From assembly GCA_009379955.1 (NCBI GenBank), contig WHST01000049.1, positions 1-42,812 on the forward strand: a DNA stretch of 42,812 nucleotides. Direction: 5' to 3'. Below the pieces are notes generated by a model that made no database searches, was not told where the DNA came from, and saw only the letters and a program-made list of their open reading frames with translations. The translations under genes were made by a program, and so were the position numbers. Shown piece by piece: positions 1 to 42,812 of this stretch. Source of the stretch: Streptosporangiales bacterium (GTDB lineage Bacteria > Actinomycetota > Actinomycetes > Streptosporangiales > WHST01). Numbering within the stretch: position 1 is the first letter of the stretch; each line of letters starts with the position of its first letter.

Positions 1-1
1 C

Positions 2-40
2 GCCGCCGGCTTCGACCGACTCCGCGCCGCCTTCACCTAA
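2..40 (+). CDS. Possible C-terminal tail of an upstream gene
   Basis: An open frame enters from the left edge and ends at a TAA at 38-40, giving the twelve residues AAGFDRLRAAFT. It would run toward cysM. The tail is far too short to assign a family, and it could be chance. The support is that the hairpin and C-rich stretch that follow look like an end-of-gene region. Confidence 0.3.
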   Translation, partial: AAGFDRLRAAFT

Positions 41-79
41 CCAGCCGCGACCCCGCATCGCCCCAGCAGAACAACACCC

Positions 80-200
80 GGCCCGTGGAACCGGCGCCCA
101 CCCCAGGCGACAACCGGGCCACCGCCCTACCCCCCACCCCCCAAACAACCCAACCACACCCCACAACACCCCACCACGGCCACACCACCACCCCACGTGA
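80..200 (+). terminator. Candidate end-of-transcript region: hairpin then C-rich, G-poor stretch
   Basis: GGCCCG at 80-85 can pair with CGGGCC at 115-120. About 75 bases follow (121-195) that are almost only C and A on the + strand, with very few G or T. A C-rich, G-poor, unstructured transcript is the kind of sequence Rho loads on, so this could be a Rho-dependent terminator for a gene entering from the left and convergent with cysM. That role is inference. Confidence 0.3.
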
Positions 201-209
201 ACAATCGAG

Positions 210-227
210 GTTAACGTGATCAACGGG
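210..227 (-). repeat. 3'-end motif, copy 1, next to the cysM stop codon
   Basis: Read on the minus strand, the 18 bases directly after the cysM stop are CCCGTTGATCACGTTAAC. The same sequence with one change recurs at 34633-34650 at the end of the GNAT gene, where it is part of a long palindrome. Here the second palindrome arm is not preserved. It may be a decayed terminator or extragenic palindrome. Confidence 0.45.
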
Positions 228-1465
<1,238 letters not shown>

Positions 1466-1527
1466 GGCCAGGATCTCCTGTGGGTTCTCGTACGGGTCCT
1501 CAGCGACAACCTCTGAGGTGAGCGGAT

Positions 1528-1953
1528 TCATTCCGTCGCGTCGGCCGACGCCACCACGCTGACGTCCTCCTCGGTGACCACGGCGTCCACGATGCGATAC
1601 GACCGGACCTCGACCGTGTCCTCGTCCCTCGTGGAGACGAGCACGTAGTGCGCCCCCGGCTCCATCGCGAGCGAGATGTCCGTGCGGGACGGGTACGCCT
1701 CGGTCGAGGTGTGGGAGTGGTAGATGACGACCGGCTCCTCGTCGCGGTCGTCCATCTCGCGCCAGACCGCCAGCTGCTCCTGGGGGTCGAACCGGAAGAA
1801 CGTCGGCGAGCGCTCCGCGTTGGTCATCGGTACGAACCGTCGCGGGCTGTCCGAGCCGGCGGGCCCGGCGACGATGCCGCAGGCCTCGTCCGGGTGGTCG
1901 CGCCGCGCGTGCGCGACGATCGCGTCATACGTGGCCTGGTCGATGGTCAGCAC
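1528..1953 (-). CDS. mec: Mec, JAMM/MPN+ metalloprotease that releases cysteine from CysO
   Basis: A 141-residue JAB1/MPN+ zinc protease. The JAMM signature is complete: Glu23 in DEACG, His79 and His81 in YHSHT, then Ser89 and Asp92 in PSRTD, in the usual HxH-x7-S-x2-D spacing. In mycobacteria the homologue hydrolyses the CysO-cysteine adduct to give free cysteine and CysO. The gene order mec-cysO-cysM supports that role here. The start is GTG with no clear Shine-Dalgarno sequence; TACGCT lies six bases upstream, which suggests a leaderless transcript. Because CysO here carries a C-terminal Gly-Arg, Mec is also the best local candidate for trimming the precursor, but that is inference. Confidence 0.92.
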   Translation of the reverse strand: MLTIDQATYDAIVAHARRDHPDEACGIVAGPAGSDSPRRFVPMTNAERSPTFFRFDPQEQLAVWREMDDRDEEPVVIYHSHTSTEAYPSRTDISLAMEPGAHYVLVSTRDEDTVEVRSYRIVDAVVTEEDVSVVASADATE

Positions 1954-1959
1954 GAGACG

Positions 1960-1986
1960 AGCGTACCCGGAGCGGGTACGTGTCAG
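1960..1986 (-). promoter_or_regulatory. Candidate mec promoter inside a dyad
   Basis: TACGCT (minus strand, 1965-1960) is six bases before the mec GTG and fits TAnnnT. CTGACA (1986-1981), overlapping the DUF2017 stop, could be a -35 element, though the 15-base spacer is short. CGTACCCG (1962-1969) and CGGGTACG (1973-1980) form a perfect 8-bp dyad with a 3-base centre across this promoter. It may be an operator or a small terminator of the upstream genes. Confidence 0.45.
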
Positions 1987-2531
1987 AGATCACGCATGAG
2001 CGCCTCGATCAGCGTCTGCTGCAGGTAACCGAGCCAGTCGTAGACGTACCACGCCTGCTTGCGCGGGTCGTCGTCCGAGAGCAGCGAGAACGCGAGCTCG
2101 TGGTCCTCGGTCACCTCGAGCCGCACGCCGAAGGTCAGGCGCAGGTCGTTGAGCACGCTGAGCCAGGCCTGACCCTGCTCGGGTGTGAGGTCGATCTTGC
2201 CGCCATCGCCGAGGGAGTCGCGCGCGACGGTCGCCGCGTTCGCCTTGCCGGCGCGCAGGTCACCCTCGGTGTACCTGCGGAAGTCCTGCGACGACTCGTC
2301 GTCGTCGCTGTAGCCATCGGGCAGCAGGCGCGCGAGTGCCGGGTCGTCGGGCTTCTTGCGGTCGTCGACGTTGCCGAACGCCTGGGCGAGCGGATCGTCG
2401 CCGACCAGGCGTTCGCCGTCGTCGAGCATCTCGATGAGCTCGCGGAACAGCGTGTGCAGGACGCCGGCCTCGCCCGGCTCGAACACCACGGTCAGGTGCC
2501 CGCCGCGCCGTCGATGGAATCCGGAGCTCAC
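1983..2531 (-). CDS. DUF2017 family protein
   Basis: A 182-residue soluble acidic protein of the DUF2017 family. In actinobacteria it sits almost always beside clpS and the mec-cysO-cysM module. It starts with GTG, 13 bases after the clpS stop, with GA-rich sequence upstream as a weak ribosome-binding site. The N-terminal half (FEPGEAGVLHTLFRELIEML) looks helical, with many acidic residues after it. No catalytic motif is recognisable and its function is unknown. Association with ClpS suggests a possible link to protein quality control, but nothing in the sequence proves this. Confidence 0.85.
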   Translation of the reverse strand: MSSGFHRRRGGHLTVVFEPGEAGVLHTLFRELIEMLDDGERLVGDDPLAQAFGNVDDRKKPDDPALARLLPDGYSDDDESSQDFRRYTEGDLRAGKANAATVARDSLGDGGKIDLTPEQGQAWLSVLNDLRLTFGVRLEVTEDHELAFSLLSDDDPRKQAWYVYDWLGYLQQTLIEALMRDL

Positions 2532-2544
2532 CCTCGTGCTCGCC

Positions 2545-2835
2545 TCACTTGTCGTGCTGCAGGGTCGCCCAGAGTCCGTAGCCGTGCATGGCCGTCACGT
2601 CGCGCTCCATCTCCTCCCGCGTGCCCGAGGACACTACCGCCCGACCCTTGTGGTGGACGTCCATCATCAGTTTCTCCGCGTGCTCGCGCGGATAGCCGAA
2701 GTAGTTCTGGAAGACGTACGTGACGTACGACATCAGGTTGACCGGGTCGTTCCATACGATCGTCACCCACGGCAGGTCGGGCTCGACGACGGAGTCGGAC
2801 TCCGGTTTCTCGACCTCGACGGGAGCGACACTCAC
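2545..2835 (-). CDS. clpS: ClpS, ATP-dependent Clp protease adaptor
   Basis: A 96-residue adaptor that delivers N-degron substrates to the ClpAP/ClpCP protease. The core fold motifs are present: [16 protein letters not shown] (substrate-pocket region), [22 protein letters not shown] and the acidic REEMERDV segment. The length is normal for the actinobacterial family. The start is GTG without a good Shine-Dalgarno; CACGAT sits six bases upstream, a weak match to the leaderless -10 pattern seen elsewhere here. It is divergent from pncB and is the first gene of clpS-DUF2017. Confidence 0.95.
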
Positions 2836-2893
2836 CGTCCCATCGTGACACGCCGGACCCCGCCGGCCGGGGCACGGTCCACCGGCCTCGTCC

Positions 2894-2899
2894 TAAGCT
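2894..2899 (+). promoter_or_regulatory. Candidate leaderless -10 element of pncB
   Basis: TAAGCT fits TAnnnT and ends seven bases before the GTG of pncB, which has no Shine-Dalgarno sequence. Transcription would start at or next to the start codon. Confidence 0.45.
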
Positions 2900-2906
2900 G
2901 CCACCC

Positions 2907-4211
2907 GTGAAGGCACCCAGCACCGCGCTGATGACCGACCAGTACGAGCTGACGATGCTCATGTCGGCCCTGCGTGACGGGACGGCCGCGCGGCGTTGCG
3001 TCTTCGAGCTCTTCGCGCGGCGGCTGCCGGGCAACCGCCGCTACGGCGTCGTCGCGGGCACGGGGCGGTTCCTCGACCAGCTCCGCCGGTTCCGCTTCGA
3101 CGATGATGCCCTTCGGTTCCTCGCCGACGAGGCGATCGTCGACGAGACGACCCGCGACTGGCTGGCGTCCTTCCGGTTCGGCGGCGACATCTGGGGATAT
3201 CCCGAGGGCGAGGCCTTCTTCCCCGGCTCCCCGCTGCTCGTGGCGGAGGGGACGTTCGCCGAGGCGGTGCTCCTCGAGACGCTCGCGCTGAGCGTCTTCA
3301 ACCACGACTGCGCGATCGCCGGCGCCGCGTCGCGCATGGTCACCGCGGCGGGTGGCCGTCCCGTCATCGAGATGGGGTCGCGACGCACGCACGAGGAGGC
3401 GGCGGTCGCGTGCGCGCGCGCCGCCTACCTCGCCGGGTTCGCGTCGTCGTCCAACCTCGAGGCGAGGCGCAGGTACGGGGTGCCGACCGCGGGCACCGCG
3501 GCGCATGCCTTCGTGCTGCTGCACGACACCGAGCGCGACGCGTTCCGTGCCCAGGTCGAGGCCCTGGGCGCGGGCACCACGATCCTGGTCGACACCTACG
3601 ACGTCCGCGAGGCCGTCCGCACCGCGGTCGAGGTCGCGGGCACCGCGCTGGGTGCGATCCGGATCGACTCGGGCGACCTGCTGACGCTCGCCGGTCAGGT
3701 GCGCACGGAGCTCGATGAGCTCGGTGCGACGGGCACGAGGATCGTCGTGTCCGGTGACCTCGACGAGCACCAGATCGCCGCACTGGCGGTCACGGCCGCG
3801 GACGCGTACGGCGTCGGCACGTCCCTCGTCACGGGTTCGGGTGCGCCGACCGCGGAGCTCGTCTACAAGCTCGTCGCCCGCGCCGGGGGCGACGACGCGG
3901 GCGCGCCGCTGCGCCCGGTCGCGAAGCGCTCGATCGGCAAGCCCACCCACGGGGGACGGAAGTGGGCGTTCCGGCGCACCAACGGCGCCGGGGTCGCGGA
4001 CGCCGAGCTGCTCTGCACCGACCCGGCACAGGCCGGCGACGACGCCAGGCCGCTGCTCGTCCCCCTCGTCAAAAGCGGCGAAATCGTGTGGAATGGCACA
4101 CTCGACGAGGCGCGCACCCGGCGCCGCAACTCGTTGGCCGGCCTGCCGCCGACGGCGGTGCAGCTGTCCCAGGGCGAGCCGGCGATCCCCACGTACTACG
4201 TGGAAGGCTGA
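2907..4211 (+). CDS. pncB: Nicotinate phosphoribosyltransferase
   Basis: A 434-residue cytoplasmic enzyme that makes nicotinate mononucleotide from nicotinate and PRPP, using ATP, in NAD salvage. Family motifs include the N-terminal MTDQYELTML, RRTHEEAA (about 159-166), the region with the phosphorylated histidine, GTAAHAF (His200), and the phosphate-binding IRIDSGDL segment. The start is GTG at 2907. It has no Shine-Dalgarno sequence but has a TAAGCT box seven bases upstream; an ATG eight codons later is possible but would trim conserved sequence. pncA follows 16 bases after the stop, so the two form a nicotinamide-to-NaMN unit. It is divergent from clpS. Confidence 0.95.
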   Translation: MKAPSTALMTDQYELTMLMSALRDGTAARRCVFELFARRLPGNRRYGVVAGTGRFLDQLRRFRFDDDALRFLADEAIVDETTRDWLASFRFGGDIWGYPEGEAFFPGSPLLVAEGTFAEAVLLETLALSVFNHDCAIAGAASRMVTAAGGRPVIEMGSRRTHEEAAVACARAAYLAGFASSSNLEARRRYGVPTAGTAAHAFVLLHDTERDAFRAQVEALGAGTTILVDTYDVREAVRTAVEVAGTALGAIRIDSGDLLTLAGQVRTELDELGATGTRIVVSGDLDEHQIAALAVTAADAYGVGTSLVTGSGAPTAELVYKLVARAGGDDAGAPLRPVAKRSIGKPTHGGRKWAFRRTNGAGVADAELLCTDPAQAGDDARPLLVPLVKSGEIVWNGTLDEARTRRRNSLAGLPPTAVQLSQGEPAIPTYYVEG

Positions 4212-4227
4212 AGAGGGGGTACCAACG

Positions 4228-4806
4228 ATGGCCAAGGCTCTCGTCATCGTCGACGTGCAGAACGACTTCTGCGAGGGCGGCGCGCTCGCAGTCGCCGGCG
4301 GCAGCGACGTCGCCGCCGCGATCACCGACCTGATCGTGCAGCGCCGGTCCGACTACGCGCAGGTCGTCGCGACCCGCGACAACCACATCGACCCCGGCTC
4401 GCACTTCTCCGACGAGCCCGACTACGTCGACTCCTGGCCGCGACACTGCGTCGCGGGCTCCCCCGGCGCCGAGTTCCACCCCGCGCTCGACGCCTCCCGG
4501 GTCGACGCCGTCTTCAACAAAGGCGAGTTCACCGCCGGCTACAGCGGCTTCGAGGGCGAGACCCACGACGCCGAACCGCTCGACGAGTGGCTGCACGACC
4601 GCGACGTCGACACCCTCGACGTCGTCGGCATCGCCACCGACCACTGCGTGCGCGCCACCGCCGCCGACGCCGCCCGCGCCGGGTTCACCACGAGGGTGCT
4701 GCTCGACCTCACCGCGGGCGTCTCACGCGAGACCACCGACAAGGCGCTCGACGAGCTCCGCGCCGCCGGCGTCGAGCTGGCCGGCACCCCCGTGCTGCGC
4801 ACCTGA
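4228..4806 (+). CDS. pncA: Nicotinamidase (pyrazinamidase family)
   Basis: A 192-residue isochorismatase-like hydrolase that deamidates nicotinamide to nicotinate, feeding PncB directly upstream. The catalytic triad is visible: Asp9 in VDVQNDF, Lys98 in FNKGEF and Cys140 in ATDHCVR. Metal ligands are Asp51, His53, His59 and His73. The ATG at 4228 follows AGAGGGGG at normal spacing, which fixes the start; the same frame stays open far upstream only as an overlap of pncB. Downstream, the 31-bp repeat array separates it from the convergent glxR. Confidence 0.96.
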   Translation: MAKALVIVDVQNDFCEGGALAVAGGSDVAAAITDLIVQRRSDYAQVVATRDNHIDPGSHFSDEPDYVDSWPRHCVAGSPGAEFHPALDASRVDAVFNKGEFTAGYSGFEGETHDAEPLDEWLHDRDVDTLDVVGIATDHCVRATAADAARAGFTTRVLLDLTAGVSRETTDKALDELRAAGVELAGTPVLRT

Positions 4807-4818
4807 CCGACCACCGCA

Positions 4819-4953
4819 CCGCTGGGGTCCCCGCCCGTGGTTCCCACCCCCGCTGGGGTCCCCAACGGTGGCCCGCACCCCCGCTGGGGTCCCCAACGGT
4901 GATGCCCGCCCGCCGGGGTCCCCAGCAGGTGCTCGCACCCCCGCCGGGGTCCC
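4819..4953. repeat. Tandem array, five copies of a ~31-bp unit with hairpin core
   Basis: CCGC(T/C)GGGGTCCC begins at 4819, 4850, 4881, 4910 and 4941, a period of 31, 31, 29 and 31 bases. Units 2 and 3 continue alike for most of their length; the outer ones have diverged. The core ACCCC-CGCT-GGGGT (4846-4859 and 4877-4890) is a small inverted repeat. The array fills the gap between the convergent pncA and glxR, so it could act as a bidirectional terminator, or be a variable tandem repeat. No spacers of CRISPR type are present. Confidence 0.75.
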
Positions 4954-4956
4954 GGG

Positions 4957-5841
4957 CTAGTCGAGGGCGCGGCCGGAGAGGTGCTCGACGATGTCGAGCA
5001 GCGCCGTGTGGTCGAGGTCGCCCTTGCCCTGCGCCACGAGCGAGCCGACCAGCTGCGCCACGGCCGTCCCGAGCGGGAGCGCGACGCCGGCCTCCCGCGC
5101 CGCCGCCTGGACGATACCGAGGTCCTTGTGGTGCAGCTCGAGCCGGAAGCCCGGCCGGAAGTCGCGGGCCAGCATGGCCGGCGCCTTTCGGTCGAGCACG
5201 GCGCTGCCCGCGAGGCCGCCGGAGAGCACGCGTACCGCCGCCTCGGTGTCGACGCCGTGTGCCTCGAGGAAGACCAGCGCCTCGGCGACGAGGCCGAGGG
5301 TGCCCGCCGCGATGAGCTGGTTGGCGGCCTTCACCGTCTGGCCCGCGCCGTGCGGCCCGACGTGCACGATGGTCTTGCCGACCGCGTCGAACACCTCGCC
5401 CGCCGCGGCGAAGTCGACCTGGTCGCCGCCCACCATGATGGCCAGCGTGCCGTCGATCGCGCCCTGGTCGCCGCCGCTGACAGGCGCGTCGAGCACCCGC
5501 ACGTCGCGCTCACGTCCCGCCTCCGCCACGGTCCGCGCCGTGTCGGGCCTGATCGTGCTGCAGTCGACGAGGAGCAGGCCGGGGTCGGCGTTGGCGAACA
5601 CGCCGTCGTCACCGAGGACCACCGCCTCGACGTCCGGTGAGTCGGGGAGCATCGTGACGACGACGTCCGCACCGCGCGTGGCCTCGGCGATCGACGACGC
5701 CGCGCGCCCGCCCTCCTCGACGAGGCGGTCGACCTTGGCCCTGCTCCTGTTGTAGCCGACGACGTCGAAGCCGGCGCGGACGAGGTTGGCGGCCATCGGG
5801 CCGCCCATGATGCCGAGGCCGATGAATCCGACGGTCTTCAT
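4957..5841 (-). CDS. glxR: 2-hydroxy-3-oxopropionate (tartronate semialdehyde) reductase
   Basis: A 294-residue member of the beta-hydroxyacid dehydrogenase family. It has an N-terminal Rossmann motif, GLGIMGGPMA (about 8-17), the substrate loop DAPVSGGDQGA (119-129), and the catalytic lysine in VKAANQL (Lys171). The start is ATG at 5841, preceded by GGAGG; the open frame extends 56 codons further but as non-conserved overlap of hyi. The neighbour hyi makes tartronate semialdehyde from hydroxypyruvate and this enzyme would reduce it to glycerate. That pairing favours glxR over 3-hydroxyisobutyrate dehydrogenase, which has the same fold. No glyoxylate carboligase gene is in the window. Confidence 0.85.
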   Translation of the reverse strand: MKTVGFIGLGIMGGPMAANLVRAGFDVVGYNRSRAKVDRLVEEGGRAASSIAEATRGADVVVTMLPDSPDVEAVVLGDDGVFANADPGLLLVDCSTIRPDTARTVAEAGRERDVRVLDAPVSGGDQGAIDGTLAIMVGGDQVDFAAAGEVFDAVGKTIVHVGPHGAGQTVKAANQLIAAGTLGLVAEALVFLEAHGVDTEAAVRVLSGGLAGSAVLDRKAPAMLARDFRPGFRLELHHKDLGIVQAAAREAGVALPLGTAVAQLVGSLVAQGKGDLDHTALLDIVEHLSGRALD

Positions 5842-5866
5842 GCACTTCCTCCGAGATGGTGGACGG

Positions 5867-6694
5867 TCAGTCGCCGGCTGCCCGGCGATCACGGGGCAGC
5901 CAGTCGAAGCTGTCGGCGGTCGGCCCGGCGGGGACGTATTCCAGTCCGACCCAGCCGGTGTATCCGGACCGTTCGAGCAGCGCCAGCCGACCGTCGACGT
6001 CGAGCGCACCGGTGCCCGGCTGGTGCCGGCCGGGAGCGTCGGCGACCTGCACGTGCCCGACGCGGTGCGCGTGGCGGGCGATCGCGTCGTCGAGGTCGAC
6101 GCCGTTGACGCTCAGGTGGTAGAGGTCGGCGAGCAGGCGCACCTCGCCGGCGCCGCCGTCCGCCGTCACCCGGTCGATCACGGCGACCGCGTCGTCCGCG
6201 GTCTTCAGCGGGTACGCCGCCACGCCGCTGACCGGTTCGACGAGCACCACGCCGCCGTGCTCGCCGACGGCGCGTGCGGCGTACGCGAGGCTCTCCGCCG
6301 CGAGGTCGTCCTGCCTCGCGGTGTCCTCGCCCGCGATGCGGTTGCCGTACAGCGCGTTGAACGCGCGGCATCCGGTGACCTGGCCGATCCCGGCGACGAC
6401 GTCGGCGTTGGCACGGAACTCCGCCTCGCGGCCGGGCCACGAGAGCACCCCGCGATCGCCGGCCGGCATGTCGCCGGCGAAGAAGTTGAGGCCCACCAGC
6501 CGCACCCCGGCATCACCGATCGCCGTGACGAACGCGTCGACGTCGCGCTCGGCCGGCACCGGTTCGGCGAACGGCCACCAGAACTCCACCGCGTCGAATC
6601 CCGCCGTCTTGGCAGCGGCGGGACGTTCGAGCAGCGGCAGCTCGGTGAAGAGGATCGAGCAGTTGACGTCGAACGGGAGCCGGTGACCCGTCAT
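5867..6694 (-). CDS. hyi: Hydroxypyruvate isomerase
   Basis: A 275-residue TIM-barrel protein of the hydroxypyruvate isomerase/xylose-isomerase-like family. Typical segments are the N-terminal NCSILFTELPLLERP, FDAVEFWWPF, NFFAGDMPAGDRG, VLVEPVS (metal-site glutamate) and the C-terminal GWVGLEYVP, which also supplies an acidic ligand. It interconverts hydroxypyruvate and tartronate semialdehyde in glyoxylate metabolism. An ATG preceded by GGGAGG gives the start. glxR begins 25 bases after its stop, so the two are co-transcribed and work in sequence. Confidence 0.92.
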   Translation of the reverse strand: MTGHRLPFDVNCSILFTELPLLERPAAAKTAGFDAVEFWWPFAEPVPAERDVDAFVTAIGDAGVRLVGLNFFAGDMPAGDRGVLSWPGREAEFRANADVVAGIGQVTGCRAFNALYGNRIAGEDTARQDDLAAESLAYAARAVGEHGGVVLVEPVSGVAAYPLKTADDAVAVIDRVTADGGAGEVRLLADLYHLSVNGVDLDDAIARHAHRVGHVQVADAPGRHQPGTGALDVDGRLALLERSGYTGWVGLEYVPAGPTADSFDWLPRDRRAAGD

Positions 6695-6713
6695 CGTTGC
6701 CTCCCGGCGACCG

Positions 6714-7073
6714 TCAGCCGACGTGGACGCTCGCCAGCGTGCCCGCGGACTGCAGCGCCTGCTGGACGCCTTCGCCCGCGGTCTTCACCGCCTTCTTCAC
6801 CTTGCTCAGGCCGATGAGCCCACCGGCGGCGCCGGTGGTCGACTGGACGAGCCTGAGCACCGCACCGTCCGCGTTGGTCGCGACGGTGACACCGAGCCGG
6901 ATGTGCGGCGAGAACGCGCCGAAGAGCGCCACCTTGCCCGTGCTGCCGACCTCCGCGGTCGCCGACCACTCGGAGTCCTTGCTGACCGTGTACTTCTGGT
7001 CGCCGAGCACCTTCAGCGCGGTGTCGAACGCCGCCCTCGGGTCACCCGACAGGTGGTAGGTATACGTCGCCAT
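6714..7073 (-). CDS. Conserved hypothetical, small polyketide-cyclase-like or SRPBCC-sized protein
   Basis: A 119-residue protein I cannot assign to a named family. It begins MATYTYHLSGDPRAAFDTAL, has alternating beta-like segments in the middle, and ends in a helix-like Ala/Gln/Lys-rich tail. There is no signal peptide, although a Gly-rich hydrophobic patch (GAAGGLIGL) is present. Size and pattern resemble small ligand-binding proteins, but this is only an impression. It is separated from hyi by 19 bases and could be read with hyi-glxR. It has no clear Shine-Dalgarno sequence. Confidence 0.6.
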   Translation of the reverse strand: MATYTYHLSGDPRAAFDTALKVLGDQKYTVSKDSEWSATAEVGSTGKVALFGAFSPHIRLGVTVATNADGAVLRLVQSTTGAAGGLIGLSKVKKAVKTAGEGVQQALQSAGTLASVHVG

Positions 7074-7096
7074 GGCGCCGATCTTCGCATACCGCG

Positions 7097-7112
7097 GCGG
7101 GCGCGGGCCCGC
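7097..7112 (-). terminator. GC hairpin at the end of the first metalloprotease gene
   Basis: GCGGGC (7097-7102) and GCCCGC (7107-7112) pair across a four-base loop, directly next to the stop codon at 7113. There is no T-run. It is a possible terminator for the minus-strand gene, weakly supported. Confidence 0.35.
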
Positions 7113-8045
7113 TCAGGCGCGGTAGGCCGCCCACTGGTTGGTCATCCGGGTCGACTGCCCCGGCGTGAACTCGTACATGCACGCGTCGTAGGTGTAGTCC
7201 ATGAAGTTGTGGATCGGGTCCGCCCCGGTGGCAGGACAGGTGTCGCGGCCCGTCGGGCACTCGAACGCGGGCTCGCCCTCCGCCGCCGTGTCGCTCACCG
7301 CGTCACCCGGGCTTGCGCAGCCGTTCTCGAACGTGTGGTACAGCCCGAGCCAGTGACCCACCTCGTGCGTGCCCGTGTCGCCCTTGTCGTAGTTGGTCAA
7401 CGCGCCGCCCGGCAGCGACTCGTAGTGGACGACGACGCCGTCGTCCTTCGGGTTGCCGGCGTACCACGCGGGGAACGTCGCCCAGCCGAGCAGGCCGTCG
7501 CCGAGGTTGGCGGTGTAGAGGTTGAGCGCGGCCGCGCCGCCCCTGCGGAGCTTCCTCTTCATCGCGGCTTCCTCGGCCGAGTCGTAGTCGAGGCCGAACC
7601 ACGCCTTGCTCTTGGTGCGGTCGGTGCCCGCGAGCCGGAACGCGAACTGCGTGGCGGCACCACCGGTGCTGCCGGCGTAGGCGTCGTTGAGCACCTTGAC
7701 CTGGCTGTTGATCCTGCTCTTGGTGAGGTTGCCCTTGGTGCCGGAGTAGATGACGTGCACGTAGACGTCGACCGTCACTGTCGCGGCCGTCACGGAGGCG
7801 CCGCCCTTCTTCGCCAGCTTCGCGGAGAAGTCGCGTTCCATGGCCGCCTGCTTCGCGGCGCTGACGTCGTCGGGTTCGCGGACCTCCGCGCCGTGCGCCA
7901 CGCGAGCGGCGCTCGCCGGAGCGCAGGCACGCGCGTCGTCGCCCGTCGCGGCGGCGGCGCCGGTCGAGCCGCCGGCCGCGGGGACCAGGGCACTCAGGAC
8001 GAGGGCGGACGCACCCGCCAGGACATGGAACACCCTGCGCCGCAT
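7113..8045 (-). CDS. Secreted M43-type (pappalysin-like) zinc metalloprotease, paralogue 1
   Basis: A 310-residue exported protein. The N-terminus has an arginine run and a hydrophobic core ending near PAAGG, a Sec-type signal peptide. The zinc site is HEVGHWLGLYH (His227-His237), the extended HExxHxxGxxH motif of metzincins, with the Met-turn in NFMDYTYD (Met282). Cysteines after the zinc site (243, 263, 270, 289) suggest disulfides as in the M43B family. The central segments LNLYTANLGDGLLGWATFP and DGVVVHYESLPGG are shared with the two paralogues that follow upstream. The start is an ATG after CGGAG. It probably degrades extracellular protein; its substrate is unknown. Confidence 0.9.
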   Translation of the reverse strand: MRRRVFHVLAGASALVLSALVPAAGGSTGAAAATGDDARACAPASAARVAHGAEVREPDDVSAAKQAAMERDFSAKLAKKGGASVTAATVTVDVYVHVIYSGTKGNLTKSRINSQVKVLNDAYAGSTGGAATQFAFRLAGTDRTKSKAWFGLDYDSAEEAAMKRKLRRGGAAALNLYTANLGDGLLGWATFPAWYAGNPKDDGVVVHYESLPGGALTNYDKGDTGTHEVGHWLGLYHTFENGCASPGDAVSDTAAEGEPAFECPTGRDTCPATGADPIHNFMDYTYDACMYEFTPGQSTRMTNQWAAYRA

Positions 8046-8162
8046 GTGGTTCTCCGTTCCGACCGGCCCGCCTCAGCCGGATCGGCGGGACCCTGCGGAC
8101 CGTACTGCGTCACGGAGCGACGACGTAAGCGCTACGGAGAACTACGACGAACGGTGACCGCG

Positions 8163-9122
8163 TCACGAAGCGCGGTACGCCTGCCACTGCTTGCCGATGC
8201 GGTCGGCCTGCCCCGCGGTGAACTCGTTCATGCACTGGTCGTACACGTAGTTCATGAAGTTGTGGACCGAGTCGTTGCCCGGCGCGGTAGCGCAGCTGTC
8301 CCTGCTGGTCGGGCACTCGTACGCCGCGGTCGCCTCGGCCGGGGTGTCGGCGACGTGGTCGCCCTCACCGGTGCAGCCACCCTCGAACGTGTGGTAGAGC
8401 CCGAGCCAATGCCCGATCTCGTGCGTGGCAGTGTCGCCCTCGTCGTAGTCGGCCGTCGAGCCGCCCGGCAGAGTGGAGTACAGCACCACCACACCGTCGC
8501 TCTTCTTGTGCTTCTCGTACCACGACGGCATGGTCGCCCAGCCGAGCAGGCCGCCGGCGGGCTCGGCGATGTAGAGGTTGAGGTCGGAGGCGCCACCCCG
8601 GCGCAACTTCTTCTTCATCGACCTCTCCGCCGAGCTGTTCGGCTTCGCCGTGGCCCACGTGGAGTTGTCGGTGCGGTCGGTGCCGGCGAGCGAGAAGCTC
8701 ACCGATGTCGCGTCGCCTCCGGTCTTGCCGGAGTACGAGTCGTTCAGCACCTTGATCTGCTCGGTGATCTGCGCCTTGCCGACGTTGCCCGTGCCGCCGT
8801 CGTGGACGACGTGGACGTACACGTCGACCTTGATGGCCGCCGCGCGCACCTGCACGCCCTGGTGCCGCATGTCGCGCTGCCGCCGCTGGAAGTCCAGCTC
8901 CATCGCGGCCTGCCTCGCCTCGGTGAGCAGCCGCGGCTCGCGGACCTTGGCGCCGATCGGCACCCGGGCCGTGCCGGACGGGGCGCAGTGCGCGGACGAC
9001 CCGTCCGCCGACCTGCTCACCGACGCGGCGGCGTCGCCGCCGTCGCGCTGACCGGCCGGCAGGAGGGCACTGCACGCGATGACCGCGGCAGCCGCGAGCA
9101 GGGGAAACGTCCTTCGCCGCAT
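8163..9122 (-). CDS. Secreted M43-type zinc metalloprotease, paralogue 2
   Basis: A 319-residue exported protease. The signal peptide is MRRRTFPLLAAAAVIACSALLP in outline, followed by a Ser/Gly-rich linker. The active site HEIGHWLGLYH begins at His234, with FMNYVYDQCMNEF as the Met-turn region. It differs from paralogues 1 and 3 by Asn for Asp after the Met-turn and by a longer pro-region. ATG follows GAGGAG. The cysteine inside the hydrophobic core (IACS) could be read as a lipobox but lies too early. Its own ribosome-binding site and 117-base spacer suggest separate expression from paralogue 1. Confidence 0.9.
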   Translation of the reverse strand: MRRRTFPLLAAAAVIACSALLPAGQRDGGDAAASVSRSADGSSAHCAPSGTARVPIGAKVREPRLLTEARQAAMELDFQRRQRDMRHQGVQVRAAAIKVDVYVHVVHDGGTGNVGKAQITEQIKVLNDSYSGKTGGDATSVSFSLAGTDRTDNSTWATAKPNSSAERSMKKKLRRGGASDLNLYIAEPAGGLLGWATMPSWYEKHKKSDGVVVLYSTLPGGSTADYDEGDTATHEIGHWLGLYHTFEGGCTGEGDHVADTPAEATAAYECPTSRDSCATAPGNDSVHNFMNYVYDQCMNEFTAGQADRIGKQWQAYRAS

Positions 9123-9230
9123 CGTTCACTCCTCGAAAAATCGACGCTCCACCCCTGGCCGGCAGAGCAGGCACCGCCCACGAAACTACTGTGTGTCGTC
9201 ATTCGGGCACACAGCGGGGGCGGACGACAC

Positions 9231-9260
9231 GAGGGCCCGCCCCGCACGGGGTGAGCCCTC
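9231..9260 (-). terminator. Stem-loop after paralogue 3 of the metalloproteases
   Basis: The arms at 9231-9244 and 9247-9260 match at 12 of 14 positions with a two-base centre (GAGGGC...GCCCTC outside). It begins 22 bases after the stop of the gene at 9283. It is likely an intrinsic terminator of the actinobacterial type, without a strong T-run. Confidence 0.55.
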
Positions 9261-9282
9261 GGTCTCGGTCCTGCGGGCCGCG

Positions 9283-10182
9283 CTAACCGCGGTACGCCGC
9301 CCACTGGTCGGCCATGCGGGTGGCCTGACCTGCGGTGAACTCGGTCATGCAGCTGTCGTAGGTGTAGTCCATGAAGTTGTGGATCGGGTCGGCACCCTCG
9401 GCGGGACAGGTGTCGCGTCCCGTCGGGCACTCGTACGCCGGCTCGGCCTCCGCCGCGGTGTCGTCGACCTCGTCACCGCCGGAGCAGCCGTCCTGGAACG
9501 TGTGGTAGAGCCCGAGCCAGTGCCCCACCTCGTGCGTGGCGGTGTCGCCCTCGTCGTAGTTCTCGGCACCCTGACCCGGGAGCGAGGTGTTCAGCACGAC
9601 GACGCCGTCGTCCTGCGGGTCGCCCTCGTACCACTCGGGGAAGGTCGCCCAGCCGAGCAGGCCACCGCCGAGGTTGGCGGTGTAGAGGTTGAGGTCGCCC
9701 TTGTCGCCCTTGCGCAGGGCGCTCTTCATGTCCGTCTCGGCCTTGGTGTCGGGCTGCACCGTGTACCACTCGGCGTTGTCAGTGCGGTCGGTGCCGGCCA
9801 GCTGGAACGAGAAGTCGGTTGCGCCGTACGCCCCGTTGAGCACGTCGATCTGGTCGGCGATCGCCGCGTCGGAGAGGTCACCCTCGGCGCCGTCGGTGAC
9901 GACGTGCACGTAGACGTCGACCGTCGCCGCGGCGGCGGTGACCGTCGTGCCACGCGCCGCCAGCCGCTTGGTGAAGTCCCTCTCCATCGCGTTGCGCTCG
10001 GCCTTGGAGACCTGGTTCGGTTCGTGCGCATGGGAGCCGTGGGCCACGCGAGCACCGGAGCTCACGTCGGCACAGGCCGCCGACGTGGTCACTTCGCTGC
10101 TCGCTTGCGCGCCGGCGGGGAGCAGTCCGGCGAGCACCAGGGCCGAGGCACCTGCGAGCGCGTAGACAGACGTTCGCTGCAT
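9283..10182 (-). CDS. Secreted M43-type zinc metalloprotease, paralogue 3
   Basis: A 299-residue exported protease with a clear signal peptide (hydrophobic core about 8-22, Ala-rich cleavage region near AQA). The zinc motif HEVGHWLGLYH starts at His217 and the Met-turn is NFMDYTYDSCM. The pro-region is shorter than in paralogues 1 and 2, and the insert seen between LNDAY and the beta segment in those copies is missing. ATG follows GGAGG. It is the first of three same-strand copies, and it is closer to paralogue 1 than to 2 in the active-site region. A 14-bp palindrome (10204-10217) lies upstream of its start. Confidence 0.9.
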   Translation of the reverse strand: MQRTSVYALAGASALVLAGLLPAGAQASSEVTTSAACADVSSGARVAHGSHAHEPNQVSKAERNAMERDFTKRLAARGTTVTAAAATVDVYVHVVTDGAEGDLSDAAIADQIDVLNGAYGATDFSFQLAGTDRTDNAEWYTVQPDTKAETDMKSALRKGDKGDLNLYTANLGGGLLGWATFPEWYEGDPQDDGVVVLNTSLPGQGAENYDEGDTATHEVGHWLGLYHTFQDGCSGGDEVDDTAAEAEPAYECPTGRDTCPAEGADPIHNFMDYTYDSCMTEFTAGQATRMADQWAAYRG

Positions 10183-10360
10183 GGGTTCCTCCGTCCGCGT
10201 CGCGCCGCCCGGGCGGCCGCGCGATCAACCCCGCGAAGTTACTCGAGGTGACGAGACGTGCGGAACCCGTGATGCGCTGCGTGAGGTCTCGACGGAACGT
10301 CCGTGCGGGATACTCACACAGTGTCGCGTTCGTGCGCGCATGCGCGGGTCCGGCAGCGGA

Positions 10361-10624
10361 TCAGGACTCGTCGTCGCCGCCGCCCTTCGGCAGCGACTCC
10401 CAGATCTCCTTGCACTCCGGGCAGACGGGGAAGCGGCTCGGGTCGCGACTGGGGACCCAGACCTTCCCGCACAGCGCCACGAGCGGGGTACCCGTCACGG
10501 ACGACTCGACGATGCGGTCCTTGCGCACGTAGTGCGCAAACCGTTCGTGGTCGCCGTCGCCGTGCGACAGCTTGGCGTCGGTGTCGCCCTCGGGTATGAC
10601 CGTCGTCTGTCCGGATGTCTCCAC
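10361..10624 (-). CDS. DUF3039 domain protein, small zinc-ribbon-like
   Basis: An 87-residue protein of the actinobacterial DUF3039 family. The pattern of Cys52 in LCGK, then Cys68 and Cys71 in CPEC, with His31 (FAHYV) suggests a metal-binding site. Function is unknown. It starts with GTG, has no Shine-Dalgarno sequence and carries TAGGGT six bases upstream. The C-terminus is acidic. It stands alone between the metalloproteases and the YqgE group. Confidence 0.85.
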   Translation of the reverse strand: METSGQTTVIPEGDTDAKLSHGDGDHERFAHYVRKDRIVESSVTGTPLVALCGKVWVPSRDPSRFPVCPECKEIWESLPKGGGDDES

Positions 10625-10630
10625 GCCACA

Positions 10631-10636
10631 ACCCTA
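10631..10636 (-). promoter_or_regulatory. Candidate leaderless -10 element of the DUF3039 gene
   Basis: On the minus strand TAGGGT ends six bases before the GTG at 10624. It fits TAnnnT and no ribosome-binding site is present, as expected of a leaderless mRNA. Confidence 0.45.
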
Positions 10637-10663
10637 CCGATCCCGGCGACGGCACGCCGCCGG

Positions 10664-11236
10664 TCAGTTCTGGGTCGGGTCCTCGGGGAACGTGGCCAGC
10701 AGGGCGAGGTCACCCGGCTGGCGGCGCAGCACGTCGCGCCACAGGCGTGCCGGCTCCCCGGTGAACGGGTCACCGGGGCTCGCCTCGACCACATACCAGG
10801 AACCCTCGTCGATCTCGCCCTCGAGCTGCCCGGCCGACCAGCCCGCGTAGCCCGCGAAGATGCGCAGTGAGCTCAGCTCCGCCGCGAGGACCTCCGGCGG
10901 CGCGTCGAGGTCGACGAGCCCGAGACCACGGGACCGGTCCGTGGAGATCCGCCGCCAGCCGAGCGGCTCCTCCTCGTCGTTCGCCGGCGCCGACACCCCA
11001 CCCACCGCGAGCGCGCTGTCGAGCGCCACCGGGCCGCCCTGGAACATCACCTGCGGACCGCTCGTCAGCTCGCCCCACGGCTCGAGGACGTCGGACACCG
11101 GCACCTGGGTGGGACGGTTCAGCACGACGCCGAGGGTGCCCGACGGCTCGTTCTCGACGACCAGCACGACCGTACGGCCGAAGTTGGGGTCACTGAGCAG
11201 GGGTGTCGCGACGAGCAGGCTGCCGGTGAGGTCCAC
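10664..11236 (-). CDS. YqgE/AlgH family protein
   Basis: A 190-residue protein of the YqgE/AlgH family (UPF0301), function unknown. The family N-terminus is DLTGSLLVATPLLSDPNF, followed by VVLVVENEPSGTLGVVLNRPT and the conserved AGYAGWSAGQLEGEI loop. I chose the GTG at 11236, which gives the family start; the open frame runs 20 codons further in unrelated sequence. There is no Shine-Dalgarno; CATCAT lies six bases upstream. This start is inside the 3' end of the VanZ gene (47-base overlap), so it follows malic enzyme and VanZ in one transcript or has its own promoter. Confidence 0.9.
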   Translation of the reverse strand: MDLTGSLLVATPLLSDPNFGRTVVLVVENEPSGTLGVVLNRPTQVPVSDVLEPWGELTSGPQVMFQGGPVALDSALAVGGVSAPANDEEEPLGWRRISTDRSRGLGLVDLDAPPEVLAAELSSLRIFAGYAGWSAGQLEGEIDEGSWYVVEASPGDPFTGEPARLWRDVLRRQPGDLALLATFPEDPTQN

Positions 11237-11569
11237 GGGTCCATGATGCTGCCAGAAGCAGTCCGAGCGCAGCACCCGCGACATCCGCGACCGCATCCCA
11301 CGGACTCCCCGACCTGCCGGGGAGGACGAGGGCCTGCACGAGCTCGCTGACCACCGCGTGTGCCACGAGCAGGGCGCCGAGCGTCACCGGCCGCACGCGT
11401 GCGAGCACACCGGTGACCGCGACGATCGCGAAGACACCGACGTGGACGACCTTGTCGGCGTGTGCGAACGGAGGCGTGCCACCGGAGTCGGGCGAGTACA
11501 GCACGACGAGGTGGATCGCGACGGCGAGCGCGAACGCTCCCCAGCGGACGAGCGATGCGACGTTCTGCC

Positions 11570-11573
<4 letters not shown>
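11190..11573 (-). CDS. VanZ family membrane protein
   Basis: A 127-residue integral membrane protein with about four hydrophobic segments (11-26, about 46-60, 64-80 and 92-112). ADKVVHVGVFAIVAV and the loop SELVQALVLPGRSGSPWDAVAD, with its conserved Asp, are typical of the VanZ-like family. The role of stand-alone VanZ-like proteins is not known; some affect glycopeptide resistance. The ATG overlaps the malic enzyme stop as ATGA, so translation is coupled. The 3' end overlaps the start of the YqgE gene. Confidence 0.85.
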
Positions 11574-12988
<1,415 letters not shown>

Positions 12989-13050
12989 CGCTGCTCCTCT
13001 CGGCAGGTGGGACGACCCCCACATGGTCCCACGCGGTCCGGAGGAGCGGC

Positions 13051-13104
13051 CCCGTGAGGGGACCCCTCACCGTGCTCTGACCCGGTCGGGGTGCCCCTCA
13101 CGGG
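13051..13104. promoter_or_regulatory. GTGAGGGG dyads between malic enzyme and RDD genes
   Basis: GTGAGGGG (13054-13061) is followed after one base by CCCCTCAC (13063-13070), a perfect dyad. A further CCCCTCACGGG (13094-13104) is the exact reverse complement of CCCGTGAGGGG (13051-13061). The three copies of one half-site between divergent genes suggest binding sites for a regulator. Which gene is controlled cannot be told. Confidence 0.5.
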
Positions 13105-13171
13105 TCCGGCCGCGGTGACCCGGCGGCGCGCCCGGTTCCCCACCGTTCGCGCCGTCCGCCACAATCGGTCC

Positions 13172-13825
13172 ATGTCATCGAGCGGAGAAGTCACCAGCCC
13201 GGTGTCGCTGACCGGGGAGATGGGCCAGCTCCCGCCACGCGACCTGTCCCCGCCGTGGCGACGGCTCTGTGCCTTCGTCATCGACGTGGCGATCCTCACG
13301 GTCCTGCTGCTGCCGCTCCTCATCCCGGCCGTCGCCATCCGGATGGCCCACCAGGAGGAGCTGGCCATCGCGGCGAGCAACCCCCTGGCGCAACAGGTGG
13401 CGCCGCTGCCGTTCTGGGCGACCGAGTGGTTCGTCGGCATCGTGACCGTGGTGGTCTTCGGCCTCTACCGCGTTCCGCAGGAGGCGGGCTTCGGCCGCAC
13501 CATCGGCCACCGGGTGCTCGGCATCCGCATCGTCCGGTTCACCGGAGCGCGCAAGATCGGCCTCGGCCGGGCGCTGCTGCGCTACCTGGTGTTCTACGGC
13601 GTCAACGTGGTGCCGGTGATCGGCTCGCTGTTCATGCTGGTCAACTACCTGTGGTGCCTCTTCGACAAGCCGTACCGCCAGTGCCTGCACGACAAGGTGG
13701 CCGGCACCTTCGTGGTGCACCGCTCGGACGTGCGCTACACGCCGCAGCCGCCGGCGTTCGACACGACGCCCGCTATGCCGTACTCGACGCGACCGCCGTC
13801 TCCCCCTGGGCCGCCCGCACGATGA
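13172..13825 (+). CDS. RDD family membrane protein
   Basis: A 217-residue protein with three or more membrane segments (about 33-55, 87-104 and 144-166). The RDD signature is visible: arginines in PPWRRLCAFVIDVAIL with Asp38, and the aspartate in LHDKVAGTFVV near the C-terminal end of the domain, after the GFGRTIGHRVLGIRIV loop. The tail is Pro-rich and cytoplasmic. Function is unknown; some relatives affect ion transport. The start is ATG at 13172, with CACAAT six bases upstream and no Shine-Dalgarno sequence. The 3' end overlaps the convergent kinase-like gene by 53 bases. Confidence 0.85.
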   Translation: MSSSGEVTSPVSLTGEMGQLPPRDLSPPWRRLCAFVIDVAILTVLLLPLLIPAVAIRMAHQEELAIAASNPLAQQVAPLPFWATEWFVGIVTVVVFGLYRVPQEAGFGRTIGHRVLGIRIVRFTGARKIGLGRALLRYLVFYGVNVVPVIGSLFMLVNYLWCLFDKPYRQCLHDKVAGTFVVHRSDVRYTPQPPAFDTTPAMPYSTRPPSPPGPPAR

Positions 13826-14423
13826 TCTCGACGACGTCGTCGATCGCGACGACCGTGCTGTCGAGGGTCAGGTGGTAGTGGGAGCAGTCCGTGGGGTCGG
13901 CGCGGTAGAAGTGCTTGACGTACGCGGTACGCGCGCGGTCGGCGTCCTCCAGCCGGTGCCTCGCGAGCTTCTCGTCGATCCCCGAGGTACGCATGACCCG
14001 CGCCAGCCGGCGGTCCTTGGGCCCGTAGATGCGCACGTGCAGCGCGTATGGCACGTCCTTCAGCACCAGCACGGCGGCACGCCCGAGCAGGACGCCGCCC
14101 GTGGTCGCGGCGACCTCGCGGATCGCCTTCTCGGTACGCACGACGAACTCGTCCTCGGAGACGAGGTCACCGACCGGTAGGTAGGCCTCCATGCCGCCGA
14201 GGGTCACGTTGGGCAGCCGGGCCGCGCCCGCGAGCAGCCGTCCGAGGCCGTGCTCGGCCTTGCCGTCATGCGCGAGCGCCGACTCCAGCGAGCAGCCGAT
14301 GTCACGTGCCACGCCCTCGGGTATCGCCCGGTCGACGAACGGGAGACCGAGCCGCTGGGCCACCTGCGGCGCGATGATGCTGCCGCCGGCGCCGTACTCC
14401 GCCGATATCGTCACCACTCGCAT
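13773..14423 (-). CDS. Cytidylate-kinase-like family protein
   Basis: A 216-residue P-loop-fold protein. The N-terminal ISAEYGAGGSIIAPQVAQRLGLPFVD corresponds in outline to the cytidylate-kinase-like family, which has YGxGG instead of a classic Walker A with lysine. GGVLLGRAAVLVL and the arginine-rich DRRLARVMR region correspond to later kinase elements. The substrate is unknown, and true CMP kinase activity is doubtful without the P-loop lysine. The ATG follows GAGGGG. The gene is convergent with and overlaps the RDD gene by 53 bases. A small dyad (14457-14468) lies in its upstream region. Confidence 0.8.
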   Translation of the reverse strand: MRVVTISAEYGAGGSIIAPQVAQRLGLPFVDRAIPEGVARDIGCSLESALAHDGKAEHGLGRLLAGAARLPNVTLGGMEAYLPVGDLVSEDEFVVRTEKAIREVAATTGGVLLGRAAVLVLKDVPYALHVRIYGPKDRRLARVMRTSGIDEKLARHRLEDADRARTAYVKHFYRADPTDCSHYHLTLDSTVVAIDDVVEIIVRAAQGETAVASSTA

Positions 14424-14456
14424 GTCGACCCCTCGATCCGTCCGCGGGCGTCCATA

Positions 14457-14468
14457 TACCGAACGGTA
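14457..14468. promoter_or_regulatory. Small dyad upstream of the kinase-like gene
   Basis: TACCG-AA-CGGTA is a perfect inverted repeat about 34 bases before the start at 14423. On the minus strand TATATG overlaps its edge and could be a -10 box. The dyad is short, so an operator role is only possible. Confidence 0.35.
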
Positions 14469-14523
14469 ACGCGCTCACGCGGGAATCGACAGAACGGCGC
14501 GGACATGTCCCCCTGAACGAGGG

Positions 14524-14625
14524 CTAGCTCTCTTCCTGCCGCCTGGTCTGCGGCCTGCGGACGATCGTGTGCACGACACCGACCACCAGGATGACCACGA
14601 AGAACAACAGGACGAACTTCAGCAT
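14524..14625 (-). CDS. Single-pass membrane peptide of 33 residues
   Basis: The start is ATG at 14625 after AGGAAGG at good spacing. The peptide is one hydrophobic helix (LKFVLLFFVVILVVGVVHTI, residues 2-21) followed by a basic tail (RRPQTRRQEES). No family is recognised. The strong ribosome-binding site and the clear membrane topology argue that it is real. It sits between the PlsC gene and the kinase-like gene on the same strand. Confidence 0.55.
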   Translation of the reverse strand: MLKFVLLFFVVILVVGVVHTIVRRPQTRRQEES

Positions 14626-14652
14626 GGCGACCTTCCTGTCGCTGCGGGGGCG

Positions 14653-14692
14653 CCCGACACCTGATGCTGAGACGCAGCATGACACTGTCGGG
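14653..14692 (-). other. Nested stem-loop upstream of the membrane peptide
   Basis: CCCGACA (14653-14659) pairs with TGTCGGG (14686-14692), and inside it ATGCTG (14664-14669) pairs with CAGCAT (14675-14680) across five bases. It is 28 bases before the start of the 33-residue gene and 173 bases after the PlsC stop. It may be a terminator of the PlsC operon or a leader structure. The rest of 14626-14864 shows nothing recognisable. Confidence 0.4.
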
Positions 14693-14864
14693 TTGACGCG
14701 CCGGGGCAACGCGCCGGCGATAAGCCTGTCGGCTCCGCACCGGTTCGTCAACACGTGTCACGCCGTGTCCGCGAACTGCGGGACGAAGGGTCCCACGCAG
14801 TCTTCGGTCACCCGCGCCGTCCCCCATGATCACCGTGCGTTCCGGCGTCCGGACGACAGGAGGC

Positions 14865-15815
14865 TCAGTCGATCCGGCGCTTCTTCGCCCACGCCCGGCG
14901 GCGGGGTGCCTCCGGCGGGGCGGTCTGCGCCCAGATGCGACGCCAGGGTGCGATGTCGGGACCCGACGGCGACGGGGTCGTGCCGGTCGCCGCCCGGCGC
15001 CTGGCCTCCCACCAGGTCGTGCGGTCCTCGTCGAGCAGCTCGGCCACGGCGTCGTTGACCCGCTTGCCGAACGCCCGCGGCTCCTCGCCAGCGCCGGGTA
15101 CGAGGGCGCGGCCGTAGCGCACCCGGACGGGCGGCCGGCCCGGCACCGGCCAGCCGCGGCCACGCGGCATGGCGGCATAGGCGCCGCGCAACGCGATCGG
15201 CACGACCGGCACGTTGTGCTGCACGGCGAGGTAGGCGGCGCCGAGGCGGAAGCGTCCACCCCAACCGTCGGGCGACCTGGTGCCCTCGGGGAAGACGACG
15301 ACGTTCCACCCCTCCTCGAGCACCGAGCCCGGCGTCGTGGCCAGCTGCCCGCCGCGACGCTCGATCGGGAACGTGTTGAAGACGATGGCCGAGCCGGTCG
15401 CGCGCCACCACGTGTCGAAGAAGTAGTCGGCGGCGGCGGCCACGGCCGTACGCCTGCGCCAGCGGTTCGGCAGGGTGCACAGCACGAGCGGGGTGTCGAG
15501 GTGGCTCGAGTGGTTGGCCACGAAGATCACCGGGGGTCGCAGGCCGTCGAGAACGTCGAGGCCGGAGACCCTGGGCTCCACCTCGAACCGCAGCAGCGGC
15601 CCCAGCCCGACGCGCTGCACGACGTCGCGCAACGCGATGCCCGCGGGCGAACGCGCCCAGCGGGTGGGGAACTCCCGCTTGCCCCGGTCCGGCGTGTGCG
15701 GCTCCGCCGACCTCGGCACCAGCGGCCGCCGCCCCCAGCGCCAGCCGCGCGCGAACAGCCGCACCTCCTTCGCGGTGCCGCGGACGAGCTCCGTGCCGAT
15801 CCTGCGCCTGCTCAT
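14865..15815 (-). CDS. PlsC-type lysophospholipid acyltransferase
   Basis: A 316-residue acyltransferase. The catalytic block NHSSHLD (NHx4D) lies at about 100-106, the substrate-binding FPEGTRS at about 174-180, and PVVPIALRG after it. Together these define the AGPAT/PlsC family, which moves acyl chains from acyl-CoA or acyl-ACP to a hydroxyl of a glycerophosphate-like acceptor. The N-terminal 80 residues are Arg-rich and without a clear membrane span; the C-terminus is basic. It is last in the run FAR-HAD, dehydrogenase, LarA-like, PlsC, 17 bases after the LarA-like stop. The shared operon with an acyl-CoA reductase suggests an alcohol-containing or modified lipid rather than routine phospholipid synthesis. 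Confidence 0.88.
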   Translation of the reverse strand: MSRRRIGTELVRGTAKEVRLFARGWRWGRRPLVPRSAEPHTPDRGKREFPTRWARSPAGIALRDVVQRVGLGPLLRFEVEPRVSGLDVLDGLRPPVIFVANHSSHLDTPLVLCTLPNRWRRRTAVAAAADYFFDTWWRATGSAIVFNTFPIERRGGQLATTPGSVLEEGWNVVVFPEGTRSPDGWGGRFRLGAAYLAVQHNVPVVPIALRGAYAAMPRGRGWPVPGRPPVRVRYGRALVPGAGEEPRAFGKRVNDAVAELLDEDRTTWWEARRRAATGTTPSPSGPDIAPWRRIWAQTAPPEAPRRRAWAKKRRID

Positions 15816-15832
15816 CGCCTACGCACCCGCTC

Positions 15833-17413
15833 TCATCGCACGTCGGCGATCGTGAACGGCGGGTGGTGCATGTAGGTGATCGACGGGGCGGACCCGACGG
15901 TGTCGCTCACCATCTCAAGCGCGTCCTGCAGGCTCGACGCCGCGCGGTGGCCCATCCGGCGTACGGCGCGCCGGTCGCCGCCGATCCAGACCACCTGGCC
16001 GACGTGGTCGAGCGCGTGCGCGATCCAGTACCACATGTAGAACGGGTGGACCCCGTGGTACGCGTACGACGTGCGGTACAGGTGGATGTACCACGGGTCG
16101 GTGGCGTACTGGTGCTCGAACTTCGCCTCGATGACCGCCGGGTCGGTCGACTCGGCGAGCACCTCCTCGAAGAAGTCGACGTAGCTCGGGTGGTGCAGCT
16201 GGCTGAACTCGTACGGCACCGGGTGGTAAAGGATGACCGCGCCGTCCTTACGGACCAGCGGCTTGCCCTTGTACGAGTTGAACATGTAGCCGAGCCCCAT
16301 GCACGCGGCGAGGATGGGGTTCATCACCGAGTTCACGTTGTACGGGCAGATGTACGGCACACCGAGCACGAGGACGTCGGACTGCCCCTCGACCTCGGTC
16401 AGCTGCTGCCGGTACACCCGCTCGAGCGTGCGGTCGTGCACCGGCTCGACCGCGCCCGTCGTGATGCCGGTCAGCTCGTACGGCGCGCGCATGCCCTGGA
16501 AGATCTTGCGCTTCGCACCGGCCGGCGCGACCGCGAGTCCGCGGCGCGCGGCGAGCACCGTGCCCTGGTCGCGCAGCGACCACTCCCACTCGCGCCGGTT
16601 GAGGAAGTCGTACGGCTTCGGGAACGAGTGGCTGTTCAGCGTGGTCTCGATCTGGAAGACCTTGACCTGCTCGCCAATGAGGCGACCCATCCGCCAGGCG
16701 GACGAGTGCATCGCCGAGTTGTCCTTGTCCATGAATGAGCGCGAGTGCACCATCGTGTGGCTGTTGTGGTGGTGCCGCAGCGAGTTGTAGGACGCCAGAC
16801 CGATCGCGACGGACTTGTGCCCGCCGTCCATCGGCACGATGTTGACGTTGACGTAGACGAGCAGGTCGGACTCGGCCGCCCGCTTGCTGATCTCGACGTC
16901 CTCGCCCTTCTCGGTGACCCCGAGGTGCTTGACGTTGTCGCGGTCCTCGGCGTCGAAGTTGTAGAGCCTGCCCTCGCGGAAGAACGACCGGAACACCCGC
17001 TCGCCGACGATGTGCCGCAGCTCGGCGGGCGTGAGCCTGCGGTGCAGCGCGTTGGCGGAGATGATCTCGACGTCGTCGACGCCAGCCGCGGCGGCCAGCT
17101 CGAGCACCTGCTCGAGCACGCGCTGCCTGATGTCCGGCTTGCGCATCGACGGGAGCGGCAGCGAGATGTCGTCGAACGCGATGGTGAGCTTCATGTCCGG
17201 CCGCAGCAGCGCCGGCAGCGGCTCGCTGTCGACCGGTTGCAGCAGGGCGTCGCGGATGGCGCCGTCGACGTCGGGGATGCCCGGCGTCATCTCGGGCGGG
17301 TAGACCACCCTGGTGCCGAGGGGGAACTCTTCGAGCCGGAACCCCTCGCCCTCGTGCACCACCATCGGTGGCGTGCGTTCGTCCACCTCGAGCACGAATC
17401 CCGGACGGGTCAC
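15833..17413 (-). CDS. LarA-family (lactate racemase domain, DUF2088) protein
   Basis: A 526-residue protein of the LarA/DUF2088 superfamily, whose founding member is lactate racemase with a nickel-pincer cofactor. The IAFDDISLPLP segment (79-89) corresponds to the LarA DDxSRP-like loop, NALHRRL (His124) to the first active-site histidine, and DGGHKSVAIGLASY (His199, Lys200) to the region holding the lysine that binds the cofactor. The arginine of the SRP motif is Leu here, so lactate itself is an unlikely substrate. I prefer GTG at 17413, eight bases after GGAGG; an ATG lies five codons earlier. It sits between a zinc dehydrogenase and PlsC. No larB, larC or larE is in the window. Confidence 0.82.
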   Translation of the reverse strand: MTRPGFVLEVDERTPPMVVHEGEGFRLEEFPLGTRVVYPPEMTPGIPDVDGAIRDALLQPVDSEPLPALLRPDMKLTIAFDDISLPLPSMRKPDIRQRVLEQVLELAAAAGVDDVEIISANALHRRLTPAELRHIVGERVFRSFFREGRLYNFDAEDRDNVKHLGVTEKGEDVEISKRAAESDLLVYVNVNIVPMDGGHKSVAIGLASYNSLRHHHNSHTMVHSRSFMDKDNSAMHSSAWRMGRLIGEQVKVFQIETTLNSHSFPKPYDFLNRREWEWSLRDQGTVLAARRGLAVAPAGAKRKIFQGMRAPYELTGITTGAVEPVHDRTLERVYRQQLTEVEGQSDVLVLGVPYICPYNVNSVMNPILAACMGLGYMFNSYKGKPLVRKDGAVILYHPVPYEFSQLHHPSYVDFFEEVLAESTDPAVIEAKFEHQYATDPWYIHLYRTSYAYHGVHPFYMWYWIAHALDHVGQVVWIGGDRRAVRRMGHRAASSLQDALEMVSDTVGSAPSITYMHHPPFTIADVR

Positions 17414-17474
17414 TGCGCGTTCCTCCATTCGGAGAATGTCAGGGTGGCACGGTCGACGGATGTCAATGTGGGCG

Positions 17475-18686
17475 TCATGACCTGCTCCTGAGGTCGAAGG
17501 CGACCTTCACCGTACCGAGCCGGCCGGCGGACGACGCATGGTCGAGCGCCTCCCGCCACCTGTGCAGCGGGTAGGTGTCGCCGACGAGCCCGTCGAGCGG
17601 CGCGGCGGCGGCGAGGCGCATCGCGAGGTCGAACGCTCCCGCGCGGCCGCAGTCGACGGGCTCGGACCTGGCACTGGCGTACGTGCCCACGACCTCGAGC
17701 TCGCGGAACCACACGGGCGAGAGGTCGGCGCCGGCCGGCGGCATCGCGGACAGCACCACGCGGCCCCCGGCACGGACGGTGCGCAGCGCGGTGCGCAGCG
17801 ACTCGGCCGAGCCCGCGGCGTCGATCGCGACGTCGACGCCGCCGAGGAGGTACGGCGCGTCGTGCTCGGGATCGAGACGCAGCGCGCGGGTCGCCCGGCG
17901 CACCCCGCCGATCACGTCGCTCGGCGCGAGGACGTCGGTCGCGCCGAACCGCTTCGCGAGCGCGCGCTGCAGCGGGTGCTTGGCGACCACGGTGAGCGTG
18001 CCGACGTTGGTGAGCTCGCGCAGGGCCAGCGTGGTCAGCAGGCCGACGGCACCCGAGCCCACCACCAGCACCGAACCGCCGTCGGGGACGTTGGCGCGCA
18101 ACGCCGTGTGGACCGCGCAGGAGAGCGGCTCGACGAGCACGGCCCTGCGGTCCTCGATGGTGTCGGGCACCGGATGGAGCTGCGACCGGTGCGCGACGAG
18201 CTGGGCACCCCAGCCGCCGCCGGTGTCGGCGCAGTAGCCGGTCTGCAGACCGGGCGACACGTGTCCGACGGTGACCCGGTCGCAGCGGTTGGTGTTGCCC
18301 TGCGCGCAGGAGTCGCACGCCTCGACGCCGCGCGCGGCGCAGGTCAGCACCGGGTCGATGACGACCCGGGTGCCGGCCGGCAGGTCGCCGCAGGAGTCCT
18401 GCAGGTCGCCCACGATCTCGTGACCGGGGACGAACGGCATCGACACCAGCGCGGAGAAGTACAGGCTCGTCGAGCCGTAGAGCGCACCGAGGTCGGAGCC
18501 GCAGATGCCGGACAGCCGCGGGCGTACGCGCGCCCAACCGTCGCTCTTGGGCACCCGCGGCTCGTCCTTGGTGACGAGCCGCAGCGGGGTGAGCGGGCCG
18601 GCCGAGACCGCGGACAGCCGGCGCGTGACGACCTTGCTGGCGACGTATCTCGGCAGCGAGCGGTACAGCTCGAGGGCGAGCATCAT
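17475..18686 (-). CDS. Zinc-binding medium-chain alcohol dehydrogenase
   Basis: A 403-residue MDR-family dehydrogenase. GICGSD carries the catalytic zinc cysteine and FVPGHEIVGDL the His-Glu pair. CAARGVEACDSCAQGNTNRC in outline holds the structural zinc cysteines, though the spacing differs from the usual four-Cys lobe. VVGSGAVGLLTTLAL is the nucleotide-binding Rossmann motif. The ATG at 18686 overlaps the stop of the acyl-reductase gene as ATGA and follows GGGGAGG. It probably oxidises or reduces an alcohol/ketone linked to the products of the neighbouring acyl-CoA reductase. Sorbitol- or threonine-dehydrogenase-like activities are the alternative. Confidence 0.9.
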   Translation of the reverse strand: MMLALELYRSLPRYVASKVVTRRLSAVSAGPLTPLRLVTKDEPRVPKSDGWARVRPRLSGICGSDLGALYGSTSLYFSALVSMPFVPGHEIVGDLQDSCGDLPAGTRVVIDPVLTCAARGVEACDSCAQGNTNRCDRVTVGHVSPGLQTGYCADTGGGWGAQLVAHRSQLHPVPDTIEDRRAVLVEPLSCAVHTALRANVPDGGSVLVVGSGAVGLLTTLALRELTNVGTLTVVAKHPLQRALAKRFGATDVLAPSDVIGGVRRATRALRLDPEHDAPYLLGGVDVAIDAAGSAESLRTALRTVRAGGRVVLSAMPPAGADLSPVWFRELEVVGTYASARSEPVDCGRAGAFDLAMRLAAAAPLDGLVGDTYPLHRWREALDHASSAGRLGTVKVAFDLRSRS

Positions 18687-20953
18687 GAGTGCCTCCCCGG
18701 GATGCTCAGCCGCGAGCTGGTCTTCGTAGGCGCGCCCCAGTCCTGCACCGGCCACCTGCTCCTGCGCGCCTCCCGCCACAACGGAACGTCGGGGCTCACG
18801 GCGACCGGGTTGCCGACCGCCTTGAGCAGCGGCAGGTCGGAGTGGCTGTCGGCGTAGGCGTACGACTGGGACAGGTCGATGCCGTTCTGGCCCGCGTACC
18901 AGTTGAGCCAGGCGGCGCGTGCCTCGCCGACGAGGGGCGGCGAGGCGAGGAACCCCGTGCAGCGACCCTCGGAGTCGACGCTGAGGTCGGCCGCGACGAT
19001 CTCGTCGAACAGCGGGGCCAGCGGGCGCGTGAGCGGCCGGATGGCTCCGGTGATGAGGACGAGCCGGTGTCCGGCGGCCCGGTGCTCGCGGATGCGGCGC
19101 ACGGCTCCCCCGGACAGCCGCTCCAGCACGTGGGCGGCGAGATGCTCGTCGACGAGCTCGTCGAGCTCCGCGAGCGACGCCCCCTCGTAGCGCCGGTAGA
19201 CCGCGCGGAGGAACCCGCCGCGGTCGCGGCGTTCGGCCATCAGGTACGAGGGCAGCTTGCGCGCGAGTGCCCCGACCTCCTTCGCGCGCTGCAGCCCGGC
19301 GAGCTCGGGCAGCCGCAGCCACAGGTAGGTCTCGATGACGTTGGACGAGAGCAGCGTGCCGTCCATGTCGAAGGCGGCGACGACCGTCTCGCTCGGCACG
19401 AGCGTCTTGGTCTTGACGGCGGTGTTGCCGCGGCGGCGCCGTGCCGCGTCGAGCGCGCGCATCGGCTGCGTGACGCTCGCGCAGTGCACGTCGACCAGGT
19501 AGTGCTTCCAGTCGACGACCGAGGTGTCGAACGCGAACGTCTCGCGGTCCTGTTCCGACAGCGACTCGAAGAGCGCCATCGTGCGCTCGTCGCGGAACTC
19601 CAGCTCGCACTCGGCGTACGGCCGGTAGAGGTCCATGTACTTGCGCAGGAACTCCAGGCGCCGCTGCTGCCGGCCGAGGTCGCTCGCCATGCGGCGCACG
19701 CGGTCGGACCGCGGCAGCTTGGTGACCACCTTGTCGGCGAGCGACGTGACGCGTTCGCCGGTGCGCAGCAGCCGCTCGACGGCCTCGCCGCCCGGCCAGC
19801 TCCACGACGGCAGGCGCGGTACCCCGCGGCCGTCGGTGCCCTCGAACGGGTGTTGCTCGAAGTACGACCTGACGTGGGCGACGAGCTCGCGGAACGTCAG
19901 CGGGTTGCGCGATCCCGACGTGAGGTGGAAGTAGCCCGCGCCACCGTCGTCGGGTGGCGTGGCGATGACGGCGAGCATCGCGGCGACCACGTGGTCGATC
20001 GGCACGATGTCCATGACGCTGTCGGGGGACGCGGGGAACTCCGGCAGCTCGCCCTTGCCGTACGCGAGGATGAGCGGCTCCGCCATCTTGAAGCCCTCGA
20101 TCCAGCCGGGGTACGGCCGGACGTAGGCGCTCTCGATGATCGACGGCCGGAAGATCGTGACGGGGAAGTCGGCGACGTGCTCCTCGACGACGCGCTCGCC
20201 CATCGCCTTGGTGAACGTGTAGACGTCGGTCCAGCCGAGCGATCTCGCGCGCTCGCGACCAGCCTCCTTGAGCTGCTCGGTCACCCACTCCTTGCGCCGC
20301 CGCTCGGCGTCGCCGGCGGCGGTCAGCGGCCCGGCGCGGTGGTGCTCCTTCTCGGCCTCGCGGCGGAGCCGAGCGAGCGTGCCCGCGGCGCGGGACGCCT
20401 CCTCGATGCGCTCGCGCAGCCGGCCGGCGTACGCCATCTCCGTGCGCCAGTCGACGTCGTGCCCGACCGACGTCTCGGGGATCGCACCGCGCCTGCGACC
20501 GGCGACGTACGCCGTCGACACGTGCACGTAGTGCGGGCGGCTGCCGCTCGCCTTGACCTTGTCGAGCAGGCCGAGCGTGCCCTGCACGTTGGTGGTGAAC
20601 GCCTCTTCGATCGTGGGGTCGAACGAGACGTCACCGGCGCAGTGGACGACGGCGTCGAGGTCGGACGGCAGGTCGGGGATCGCGGCGAGGTCACCCTCGA
20701 TCACCTCGATCCGCTCGTCGATCACGGCGGTGAGGTCGCCGCCGTGCTGCTCGCGCAGCGCGCCGAACGCCGGCTTGCCGAGCAGCTGCTCGATGCGGCG
20801 CCGGCCGCTGGTGGTGCCCTTCGGGCGCACCAGGACGACGAGGTTGGTGTCGGGGAGGTCCTCGAGGATCCGCTGGCACAGCGCCTCACCCACGAAGCCC
20901 GTGGCGCCCGTCAGCAAGATGCGCTTTCCAGCGAGACGCTCTCGCAGCGACAA
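18683..20953 (-). CDS. Fatty acyl-CoA reductase-like SDR fused to HAD-IB phosphatase
   Basis: A 756-residue two-domain fusion. The first part is an extended SDR of the male-sterility/fatty acyl-CoA reductase type: TGATGFVG (about 15-22), the YVHVSTAYV segment and the catalytic Tyr245-x3-Lys249 in VYTFTKAMGE. A linker of about 150 residues includes a KYMDLYRPY segment. The second part, from about 520, is a SerB-like HAD-IB hydrolase with AFDMDGTLL (Asp529 nucleophile), LITGA and YADSHSDLPLL. Such fusions occur in mycobacteria and relatives in lipid gene clusters. The chosen start is TTG at 20953, directly preceded by GGAGGGGG; the frame is open to 21010. It is first in the four-gene operon and overlaps the dehydrogenase. 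Confidence 0.9.
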   Translation of the reverse strand: MSLRERLAGKRILLTGATGFVGEALCQRILEDLPDTNLVVLVRPKGTTSGRRRIEQLLGKPAFGALREQHGGDLTAVIDERIEVIEGDLAAIPDLPSDLDAVVHCAGDVSFDPTIEEAFTTNVQGTLGLLDKVKASGSRPHYVHVSTAYVAGRRRGAIPETSVGHDVDWRTEMAYAGRLRERIEEASRAAGTLARLRREAEKEHHRAGPLTAAGDAERRRKEWVTEQLKEAGRERARSLGWTDVYTFTKAMGERVVEEHVADFPVTIFRPSIIESAYVRPYPGWIEGFKMAEPLILAYGKGELPEFPASPDSVMDIVPIDHVVAAMLAVIATPPDDGGAGYFHLTSGSRNPLTFRELVAHVRSYFEQHPFEGTDGRGVPRLPSWSWPGGEAVERLLRTGERVTSLADKVVTKLPRSDRVRRMASDLGRQQRRLEFLRKYMDLYRPYAECELEFRDERTMALFESLSEQDRETFAFDTSVVDWKHYLVDVHCASVTQPMRALDAARRRRGNTAVKTKTLVPSETVVAAFDMDGTLLSSNVIETYLWLRLPELAGLQRAKEVGALARKLPSYLMAERRDRGGFLRAVYRRYEGASLAELDELVDEHLAAHVLERLSGGAVRRIREHRAAGHRLVLITGAIRPLTRPLAPLFDEIVAADLSVDSEGRCTGFLASPPLVGEARAAWLNWYAGQNGIDLSQSYAYADSHSDLPLLKAVGNPVAVSPDVPLWREARRSRWPVQDWGAPTKTSSRLSIPGRHS

Positions 20954-21123
20954 CCCTGCCCCCTCCGAATGTGTGTGGCCGGGACGGCCGGCCGGTATCC
21001 GGACATACAACCAGCAGCACCGGGCGGCGAGCCACTTGGGCGGGGTTCGTCGCCGACTGTACCGACGACCCTACGCACGGTCAGACCGCAGCTCACTCGC
21101 GGACGTCACGCCGTCCACATCAC

Positions 21124-21226
21124 CCACCTCACATGGCACTACCGGCGACGAACCGGGACATAGGTGGCATTCGACCAGGTAGTGCCATGTGAGGTGGCGG
21201 AGGAACCGGTAGTGCCATGTCAGGTG
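21124..21226. repeat. 20-bp perfect inverted repeat plus a third copy: MITE or insertion-sequence end remnant
   Basis: The arm at 21124-21143 is the exact reverse complement of 21178-21197 across 34 bases. A third copy in the same direction as the right arm lies at 21208-21226 with one change. The core is GGTAGTGCCATGTGAGGTG. The third copy runs into the stop codon of the FGGY kinase. Multiple copies of one short sequence near a junction are typical of terminal repeats of some insertion sequences (for example IS21-like ends). No transposase is present. The rest of the gap, 20954-21123, holds nothing recognisable. Confidence 0.65.
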
Positions 21227-22770
21227 TCGGGCGCATCGGACGCCAGGTCGGTCAGGGCGTCGCCGATGCCGGCGGCGCGCAGGGCGTCGATCGCGCGGCG
21301 GTAGACGTCGGCGTAGCGCTCGTACGACGCCACCGCGGCGGGGTCGGGCTCGAAGGTCTCGCCCGGCGAGACGAGCGTCGCGATGCCCTCGGTAAAGTCC
21401 GCGACCGCGCCGACGGCGACGGCGGAGCAGACGGCGGCGCCGATGACGGACGCGTCGGGCTGGCGGGTGCGCACGACCGGCACGCCGAAGACGTCGGCCT
21501 CGATCTGGCACCACGCGTCGGCCTTGGCCGCGCCGCCCCAGGCGCGCACCTCGGCGACGTCGTCGACGACCTCGCGGACGGCGTCGAGGATGATCCGCTG
21601 CTCGAACGTGATGCCCTCGACGAACGCACGGATCAGCGCGCCACGGTCGTGCTCCAGCCGCAGGCCGAGGATCATGCCGGGGAACCCGCCGTCGTTGTAC
21701 GGCGCGCCGAGTCCCGCCCAGGCCGGGATCACGACGATGCCGCGCGACCCGCCGACGCCGGTCGGCATCTCGTCGATGAGCAGGGAGTACGCGTCGCGGT
21801 GCGCACGCTGCTGCAGCACCGACTCGAGGTCGCCGAGCTGGTCCTTGAACCAGCGGAACGTGCCGCCGGACGCACGGCCGAGACCCTCGAGCTCCCAGTG
21901 GCCGGGCACGACATGCGCGAGGCAGCTCAGCCGGCGCCGGGGGTCGAGGCGGGGCGCGGGCGCCACCGCGACGCAGTGCCCGCCGGTGCCGATGCCGACG
22001 GCGACCACGCCCTCGGTCGCGCCGACGCCGAGGGCGCCGAGCTGCAGGTCGCCGCCGCCCAGCACGATCGGCAGCCCCTCGCGCAGCCCGGTGGACGCCG
22101 CGGCGTCCGCGGAGACCGCGCCGACGATCGTCCCCGACTCCACGACCTCGGGCAGCAGCGAGACGGGCACGCCGAGCTCGGCCGCGAGGTCGTCGTGCCA
22201 CCGGCGCCGGCGGACGTCGAGCAGGCCGAGGTACGAGGCCTCGGACGGGGAGACGAGGTGGTCGCGAACGCCCAGCTGGTGCAGCAGCAGGGTCTGGTGG
22301 GCAGCGAAGCACGACAGGTCACCGCGCAGGTCGTCGCGCTCGTCCTGCAGCCACCGGATCTTCGACAGCGACGCGACCGGGTCGATCGCCATACCGGTCA
22401 TCGCGTAGTACGCCTCCGCGCCGACCAGTCGCTCCAGCTCGTCGCAGTACGCGGTGCCGCGCCGGTCCTGCCAGCCCAGGTACGGCGCGAGCGCGTTGCC
22501 GCACCCGTCGACCGGCACCACGGTCGCCCGCTGCGACGAGCAGGCGATCGACACCACCCGGCTCGCGTCGACCCGCGTGAGCACTTCGGCGATCGCCTCG
22601 CACTCCGCCGCCCACAGCGCGTCGACCGACTGCTCCACCCGGCCCGGCCCGGGGTACTCGCACGGGTAGCCGCGGTACGCGGCGGCGACCACCGCGCCCG
22701 CCCGGTCGACCACCCCAACCTTGGTGCCGGTCGTCCCCGCGTCGACCGCGACGAAGAGCTCGTCGGACAT
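21220..22770 (-). CDS. FGGY-family carbohydrate kinase (xylulokinase-like)
   Basis: A 516-residue sugar kinase of the FGGY family. The N-terminal phosphate motif is VAVDAGTTGTKVGVVD (outline) and the substrate region is GWQDRRG. In the C-terminal half, GGGDLQLGALG and the adenosine-motif-like segment VRAWGGAAKADAWCQIEADV are visible. The start is ATG at 22770, nine bases after GGAGG. The family covers xylulokinase, ribulokinase, glycerol kinase and LsrK, and I cannot fix the substrate. It is last in an operon with an ABC importer, a DhnA-type aldolase and an SDR, so it likely phosphorylates a ketose formed by the SDR. The stop codon lies in a repeat copy (21208-21226). Confidence 0.88.
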   Translation of the reverse strand: MSDELFVAVDAGTTGTKVGVVDRAGAVVAAAYRGYPCEYPGPGRVEQSVDALWAAECEAIAEVLTRVDASRVVSIACSSQRATVVPVDGCGNALAPYLGWQDRRGTAYCDELERLVGAEAYYAMTGMAIDPVASLSKIRWLQDERDDLRGDLSCFAAHQTLLLHQLGVRDHLVSPSEASYLGLLDVRRRRWHDDLAAELGVPVSLLPEVVESGTIVGAVSADAAASTGLREGLPIVLGGGDLQLGALGVGATEGVVAVGIGTGGHCVAVAPAPRLDPRRRLSCLAHVVPGHWELEGLGRASGGTFRWFKDQLGDLESVLQQRAHRDAYSLLIDEMPTGVGGSRGIVVIPAWAGLGAPYNDGGFPGMILGLRLEHDRGALIRAFVEGITFEQRIILDAVREVVDDVAEVRAWGGAAKADAWCQIEADVFGVPVVRTRQPDASVIGAAVCSAVAVGAVADFTEGIATLVSPGETFEPDPAAVASYERYADVYRRAIDALRAAGIGDALTDLASDAPDT

Positions 22771-22783
22771 TCCCCACAACCTC

Positions 22784-23539
22784 CTACATCAGCGACGCCT
22801 GCTGGCCGGTCGCCTCGATGACCTGCCCGGTGACGTACGCGGCCGCGTCGGACAGCAGGAACACCACCGTCGGCACGACGTCCTCGGGCTGCGCGACCCG
22901 GCCGAGCACGTTGTCCTCGCGCTTCGCGATCGTGCGGCTGCGCTCGGGCTCGGGCATGTTCTCCAGCAACGCGGTCCACGCCGCGGGCGCGACCGCGTTG
23001 ACGTTGACGTGGTATGGCGCCATCTCGATCGCCATGGTCAGCGTGAAGCCGGCGATGCCCGCCTTGCACGCGGAGTACGCGCTCTCGCCGTACTTGCCGC
23101 GCAGGCCGGAGCGGGAGGTGATGTTGACGACCTTGCCGTAGCGCTGCTCCTTCATCATCCGGGCCGCGTGCTTGGCGAGCAGGATCGGGCCGACGAGGTT
23201 GACGGTGACCGAGCGGACGACGTGCTCCTCGGCGAGGTCGACGAGCGGGGTGTCGCCGCCGATCCCCGCGTTGTTGACGAGCAGGTGGAGCCCGCCGAAC
23301 GACCGCTCGGCGCAGGCCACGATCTCGCGCGCCGCGTCGTCGGTGCCCACGCCCACCGGGCAGGGCTCCGCGCGTCCCCCGTGCGCGCGGATGCCCGCTG
23401 CCACGTCCCGCGCCCCCGCTCCGTCGACGTCGTCCACCACGACGGCCGCACCGGCCGACGCCAGACCGAAGGCGATGGCCCGGCCGATGCCCGTGGCGGC
23501 ACCCGTGACGACCGCGACCCTGCCTTCGAGCGCTTCCAC
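22784..23539 (-). CDS. SDR-family oxidoreductase
   Basis: A 251-residue classical short-chain dehydrogenase. TGAATGIG is the cofactor motif, NNAG follows, Ser in NITSRSG and the Tyr-x3-Lys pair in YSACKAG form the active site, and VNAVAPAAW is the PG-loop variant. VVDDVD after strand two suggests NAD(H) over NADP(H). GTG at 23539 follows AGGGGAG; the frame is open to 23593, overlapping the aldolase, without a ribosome-binding site. Between aldolase and kinase genes it probably oxidises a polyol or reduces a ketose. The substrate is unknown. Confidence 0.88.
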   Translation of the reverse strand: MEALEGRVAVVTGAATGIGRAIAFGLASAGAAVVVDDVDGAGARDVAAGIRAHGGRAEPCPVGVGTDDAAREIVACAERSFGGLHLLVNNAGIGGDTPLVDLAEEHVVRSVTVNLVGPILLAKHAARMMKEQRYGKVVNITSRSGLRGKYGESAYSACKAGIAGFTLTMAIEMAPYHVNVNAVAPAAWTALLENMPEPERSRTIAKREDNVLGRVAQPEDVVPTVVFLLSDAAAYVTGQVIEATGQQASLM

Positions 23540-23585
23540 GCCTCGCTCCCCTCCCCCGGTTGACAGCACGGACGGATCTTCCGAC

Positions 23586-24404
23586 TCAGTCACTCAGCAC
23601 GACCTCGACGAGGTCGGCGAGGGCGCGGTCGGGGTCGTCGGCCTGGAAGACGTTGCGCCCGTAGACGATGCCCTGCGCCCCGGAGAGGACGACGTCCGCC
23701 GCCTCCGCCCTGACCTCGTGGAACGGCCGCCGCGACCCGCCGAGGACGAGCACGGGCACCGCGACGTCCGCGACGATCCGCGACAGCTCCTCGCCCGACC
23801 CCGGGTACTCGATCTTCAGCATGTCGGCGCCGAGCTCCGCGGCGACGCGGGCGGCGAAGGCGACGTGCCCGGGGTCCCGTTCGGTGCCCACGGCCTCTGG
23901 CCCGCGCACCATCGCCTCGACGAGCACCGGCATGCCGTGCGCGTGTGCGCGGTGGATGTACCTCGCCACCCTTTCGACGTCGTCGGCCTCGACCTGGGGG
24001 TCCATCGCCCCGACCAGGAGGTAGACGTGACAGCCGTCTGCGCCGAGCACGCTCGCCGTCTGCGGGTCGACCACCGACCGGTAGGTGCCCTCGGCGTAGT
24101 CCTGGGCGAGCCCGGCCGCCTCCTCGCTGCGCCACAGGTTCGTCCACCCGGCCGTGAGCCAGACGCCGGGGCCGCCCGGTGCGGCGAGCTGATCGGCGCA
24201 CTCGCGCAGCTGCCCAGGGCTGAGGATGAGCCCGGTGACGCCCGCCCTGATCGCGCGCTCGACCAGCCCGATCCGTGTCTTGACCCCGGCCAGGCCGGCG
24301 ACCCGTCCCATCAGCATGCCGTGGCTGAGCGCGATCACCAGGCTGCGGCCGGTGCCCGGGTGCCGGAACCTCGCCAACCGCCGCCGTACACCGAGATCGC
24401 TCAT
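23586..24404 (-). CDS. DhnA/LsrF-type class I aldolase
   Basis: A 272-residue TIM-barrel aldolase of the DeoC/LacD/DhnA group. The N-terminal VIALSHGMLMG is typical, and the Schiff-base lysine is in ADMLKIEYPG (Lys197). VLVLGGSRRP and GIVYGRNVFQ supply the phosphate-binding loops. Members cleave fructose-bisphosphate, sulfofructose-phosphate or related ketose phosphates, and LsrF acts as a thiolase on the AI-2 breakdown product. The ATG follows GGAGAAG. The sugar permease ends 25 bases upstream and the SDR starts 46 bases after its stop. With the FGGY kinase it suggests cleavage of a phosphorylated ketose. Confidence 0.85.
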   Translation of the reverse strand: MSDLGVRRRLARFRHPGTGRSLVIALSHGMLMGRVAGLAGVKTRIGLVERAIRAGVTGLILSPGQLRECADQLAAPGGPGVWLTAGWTNLWRSEEAAGLAQDYAEGTYRSVVDPQTASVLGADGCHVYLLVGAMDPQVEADDVERVARYIHRAHAHGMPVLVEAMVRGPEAVGTERDPGHVAFAARVAAELGADMLKIEYPGSGEELSRIVADVAVPVLVLGGSRRPFHEVRAEAADVVLSGAQGIVYGRNVFQADDPDRALADLVEVVLSD

Positions 24405-24429
24405 GCCGCACTTCTCCTCAACCGCATCG

Positions 24430-25281
24430 TCATTTCACCGCACCGAAGCTCAGACCGGTGACCAGCTGGCGCTGGAACAACCACACCACGACGAACGCCG
24501 GGACGAGGAGCACGACCGAACCGGCGGCCAGCTGGTTCACCTCGTCCGCCGCGTACCCGAGGAAGTTGTACAGTCCCACGGGCCCCGTGACCGCCCTGTT
24601 GTCGGTCACGATCAGGGCCAGGAAGAACTCGTTCCACGACAGCAGGAACGCGAGGACCGCGGCGCCCACGATGCCGGGGCGCGCCAGCGGCAGAGCGACC
24701 CTCGCGAACGCCCCCGCGGCCGAGCAGCCGTCCAGCATCGCGGCCTGCTCGATCTCGGCCGGCACCGTACGGAACGTCTCCATCAGCATCCACGCGACGA
24801 TCGCCACCACCATCGACGAGTGCAGGATGATGACGCCAGCGACGGTGTCGACCAGGCCGACCTTCCGGAACAGGATGAAGAAGGGCAGGGCGACCGCCAG
24901 CGGCGGGGCCATCCGGGTCGAGAGCACCCAGAACTCGTAGTGCCGTTGGTGCCGTGAGGGCCAGCGCACCAGGGCGTACGCGGCGGGGATGCCGACCGCC
25001 AGGGCGAGCGCGACCGTGCCCACCGCGGCCATCAGGCTGTTCACCAGGTTGGCGACCAGCCCCGACTCCAGGATCACCGCCGCGTACGCCTCGACGGTCG
25101 GGTCGAGGAACCAGGTCCAGACCGGCGGGCTGGCCGTCGCGTCGAGGTTGGTCTGCATCGACATCTGCAGCAGCCAGTAGATCGGCGCGACGCTCCACAC
25201 GAGCCACCCGGCGAGCAGGACGCGGCCCGCGACCGCCCAGCCACCGAGCCGGCGCCGCCTCGCCCGCGATGCGGACGTCAT
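24430..25281 (-). CDS. Carbohydrate ABC transporter permease, MalG type
   Basis: A 283-residue inner-membrane permease with six predicted spans and a short basic N-terminus. The EAA loop is visible in EIEQAAMLDGCSAAGAFARVALPLARP (outline), which contacts the ATPase. It ends in a short hydrophilic tail (RQLVTGLSFGAVK), typical of the CUT1 MalG-like family. Its ATG overlaps the stop of the partner permease as ATGA. No ATP-binding gene is in the operon, so it probably uses a shared MsiK-type ATPase. Confidence 0.93.
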   Translation of the reverse strand: MTSASRARRRRLGGWAVAGRVLLAGWLVWSVAPIYWLLQMSMQTNLDATASPPVWTWFLDPTVEAYAAVILESGLVANLVNSLMAAVGTVALALAVGIPAAYALVRWPSRHQRHYEFWVLSTRMAPPLAVALPFFILFRKVGLVDTVAGVIILHSSMVVAIVAWMLMETFRTVPAEIEQAAMLDGCSAAGAFARVALPLARPGIVGAAVLAFLLSWNEFFLALIVTDNRAVTGPVGLYNFLGYAADEVNQLAAGSVVLLVPAFVVVWLFQRQLVTGLSFGAVK

Positions 25282-26147
25282 CGCGCGTCCCGCACCCGGT
25301 AGAGGGAGCCGACGAGCACGCGTCCGACCACCATCGCGAGGACGAGCAGCAGGATCGCGGACGCGGCGCCCTTGCCGAACTGCAGGTTGGTGATCGCCTG
25401 CCGGTACGACAGCAGGTTGAGCGTGACGGTGGCGTCACCCGGGCCGCCCGAGGTGAGCACCGCGATCGAGTCGAACGTCTTCAGCGCGTCGATCGTGCGG
25501 AACAGCAGTGCGAGCCCGAGGTACGGGAGCAGCATCGGCAGCGTGACGTGGCGGAACATCGACAGTCCTCGCGCGCCGTCGACCTCCGCGGCCTCGCGCA
25601 CCTCGGCGGGGATCGCGACGACCCCGCCGTAGAGGATCACCATGACGAACGGCGTCCACTGCCAGACGTCGACGACGAGCAGCGAGACCACTGCCGTCGT
25701 GGGGTGACCGAGCCACGGCACCGGCGCGATCCCGGCGAGCCCGAGCAGGTGGTCGACCACCCCGTACGACGGGTTGAGCATGATCCGCCAGGAGTAGAAC
25801 ACCGCGACGGGCGTGCCGGCCAGCGGCAGGAGCAGCAGGGCGCGCAGCAGGTGCTGTGCGCGGCGCAGCGTCGCGAGCGTCATCGCGAGGGCGAGGCCGA
25901 CGACCACCTCGATCGACACGGCGAAGAACGTGAAGAGGACGGTCAGGCGCAGCGCCCGCCAGAACGCCGGGTCGCCGACGAGCGCGACGAAGTTCGCCAT
26001 ACCGACGAAGTCCGACGTTCCCGCTGTGGGCGTCGTGTCGGTGAGCGACAGGTAGAGGCCGTACAGGAAGGGCGTGAGCGTGACGATAGCGAGGAGCGCG
26101 GTCATCGGGCCGAGGAACACCGCCCGGTAGCCGCGCTGCGGAGTCAT
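25278..26147 (-). CDS. Carbohydrate ABC transporter permease, MalF type
   Basis: A 289-residue permease with about six spans. Key segments are LFTFFAVSIEVVVGLALAM and the EAA loop EVREAAEVDGARGLSMFRHVTLPML (outline). Its start shares one base with the solute-binding protein stop (TGATG). It forms the heterodimeric channel with the MalG-type permease that overlaps it at the other end. The imported sugar is unknown. Confidence 0.93.
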   Translation of the reverse strand: MTPQRGYRAVFLGPMTALLAIVTLTPFLYGLYLSLTDTTPTAGTSDFVGMANFVALVGDPAFWRALRLTVLFTFFAVSIEVVVGLALAMTLATLRRAQHLLRALLLLPLAGTPVAVFYSWRIMLNPSYGVVDHLLGLAGIAPVPWLGHPTTAVVSLLVVDVWQWTPFVMVILYGGVVAIPAEVREAAEVDGARGLSMFRHVTLPMLLPYLGLALLFRTIDALKTFDSIAVLTSGGPGDATVTLNLLSYRQAITNLQFGKGAASAILLLVLAMVVGRVLVGSLYRVRDAR

Positions 26148-27541
26148 CAGCCGTCACCGAGGACCTTCTCGGCCCGACGTTGTGCGCGTCTCATCGCGTC
26201 GCGTGCGGTGGCTCCACCCGCGATCACCGAACTCATGGCCGAGGCGAAGAGCGTGCCGACCTCCGGCCACTTCGGATGCAGGTAGAACGCGTCGTACGGC
26301 TTGGAGTCCGCCTTGCCGAACATGGCGAGCACGACGTCGGCCGCGTGCGCCGGATACCGCTTGCGGAACGAATCGGCCCGCCAGACCGACCGGCGCGGCA
26401 CGGAGACCCCCGCGCCGGCGAGCAGCGCGGCGGTGGGCGGGCTGGTCGCCCACTGCAGGAAGAGCCACGCCGCCGTCTTCTTCTTGGAGCGGCGGTTCAT
26501 CCCGAGCACCCAGTGCCAGAAGTTCGGCCGCAGCTCACCGTCCAGGGCAGGGAAGGGTGCCGCGCGCACCTCGTCCGCCTCACGGCTGCTCTCCGGGTCC
26601 ATGTACTCGGCCCCGAAGACGGACGACTCGATGACCATCGCCGCCTTGCGTCCCTCGAAGGCCTGGTTGACCTGCTGCCAGTCCCAGGCGGCCGCGCCTG
26701 GCGGTCCCGCGTCACGCAGCAGTGACGCGTAGGAGTCGACCGCGGTGATCGACTCCGGACTGTCGAAGGCGGGCCTACCCGAGGGGTCGATGACGTATCC
26801 GCCGTGCGCGAAGACGAAGCCCTGGCAGGTCCACGCCATCGTCGCCTCCGCCTTGCCGCGCATCGCAATGCCGGCGATGCCGTCGCCCTTCGCCTCCTTC
26901 GCCGCGGCGGCGAGCGCGGCGAAGGAGGCGAGGTCTTCCCCGACGAGGTCGGACCGGTAGAAGACGGTCTGCACCTCGGCGGTGATCGGCACCGCGTAGT
27001 CCCTGCCGTCCGACCACTCGACGAACGACCGGGCCGAGTCGAAGAGGTCGTCACCGGCGTAGAAGGCACGGTCAGTCAGGTCGCGGTCGTCCTGGTACGA
27101 CCGCAGCGGCTCGATCCACCTGCTCGCGACGTACTGCGGGTACGACGGGATGAAGAACACGTCGGGAGTGGGGCTGCCGCCGCCGAGCTGGACCGGCAGC
27201 TTCGTCGTGAAGTCGGACTCGCCCGACACCTGCAGTTCGACGCTGATCCCTGTCAGGGCCTCGAACACGGGGAGGTGACCTCTGACGCCCTGCAGCCACG
27301 GATGCTGCTGCGCTCCGAACACCAGGGACGCGCCGGTCTGCTGCTCCCAGTCGAGGTCCGCCTCGCGCCAGGGCGCGAGGTCGTCGTCGGAGACCTCTGC
27401 CCCATCCCTGCCCGCGCCGCCGCCCACACCGCAGCCGGCGAGCAGCGCGGCCGCCGCCGCGAGTCCGGTCGCCTTGGCGCCTGACTCCAGCAACGCGCGC
27501 CTCGACGGTCGCCAGCTCCGCGCCGATGTCCGCTGACTCAT
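26147..27541 (-). CDS. Sugar-binding lipoprotein of an ABC importer
   Basis: A 464-residue extracellular solute-binding protein, family 1. The N-terminus has a twin-arginine motif (PSRRALLES) and a lipobox LAGC with Cys37, so it is likely exported by Tat and lipid-anchored. ASLVFGAQQHPWLQGV and GGSPTPDVFFIPSYPQY fit a carbohydrate-binding bilobal protein. ATG follows GGGAGAGG; the inverted repeat 27554-27569 overlaps this ribosome-binding site. It is first in a six-gene operon and divergent from the YhfZ-type regulator, which probably controls it. Confidence 0.92.
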   Translation of the reverse strand: MSQRTSARSWRPSRRALLESGAKATGLAAAAALLAGCGVGGGAGRDGAEVSDDDLAPWREADLDWEQQTGASLVFGAQQHPWLQGVRGHLPVFEALTGISVELQVSGESDFTTKLPVQLGGGSPTPDVFFIPSYPQYVASRWIEPLRSYQDDRDLTDRAFYAGDDLFDSARSFVEWSDGRDYAVPITAEVQTVFYRSDLVGEDLASFAALAAAAKEAKGDGIAGIAMRGKAEATMAWTCQGFVFAHGGYVIDPSGRPAFDSPESITAVDSYASLLRDAGPPGAAAWDWQQVNQAFEGRKAAMVIESSVFGAEYMDPESSREADEVRAAPFPALDGELRPNFWHWVLGMNRRSKKKTAAWLFLQWATSPPTAALLAGAGVSVPRRSVWRADSFRKRYPAHAADVVLAMFGKADSKPYDAFYLHPKWPEVGTLFASAMSSVIAGGATARDAMRRAQRRAEKVLGDG

Positions 27542-27553
27542 CGATGCGCACCT

Positions 27554-27569
27554 CTCCCACCTTTGGGAG
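27554..27569. promoter_or_regulatory. Dyad over the leader of the sugar operon
   Basis: CTCCCA-CCTT-TGGGAG is a perfect 6-bp dyad 13 bases before the ATG of the binding-protein gene, and its minus-strand reading supplies the ribosome-binding site. It could be an operator for the divergent regulator or a translation-blocking hairpin. The remaining gap to 27746 shows no further clear motif. Confidence 0.4.
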
Positions 27570-27746
27570 GACGTCGTACTGGGTAGATGCCCTCATGGGG
27601 CCTTACACCGACCTGCCCCCGCACGGCGGGTCGATCGTGCCCGACGCTAGTCCGCGGCGCGCATCGGGTCAATATTCAGGGGACTGCTTTCTCTCGAAGG
27701 CTCGCCCTTCTGCCCGGTACCGTCCACGCAGCGTCATCCAGACCGG

Positions 27747-27752
27747 TATCTT
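27747..27752 (+). promoter_or_regulatory. Candidate leaderless -10 element of the yhfZ-like gene
   Basis: TATCTT ends six bases before the ATG at 27759, which has no Shine-Dalgarno sequence. It fits TAnnnT. Confidence 0.45.
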
Positions 27753-27758
27753 TCCGTC

Positions 27759-28751
27759 ATGCGCAACAAGGTGGCCGGCCGGCCGGACCCCCCGGCCGAC
27801 ATGCGGTCGAAGAACCTCAGGTCCGTCCAGCTCCTCGCCCAGGACATGCTCGGCAGGGCCGCCGGCAGCCGGATACCGACGACCATCGAGTACCAGAAGC
27901 AGCTCGGGGTGGGCTCCGGCACGGTCCAGAAGGCGATGGCGATCCTGGAGAACAGCGGCGCCGTCACGCTGTCACGGCACGGTCACCTGGGCACCAGGCT
28001 CCTCGAGCAGGACGAGGGCGTGCTCTGGAGCGTGTCGGGTCGCGGCCAGGTCCGGCTGGTCCTGCACCCGCCGGGAGCGATCGACGGCTTCGGGTTGCTC
28101 CAGGGCCTGCACACGGAGTTCGACAAGCTGAGCGTGCCGCTCGACGTGCGCTACCTGCAGGGAGGCGAGGCGCGCGCCGAGCTCGTCACCGACGGCACCG
28201 TCGACCTCGCCGTGCTGTCGGCCAGCGCGGCCGGCTCGCTGCGCCGTCCACTGCGCCGCAAGCTGCGCACCGTCGAGCTCGGTGCCGGCATCTACTACGC
28301 GCCCGGCTCGCTCAGCGTCGTGCGCCGCGCCTCGGGACCGAAGCGTCCGCGCAGGCTCCGGGTGGCGATCGACCGCGCATCGCACGACCACCACGTGCTG
28401 ACGGAGGCCGAGTTCCCGCCCGGACCCAAGCACGCCTACGTCGACTGTCCCTATCCCGAGGTGCTCACCGCGCTGCTCGAGAACCGCATCGACGCCGGCG
28501 TGTGGCACAACACGCTGCTGCCCGTTCCGCTCGCGGCGATGGGTCTCACCGTCACGCCGCTCACCTCCGCGCAGGTCGGCGGGGTGATCGACTCGGTGTC
28601 CGAGGCCGTGCTGCTGCTGCGTCGCGACGACCACGCACTCGGGCACCTGGTCGAGCGTATCGACGTGTCGGTGCTGGTCGCCGCGCAGAGCACGCTGCTG
28701 GGGATGGACCCCGCCTCACCCGAGCTGCACACCCAGGTCTGGATGCGCTGA
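27759..28751 (+). CDS. YhfZ-type transcriptional regulator
   Basis: A 330-residue protein. Residues about 20-85 form a winged-helix domain like that of YhfZ/GntR proteins (IPTTIEYQKQLGVGSGTVQKA in outline, recognition helix around GVGSGTVQKAMAILE). The remaining 240 residues resemble a periplasmic-binding-protein fold used as an effector domain, with ELVTDGTVDLAVLSASAAG and ALLENRIDAGVWHN. In enterobacteria YhfZ accompanies a poorly known metabolic operon. Here it is divergent from the sugar ABC/aldolase/kinase operon, so it likely senses the sugar or a phosphorylated intermediate. Its 3' end overlaps the convergent flavoprotein gene by 36 bases. Confidence 0.82.
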   Translation: MRNKVAGRPDPPADMRSKNLRSVQLLAQDMLGRAAGSRIPTTIEYQKQLGVGSGTVQKAMAILENSGAVTLSRHGHLGTRLLEQDEGVLWSVSGRGQVRLVLHPPGAIDGFGLLQGLHTEFDKLSVPLDVRYLQGGEARAELVTDGTVDLAVLSASAAGSLRRPLRRKLRTVELGAGIYYAPGSLSVVRRASGPKRPRRLRVAIDRASHDHHVLTEAEFPPGPKHAYVDCPYPEVLTALLENRIDAGVWHNTLLPVPLAAMGLTVTPLTSAQVGGVIDSVSEAVLLLRRDDHALGHLVERIDVSVLVAAQSTLLGMDPASPELHTQVWMR

Positions 28752-30107
28752 GCGCCCTTCACCGGCGAGCAGGCGCGCCCGCAGCAGCCCGTCGGGGTCC
28801 CACGCGTCCTTGAGCGAACGGTGGACGCGTGCGTCGTCGCTTCCCCGGTACCAGTCCGCGCGCACCGCACCGATGCCGTGGTGGTGCCCGACGGTGCCGC
28901 CGTGCCGCTCGACGCTGCGCAGCACGAGATCCCACGCGTCGCGCAGGCGGGCCAGCACCGCGCTGTCGCCGGCCTCGTCGCTCAGCCACAGCAGGCTGTA
29001 GAAGCACACGCCCGTCTCGTACGCGTGCGACAGGTGCAGGAAGTAGCGATCGGCGCTGCCGGAGAACGTCTCGTCGAGCTCGCGCGCACAGGCCGGCGCG
29101 CTCGACCACGGCACCGACGCCTCGACCGTGTCGAACGCCCTGCCCACGGCACGGTTGCGGTCCTCCATCATGCTGTCGACCGCGTACCGCTCCTCGAACC
29201 AGCGAGACGCGGCGTCGTCGGGGAGGCGGACACCGTCGAGCTCCCGCAGCCGCTCCACGATCGCCGCGCACTGCGCGTCGACGAGTGACGCCGGCCCGAC
29301 GGTGGTGGCGATGAGTAGGCAGCCGCCCACCGACCGATCACCCAGGATGTGCGCGCTCTCGGCGAGATTGTGACCACGCAGCATGGCGACCGGGTAGCCA
29401 CCCTGCACGAGCTCCCGCTGCGCGGTGATCAGCGCACCGAGATCGGCGAACGAGAAGCAGACGACGCGTTCCGGCAGGCGGCGGTACACGCGCAACGTGA
29501 CCTCGCCGACGACGCCCAGGCTGCCTTCACTGCCGACGAACGCCGCGAGGCCGTCGAGCCCTCCCGCCGGTCGGACCCGCGGTCCGAACTCGAGCACCTC
29601 CCCGGACGGGACGACGATGCGCGCACCGATGATCGACCGTTCGACACCGCCGTACATCGCCGACGACGATCCGCACGCACGCGTGCCCACCCAGCCACCG
29701 ACGGTCGAGAGGTGGAGCGACTGCGGGTACTGCCCGAGGGTGAACCCCTGCTCCGCGAGCCGGCTCTCGAGCGCTCCCCCCAGCATGCCCGCACCGACCC
29801 GCACCTGCTGGGACACCGGATCGAGGGCGAGCACCCCGGTGAGGAGCTCGGTCGACAGCGCGACGTCCGCGTCGGTGTCGAGTGCTCCCACGACGTTGCT
29901 GCGCGCGCCCACCACCGTGTACGACCTGCGCGCCGCCGCGAGCGCCTTTACCACGCTCACGAGCTCGTCGAACGACCTGGGGCGATGGACGTCGACCGTC
30001 CGGGTCGGACGACCCGCGGCCCGCGCCTTGATCCTCGAGGGCGTCGCATCCATCAGCGCGATGACCTCTCCCGCGCCCTCGGCCGCTACCGCTCGAGTCA
30101 TCGGCAC
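28716..30107 (-). CDS. FAD-binding oxidase, alkyl-dihydroxyacetonephosphate-synthase-like
   Basis: A 463-residue VAO/PCMH-family flavoprotein. The FAD domain covers about 35-210: VDVHRPRSFDELVSVVKA, GARSNVVGAL and TVGGWVGTRACGSSSAMYG. The cap follows, and near the C-terminus GGTVGHHHGIGAVR (His408-His410) resembles the histidine motif of alkyl-DHAP synthase. Length is shorter than human AGPS but normal for bacterial relatives, which include oxidases and dehydrogenases of hydroxy acids. The ATG at 30107 has only a weak ribosome-binding site (GAGCGG); an ATG two codons later is possible. It is convergent with yhfZ and divergent from the FUSC gene. A true ether-lipid role is unproven. Confidence 0.8.
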   Translation of the reverse strand: MPMTRAVAAEGAGEVIALMDATPSRIKARAAGRPTRTVDVHRPRSFDELVSVVKALAAARRSYTVVGARSNVVGALDTDADVALSTELLTGVLALDPVSQQVRVGAGMLGGALESRLAEQGFTLGQYPQSLHLSTVGGWVGTRACGSSSAMYGGVERSIIGARIVVPSGEVLEFGPRVRPAGGLDGLAAFVGSEGSLGVVGEVTLRVYRRLPERVVCFSFADLGALITAQRELVQGGYPVAMLRGHNLAESAHILGDRSVGGCLLIATTVGPASLVDAQCAAIVERLRELDGVRLPDDAASRWFEERYAVDSMMEDRNRAVGRAFDTVEASVPWSSAPACARELDETFSGSADRYFLHLSHAYETGVCFYSLLWLSDEAGDSAVLARLRDAWDLVLRSVERHGGTVGHHHGIGAVRADWYRGSDDARVHRSLKDAWDPDGLLRARLLAGEGRSAHPDLGVQLG

Positions 30108-30119
30108 TCCGCTCTACAC

Positions 30120-30156
30120 ATCAGTAGTCAGGATACTGATCGTTCAACGTTGAACG
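30120..30156. promoter_or_regulatory. Two adjacent dyads between flavoprotein and FUSC genes
   Basis: ATCAGTA (30120-30126) and TACTGAT (30134-30140) form a perfect 7-bp dyad with a 7-base spacer. Directly after it CGTTCAACGTTGAACG (30141-30156) is a perfect 16-bp palindrome. Side by side in a divergent promoter they look like operators, perhaps for two regulators or for one that binds twice. No regulator gene is adjacent except yhfZ across the flavoprotein gene. Confidence 0.55.
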
Positions 30157-30188
30157 TCAACCCTTCGCGGCATGGCCTCTCGGTCGCC

Positions 30189-30194
30189 TATGCT
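30189..30194 (+). promoter_or_regulatory. Candidate leaderless -10 element of the FUSC gene
   Basis: TATGCT ends six bases before the ATG at 30201 and fits TAnnnT. There is no Shine-Dalgarno sequence. Confidence 0.45.
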
Positions 30195-30200
30195 CCGGGC

Positions 30201-32357
30201 ATGCGGCAGGCACTGCGTGACGCGGTCCACGTCGACCGCAGCCGGCTCGCCGTCAACGCGGCCGCCCGCAACACGGTCGGCGTGGTCCTCCCCCTCGTGG
30301 TGGGCGCGCTCAGCGGGCACCTGGTCGCGGGCGTGACGGTGGCCATCGGCGCGCAGAACGTCGCGCTCGCCGACCGACCGGGGCCGTACCGGCTCCGCCT
30401 CGCACGCCTCCTCTTCACCGCGGCCGTCGCCGCCGTGGGCGCGGGGGCGGGGATCCTCGTGGGCAGGTGGGATGTCGCCGCGATCATCCTCACCGCCTGC
30501 TGGGCGTTCGGCGCGGGCCTGCTCGTCTCGCTCGGGCCGACCGCCACGCAGGTGGGCATCACCAGCACGATCCTCATGCTCGTCCTGGCCGGCCGGGCGC
30601 AGTTCACCGACGCCGCCGGGCCGGCCGCGGCCGCGTTCACGGCCCTGCAGATCCTCGCCGGCGGCGCCCTGCAGGCCCTGTTCGCGGTCGCGGGATGGCC
30701 ACTGCGGCGGTACCGTCCCGAACGCCTGGCGCTCGCCTCCGCGTACACCGAGCTGGCGACCACGGCGACCGAGGCGCCGGGCACCGACGTCGGTCCGGCG
30801 GCCGGTGCGACGCTCGACTCCGTCCACCGCACGATCCGCGGCATCGGGCGCAACCGGAGCGCGACGATGGTCGCGTTCCGCGTGCTCCTCGACGAGGCGG
30901 AGCGGATCCGCATCGAGCTGCTCGCCCTCGGGGCGCACGCCGAGCGTCTCGGCGAGCTCGGCGCGAACTCCTCGCGCGACCGGGTGCTCGACGTGCTCAC
31001 GGCCGCCGCGACCCTGCTGCGGCGCATCGGCGACTCGCTCGCCACGGCGGACCCGCCCGCGCACGTCACCCTGGCGGCGCGCGAGCTCACCACGGCGATC
31101 CGCTCGCTCGAGACCCTGGCACGGCAGTCGTCCGACAGCTCGTTCGCGGTGCTCGTCACCCTGCGCGCCGCCGTGGCCAGGGCCGACGCGCTCGACGAGC
31201 AGCTGCGCATCGCGATCGGCACCGCCTCGACGTGGCGCTACGAGGAGGACGAGCGGCCGGGCGGCTCCGCCGCGGTGCACCTGCCGGCGAGCCTGCGTTT
31301 CGACCACCCGCTCCAGACCGTGCGTGCCAACCTCACGCCGACCTCGTCGGCGTTCCGGCACGCCGTACGCCTGGCGGCGTGCCTCACCTGCTGCGACGTG
31401 GTCGTCAGGGCCGCCGACCTCCCCCGCGGCTACTGGCTGCCGCTCATGGTGCTGATCACGCTGCAGCCGGGGTTCGCCGCCACGTTGAGCCGCGGCCTGC
31501 TCAGGATCACCGGCACGATCGTCGGCCTCGGCGTGGTGACCGGCCTGGTCGCGATCCTGCCCGACTCGGTGTGGCTGGACTTCCTGCTCGTCGGCCTGCT
31601 GTTCTTCGGCTTCCGCGCGCTGTTCCTCGCGAGCTTCGGGTTGTCCGTCGCGTTCCTCACCGCGCTCGTGGTCGTCCTGCTCTCCCTCATCGACGTGGAT
31701 CCGACCAGCACGATCCTCGAACGGGGGATCTACACGGCCGCGGGCGGCGCCATCGCGCTCGGCGTCTACCTCGCCTGGCCGACCTGGGAGCGCTCGCGGG
31801 TACGCCCCCGCCTGGCCGAGCTGCTGACGGCCTACCGGGAGTACCTGGCGCTCGTCGCCGACGACGAGGCGACGCCCGCGCAGGTCGCGTCCGCCCGCTC
31901 GGCGGCACGGGTCGCGAGGACGAACGCGGAGGCATCGCTGGAACGGTTCTCCGGCGACCCCGACCGCACGCACCGCGACGACCTCGTCGAACTCGCCGAG
32001 TCGGTGTTCGCAGGCTCGCTGCCGCTCGTCCACGCGGCCATGCGCCTCGAGGCCGCCAGGCGCGACGCCGCACGGCTACCGGAGACACCGGCGCTCGCGG
32101 CGTTCGTCGAGCACGCCTGCACCGCGCTCGACGCCATGGCGACGGCCGTCCGCGACGGCGCGCCCCTGGCCGACGTCCCCGACGTGCCCGCGGAGGCCGA
32201 CGCCACGAGGGCCGATCTGACCGACCACGACGACCTCGGCGCCACCGACCGGACGGCGGCCGCCCTCGTCGAGTCGACCGAGGAGATCGCGCGGAGCCTC
32301 ACCGCCCTCGCCGCGGCCCTGCGCGGCGACCGGGACGAGGACGAGCCCGCTACGTGA
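30201..32357 (+). CDS. FUSC-family membrane transporter
   Basis: A 718-residue protein with two membrane modules. The first has several spans in residues about 20-180 (VGVVLPLVVGALSGHLVAGV, AAIILTACWAFGAGLLVS and others in outline). A soluble helical segment follows (about 180-380), then a second set of spans from about 395 (YWLPLMVLITLQPGF, LLVGLLFFGFRALFLASF). A C-terminal helical cytosolic part ends the protein. This layout is typical of FUSC/aromatic-acid exporter family proteins, which export aromatic acids or similar anions. The frame extends far upstream but ATG at 30201 with the adjacent TATGCT box is the likely start. Its 3' end overlaps the GH172 gene by 8 bases. Confidence 0.85.
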   Translation: MRQALRDAVHVDRSRLAVNAAARNTVGVVLPLVVGALSGHLVAGVTVAIGAQNVALADRPGPYRLRLARLLFTAAVAAVGAGAGILVGRWDVAAIILTACWAFGAGLLVSLGPTATQVGITSTILMLVLAGRAQFTDAAGPAAAAFTALQILAGGALQALFAVAGWPLRRYRPERLALASAYTELATTATEAPGTDVGPAAGATLDSVHRTIRGIGRNRSATMVAFRVLLDEAERIRIELLALGAHAERLGELGANSSRDRVLDVLTAAATLLRRIGDSLATADPPAHVTLAARELTTAIRSLETLARQSSDSSFAVLVTLRAAVARADALDEQLRIAIGTASTWRYEEDERPGGSAAVHLPASLRFDHPLQTVRANLTPTSSAFRHAVRLAACLTCCDVVVRAADLPRGYWLPLMVLITLQPGFAATLSRGLLRITGTIVGLGVVTGLVAILPDSVWLDFLLVGLLFFGFRALFLASFGLSVAFLTALVVVLLSLIDVDPTSTILERGIYTAAGGAIALGVYLAWPTWERSRVRPRLAELLTAYREYLALVADDEATPAQVASARSAARVARTNAEASLERFSGDPDRTHRDDLVELAESVFAGSLPLVHAAMRLEAARRDAARLPETPALAAFVEHACTALDAMATAVRDGAPLADVPDVPAEADATRADLTDHDDLGATDRTAAALVESTEEIARSLTALAAALRGDRDEDEPAT

Positions 32358-33435
32358 CCTCGAGCTCGTCCACTCCCGGCATGGCGGGGAACGGCACGTG
32401 CGGCTCGGTCTGGTACCAGACGGCGACGGAGGCGAGGTCGTCGCGCAGCTGGAGGTACCGCCCAGCACGCCGCCAGCCGAGGGCCTGCACGGTCACGCGG
32501 AGGTCCTCCGTGAAGCGGATGGGGTCGGGCAGGTGCCAGCGGTACATGCCGAACCGCTGCTGCGAGCGGTACATCCCGGACGCGCCCGCGCCGATCACCT
32601 GGTTGAGGCCGAGGTACGGCGTCGTGTACACGCCGTACTGCCCGGGCGGGTCCTCGAAGTTCCAGGCGCCACCGAAGTAGTCCTCGGTGCCGGTGCCGCA
32701 GATCGTCGGGTACTCGTCGTCACCGTCGAGGAAGAACTTCAGCTCGCCCTCGCCCCACCAGCCGGTGCTGTTCGACTGCCAGGCGAGGTACGTGCCGACG
32801 TAGTGGCCACGCCCGCGGACACCGTCGAGGATCGTGTGCACCTCGCCCTGCGGCACCGGGTTGGTGCGCCGCCAGGTGGCGTGCAGGTACGCGGCGTCGT
32901 CGGGGACGTCGTCGAGCGCGTAGTCGACCTGGTAGTAGAACGCCTCGCAACGTTCGTCGGGCGAGACGTTCTCCAGCGTGATCTTCGCCGAACCGCGGAA
33001 CGGCATCGGCCAGTACGAGTTGAACCCGCCGGCCGGGTTGACCGCGATCGGCAGCGACGCGACGTTGCTGCGCTCGCCCCAGCCGTTGCAGAAGAAGTCG
33101 CCGAGTGGCACCTCGACGGAGGGTTCGGCCTCGCCGTCCCAGTAGCAGCGCAGCACGAGCCGGCGCCACCAGTCGGGGAAGACGGTGCACCACACGTGCG
33201 AGACGATGCCCGGACCATCGATGTCGGCGAGCACGACCGTCTCGCCGGGCTCGACGCGGATCGACGGGGACACCTTCCACCCGACCCCGAGATCACGGGA
33301 CGGGCCGGCACCGGTTCCCGTCGTCGCGCGGCCGCCCGCACCCTTCTCCCCGCTGAGGTTCTCCGCGCTGATCGACCGCGTACGTGCGTTCGACAGTCGC
33401 CAGACCTGATCGAGACCGCCCAGACCGAGCGTCAC
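32350..33435 (-). CDS. DUF2961 glycoside hydrolase, family GH172
   Basis: A 361-residue protein of the DUF2961 family, now GH172, whose studied members act on alpha-D-fructofuranosyl or D-arabinofuranosyl links. Typical motifs are NARTRSISAENLSGEKGAGG (outline), DIDGPGIVSHVW, VPLGDFFCNGWGE, NPAGGFNSYWPMPF, GTEDYFGGAWNF (with a conserved glutamate) and MYRWHLPDPIRF. No signal peptide is seen, so it would be cytoplasmic. GTG at 33435 lies eight bases after GGAGG; the frame stays open for 37 further codons. It stands alone, without a transporter beside it. The exact substrate cannot be told. Confidence 0.88.
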   Translation of the reverse strand: MTLGLGGLDQVWRLSNARTRSISAENLSGEKGAGGRATTGTGAGPSRDLGVGWKVSPSIRVEPGETVVLADIDGPGIVSHVWCTVFPDWWRRLVLRCYWDGEAEPSVEVPLGDFFCNGWGERSNVASLPIAVNPAGGFNSYWPMPFRGSAKITLENVSPDERCEAFYYQVDYALDDVPDDAAYLHATWRRTNPVPQGEVHTILDGVRGRGHYVGTYLAWQSNSTGWWGEGELKFFLDGDDEYPTICGTGTEDYFGGAWNFEDPPGQYGVYTTPYLGLNQVIGAGASGMYRSQQRFGMYRWHLPDPIRFTEDLRVTVQALGWRRAGRYLQLRDDLASVAVWYQTEPHVPFPAMPGVDELEVT

Positions 33436-33493
33436 CTGCACCACCTCCGCGCCGGAGGCTAGCGGGTCGGACGGAGGGACCGTCGACCGACGG

Positions 33494-34063
33494 TCAGCGG
33501 AGGATGCGGAGCGTGAGCGGGTACCTGAAGCGCGACCCGGCCGCACCGGCGACGCCGCCGACGAAGGTGAGGATGAGCCAGCCCACCCAGATGACCGGGA
33601 ACAGGATCACCGGGAGGACCAGCACGCTGGCCACGCCGAGCACGATGTTGGCCAGCACGAACGTGAGCTGGAAGTTGACCGCCTCGGCCGCCTGGCTCCT
33701 CAGGTAGGACGGCCGGCGCCCCTCGGCGAGGTAGACGATGAGCGGGGCGAGGAAGGACGTGAGGTACCCGGACAGGTGCACGACCAGCGAGGCGACCCGG
33801 TCGCCACTGGACGGAAGCGGCACCGCAGCCGCGTGCGGCCGCGGCTGCTCGGGCAGCACCAGCTCGCGGAGCGGGAGCTGCAGCTCACCGAACGTCCTGG
33901 CGGCGAGCGCCTGCTCCACCCGCGCGTCGAACTCGGTCTCGTCGAGGCGTCCCTTGGCATACGCGTCCTGAAGGACGTCGACGACGTGGTCACGGTCGAC
34001 GTCGGAGACGCGCAACGACGGCTGACGGACGAAGGGACCTGGCGAGCTCACCGCGGGGTTCAT
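33494..34063 (-). CDS. DUF1707-DUF4870 membrane protein
   Basis: A 189-residue protein. Residues about 16-65 are a DUF1707 domain (RVSDVDRDHVVDVLQDAYAKGR outline, then ARTFGELQLPL), common at the N-terminus of small actinobacterial membrane proteins. Residues about 85-185 are a DUF4870/Tic20-like membrane domain with three spans, including SGYLTSFLAPLIVYL and VLVLPVILFPVIWVGWLILTF. Function is unknown. ATG at 34063 follows GGGGGAGG. It is divergent from the GNAT gene. Confidence 0.88.
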   Translation of the reverse strand: MNPAVSSPGPFVRQPSLRVSDVDRDHVVDVLQDAYAKGRLDETEFDARVEQALAARTFGELQLPLRELVLPEQPRPHAAAVPLPSSGDRVASLVVHLSGYLTSFLAPLIVYLAEGRRPSYLRSQAAEAVNFQLTFVLANIVLGVASVLVLPVILFPVIWVGWLILTFVGGVAGAAGSRFRYPLTLRILR

Positions 34064-34129
34064 GCGTCGATCCTCCCCCGCGCACGCGCGATGTGACATC
34101 CGGGAAGACCCTGATTTCCCGCGGCCCGG

Positions 34130-34135
34130 TACGGT
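34130..34135 (+). promoter_or_regulatory. Candidate leaderless -10 element of the GNAT gene
   Basis: TACGGT ends seven bases before the ATG at 34143 and fits TAnnnT. There is no Shine-Dalgarno sequence. Confidence 0.4.
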
Positions 34136-34142
34136 GCGGGAC

Positions 34143-34640
34143 ATGTCCTATCGCACCCTCGGACCCGAGGACCTGCCGCGCGTCCTCGAGTTGAACAACG
34201 CGGCCACGCCGAGCGTGGGCAGGCTCACCCTCCCGGATCTCGAGCGCCTCGTCGCCATGGCCTCGGTCCGGATCGTCGCCGTCACCGACGACGCCGTCGT
34301 GGGATTCGCCCTCGGCCTGCCGCCCGGCCAGGAGTACACGAGCGAGAACTACCGCTACTTCGCCGAGCGGTTCGACGACTTCCACTACCTCGACCGCATC
34401 GTCGTCGACCCGACCTACTACCGCCGTGGCCTCGGGTCGGGGCTCTACGACGAGGTCGAGCGGCTGTGCGGCGCGCCCGTGCTGCTGTGCGAGGTCAACA
34501 TCCGCCCGCTCAACGGCGACTCGCTGGCGTTCCACGAGCACCGCGGCTTCCGCCAGGTCGGCACCCAGGACACCGAGGGCGGCACCAAGACCGTCGCACT
34601 CCTCCGCAAGGACCTGTCGCAGCCGAGCGTCTCCCGTTGA
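34143..34640 (+). CDS. GNAT-family N-acetyltransferase
   Basis: A 165-residue acetyltransferase of the GNAT superfamily. The acetyl-CoA site is in RIVVDPTYYRRGLGSGLYD (motif RRGLGS), followed by VLLCEVNIRPLNGDSLAFHEHRGF (outline), typical of motif B. The acceptor is unknown; it could be a small amine, an antibiotic or a protein terminus. The start is ATG at 34143 with a TACGGT box upstream. The stop codon lies inside the palindrome 34636-34659, and a strong hairpin follows. Confidence 0.9.
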   Translation: MSYRTLGPEDLPRVLELNNAATPSVGRLTLPDLERLVAMASVRIVAVTDDAVVGFALGLPPGQEYTSENYRYFAERFDDFHYLDRIVVDPTYYRRGLGSGLYDEVERLCGAPVLLCEVNIRPLNGDSLAFHEHRGFRQVGTQDTEGGTKTVALLRKDLSQPSVSR

Positions 34641-34659
34641 TCACGTCAACGTGATCAAC
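34633..34659. repeat. 3'-end palindrome, copy 2, over the GNAT stop codon
   Basis: GTTGATCACGT (34636-34646) and ACGTGATCAAC (34649-34659) are exact reverse complements separated by CA, and the GNAT stop TGA lies in the left arm. The first 18 bases (34633-34650) match the bases after the cysM stop at one-base difference. It may be a repeated extragenic palindrome or part of a terminator. Confidence 0.55.
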
Positions 34660-34661
34660 GC

Positions 34662-34695
34662 GGACTTCACCTCGTGCAGGGACGAGGTGAAGTCC
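34662..34695. terminator. Strong stem-loop between convergent GNAT and peptide-ABC genes
   Basis: The arms 34662-34675 and 34682-34695 pair perfectly over 14 bp (GGACTTCACCTCGT) around a six-base loop. Part of the right arm repeats at 34701-34711. It lies 22 bases after the GNAT stop and 22 before the stop of the opposite gene, a good position for a bidirectional terminator. Confidence 0.75.
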
Positions 34696-34717
34696 CGGTC
34701 CACGAGGTGAAGCACCG

Positions 34718-36487
34718 TCATCGGACGACGATGGTGGGCGTGGTGTCGAGGAGCTCACGGGTGTACTCGTGCGCGGGCGTGGCGAACAGCTGCTCGACCC
34801 TGGCGTGCTCGACGATGTGACCGTCCTGCAGCACCGCGACCTCCTGCGCGATGTTGCGTACCAGGGCGATGTCGTGGGTGACGAACAGCAGGGTCAGCCC
34901 CATGTCGTCGCGGAGCTGGGCGAGGAGCTCGACCACCGTCGCCTGGACCGACACGTCGAGCGCGCTGGTCACCTCGTCGCAGATCAGCAGGTCGGGCTCG
35001 GTCACCAGCGCCCTGGCGATCGCGGCGCGCTGCCGCTCGCCGCCGGAGAGCTGGTCCGGGTAGCGGTCGGCGAGCGCGCCGGAGAGACCGACGCGCTCCA
35101 GGTTCTGGCGCGCGACGTCCATCGCCGCGTCGAGCGTCGTGCCGAACAGCACCCGCCGCGGCCGGGCGATCGACTCGCCGATGGTGCGGCGCGGGTTGAG
35201 CGACGCGTAAGGGTTCTGGAAGACGTACGCGACCGACCGCAGCACCTCGGGCGGCCGCCGGGCGACGCCGAACGGCAGCGGCTTGCCGTGCAGCATGATC
35301 TCGCCGGTGGCGTCGTCATGCAGGCCGGCGACGGTCTGGGCGAGGGTGGTCTTGCCCGACCCCGACTCGCCGAGCAGTGCGGTGCACGAGCCCTCGGTCA
35401 CGGTGAGGTCGAGGTCGTGGAGCACCTCGACCTGGCCGTACCTGGCGGTGAGACCGACGATGTGCAGCAGCACCTTCGAGTACCTGCCGCCCCGCGCCGC
35501 CCCCGAGCGGGTCTTGAACGCCGCCGTCACCTGCTCGGTGTGGACGCACCGGACGAGGTGGCCCTCCTCGAACTCCTCGATCGGCGGCAGCGCGACCTCG
35601 CACTCGGCGGTGGCCAGGGTGCACCGGGGCGAGAACCGGCAGCCGTGCGGCCGCTCGGACGGCGTCGGAGCGGTGCCGGGGATGCCGCGGAGCTCGCGCT
35701 TGCCCTCGAGGTCGGGGACGGCCGCCACCAGCCGCGCCGTGTACGGGTGACCTGGGTCGCGGACGATGAGGTCGGTCGTCGCCTGCTCGACGAGGCTGCC
35801 GGCGTAGAGCACCGCGACGTCGTCGGCGACGTCGGCGACGACGGCCAGATCGTGGCTGATGTACAGCGCCGCGCAGCCGTACCGCTCGGCGAGGTCGTGC
35901 ACGGTGTCGAGGACGTGGCCCTGCGTGGTGACGTCGAGACCGGTGGTCGGCTCGTCGAGGACGACCAGCGTGGGCCGGCACGCGAACGCCATCGCGATGC
36001 CGATGCGCTGCTGCTGGCCGCCGGACAGCTGGTGCGGCCAGCGGCGCAGGAAGGCGTCGTCGGTCGGGAGGTCGACCTCCTGGAGCGCCTCCTTGACCCG
36101 GTCGTGCGGCTCGTCCCACCCGTGCACGGTGAGCGCCTCGTACACCTGTCGGCCCACCCGCATGGCGGGGTTCAGCGCCGCGCCGGGATCCTGCGGGACG
36201 TAGCTCACCCGCTTGCCACGCCAGGACCGGAGGTCGCGCGGGGACAGCGCCAGCAGATTGGTGCCGTCGAGCCAGATCTGCCCGCCCGCGATCCGCATGC
36301 CGCGGCGCGCGAGTCCGAGCATCGCCAGGCCGACAGTCGTCTTGCCCGACCCGGACTCGCCGACCAGTCCGAGGATGCGGCCGGTGGCGATCTCGAGGTC
36401 GAGCCCGTCGACGATCGCCGTGCCGTTCGTGGTCTCGACGCGCAGGTCCTTGACGAGGACGCCCTTGGCGCGCGCGTTCGTCATCAT
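34718..36487 (-). CDS. Peptide-type ABC transporter, fused double ATPase
   Basis: A 589-residue protein with two ABC modules, as in DppD-DppF fusions and GsiA. In each half Walker A is GESGSGKTT, the signature is LSGGQQQR or LSGGERQR, and Walker B is VVLDEPTTGLD or LICDEVTSALD. Between them is the oligopeptide-transporter C-terminal region with HGCRFSPRCTLATAEC. The start is ATG at 36487 (a second ATG follows at once), after GAGGAAG; the frame extends upstream into the DppC-type gene. It powers the importer encoded just upstream on the same strand. The substrate may be a peptide, nickel or opine-like molecule. Confidence 0.93.
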   Translation of the reverse strand: MMTNARAKGVLVKDLRVETTNGTAIVDGLDLEIATGRILGLVGESGSGKTTVGLAMLGLARRGMRIAGGQIWLDGTNLLALSPRDLRSWRGKRVSYVPQDPGAALNPAMRVGRQVYEALTVHGWDEPHDRVKEALQEVDLPTDDAFLRRWPHQLSGGQQQRIGIAMAFACRPTLVVLDEPTTGLDVTTQGHVLDTVHDLAERYGCAALYISHDLAVVADVADDVAVLYAGSLVEQATTDLIVRDPGHPYTARLVAAVPDLEGKRELRGIPGTAPTPSERPHGCRFSPRCTLATAECEVALPPIEEFEEGHLVRCVHTEQVTAAFKTRSGAARGGRYSKVLLHIVGLTARYGQVEVLHDLDLTVTEGSCTALLGESGSGKTTLAQTVAGLHDDATGEIMLHGKPLPFGVARRPPEVLRSVAYVFQNPYASLNPRRTIGESIARPRRVLFGTTLDAAMDVARQNLERVGLSGALADRYPDQLSGGERQRAAIARALVTEPDLLICDEVTSALDVSVQATVVELLAQLRDDMGLTLLFVTHDIALVRNIAQEVAVLQDGHIVEHARVEQLFATPAHEYTRELLDTTPTIVVR

Positions 36488-36515
36488 GCGCGCCCGCTTC
36501 CTCGCTCGTGCGCTT

Positions 36516-37412
36516 TCATCCTTCGACCTCTCTGTCGAGGCCCGCCGACGCCTGGGCGATCCCGTCACTGATCAGGTTGGTGCCCACCGCGATGAGGCCG
36601 ATCGCGGCCACGGGAAGCAGGACGGCCCACGGCTGCACGACGAGTCCGATCCGGTTCTCGTTGATCATCAGCCCCCAGTCGGCCGCCGGCGGCTGCAGTC
36701 CGAGCCCGAGGAATCCCAGGCCCGCGACGAGACCGATCGAGTACGTGAACCGCAGGCCGGTCTCGACCATCAGCGGCCCGGTGACGTTGGGCAGCAGGTC
36801 GCCGACCCGTACCGGCCAGCGACGCAGGCCGATGGCCTCGGCGGCGCGGACGTAGTCGCGTCCGGCGACACCGAGCACCGCCGACCTGATGATCCGGGCG
36901 GTGCGGGGGGCGTGCGACAGGCCGACCGTGACGACGATGACCCACGGCTGCGGCCCCCAGACGCTGAGGAACAGCAGCGCGAGCACGATCTGCGGGAAGG
37001 CCAGCACGATGTCGCTGAACCGCATCAGCAGCTCGTCGATCCAGCTGCGCGTGTAGCCGGCCACGAGAGCGACGACGACGCCGACGCCCACGCCCAGCAC
37101 GGTCGCCAGCACCGCGAACAGCAGCACGGACCGCCCGCCGCCGAGGAAGCGGCTCAGCACGTCCCGGCCGAGGTTGTCGGTGCCGAGGACGGCGTCCGCC
37201 GTGTGCGCGAAGAAGGGTTGGCCCACGAACTCCGTCGTCGAGTACGGCGCGACGAGCGGACCCGCGATCGCGAGCAGCACGACCGCGCCGGTGAACACGA
37301 GCCCCACCTTCGTGCGGTGGTAGCGCAGCGACTGGCGCAGCAGTCCCTTGCCCTTGCCGGACGCCGTCACCGCCGGGCTGTCCGGCTGGACCTCCGTCAC
37401 TCCTGCGCTCAT
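36516..37412 (-). CDS. Peptide-type ABC transporter permease, DppC type
   Basis: A 298-residue permease with an extended cytoplasmic N-terminus and about six spans. GTDNLGRDVLSRFLGG in the periplasmic loop and RAAEAIGLRRWPVRVGDLLPN, the EAA loop, are typical of the DppC/OppC family. The ATG at 37412 overlaps the DppB stop as ATGA, after GAGGACGG. The open frame extends upstream well past this point only as overlap of dppB. Confidence 0.93.
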   Translation of the reverse strand: MSAGVTEVQPDSPAVTASGKGKGLLRQSLRYHRTKVGLVFTGAVVLLAIAGPLVAPYSTTEFVGQPFFAHTADAVLGTDNLGRDVLSRFLGGGRSVLLFAVLATVLGVGVGVVVALVAGYTRSWIDELLMRFSDIVLAFPQIVLALLFLSVWGPQPWVIVVTVGLSHAPRTARIIRSAVLGVAGRDYVRAAEAIGLRRWPVRVGDLLPNVTGPLMVETGLRFTYSIGLVAGLGFLGLGLQPPAADWGLMINENRIGLVVQPWAVLLPVAAIGLIAVGTNLISDGIAQASAGLDREVEG

Positions 37413-38359
37413 CTCGCCGTCCTCAGCCTCGGGTTCGACAGGATGCTCACGACGTCGGCAAGGAGGTTGCACAGCACGTAGACGAACGCGATGAGCATCA
37501 CCAGTGCCTGCAGCGTCGGCAGGTCCCTGTTGGTCACGGCGTCGACGAGGCCCTGCCCGATCCCCGGGAAGCGGAAGAGGTACTCGACGATGACCACGCC
37601 ACCAGCGAGCCAGGCGAGCTGCAGGGCGATGACCTGGGCGACGGGTCCGATGGCGTTGGGCAACGCGTGGCGCACGAGCACGACGCGCTCGGGTAGTCCC
37701 TTCAGCCGCGCCTGCTGGACGAACTCGCTGTCGAGCACCTCGAGCATCGTCGCCCGCATCATCCGGGTGATGTACGGCGACACCGCCAGCACGAGCGTGA
37801 GCGTGGGCAGGACGAGCACGGCACTCTGGGCGAACAGCGACCTGTTCTCGTCGACCAGGGCGACGGCGGGGAACCAGTGCAGCACCGTGGTCGAGAAGAA
37901 CAGGATCAGCAGGATGCCGATCACGAACTCGGGAAGGGCGGCGAGCACGAGCGTGCCGGTCGACACGACGTTGTCGACCGCGCGTCCCCTGCGCAGCGCG
38001 CTCCAGGTGCCGGCGATGATCGACAGGGGAGTCGCGATGACCGCGGAGCACAGCAGCAGGACGGCGGAGTTGGCCGTGCGCTGGCCGACGAGCTCGGCGA
38101 CCGGCTGGCCGTTCGCCAGCGAGTCGCCGAGGCTGCCGGTGAACAGGTCGCCGAGCCAGCTCAGGTAGCGCTGGTACCCGGGCTGGTCGAGGTGGAGCTG
38201 CTCACGGAGCACGGCGAGCCGGTCCGGGCTCGCCGTCCGCCCCAGGATCGCCTGTGCGGCGTCGCCGGGCAGCAGGAGACTCGCGCCGAACACCAGCAAC
38301 GACACGACGAAGAGCACGAGGAGGCCGACCAGCAGGCGGCGCGCGATGAGTCGCAACAT
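37409..38359 (-). CDS. Peptide-type ABC transporter permease, DppB type
   Basis: A 316-residue permease. The N-terminal span LLVGLLVLFVVSLLVFGASL, then LPGDAAQAILG and the large periplasmic loop with LHLDQPGYQRYLSWLGDLFTG, are typical of DppB/OppB. The EAA loop is QQARLKGLPERVVLVRHALPN in outline. It starts 15 bases after the binding-protein stop and overlaps dppC. Confidence 0.94.
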   Translation of the reverse strand: MLRLIARRLLVGLLVLFVVSLLVFGASLLLPGDAAQAILGRTASPDRLAVLREQLHLDQPGYQRYLSWLGDLFTGSLGDSLANGQPVAELVGQRTANSAVLLLCSAVIATPLSIIAGTWSALRRGRAVDNVVSTGTLVLAALPEFVIGILLILFFSTTVLHWFPAVALVDENRSLFAQSAVLVLPTLTLVLAVSPYITRMMRATMLEVLDSEFVQQARLKGLPERVVLVRHALPNAIGPVAQVIALQLAWLAGGVVIVEYLFRFPGIGQGLVDAVTNRDLPTLQALVMLIAFVYVLCNLLADVVSILSNPRLRTAR

Positions 38360-38374
38360 GTCGTCAGCTCACCC

Positions 38375-39952
38375 TCACACGAACCAGACTTCGCGGAACC
38401 GGTACGCGTCGAGCGGGAAGATCCCCTTCTCCGACGGCTTGAGTCCGGTGATCCGGCGCGAGTACGCGTCGACGAGGTCGAGGAAGCCCCAGACGATGTA
38501 ACCGCCCCGCTCGTACTCGATCTCCTGTGCCTGCTCGAGCAGCCGGCTGCGCTTGTCGTCGTCGACCGTCTGCTTCGCCTTGCCGACGAGGTCGAGGTAG
38601 GTGGGGTCGACCCAGTGGCACTCGTTGAACGGCGACGACGGCTGCGAGCCGAGCGCCGACTGCACGAGGTACGGCCAGGTGCCCCAGAAGTCCTGCGCGA
38701 AGTGCCACTTGAGGTAGTCGTCGCCGTAGAACACGCCGGTGTCGACCCGGTTGAGCTTGATGCCGATGCCGGCGGACCTGGCCTGCTGCTGCATCACCTG
38801 GGCCGCTTCGACGATGCCCTGCGACACCGGCGAGGTGACGAGCTCGATCTGGAGGTTCTCGTGGCCCGCCGCCTTGAGCAGCGACTTCGCCTCGTCCGGG
38901 TCGTACGTGCGCTGCGGCAGGTCGGCGGCGTAGCTGTCGTCGAACGGCGAGTACATGTCGTTGGCGATCCGGCCGTGACCGGACAGCACCTGGTTGACCA
39001 TCTCCTCGCGGTCGATGCTGAGGCGCAGCGCCTGCCGCACCCGCACGTCGCGCAGCGGCTCGACGTCGACCCGCATCGTGAACGGGTTCCAGTTGCCGGT
39101 GCGCGACTTCAGCACCCGCAGCGTGGGGTCGGCCTCGATCACGCGTACCTCGGCGTATGGCAGCGACTCGATCGCCTCGACCTGCCCGGCGAGCAGCGCG
39201 TTGGTGCGCGCGGAGTCGTCGGTGAAGTTGATGATGCGCAGCTCGTCGACGTACGGCTGTCCCTCCCGCCAGTAGTCGCTGAAGCGCGCGAACGTGCTCT
39301 CCTGGCCCGGGGTGAAGTTGACGAACGTGAACGGCCCGGTGCCGATCGGCTTCTTCGGGTCGTAGCCCTCGGGCACGATGCCGATGCGGTAGTCGGCGAA
39401 CACGTCGTGGATCGAGACATCGGGGGCCTTCAGCTTGATGCGCAGCGTGCGGTCGTCGATCTTGCTGAACCCGTCGCGGTCGACCGACGACAGCAGGTTG
39501 GCCGCGGCCTGCGGCTTCTTCGGGTCGGTCACCCGGCGGTAGGTGTAGATGACGTCCTCGGGACGTACCGGCTTGCCATTGTGGAACAGGATGCCGTCAC
39601 GGATGCGGATGACCCACGACAGGCCGTCCTTCGACACCTCGACCGACTCGGCGACGCATGACTCGAGCGTGTAGTCGCGCTTGCGGTAGAGGAGCGGCTC
39701 GTAGAGGTTGAGCCCGCGGCAGATGTCCGGGTGCGTGATCGGATTGTGCACGTCGAGGCTGTCGCTCGAACCACCACCGGCGGTGCCGACCCGCAGGACG
39801 CCGCCCCGCCGAGGTGGCCCGGTCGGGTTGCCCCGGGCCGCGGGCGGCTGCGTACCGCACGAAGTCAACAGCGGGACAGCGGACAGTCCGAGGACTCCGG
39901 CCGCTGCTCCCCTGAGCACCGCCCGCCTGCTTGGTTGGCTCGCGGGCGTCAC
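38375..39952 (-). CDS. Peptide-type substrate-binding lipoprotein, family 5
   Basis: A 525-residue extracellular solute-binding protein of the DppA/OppA/NikA group. The signal has a twin-arginine run (PSRRAVLRG) and a lipobox LLTSC with Cys32, so it is likely Tat-exported and anchored. NPITHPDICRGLNLYEPLLYRK and the DGLSWVIRIRDGILFHNG segment (outline) are typical family-5 landmarks. Translation starts at GTG 39952, seven bases after AAGGAG; an ATG lies out of frame nearby. It is first in the operon and divergent from padR, with 223 bases between. The bound ligand is unknown. Confidence 0.93.
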   Translation of the reverse strand: MTPASQPSRRAVLRGAAAGVLGLSAVPLLTSCGTQPPAARGNPTGPPRRGGVLRVGTAGGGSSDSLDVHNPITHPDICRGLNLYEPLLYRKRDYTLESCVAESVEVSKDGLSWVIRIRDGILFHNGKPVRPEDVIYTYRRVTDPKKPQAAANLLSSVDRDGFSKIDDRTLRIKLKAPDVSIHDVFADYRIGIVPEGYDPKKPIGTGPFTFVNFTPGQESTFARFSDYWREGQPYVDELRIINFTDDSARTNALLAGQVEAIESLPYAEVRVIEADPTLRVLKSRTGNWNPFTMRVDVEPLRDVRVRQALRLSIDREEMVNQVLSGHGRIANDMYSPFDDSYAADLPQRTYDPDEAKSLLKAAGHENLQIELVTSPVSQGIVEAAQVMQQQARSAGIGIKLNRVDTGVFYGDDYLKWHFAQDFWGTWPYLVQSALGSQPSSPFNECHWVDPTYLDLVGKAKQTVDDDKRSRLLEQAQEIEYERGGYIVWGFLDLVDAYSRRITGLKPSEKGIFPLDAYRFREVWFV

Positions 39953-40175
39953 ACCATGCTCCTTCCACCCCCGAGCACGGCCCAGCCGTTCTCCCCCCGG
40001 CGTGGTGACCGCGCCCTAGTCAACGGAGATCACGGCCTGCACGTCAAGTCATGATCACGTTCCGCAGTGGTGCGTCGCGGCAGAATACCAGTGCGGTCGC
40101 CGGCGTACCCGCCAAGCGTCGCGACGCATCCCACGCACCGATCGCACGGTCGAAGCGGCGTGCGAGGATTCCGAC

Positions 40176-40760
40176 ATGTCGGCGACACGACTGCTGGTGC
40201 TGGGCGTCGTCCGCGTGCGCGGCGAGGCACACGGCTACCAGGTACGCCGCGACCTGCGCAGCTGGGCCGCGGACAGCTGGGCCAACGTCCAGCCGGGATC
40301 GGTGTACCACGCACTGAAGAAGCTCGCCCGCGACGGGCTGCTGACCGACGCGGGCACCGCGGAGCCGGCGGCCGGTCCCGAGCGGGCCGTCTACCGGATC
40401 ACGCCGGACGGCGAGACCGAGTTCTTCGCGCTGCTCGCCGAGGCCCTCAGCCGCCCGGACCGCGGCGTCGACGGCCTCAGCGCCGGGGTCACCTTCCTCA
40501 CCACCCTCCCCCGCGCCGACGCGGTCGCCCTGCTCAACCACCGCCTCGTGGCGCTCGAAGGCGACCTGGCGAGTGCGAAGCACATGGTCGACACGTGGTC
40601 CACCATGGGCAAGCCGGAGCACGTCACCGAGCTGGCCCGACTCTGGAGCATCGCCGGCGAGGGCGACATCCGCTGGACCAGGGATCTCGTCGCCCGCCTC
40701 GAGGACGGTGCGTACGTGATGGCGGACGACGGCGCCGGATTCGGCCACCCGCCGACCTGA
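40176..40760 (+). CDS. PadR-family transcriptional regulator
   Basis: A 194-residue winged-helix repressor. The N-terminal domain (about 1-85) has LLVLGVVRVRGEAHGYQVRRDL, VQPGSVYHALKKLARDGLL and the wing VYRITPDGE, all typical of PadR. The C-terminal half is helical (dimerisation, Vir-like). The ATG has GAGG at eight bases and also a GAGGAT hexamer. It probably represses the DrrAB-type exporter directly downstream by binding the paired TTGGTCAAACTTGACTAG sites (40762-40836). Inducing ligands of such regulators are often the exported drug or phenolic. Confidence 0.93.
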   Translation: MSATRLLVLGVVRVRGEAHGYQVRRDLRSWAADSWANVQPGSVYHALKKLARDGLLTDAGTAEPAAGPERAVYRITPDGETEFFALLAEALSRPDRGVDGLSAGVTFLTTLPRADAVALLNHRLVALEGDLASAKHMVDTWSTMGKPEHVTELARLWSIAGEGDIRWTRDLVARLEDGAYVMADDGAGFGHPPT

Positions 40761-40761
40761 G

Positions 40762-40836
40762 CTCCGTTGGTCAAACTTGACTAGCACCAGATGGGCATGT
40801 CACGCTCACCCAGCTAGTCAAACTTGACCAACGGAG
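40762..40836. promoter_or_regulatory. Paired PadR-type operator upstream of the exporter genes
   Basis: Two 24-base arms, 40762-40785 and 40813-40836, are inverted copies with 22 of 24 matches and 27 bases between. Each holds GTCAA-AC-TTGAC, itself a 5-bp dyad. The left arm starts just after the padR stop and the right arm overlaps the ribosome-binding site (CGGAGGG) of the ATPase gene. On an mRNA read through from padR the arms could fold and hide that site. A half-similar TAGTCAACGGAG lies at 40017-40028 upstream of padR. Confidence 0.75.
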
Positions 40837-40843
40837 GGTCTCC

Positions 40844-41806
40844 GTGATCCACGCCCGGGCTCTCGCCCGCTCCTTCACCTCGCGGCGCCGCACCGTCGAG
40901 GCCGTCCGCGGCGTCGACCTCGACGTCGACACGGGCGAGCTCGTCGGCTTCCTCGGCCCGAACGGCGCCGGCAAGACGACCACGCTGCGCCTGCTGACCA
41001 CCGTGCTCAGCCCCACGGCGGGCACCGCGACCGTCGCCGGCCACGATCTCGTCCGCGACCCGGCAAGCGTGCGGCGGTCGATCGGCTACATCGCCCAGGG
41101 CAACGGCTGCGGTCTCGACCAGCGGGTCGACCACGAGCTCGTCCTCCAGGGCGAGCTCCACGGCCTGTCGCGGCACGAGGCCAGCCGGCACACCGCCGAG
41201 CTCCTCGCGCGGTTCGACCTGACCGAGGCGGCCGGTCGCGTCGCCGGCACCCTGTCCGGCGGGCAGCGACGTCGCGTGGACATCGCGATGGGCGTGCTGC
41301 ACCGCCCTCCCCTGGTCTTCCTCGACGAGCCGTCTGCGGGTCTCGACCCGCAGAGCAGGGGCAACCTGTGGGCGCACGTACGCGACCTGCGCGACACGTA
41401 CGGCACGACGGTGTTCCTCACCACCCACTACCTCGAGGAGGCCGACGAGCTGTGCGACCGGATCTTCGTGATCGACGACGGGCGGATCGTGGCGACGGGC
41501 ACGCCGAACGAGCTGAAGGCGGGTGTCTCAGGCGACCTGGTGAGCGTCGACGTCGACCGGCCCGACCTCGCCGTCGCAGTCGCCGCGGCACTGCCAGGGA
41601 CCACCGACGTCGAGCCCGCCGGGCAGCGCGTGACGTTCCGCGTGCCACGGGGCGACACCGCCCTCCCGCTCCTCCTGCGCGACCTCAACCGCGCCGGCGT
41701 CACGGTCTCGTCGGTCCAGACGCATCGGCCGACGCTCGACGACGTCTTCCTCACCCTGACCGGCCGCAGCCTGCGCGAACCCGACGGCGCGGCGGCCGCA
41801 GCCTAG
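40844..41806 (+). CDS. DrrA-type ABC exporter ATPase
   Basis: A 320-residue ATP-binding protein of the daunorubicin-resistance (DrrA) family. Walker A is GPNGAGKTT (38-46), the signature LSGGQRRRVD, Walker B LVFLDEPSAGLD, and the H-loop TTHYLEEAD. The C-terminal ~90 residues (DUF4162-like) follow. It starts with GTG after GGAGGG, inside the right operator arm. The permease begins 11 bases after the stop. It probably drives efflux of a hydrophobic drug-like compound. Confidence 0.94.
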   Translation: MIHARALARSFTSRRRTVEAVRGVDLDVDTGELVGFLGPNGAGKTTTLRLLTTVLSPTAGTATVAGHDLVRDPASVRRSIGYIAQGNGCGLDQRVDHELVLQGELHGLSRHEASRHTAELLARFDLTEAAGRVAGTLSGGQRRRVDIAMGVLHRPPLVFLDEPSAGLDPQSRGNLWAHVRDLRDTYGTTVFLTTHYLEEADELCDRIFVIDDGRIVATGTPNELKAGVSGDLVSVDVDRPDLAVAVAAALPGTTDVEPAGQRVTFRVPRGDTALPLLLRDLNRAGVTVSSVQTHRPTLDDVFLTLTGRSLREPDGAAAAA

Positions 41807-41816
41807 AGAGGTCACC

Positions 41817-42569
41817 GTGACCGCACTCCGCCACACCCGGCTCATCTTCGTCCGCTCGATCCGCCCGACCCTGCGCAGCCCTTCGACCCTGCTGTTCGGC
41901 GTCGCCCAACCGGTGCTCTACCTCGCCCTCTTCGGACCACTGCTCGCCGACGTCGGCGGACCGGGCGGCGCGACCTCCTGGCAGTGGTTCGTCCCCGGCC
42001 TGCTGGTCCAGCTCGTCCTCTTCACCACCGCGTACGCCGGCTTCTCGCTCATCCCCGACCAGCGGTCAGGCGCCCAGGAACGGCTCCGGGCGACGCCCGT
42101 GAGCCGCCTCGCCCTCCTGCTCGGCCGCGTGCTGTCGAACGTGGTCATGCTCGTGGCGCAGGCGGTTCTCCTCGTCCTCCCGGCACTGGCCTTCGGATTC
42201 CGCGTGCCGCTCGCTGCGGCCCTGCTAGGCCTGCTGCTCTTGGCGGCGCTGGGCGTCGCGATCGGCGCGGCGTCGTACGCCCTGGCGACACACCTGCGCA
42301 ACGAGTACGAGTTCGCGCCCGCACTCGGCTCGACGGTCGTACCGCTGATGCTGCTCTCGGGGATCCTGCTGCCGATGGACGCCGGCCCGCGCTGGCTCTA
42401 CGTCGTCTCGCGGTTCAACCCGCTGAGTCACGTCGTCGACGCCGAGCGCGCGCTGACGCTCGGCCGGTACGGCGCGGGCGCCGTGATGGTGGGGGCGCTC
42501 GTCACCGCAGGCCTCGTCGTCGTCTGCACGGCATGGGGCGTCCGAGCCTTCCGCCGCTCCCCGGCCTAG
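41817..42569 (+). CDS. DrrB-type ABC exporter permease
   Basis: A 250-residue ABC-2 membrane protein with about six spans. VAQPVLYLALFGPLL, PGLLVQLVLFTTAYAG, RLRATPVSRLALLLGRVLSN and PLMLLSGILLPMDAGP (the last the conserved ABC-2 region) are typical. GTG follows GAGAGG. It forms the exporter with the ATPase upstream. Its end is 9 bases from the stop of the convergent HNH fragment. Confidence 0.93.
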   Translation: MTALRHTRLIFVRSIRPTLRSPSTLLFGVAQPVLYLALFGPLLADVGGPGGATSWQWFVPGLLVQLVLFTTAYAGFSLIPDQRSGAQERLRATPVSRLALLLGRVLSNVVMLVAQAVLLVLPALAFGFRVPLAAALLGLLLLAALGVAIGAASYALATHLRNEYEFAPALGSTVVPLMLLSGILLPMDAGPRWLYVVSRFNPLSHVVDAERALTLGRYGAGAVMVGALVTAGLVVVCTAWGVRAFRRSPA

Positions 42570-42578
42570 GGTCCTGCC

Positions 42579-42701
42579 TCAGGTGTCGCCATAATCGTGG
42601 GGTTGTTGGGTGTAGTGCCGTCCAGCGGGTGTGGTCCAGGTGACGGTGCCGTCGGGGTGGGCTTTCAGGGACCAGCCGGTGTTCTCGTCCTTGAGCCGGT
42701 G
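42579..42701 (-). pseudogene. C-terminal exon of a DUF222/HNH endonuclease, split by a group II intron
   Basis: Forty codons and a stop on the minus strand give HRLKDENTGWSL, then DGTVTWTTPAGRHYTQQP. This is the usual end of actinobacterial DUF222 (13E12-type) HNH endonucleases, in which HHRLK or similar belongs to the HNH motif and GW...TWTTPAGR follows. The reading frame stays open into the intron but the intron sequence begins at about 42702. The upstream exon would be beyond the window. The gene may still be functional if the intron splices; otherwise it is broken. It is convergent with the DrrB gene. Confidence 0.75.
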
Positions 42702-42812
42702 GTGAGTCGGCGGCGGGAGTTGCACCCGCCGCCGCTCGTAGAACCGTGCGTGACACTCTCGCGTCACACGGCTCCCGTCGTCGAGCCGCTGGGGAGTGCA
42801 CCGTGTTGCCAG
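42702..42812 (-). mobile_element. 3' end of a group II intron
   Basis: Reading the minus strand from the window edge, the sequence shows a domain V (42774-42741) followed by a domain VI. Domain VI has a 10-bp helix (42734-42725 with 42717-42708), a seven-base loop, then an unpaired A (complement of 42707) and a 3-bp helix GAG/CTC (42737-42735 with 42706-42704). The bulged A is the expected branch point. The intron should end in AC at 42702 (or at 42699). The exon then continues the HNH frame. The maturase/reverse transcriptase gene would be outside the window. Confidence 0.85.
42741..42774 (-). ncRNA. Group II intron domain V
   Basis: The 34 bases begin GAGCCGT and end ACGGTTC, which pair over 7 bp including one G-U. 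The inner helix GTGACGC/GTGTCAC closes a GAGA tetraloop (GNRA), and a two-base GC bulge sits on the 3' side. The catalytic AGC triad is in GAGCC. Size and every structural element match the domain V consensus, the most conserved part of group II ribozymes. Confidence 0.9.

Follow-up and report, generated by a model that had tools for sequence, protein, structure and literature searches.

The window (the whole stretch of 42,812 nt analyzed here) corresponds to the entire contig C49 in a draft genome of 225 contigs. A group II intron occupies its right-hand end: the last 112 bases (42701–42812), read on the minus strand, carry the intron 3′ terminus, and the remainder lies past the contig edge; the assignment is based on the RF00029 covariance model, 14 identical copies in the genome, empty sites, and the boundary of a relative. 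The presence of the intron in many copies explains why the contig breaks at this point. RF00029 (Intron_gpII) matches 42776–42701 over model positions 1–77 of 77, scoring 54.1 bits (gathering threshold 40; E = 5e-8), and so recovers the domain V that had originally been predicted, from sequence alone, at 42741–42774. By model and fold, the domain V hairpin (42739–42776, in the model region ahead of domain VI) has a GAGA tetraloop and a 2-nt bulge, and domain VI with the intron 3′ end (42701–42738) has a single bulged A at 42707, the seventh base from the intron end and the predicted branch point, much as the original prediction described it. The fold of the two domains together has a z-score of −6.0, and none of 200 shuffled sequences folded equally well.

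Overlapping domain V on the same strand (42764–42811) are the last 15 codons and stop codon of an intron-encoded reverse transcriptase (RT)/maturase, WQHGALPSGSTTGAV, matched by the ends of complete RTs from Amycolatopsis vastitatis (HWRHGALPAGSTTGAV) and Streptosporangium (HWRHGALPTGSTTGAV). Downstream of the intron, the 3′ exon (42579–42700, minus strand) encodes the last 40 residues and the stop codon of a DUF222-HNH protein, the first residue being a His whose codon is split C|AC; its 122 bases align locally to an intact paralog tail on contig C187 with z = 33. Convergent with this gene, and ending 10 bases from its stop codon, are two plus-strand frames (40844–42569) that by eye resemble an ABC transporter ATPase and an ABC-2 permease, and a PadR-like frame is found at 40176–40760.

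The same intron 3′ end is present at 13 other contig ends, which gives the draft genome at least 14 copies. Twelve of the 14 include the full RF00029 domain; the other two, on C160 and C209, begin within domain VI. All are identical over the intron bases they share (38 to 141 bases each); 3′ exons within a subfamily, in contrast, show as many as 20 differences in 108 bases, and the downstream DNA is different at each copy. Thirteen run into DUF222-HNH tails, all open in frame, of three divergent subfamilies (HRLKDENTGW, HRWKDDD, and HRLIHREHW, the third recognized by reading C-termini), and one, on C53, joins an unrelated frame that by eye looks like the start of an aldo/keto reductase. The DUF222 domain itself (PF02720) is found at 24 places in this genome.

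Upstream of the window's sequence, the intron had been expected to have a GUGYG boundary preceded by a DUF222 exon, as well as domains I–IV and an RT/maturase frame. The 5′ end, GTGTGTCCTGAAG…, beginning with GTGTG, was located at six intact junctions and one relic. The six are identical over their shared bases and each follows a different exon: five follow DUF222 exons ending in C-x-R-H-C, on other contigs than the window, and the sixth, on C67, follows unrelated DNA ending in GCATC. This C67 junction and the C53 one may be the two sides of a single off-target insertion; a search of genus relatives for the undisturbed site gave no match across the C67/C53 join. Domains I–IV are represented by a match of RF01999 (group-II-D1D4-2) to the 5′ half, partial because the contig stops there. 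The 5′ and 3′ halves of single copies are not physically linked in the assembly, where all are at contig ends, and searches of it for the intron body and RT (by RVT_1, by the DNA of one complete relative, and from the 5′ end) did not find them, so that for the RT this genome supplies only the final residues. The two RTs present, on C50 and C180, were considered and rejected as belonging to this intron, as both adjoin different RF00029 introns; these other group II introns (C50:2404–3647 and C180:128–994) have RT frames and a longer domain V–VI segment of 99 bases.

A few copies are irregular. On C12 (locus L013) and C205 (L020), one ACC triplet is missing right after the intron, the exon starting with GGATG rather than ACCGG; empty paralogs with GGATG keep the triplet, and the spliced product of these two copies would be one His shorter. 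The relic (C76:30425–30608, locus L076) retains 72 bases from the intron start, one of them mismatched; the remainder is lost, the 72 bases are joined directly to a 3′ exon a few codons in, and the gene is broken. Neither the triplet loss nor the relic affects the main conclusion. On C185 (1–260, locus L084), a DUF222 3′ exon is joined upstream to other sequence that is neither the intron nor an intact HNH exon.

The insertion point can be read from uninterrupted paralogs. Those on C54, C187, C17, and C28 carry two His codons there and read CACC^ACCGG, placing the intron 3′ end (…CTCACC) at 42701 and the insertion within the second His codon of CxRHH, after its first base (C^AC). A relative in Streptosporangium sp. 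NBC_01495 lies antisense inside an IS3 transposase, and deleting GTGTG…CTCACC from this locus restores the transposase sequence SALDNAAAESFF exactly; the intron therefore ends in CC, not AC. The end in AC given by the original prediction is thus one base short. It was tried and rejected, since it breaks the frame and loses the pairing with related sites described below. The same prediction had the exon resuming at the H-R-L-K of the HNH motif: this is indeed the His codon concerned, although the exon resumes inside it rather than at its start. The usual 3′ AY consensus does not hold here, the intron ending in ACC, as do those relatives whose boundaries are fixed; in group II introns, AY is a majority rule and not a condition of membership (PMC4424553). 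Splicing would yield R-H-H-R and with it the last His along with the downstream part of the HNH motif. From the family pattern, this second His is presumably the metal-binding His of HNH.

Complete relatives show what the missing body may look like. A pattern scan of GTDB species genomes yielded 20 loci; at five of them the same codon of a DUF222 tail is interrupted, namely at two loci of Pseudonocardia OFTM178 and at single loci of A. vastitatis, A. decaplanina, and the Pseudonocardiaceae genome Dino_bin20. A survey of 390 genomes of the A. vastitatis family added another genome (G567), with a 5′-truncated intron at the same codon, and one of 347 genomes of the window's own order found strong relatives, none of them recognized in DUF222 outside this genome. 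The tails at the related loci score z = 4 to 14 against the best intact DUF222 tail, compared to less than 2 for two control stretches. In A. vastitatis, the 5′ exon, a 1853-nt intron, and the 3′ exon are all on one contig (316 kb). The intron has a full RF01999 match and supplies the complete RT/maturase at the same codon, a 442-aa protein with RVT_1 and GIIM domains (TIGR04416 at 401 bits) in which no endonuclease domain was found. When spliced in silico, the DUF222-HNH frame is open for 439 aa, with PF02720 and PF01844. In Dino_bin20, approximately nine DUF222 codons are left upstream of the intron. Introns at the DUF222 site are set apart from the other introns by a split with a local support of 0.94. 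One further locus (L079:4908–5671) has a 764-nt group II intron with D1D4-2 and domain V matches and apparently no room for a complete RT.

Comparison of eight related introns, representing four kinds of site, suggests how the codon is found. EBS1 forms the loop on a conserved stem around base 265 (AACCRGGG…TCCYGGGA), and pairs with the last six exon bases (IBS1): GGTGGT with ACCACC in A. vastitatis; GGTGGA with ACCACC in Dino_bin20, with five of six bases paired; CAATGC with GCATTG or GCGTTG in four plasmid introns; and GAGATT with GATCTC and GACCAG with CTGGTC in the other two. EBS3 is a single alignment column whose base pairs in all eight introns, once by G-U, with IBS3, the base that opens the 3′ exon. 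Covariation of both EBS1 and EBS3 with the sites of insertion means that the target is chosen by base pairing. Recognition by EBS1-IBS1 together with EBS3-IBS3 is of the kind used by IIB introns. A search for EBS2 by eye gave no convincing result. For the intron of this genome, where the equivalent loop is outside the assembly, EBS1 is predicted to be GGTGTC. The four introns sharing EBS1 CAATGC and matching GC[A/G]TTG sites (L077, L134, L135, and L136) are on actinobacterial plasmids, at least one of them antisense in an IS3 transposase, which suggests a second site-specialized lineage.

Taken together, these observations very probably reflect a mobile group II intron lineage specialized on the HNH His codon of DUF222 genes and recently amplified in this genome by retrohoming. 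In the mechanism we propose, the intron RNA would use EBS1 to recognize the end of the upstream exon (the R/H-H codons, …CACC) and EBS3 to recognize the base that opens the downstream exon, reverse-splice into the site, and then be copied by its own endonuclease-less RT. Recent retrohoming of this kind would have placed the intron in no fewer than 13 DUF222 paralogs and at about one off-target site, and splicing at the RNA level would be expected to restore the full-length HNH protein. For this genome we infer splicing, the retrohoming route, and an RT and matching EBS1 within the intron body; by analogy to RmInt1, retrohoming would presumably proceed without an endonuclease domain. That the DUF222-HNH protein is itself a homing or selfish nuclease is speculative.

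Alternatively, the intron might no longer splice, the insertions being knock-outs of dispensable genes. The intron body is unassembled, the relic on C76 has its intron body deleted and its frame broken, the intron ends in CC, C12 and C205 have lost a triplet, and truncated or inactive copies are frequent in bacteria (PMC4424553). The identity across copies nonetheless suggests that the intron was active recently, domains V and VI have canonical form, every DUF222 3′ exon remains in open frame, and in A. vastitatis both ORF and exons are intact, making loss of splicing unlikely.

Instead of retrohoming, gene conversion could have carried the intron from paralog to paralog, or genes already containing it could have been duplicated. 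In M. tuberculosis, DUF222/REP13E12 repeats are hotspots of gene conversion (PMC13061034). Flanks within one subfamily reach about 94% identity, and the C160 and C209 exons, differing at 1 of 108 bases, may represent a gene duplicate. Against this, the intron is found in divergent subfamilies with barely alignable exons (C49 vs. C134, for example) and at a non-DUF222 site (C67/C53) with only a short target match, and its identity ends exactly at the splice junctions. Retrohoming is favored because identical introns sit in diverged genes; conversion or duplication as the main route seems quite improbable, although conversion may have helped the intron spread within a subfamily. An assembly artefact, with one intron misjoined to many paralogs, is extremely unlikely: every copy is indeed at a draft contig end, but this is the expected placement for a real dispersed repeat, the DNA downstream of each end is unique, and in independent genomes the same lineage occupies this codon well within a contig, as on the 316-kb contig of A. 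vastitatis.

A further role for the RNA can be imagined. The excised intron of Ll.LtrB reportedly lowers the mRNA of its one relaxase gene. By analogy, excised intron RNA might act in trans on the whole DUF222 family, its EBS pairing with the HNH codons of paralog mRNAs and lowering them, so that the intron would set the dose of the family; we regard this as highly doubtful.

Bacterial group II introns are mostly located in other mobile DNA or between genes, and life in the catalytic codons of conserved genes is more familiar from inteins and group I introns. The present intron is a mobile element of a known kind whose DUF222 niche seems to be unreported: no paper connecting group II introns to DUF222 or 13E12 was found in the open-access literature. 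As a conserved and highly repeated chromosomal family, DUF222 offers the intron many homing sites per genome, and its occupation in several genera allows exon-binding sites to be tracked against a protein-coding motif. The system could also serve as a natural, RNA-guided means of retargeting in GC-rich actinobacteria, and could help to show what role DUF222-HNH genes play. More than one kind of mobile element seems to shelter in the family; a mycobacterial prophage uses a REP13E12 repeat as its site (PMC9317374).

Among the systems to which this intron can be compared are the plasmid introns of Streptosporangium, Rhodococcus, and Streptomyces, which belong to the same subfamily, have the same ends, and share about 72–73% full-length identity with the A. 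vastitatis intron, but differ in EBS1 (CAATGC) and IBS1 (GC[A/G]TTG). Ll.LtrB of Lactococcus lactis resides in a single relaxase gene on a plasmid and encodes a protein with an endonuclease domain, whereas the hosts here are many DUF222 genes and no such domain was found in the A. vastitatis protein. Common to both are a nuclease-like host gene and target recognition by base pairing (PMC6003770). High copy number is already known from Thermosynechococcus elongatus, in which group II introns are present in 28 copies, in families retargeted by EBS changes (PMC2882425). The likeness lies in one intron proliferating within a genome; the T. elongatus families have diverged to many sites, however, while the copies described here are identical and almost all on one DUF222 codon. 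RmInt1 of Sinorhizobium meliloti reportedly owes its multiple copies to a target that is itself a repeated insertion sequence. Its protein likewise has no endonuclease domain, and it is capable of site-specific retrohoming, using single-stranded DNA at replication forks (PMC5010178). The present intron differs from it in target, the HNH His codon of a chromosomal gene family, and in lying in sense orientation, such that splicing would restore the host protein.
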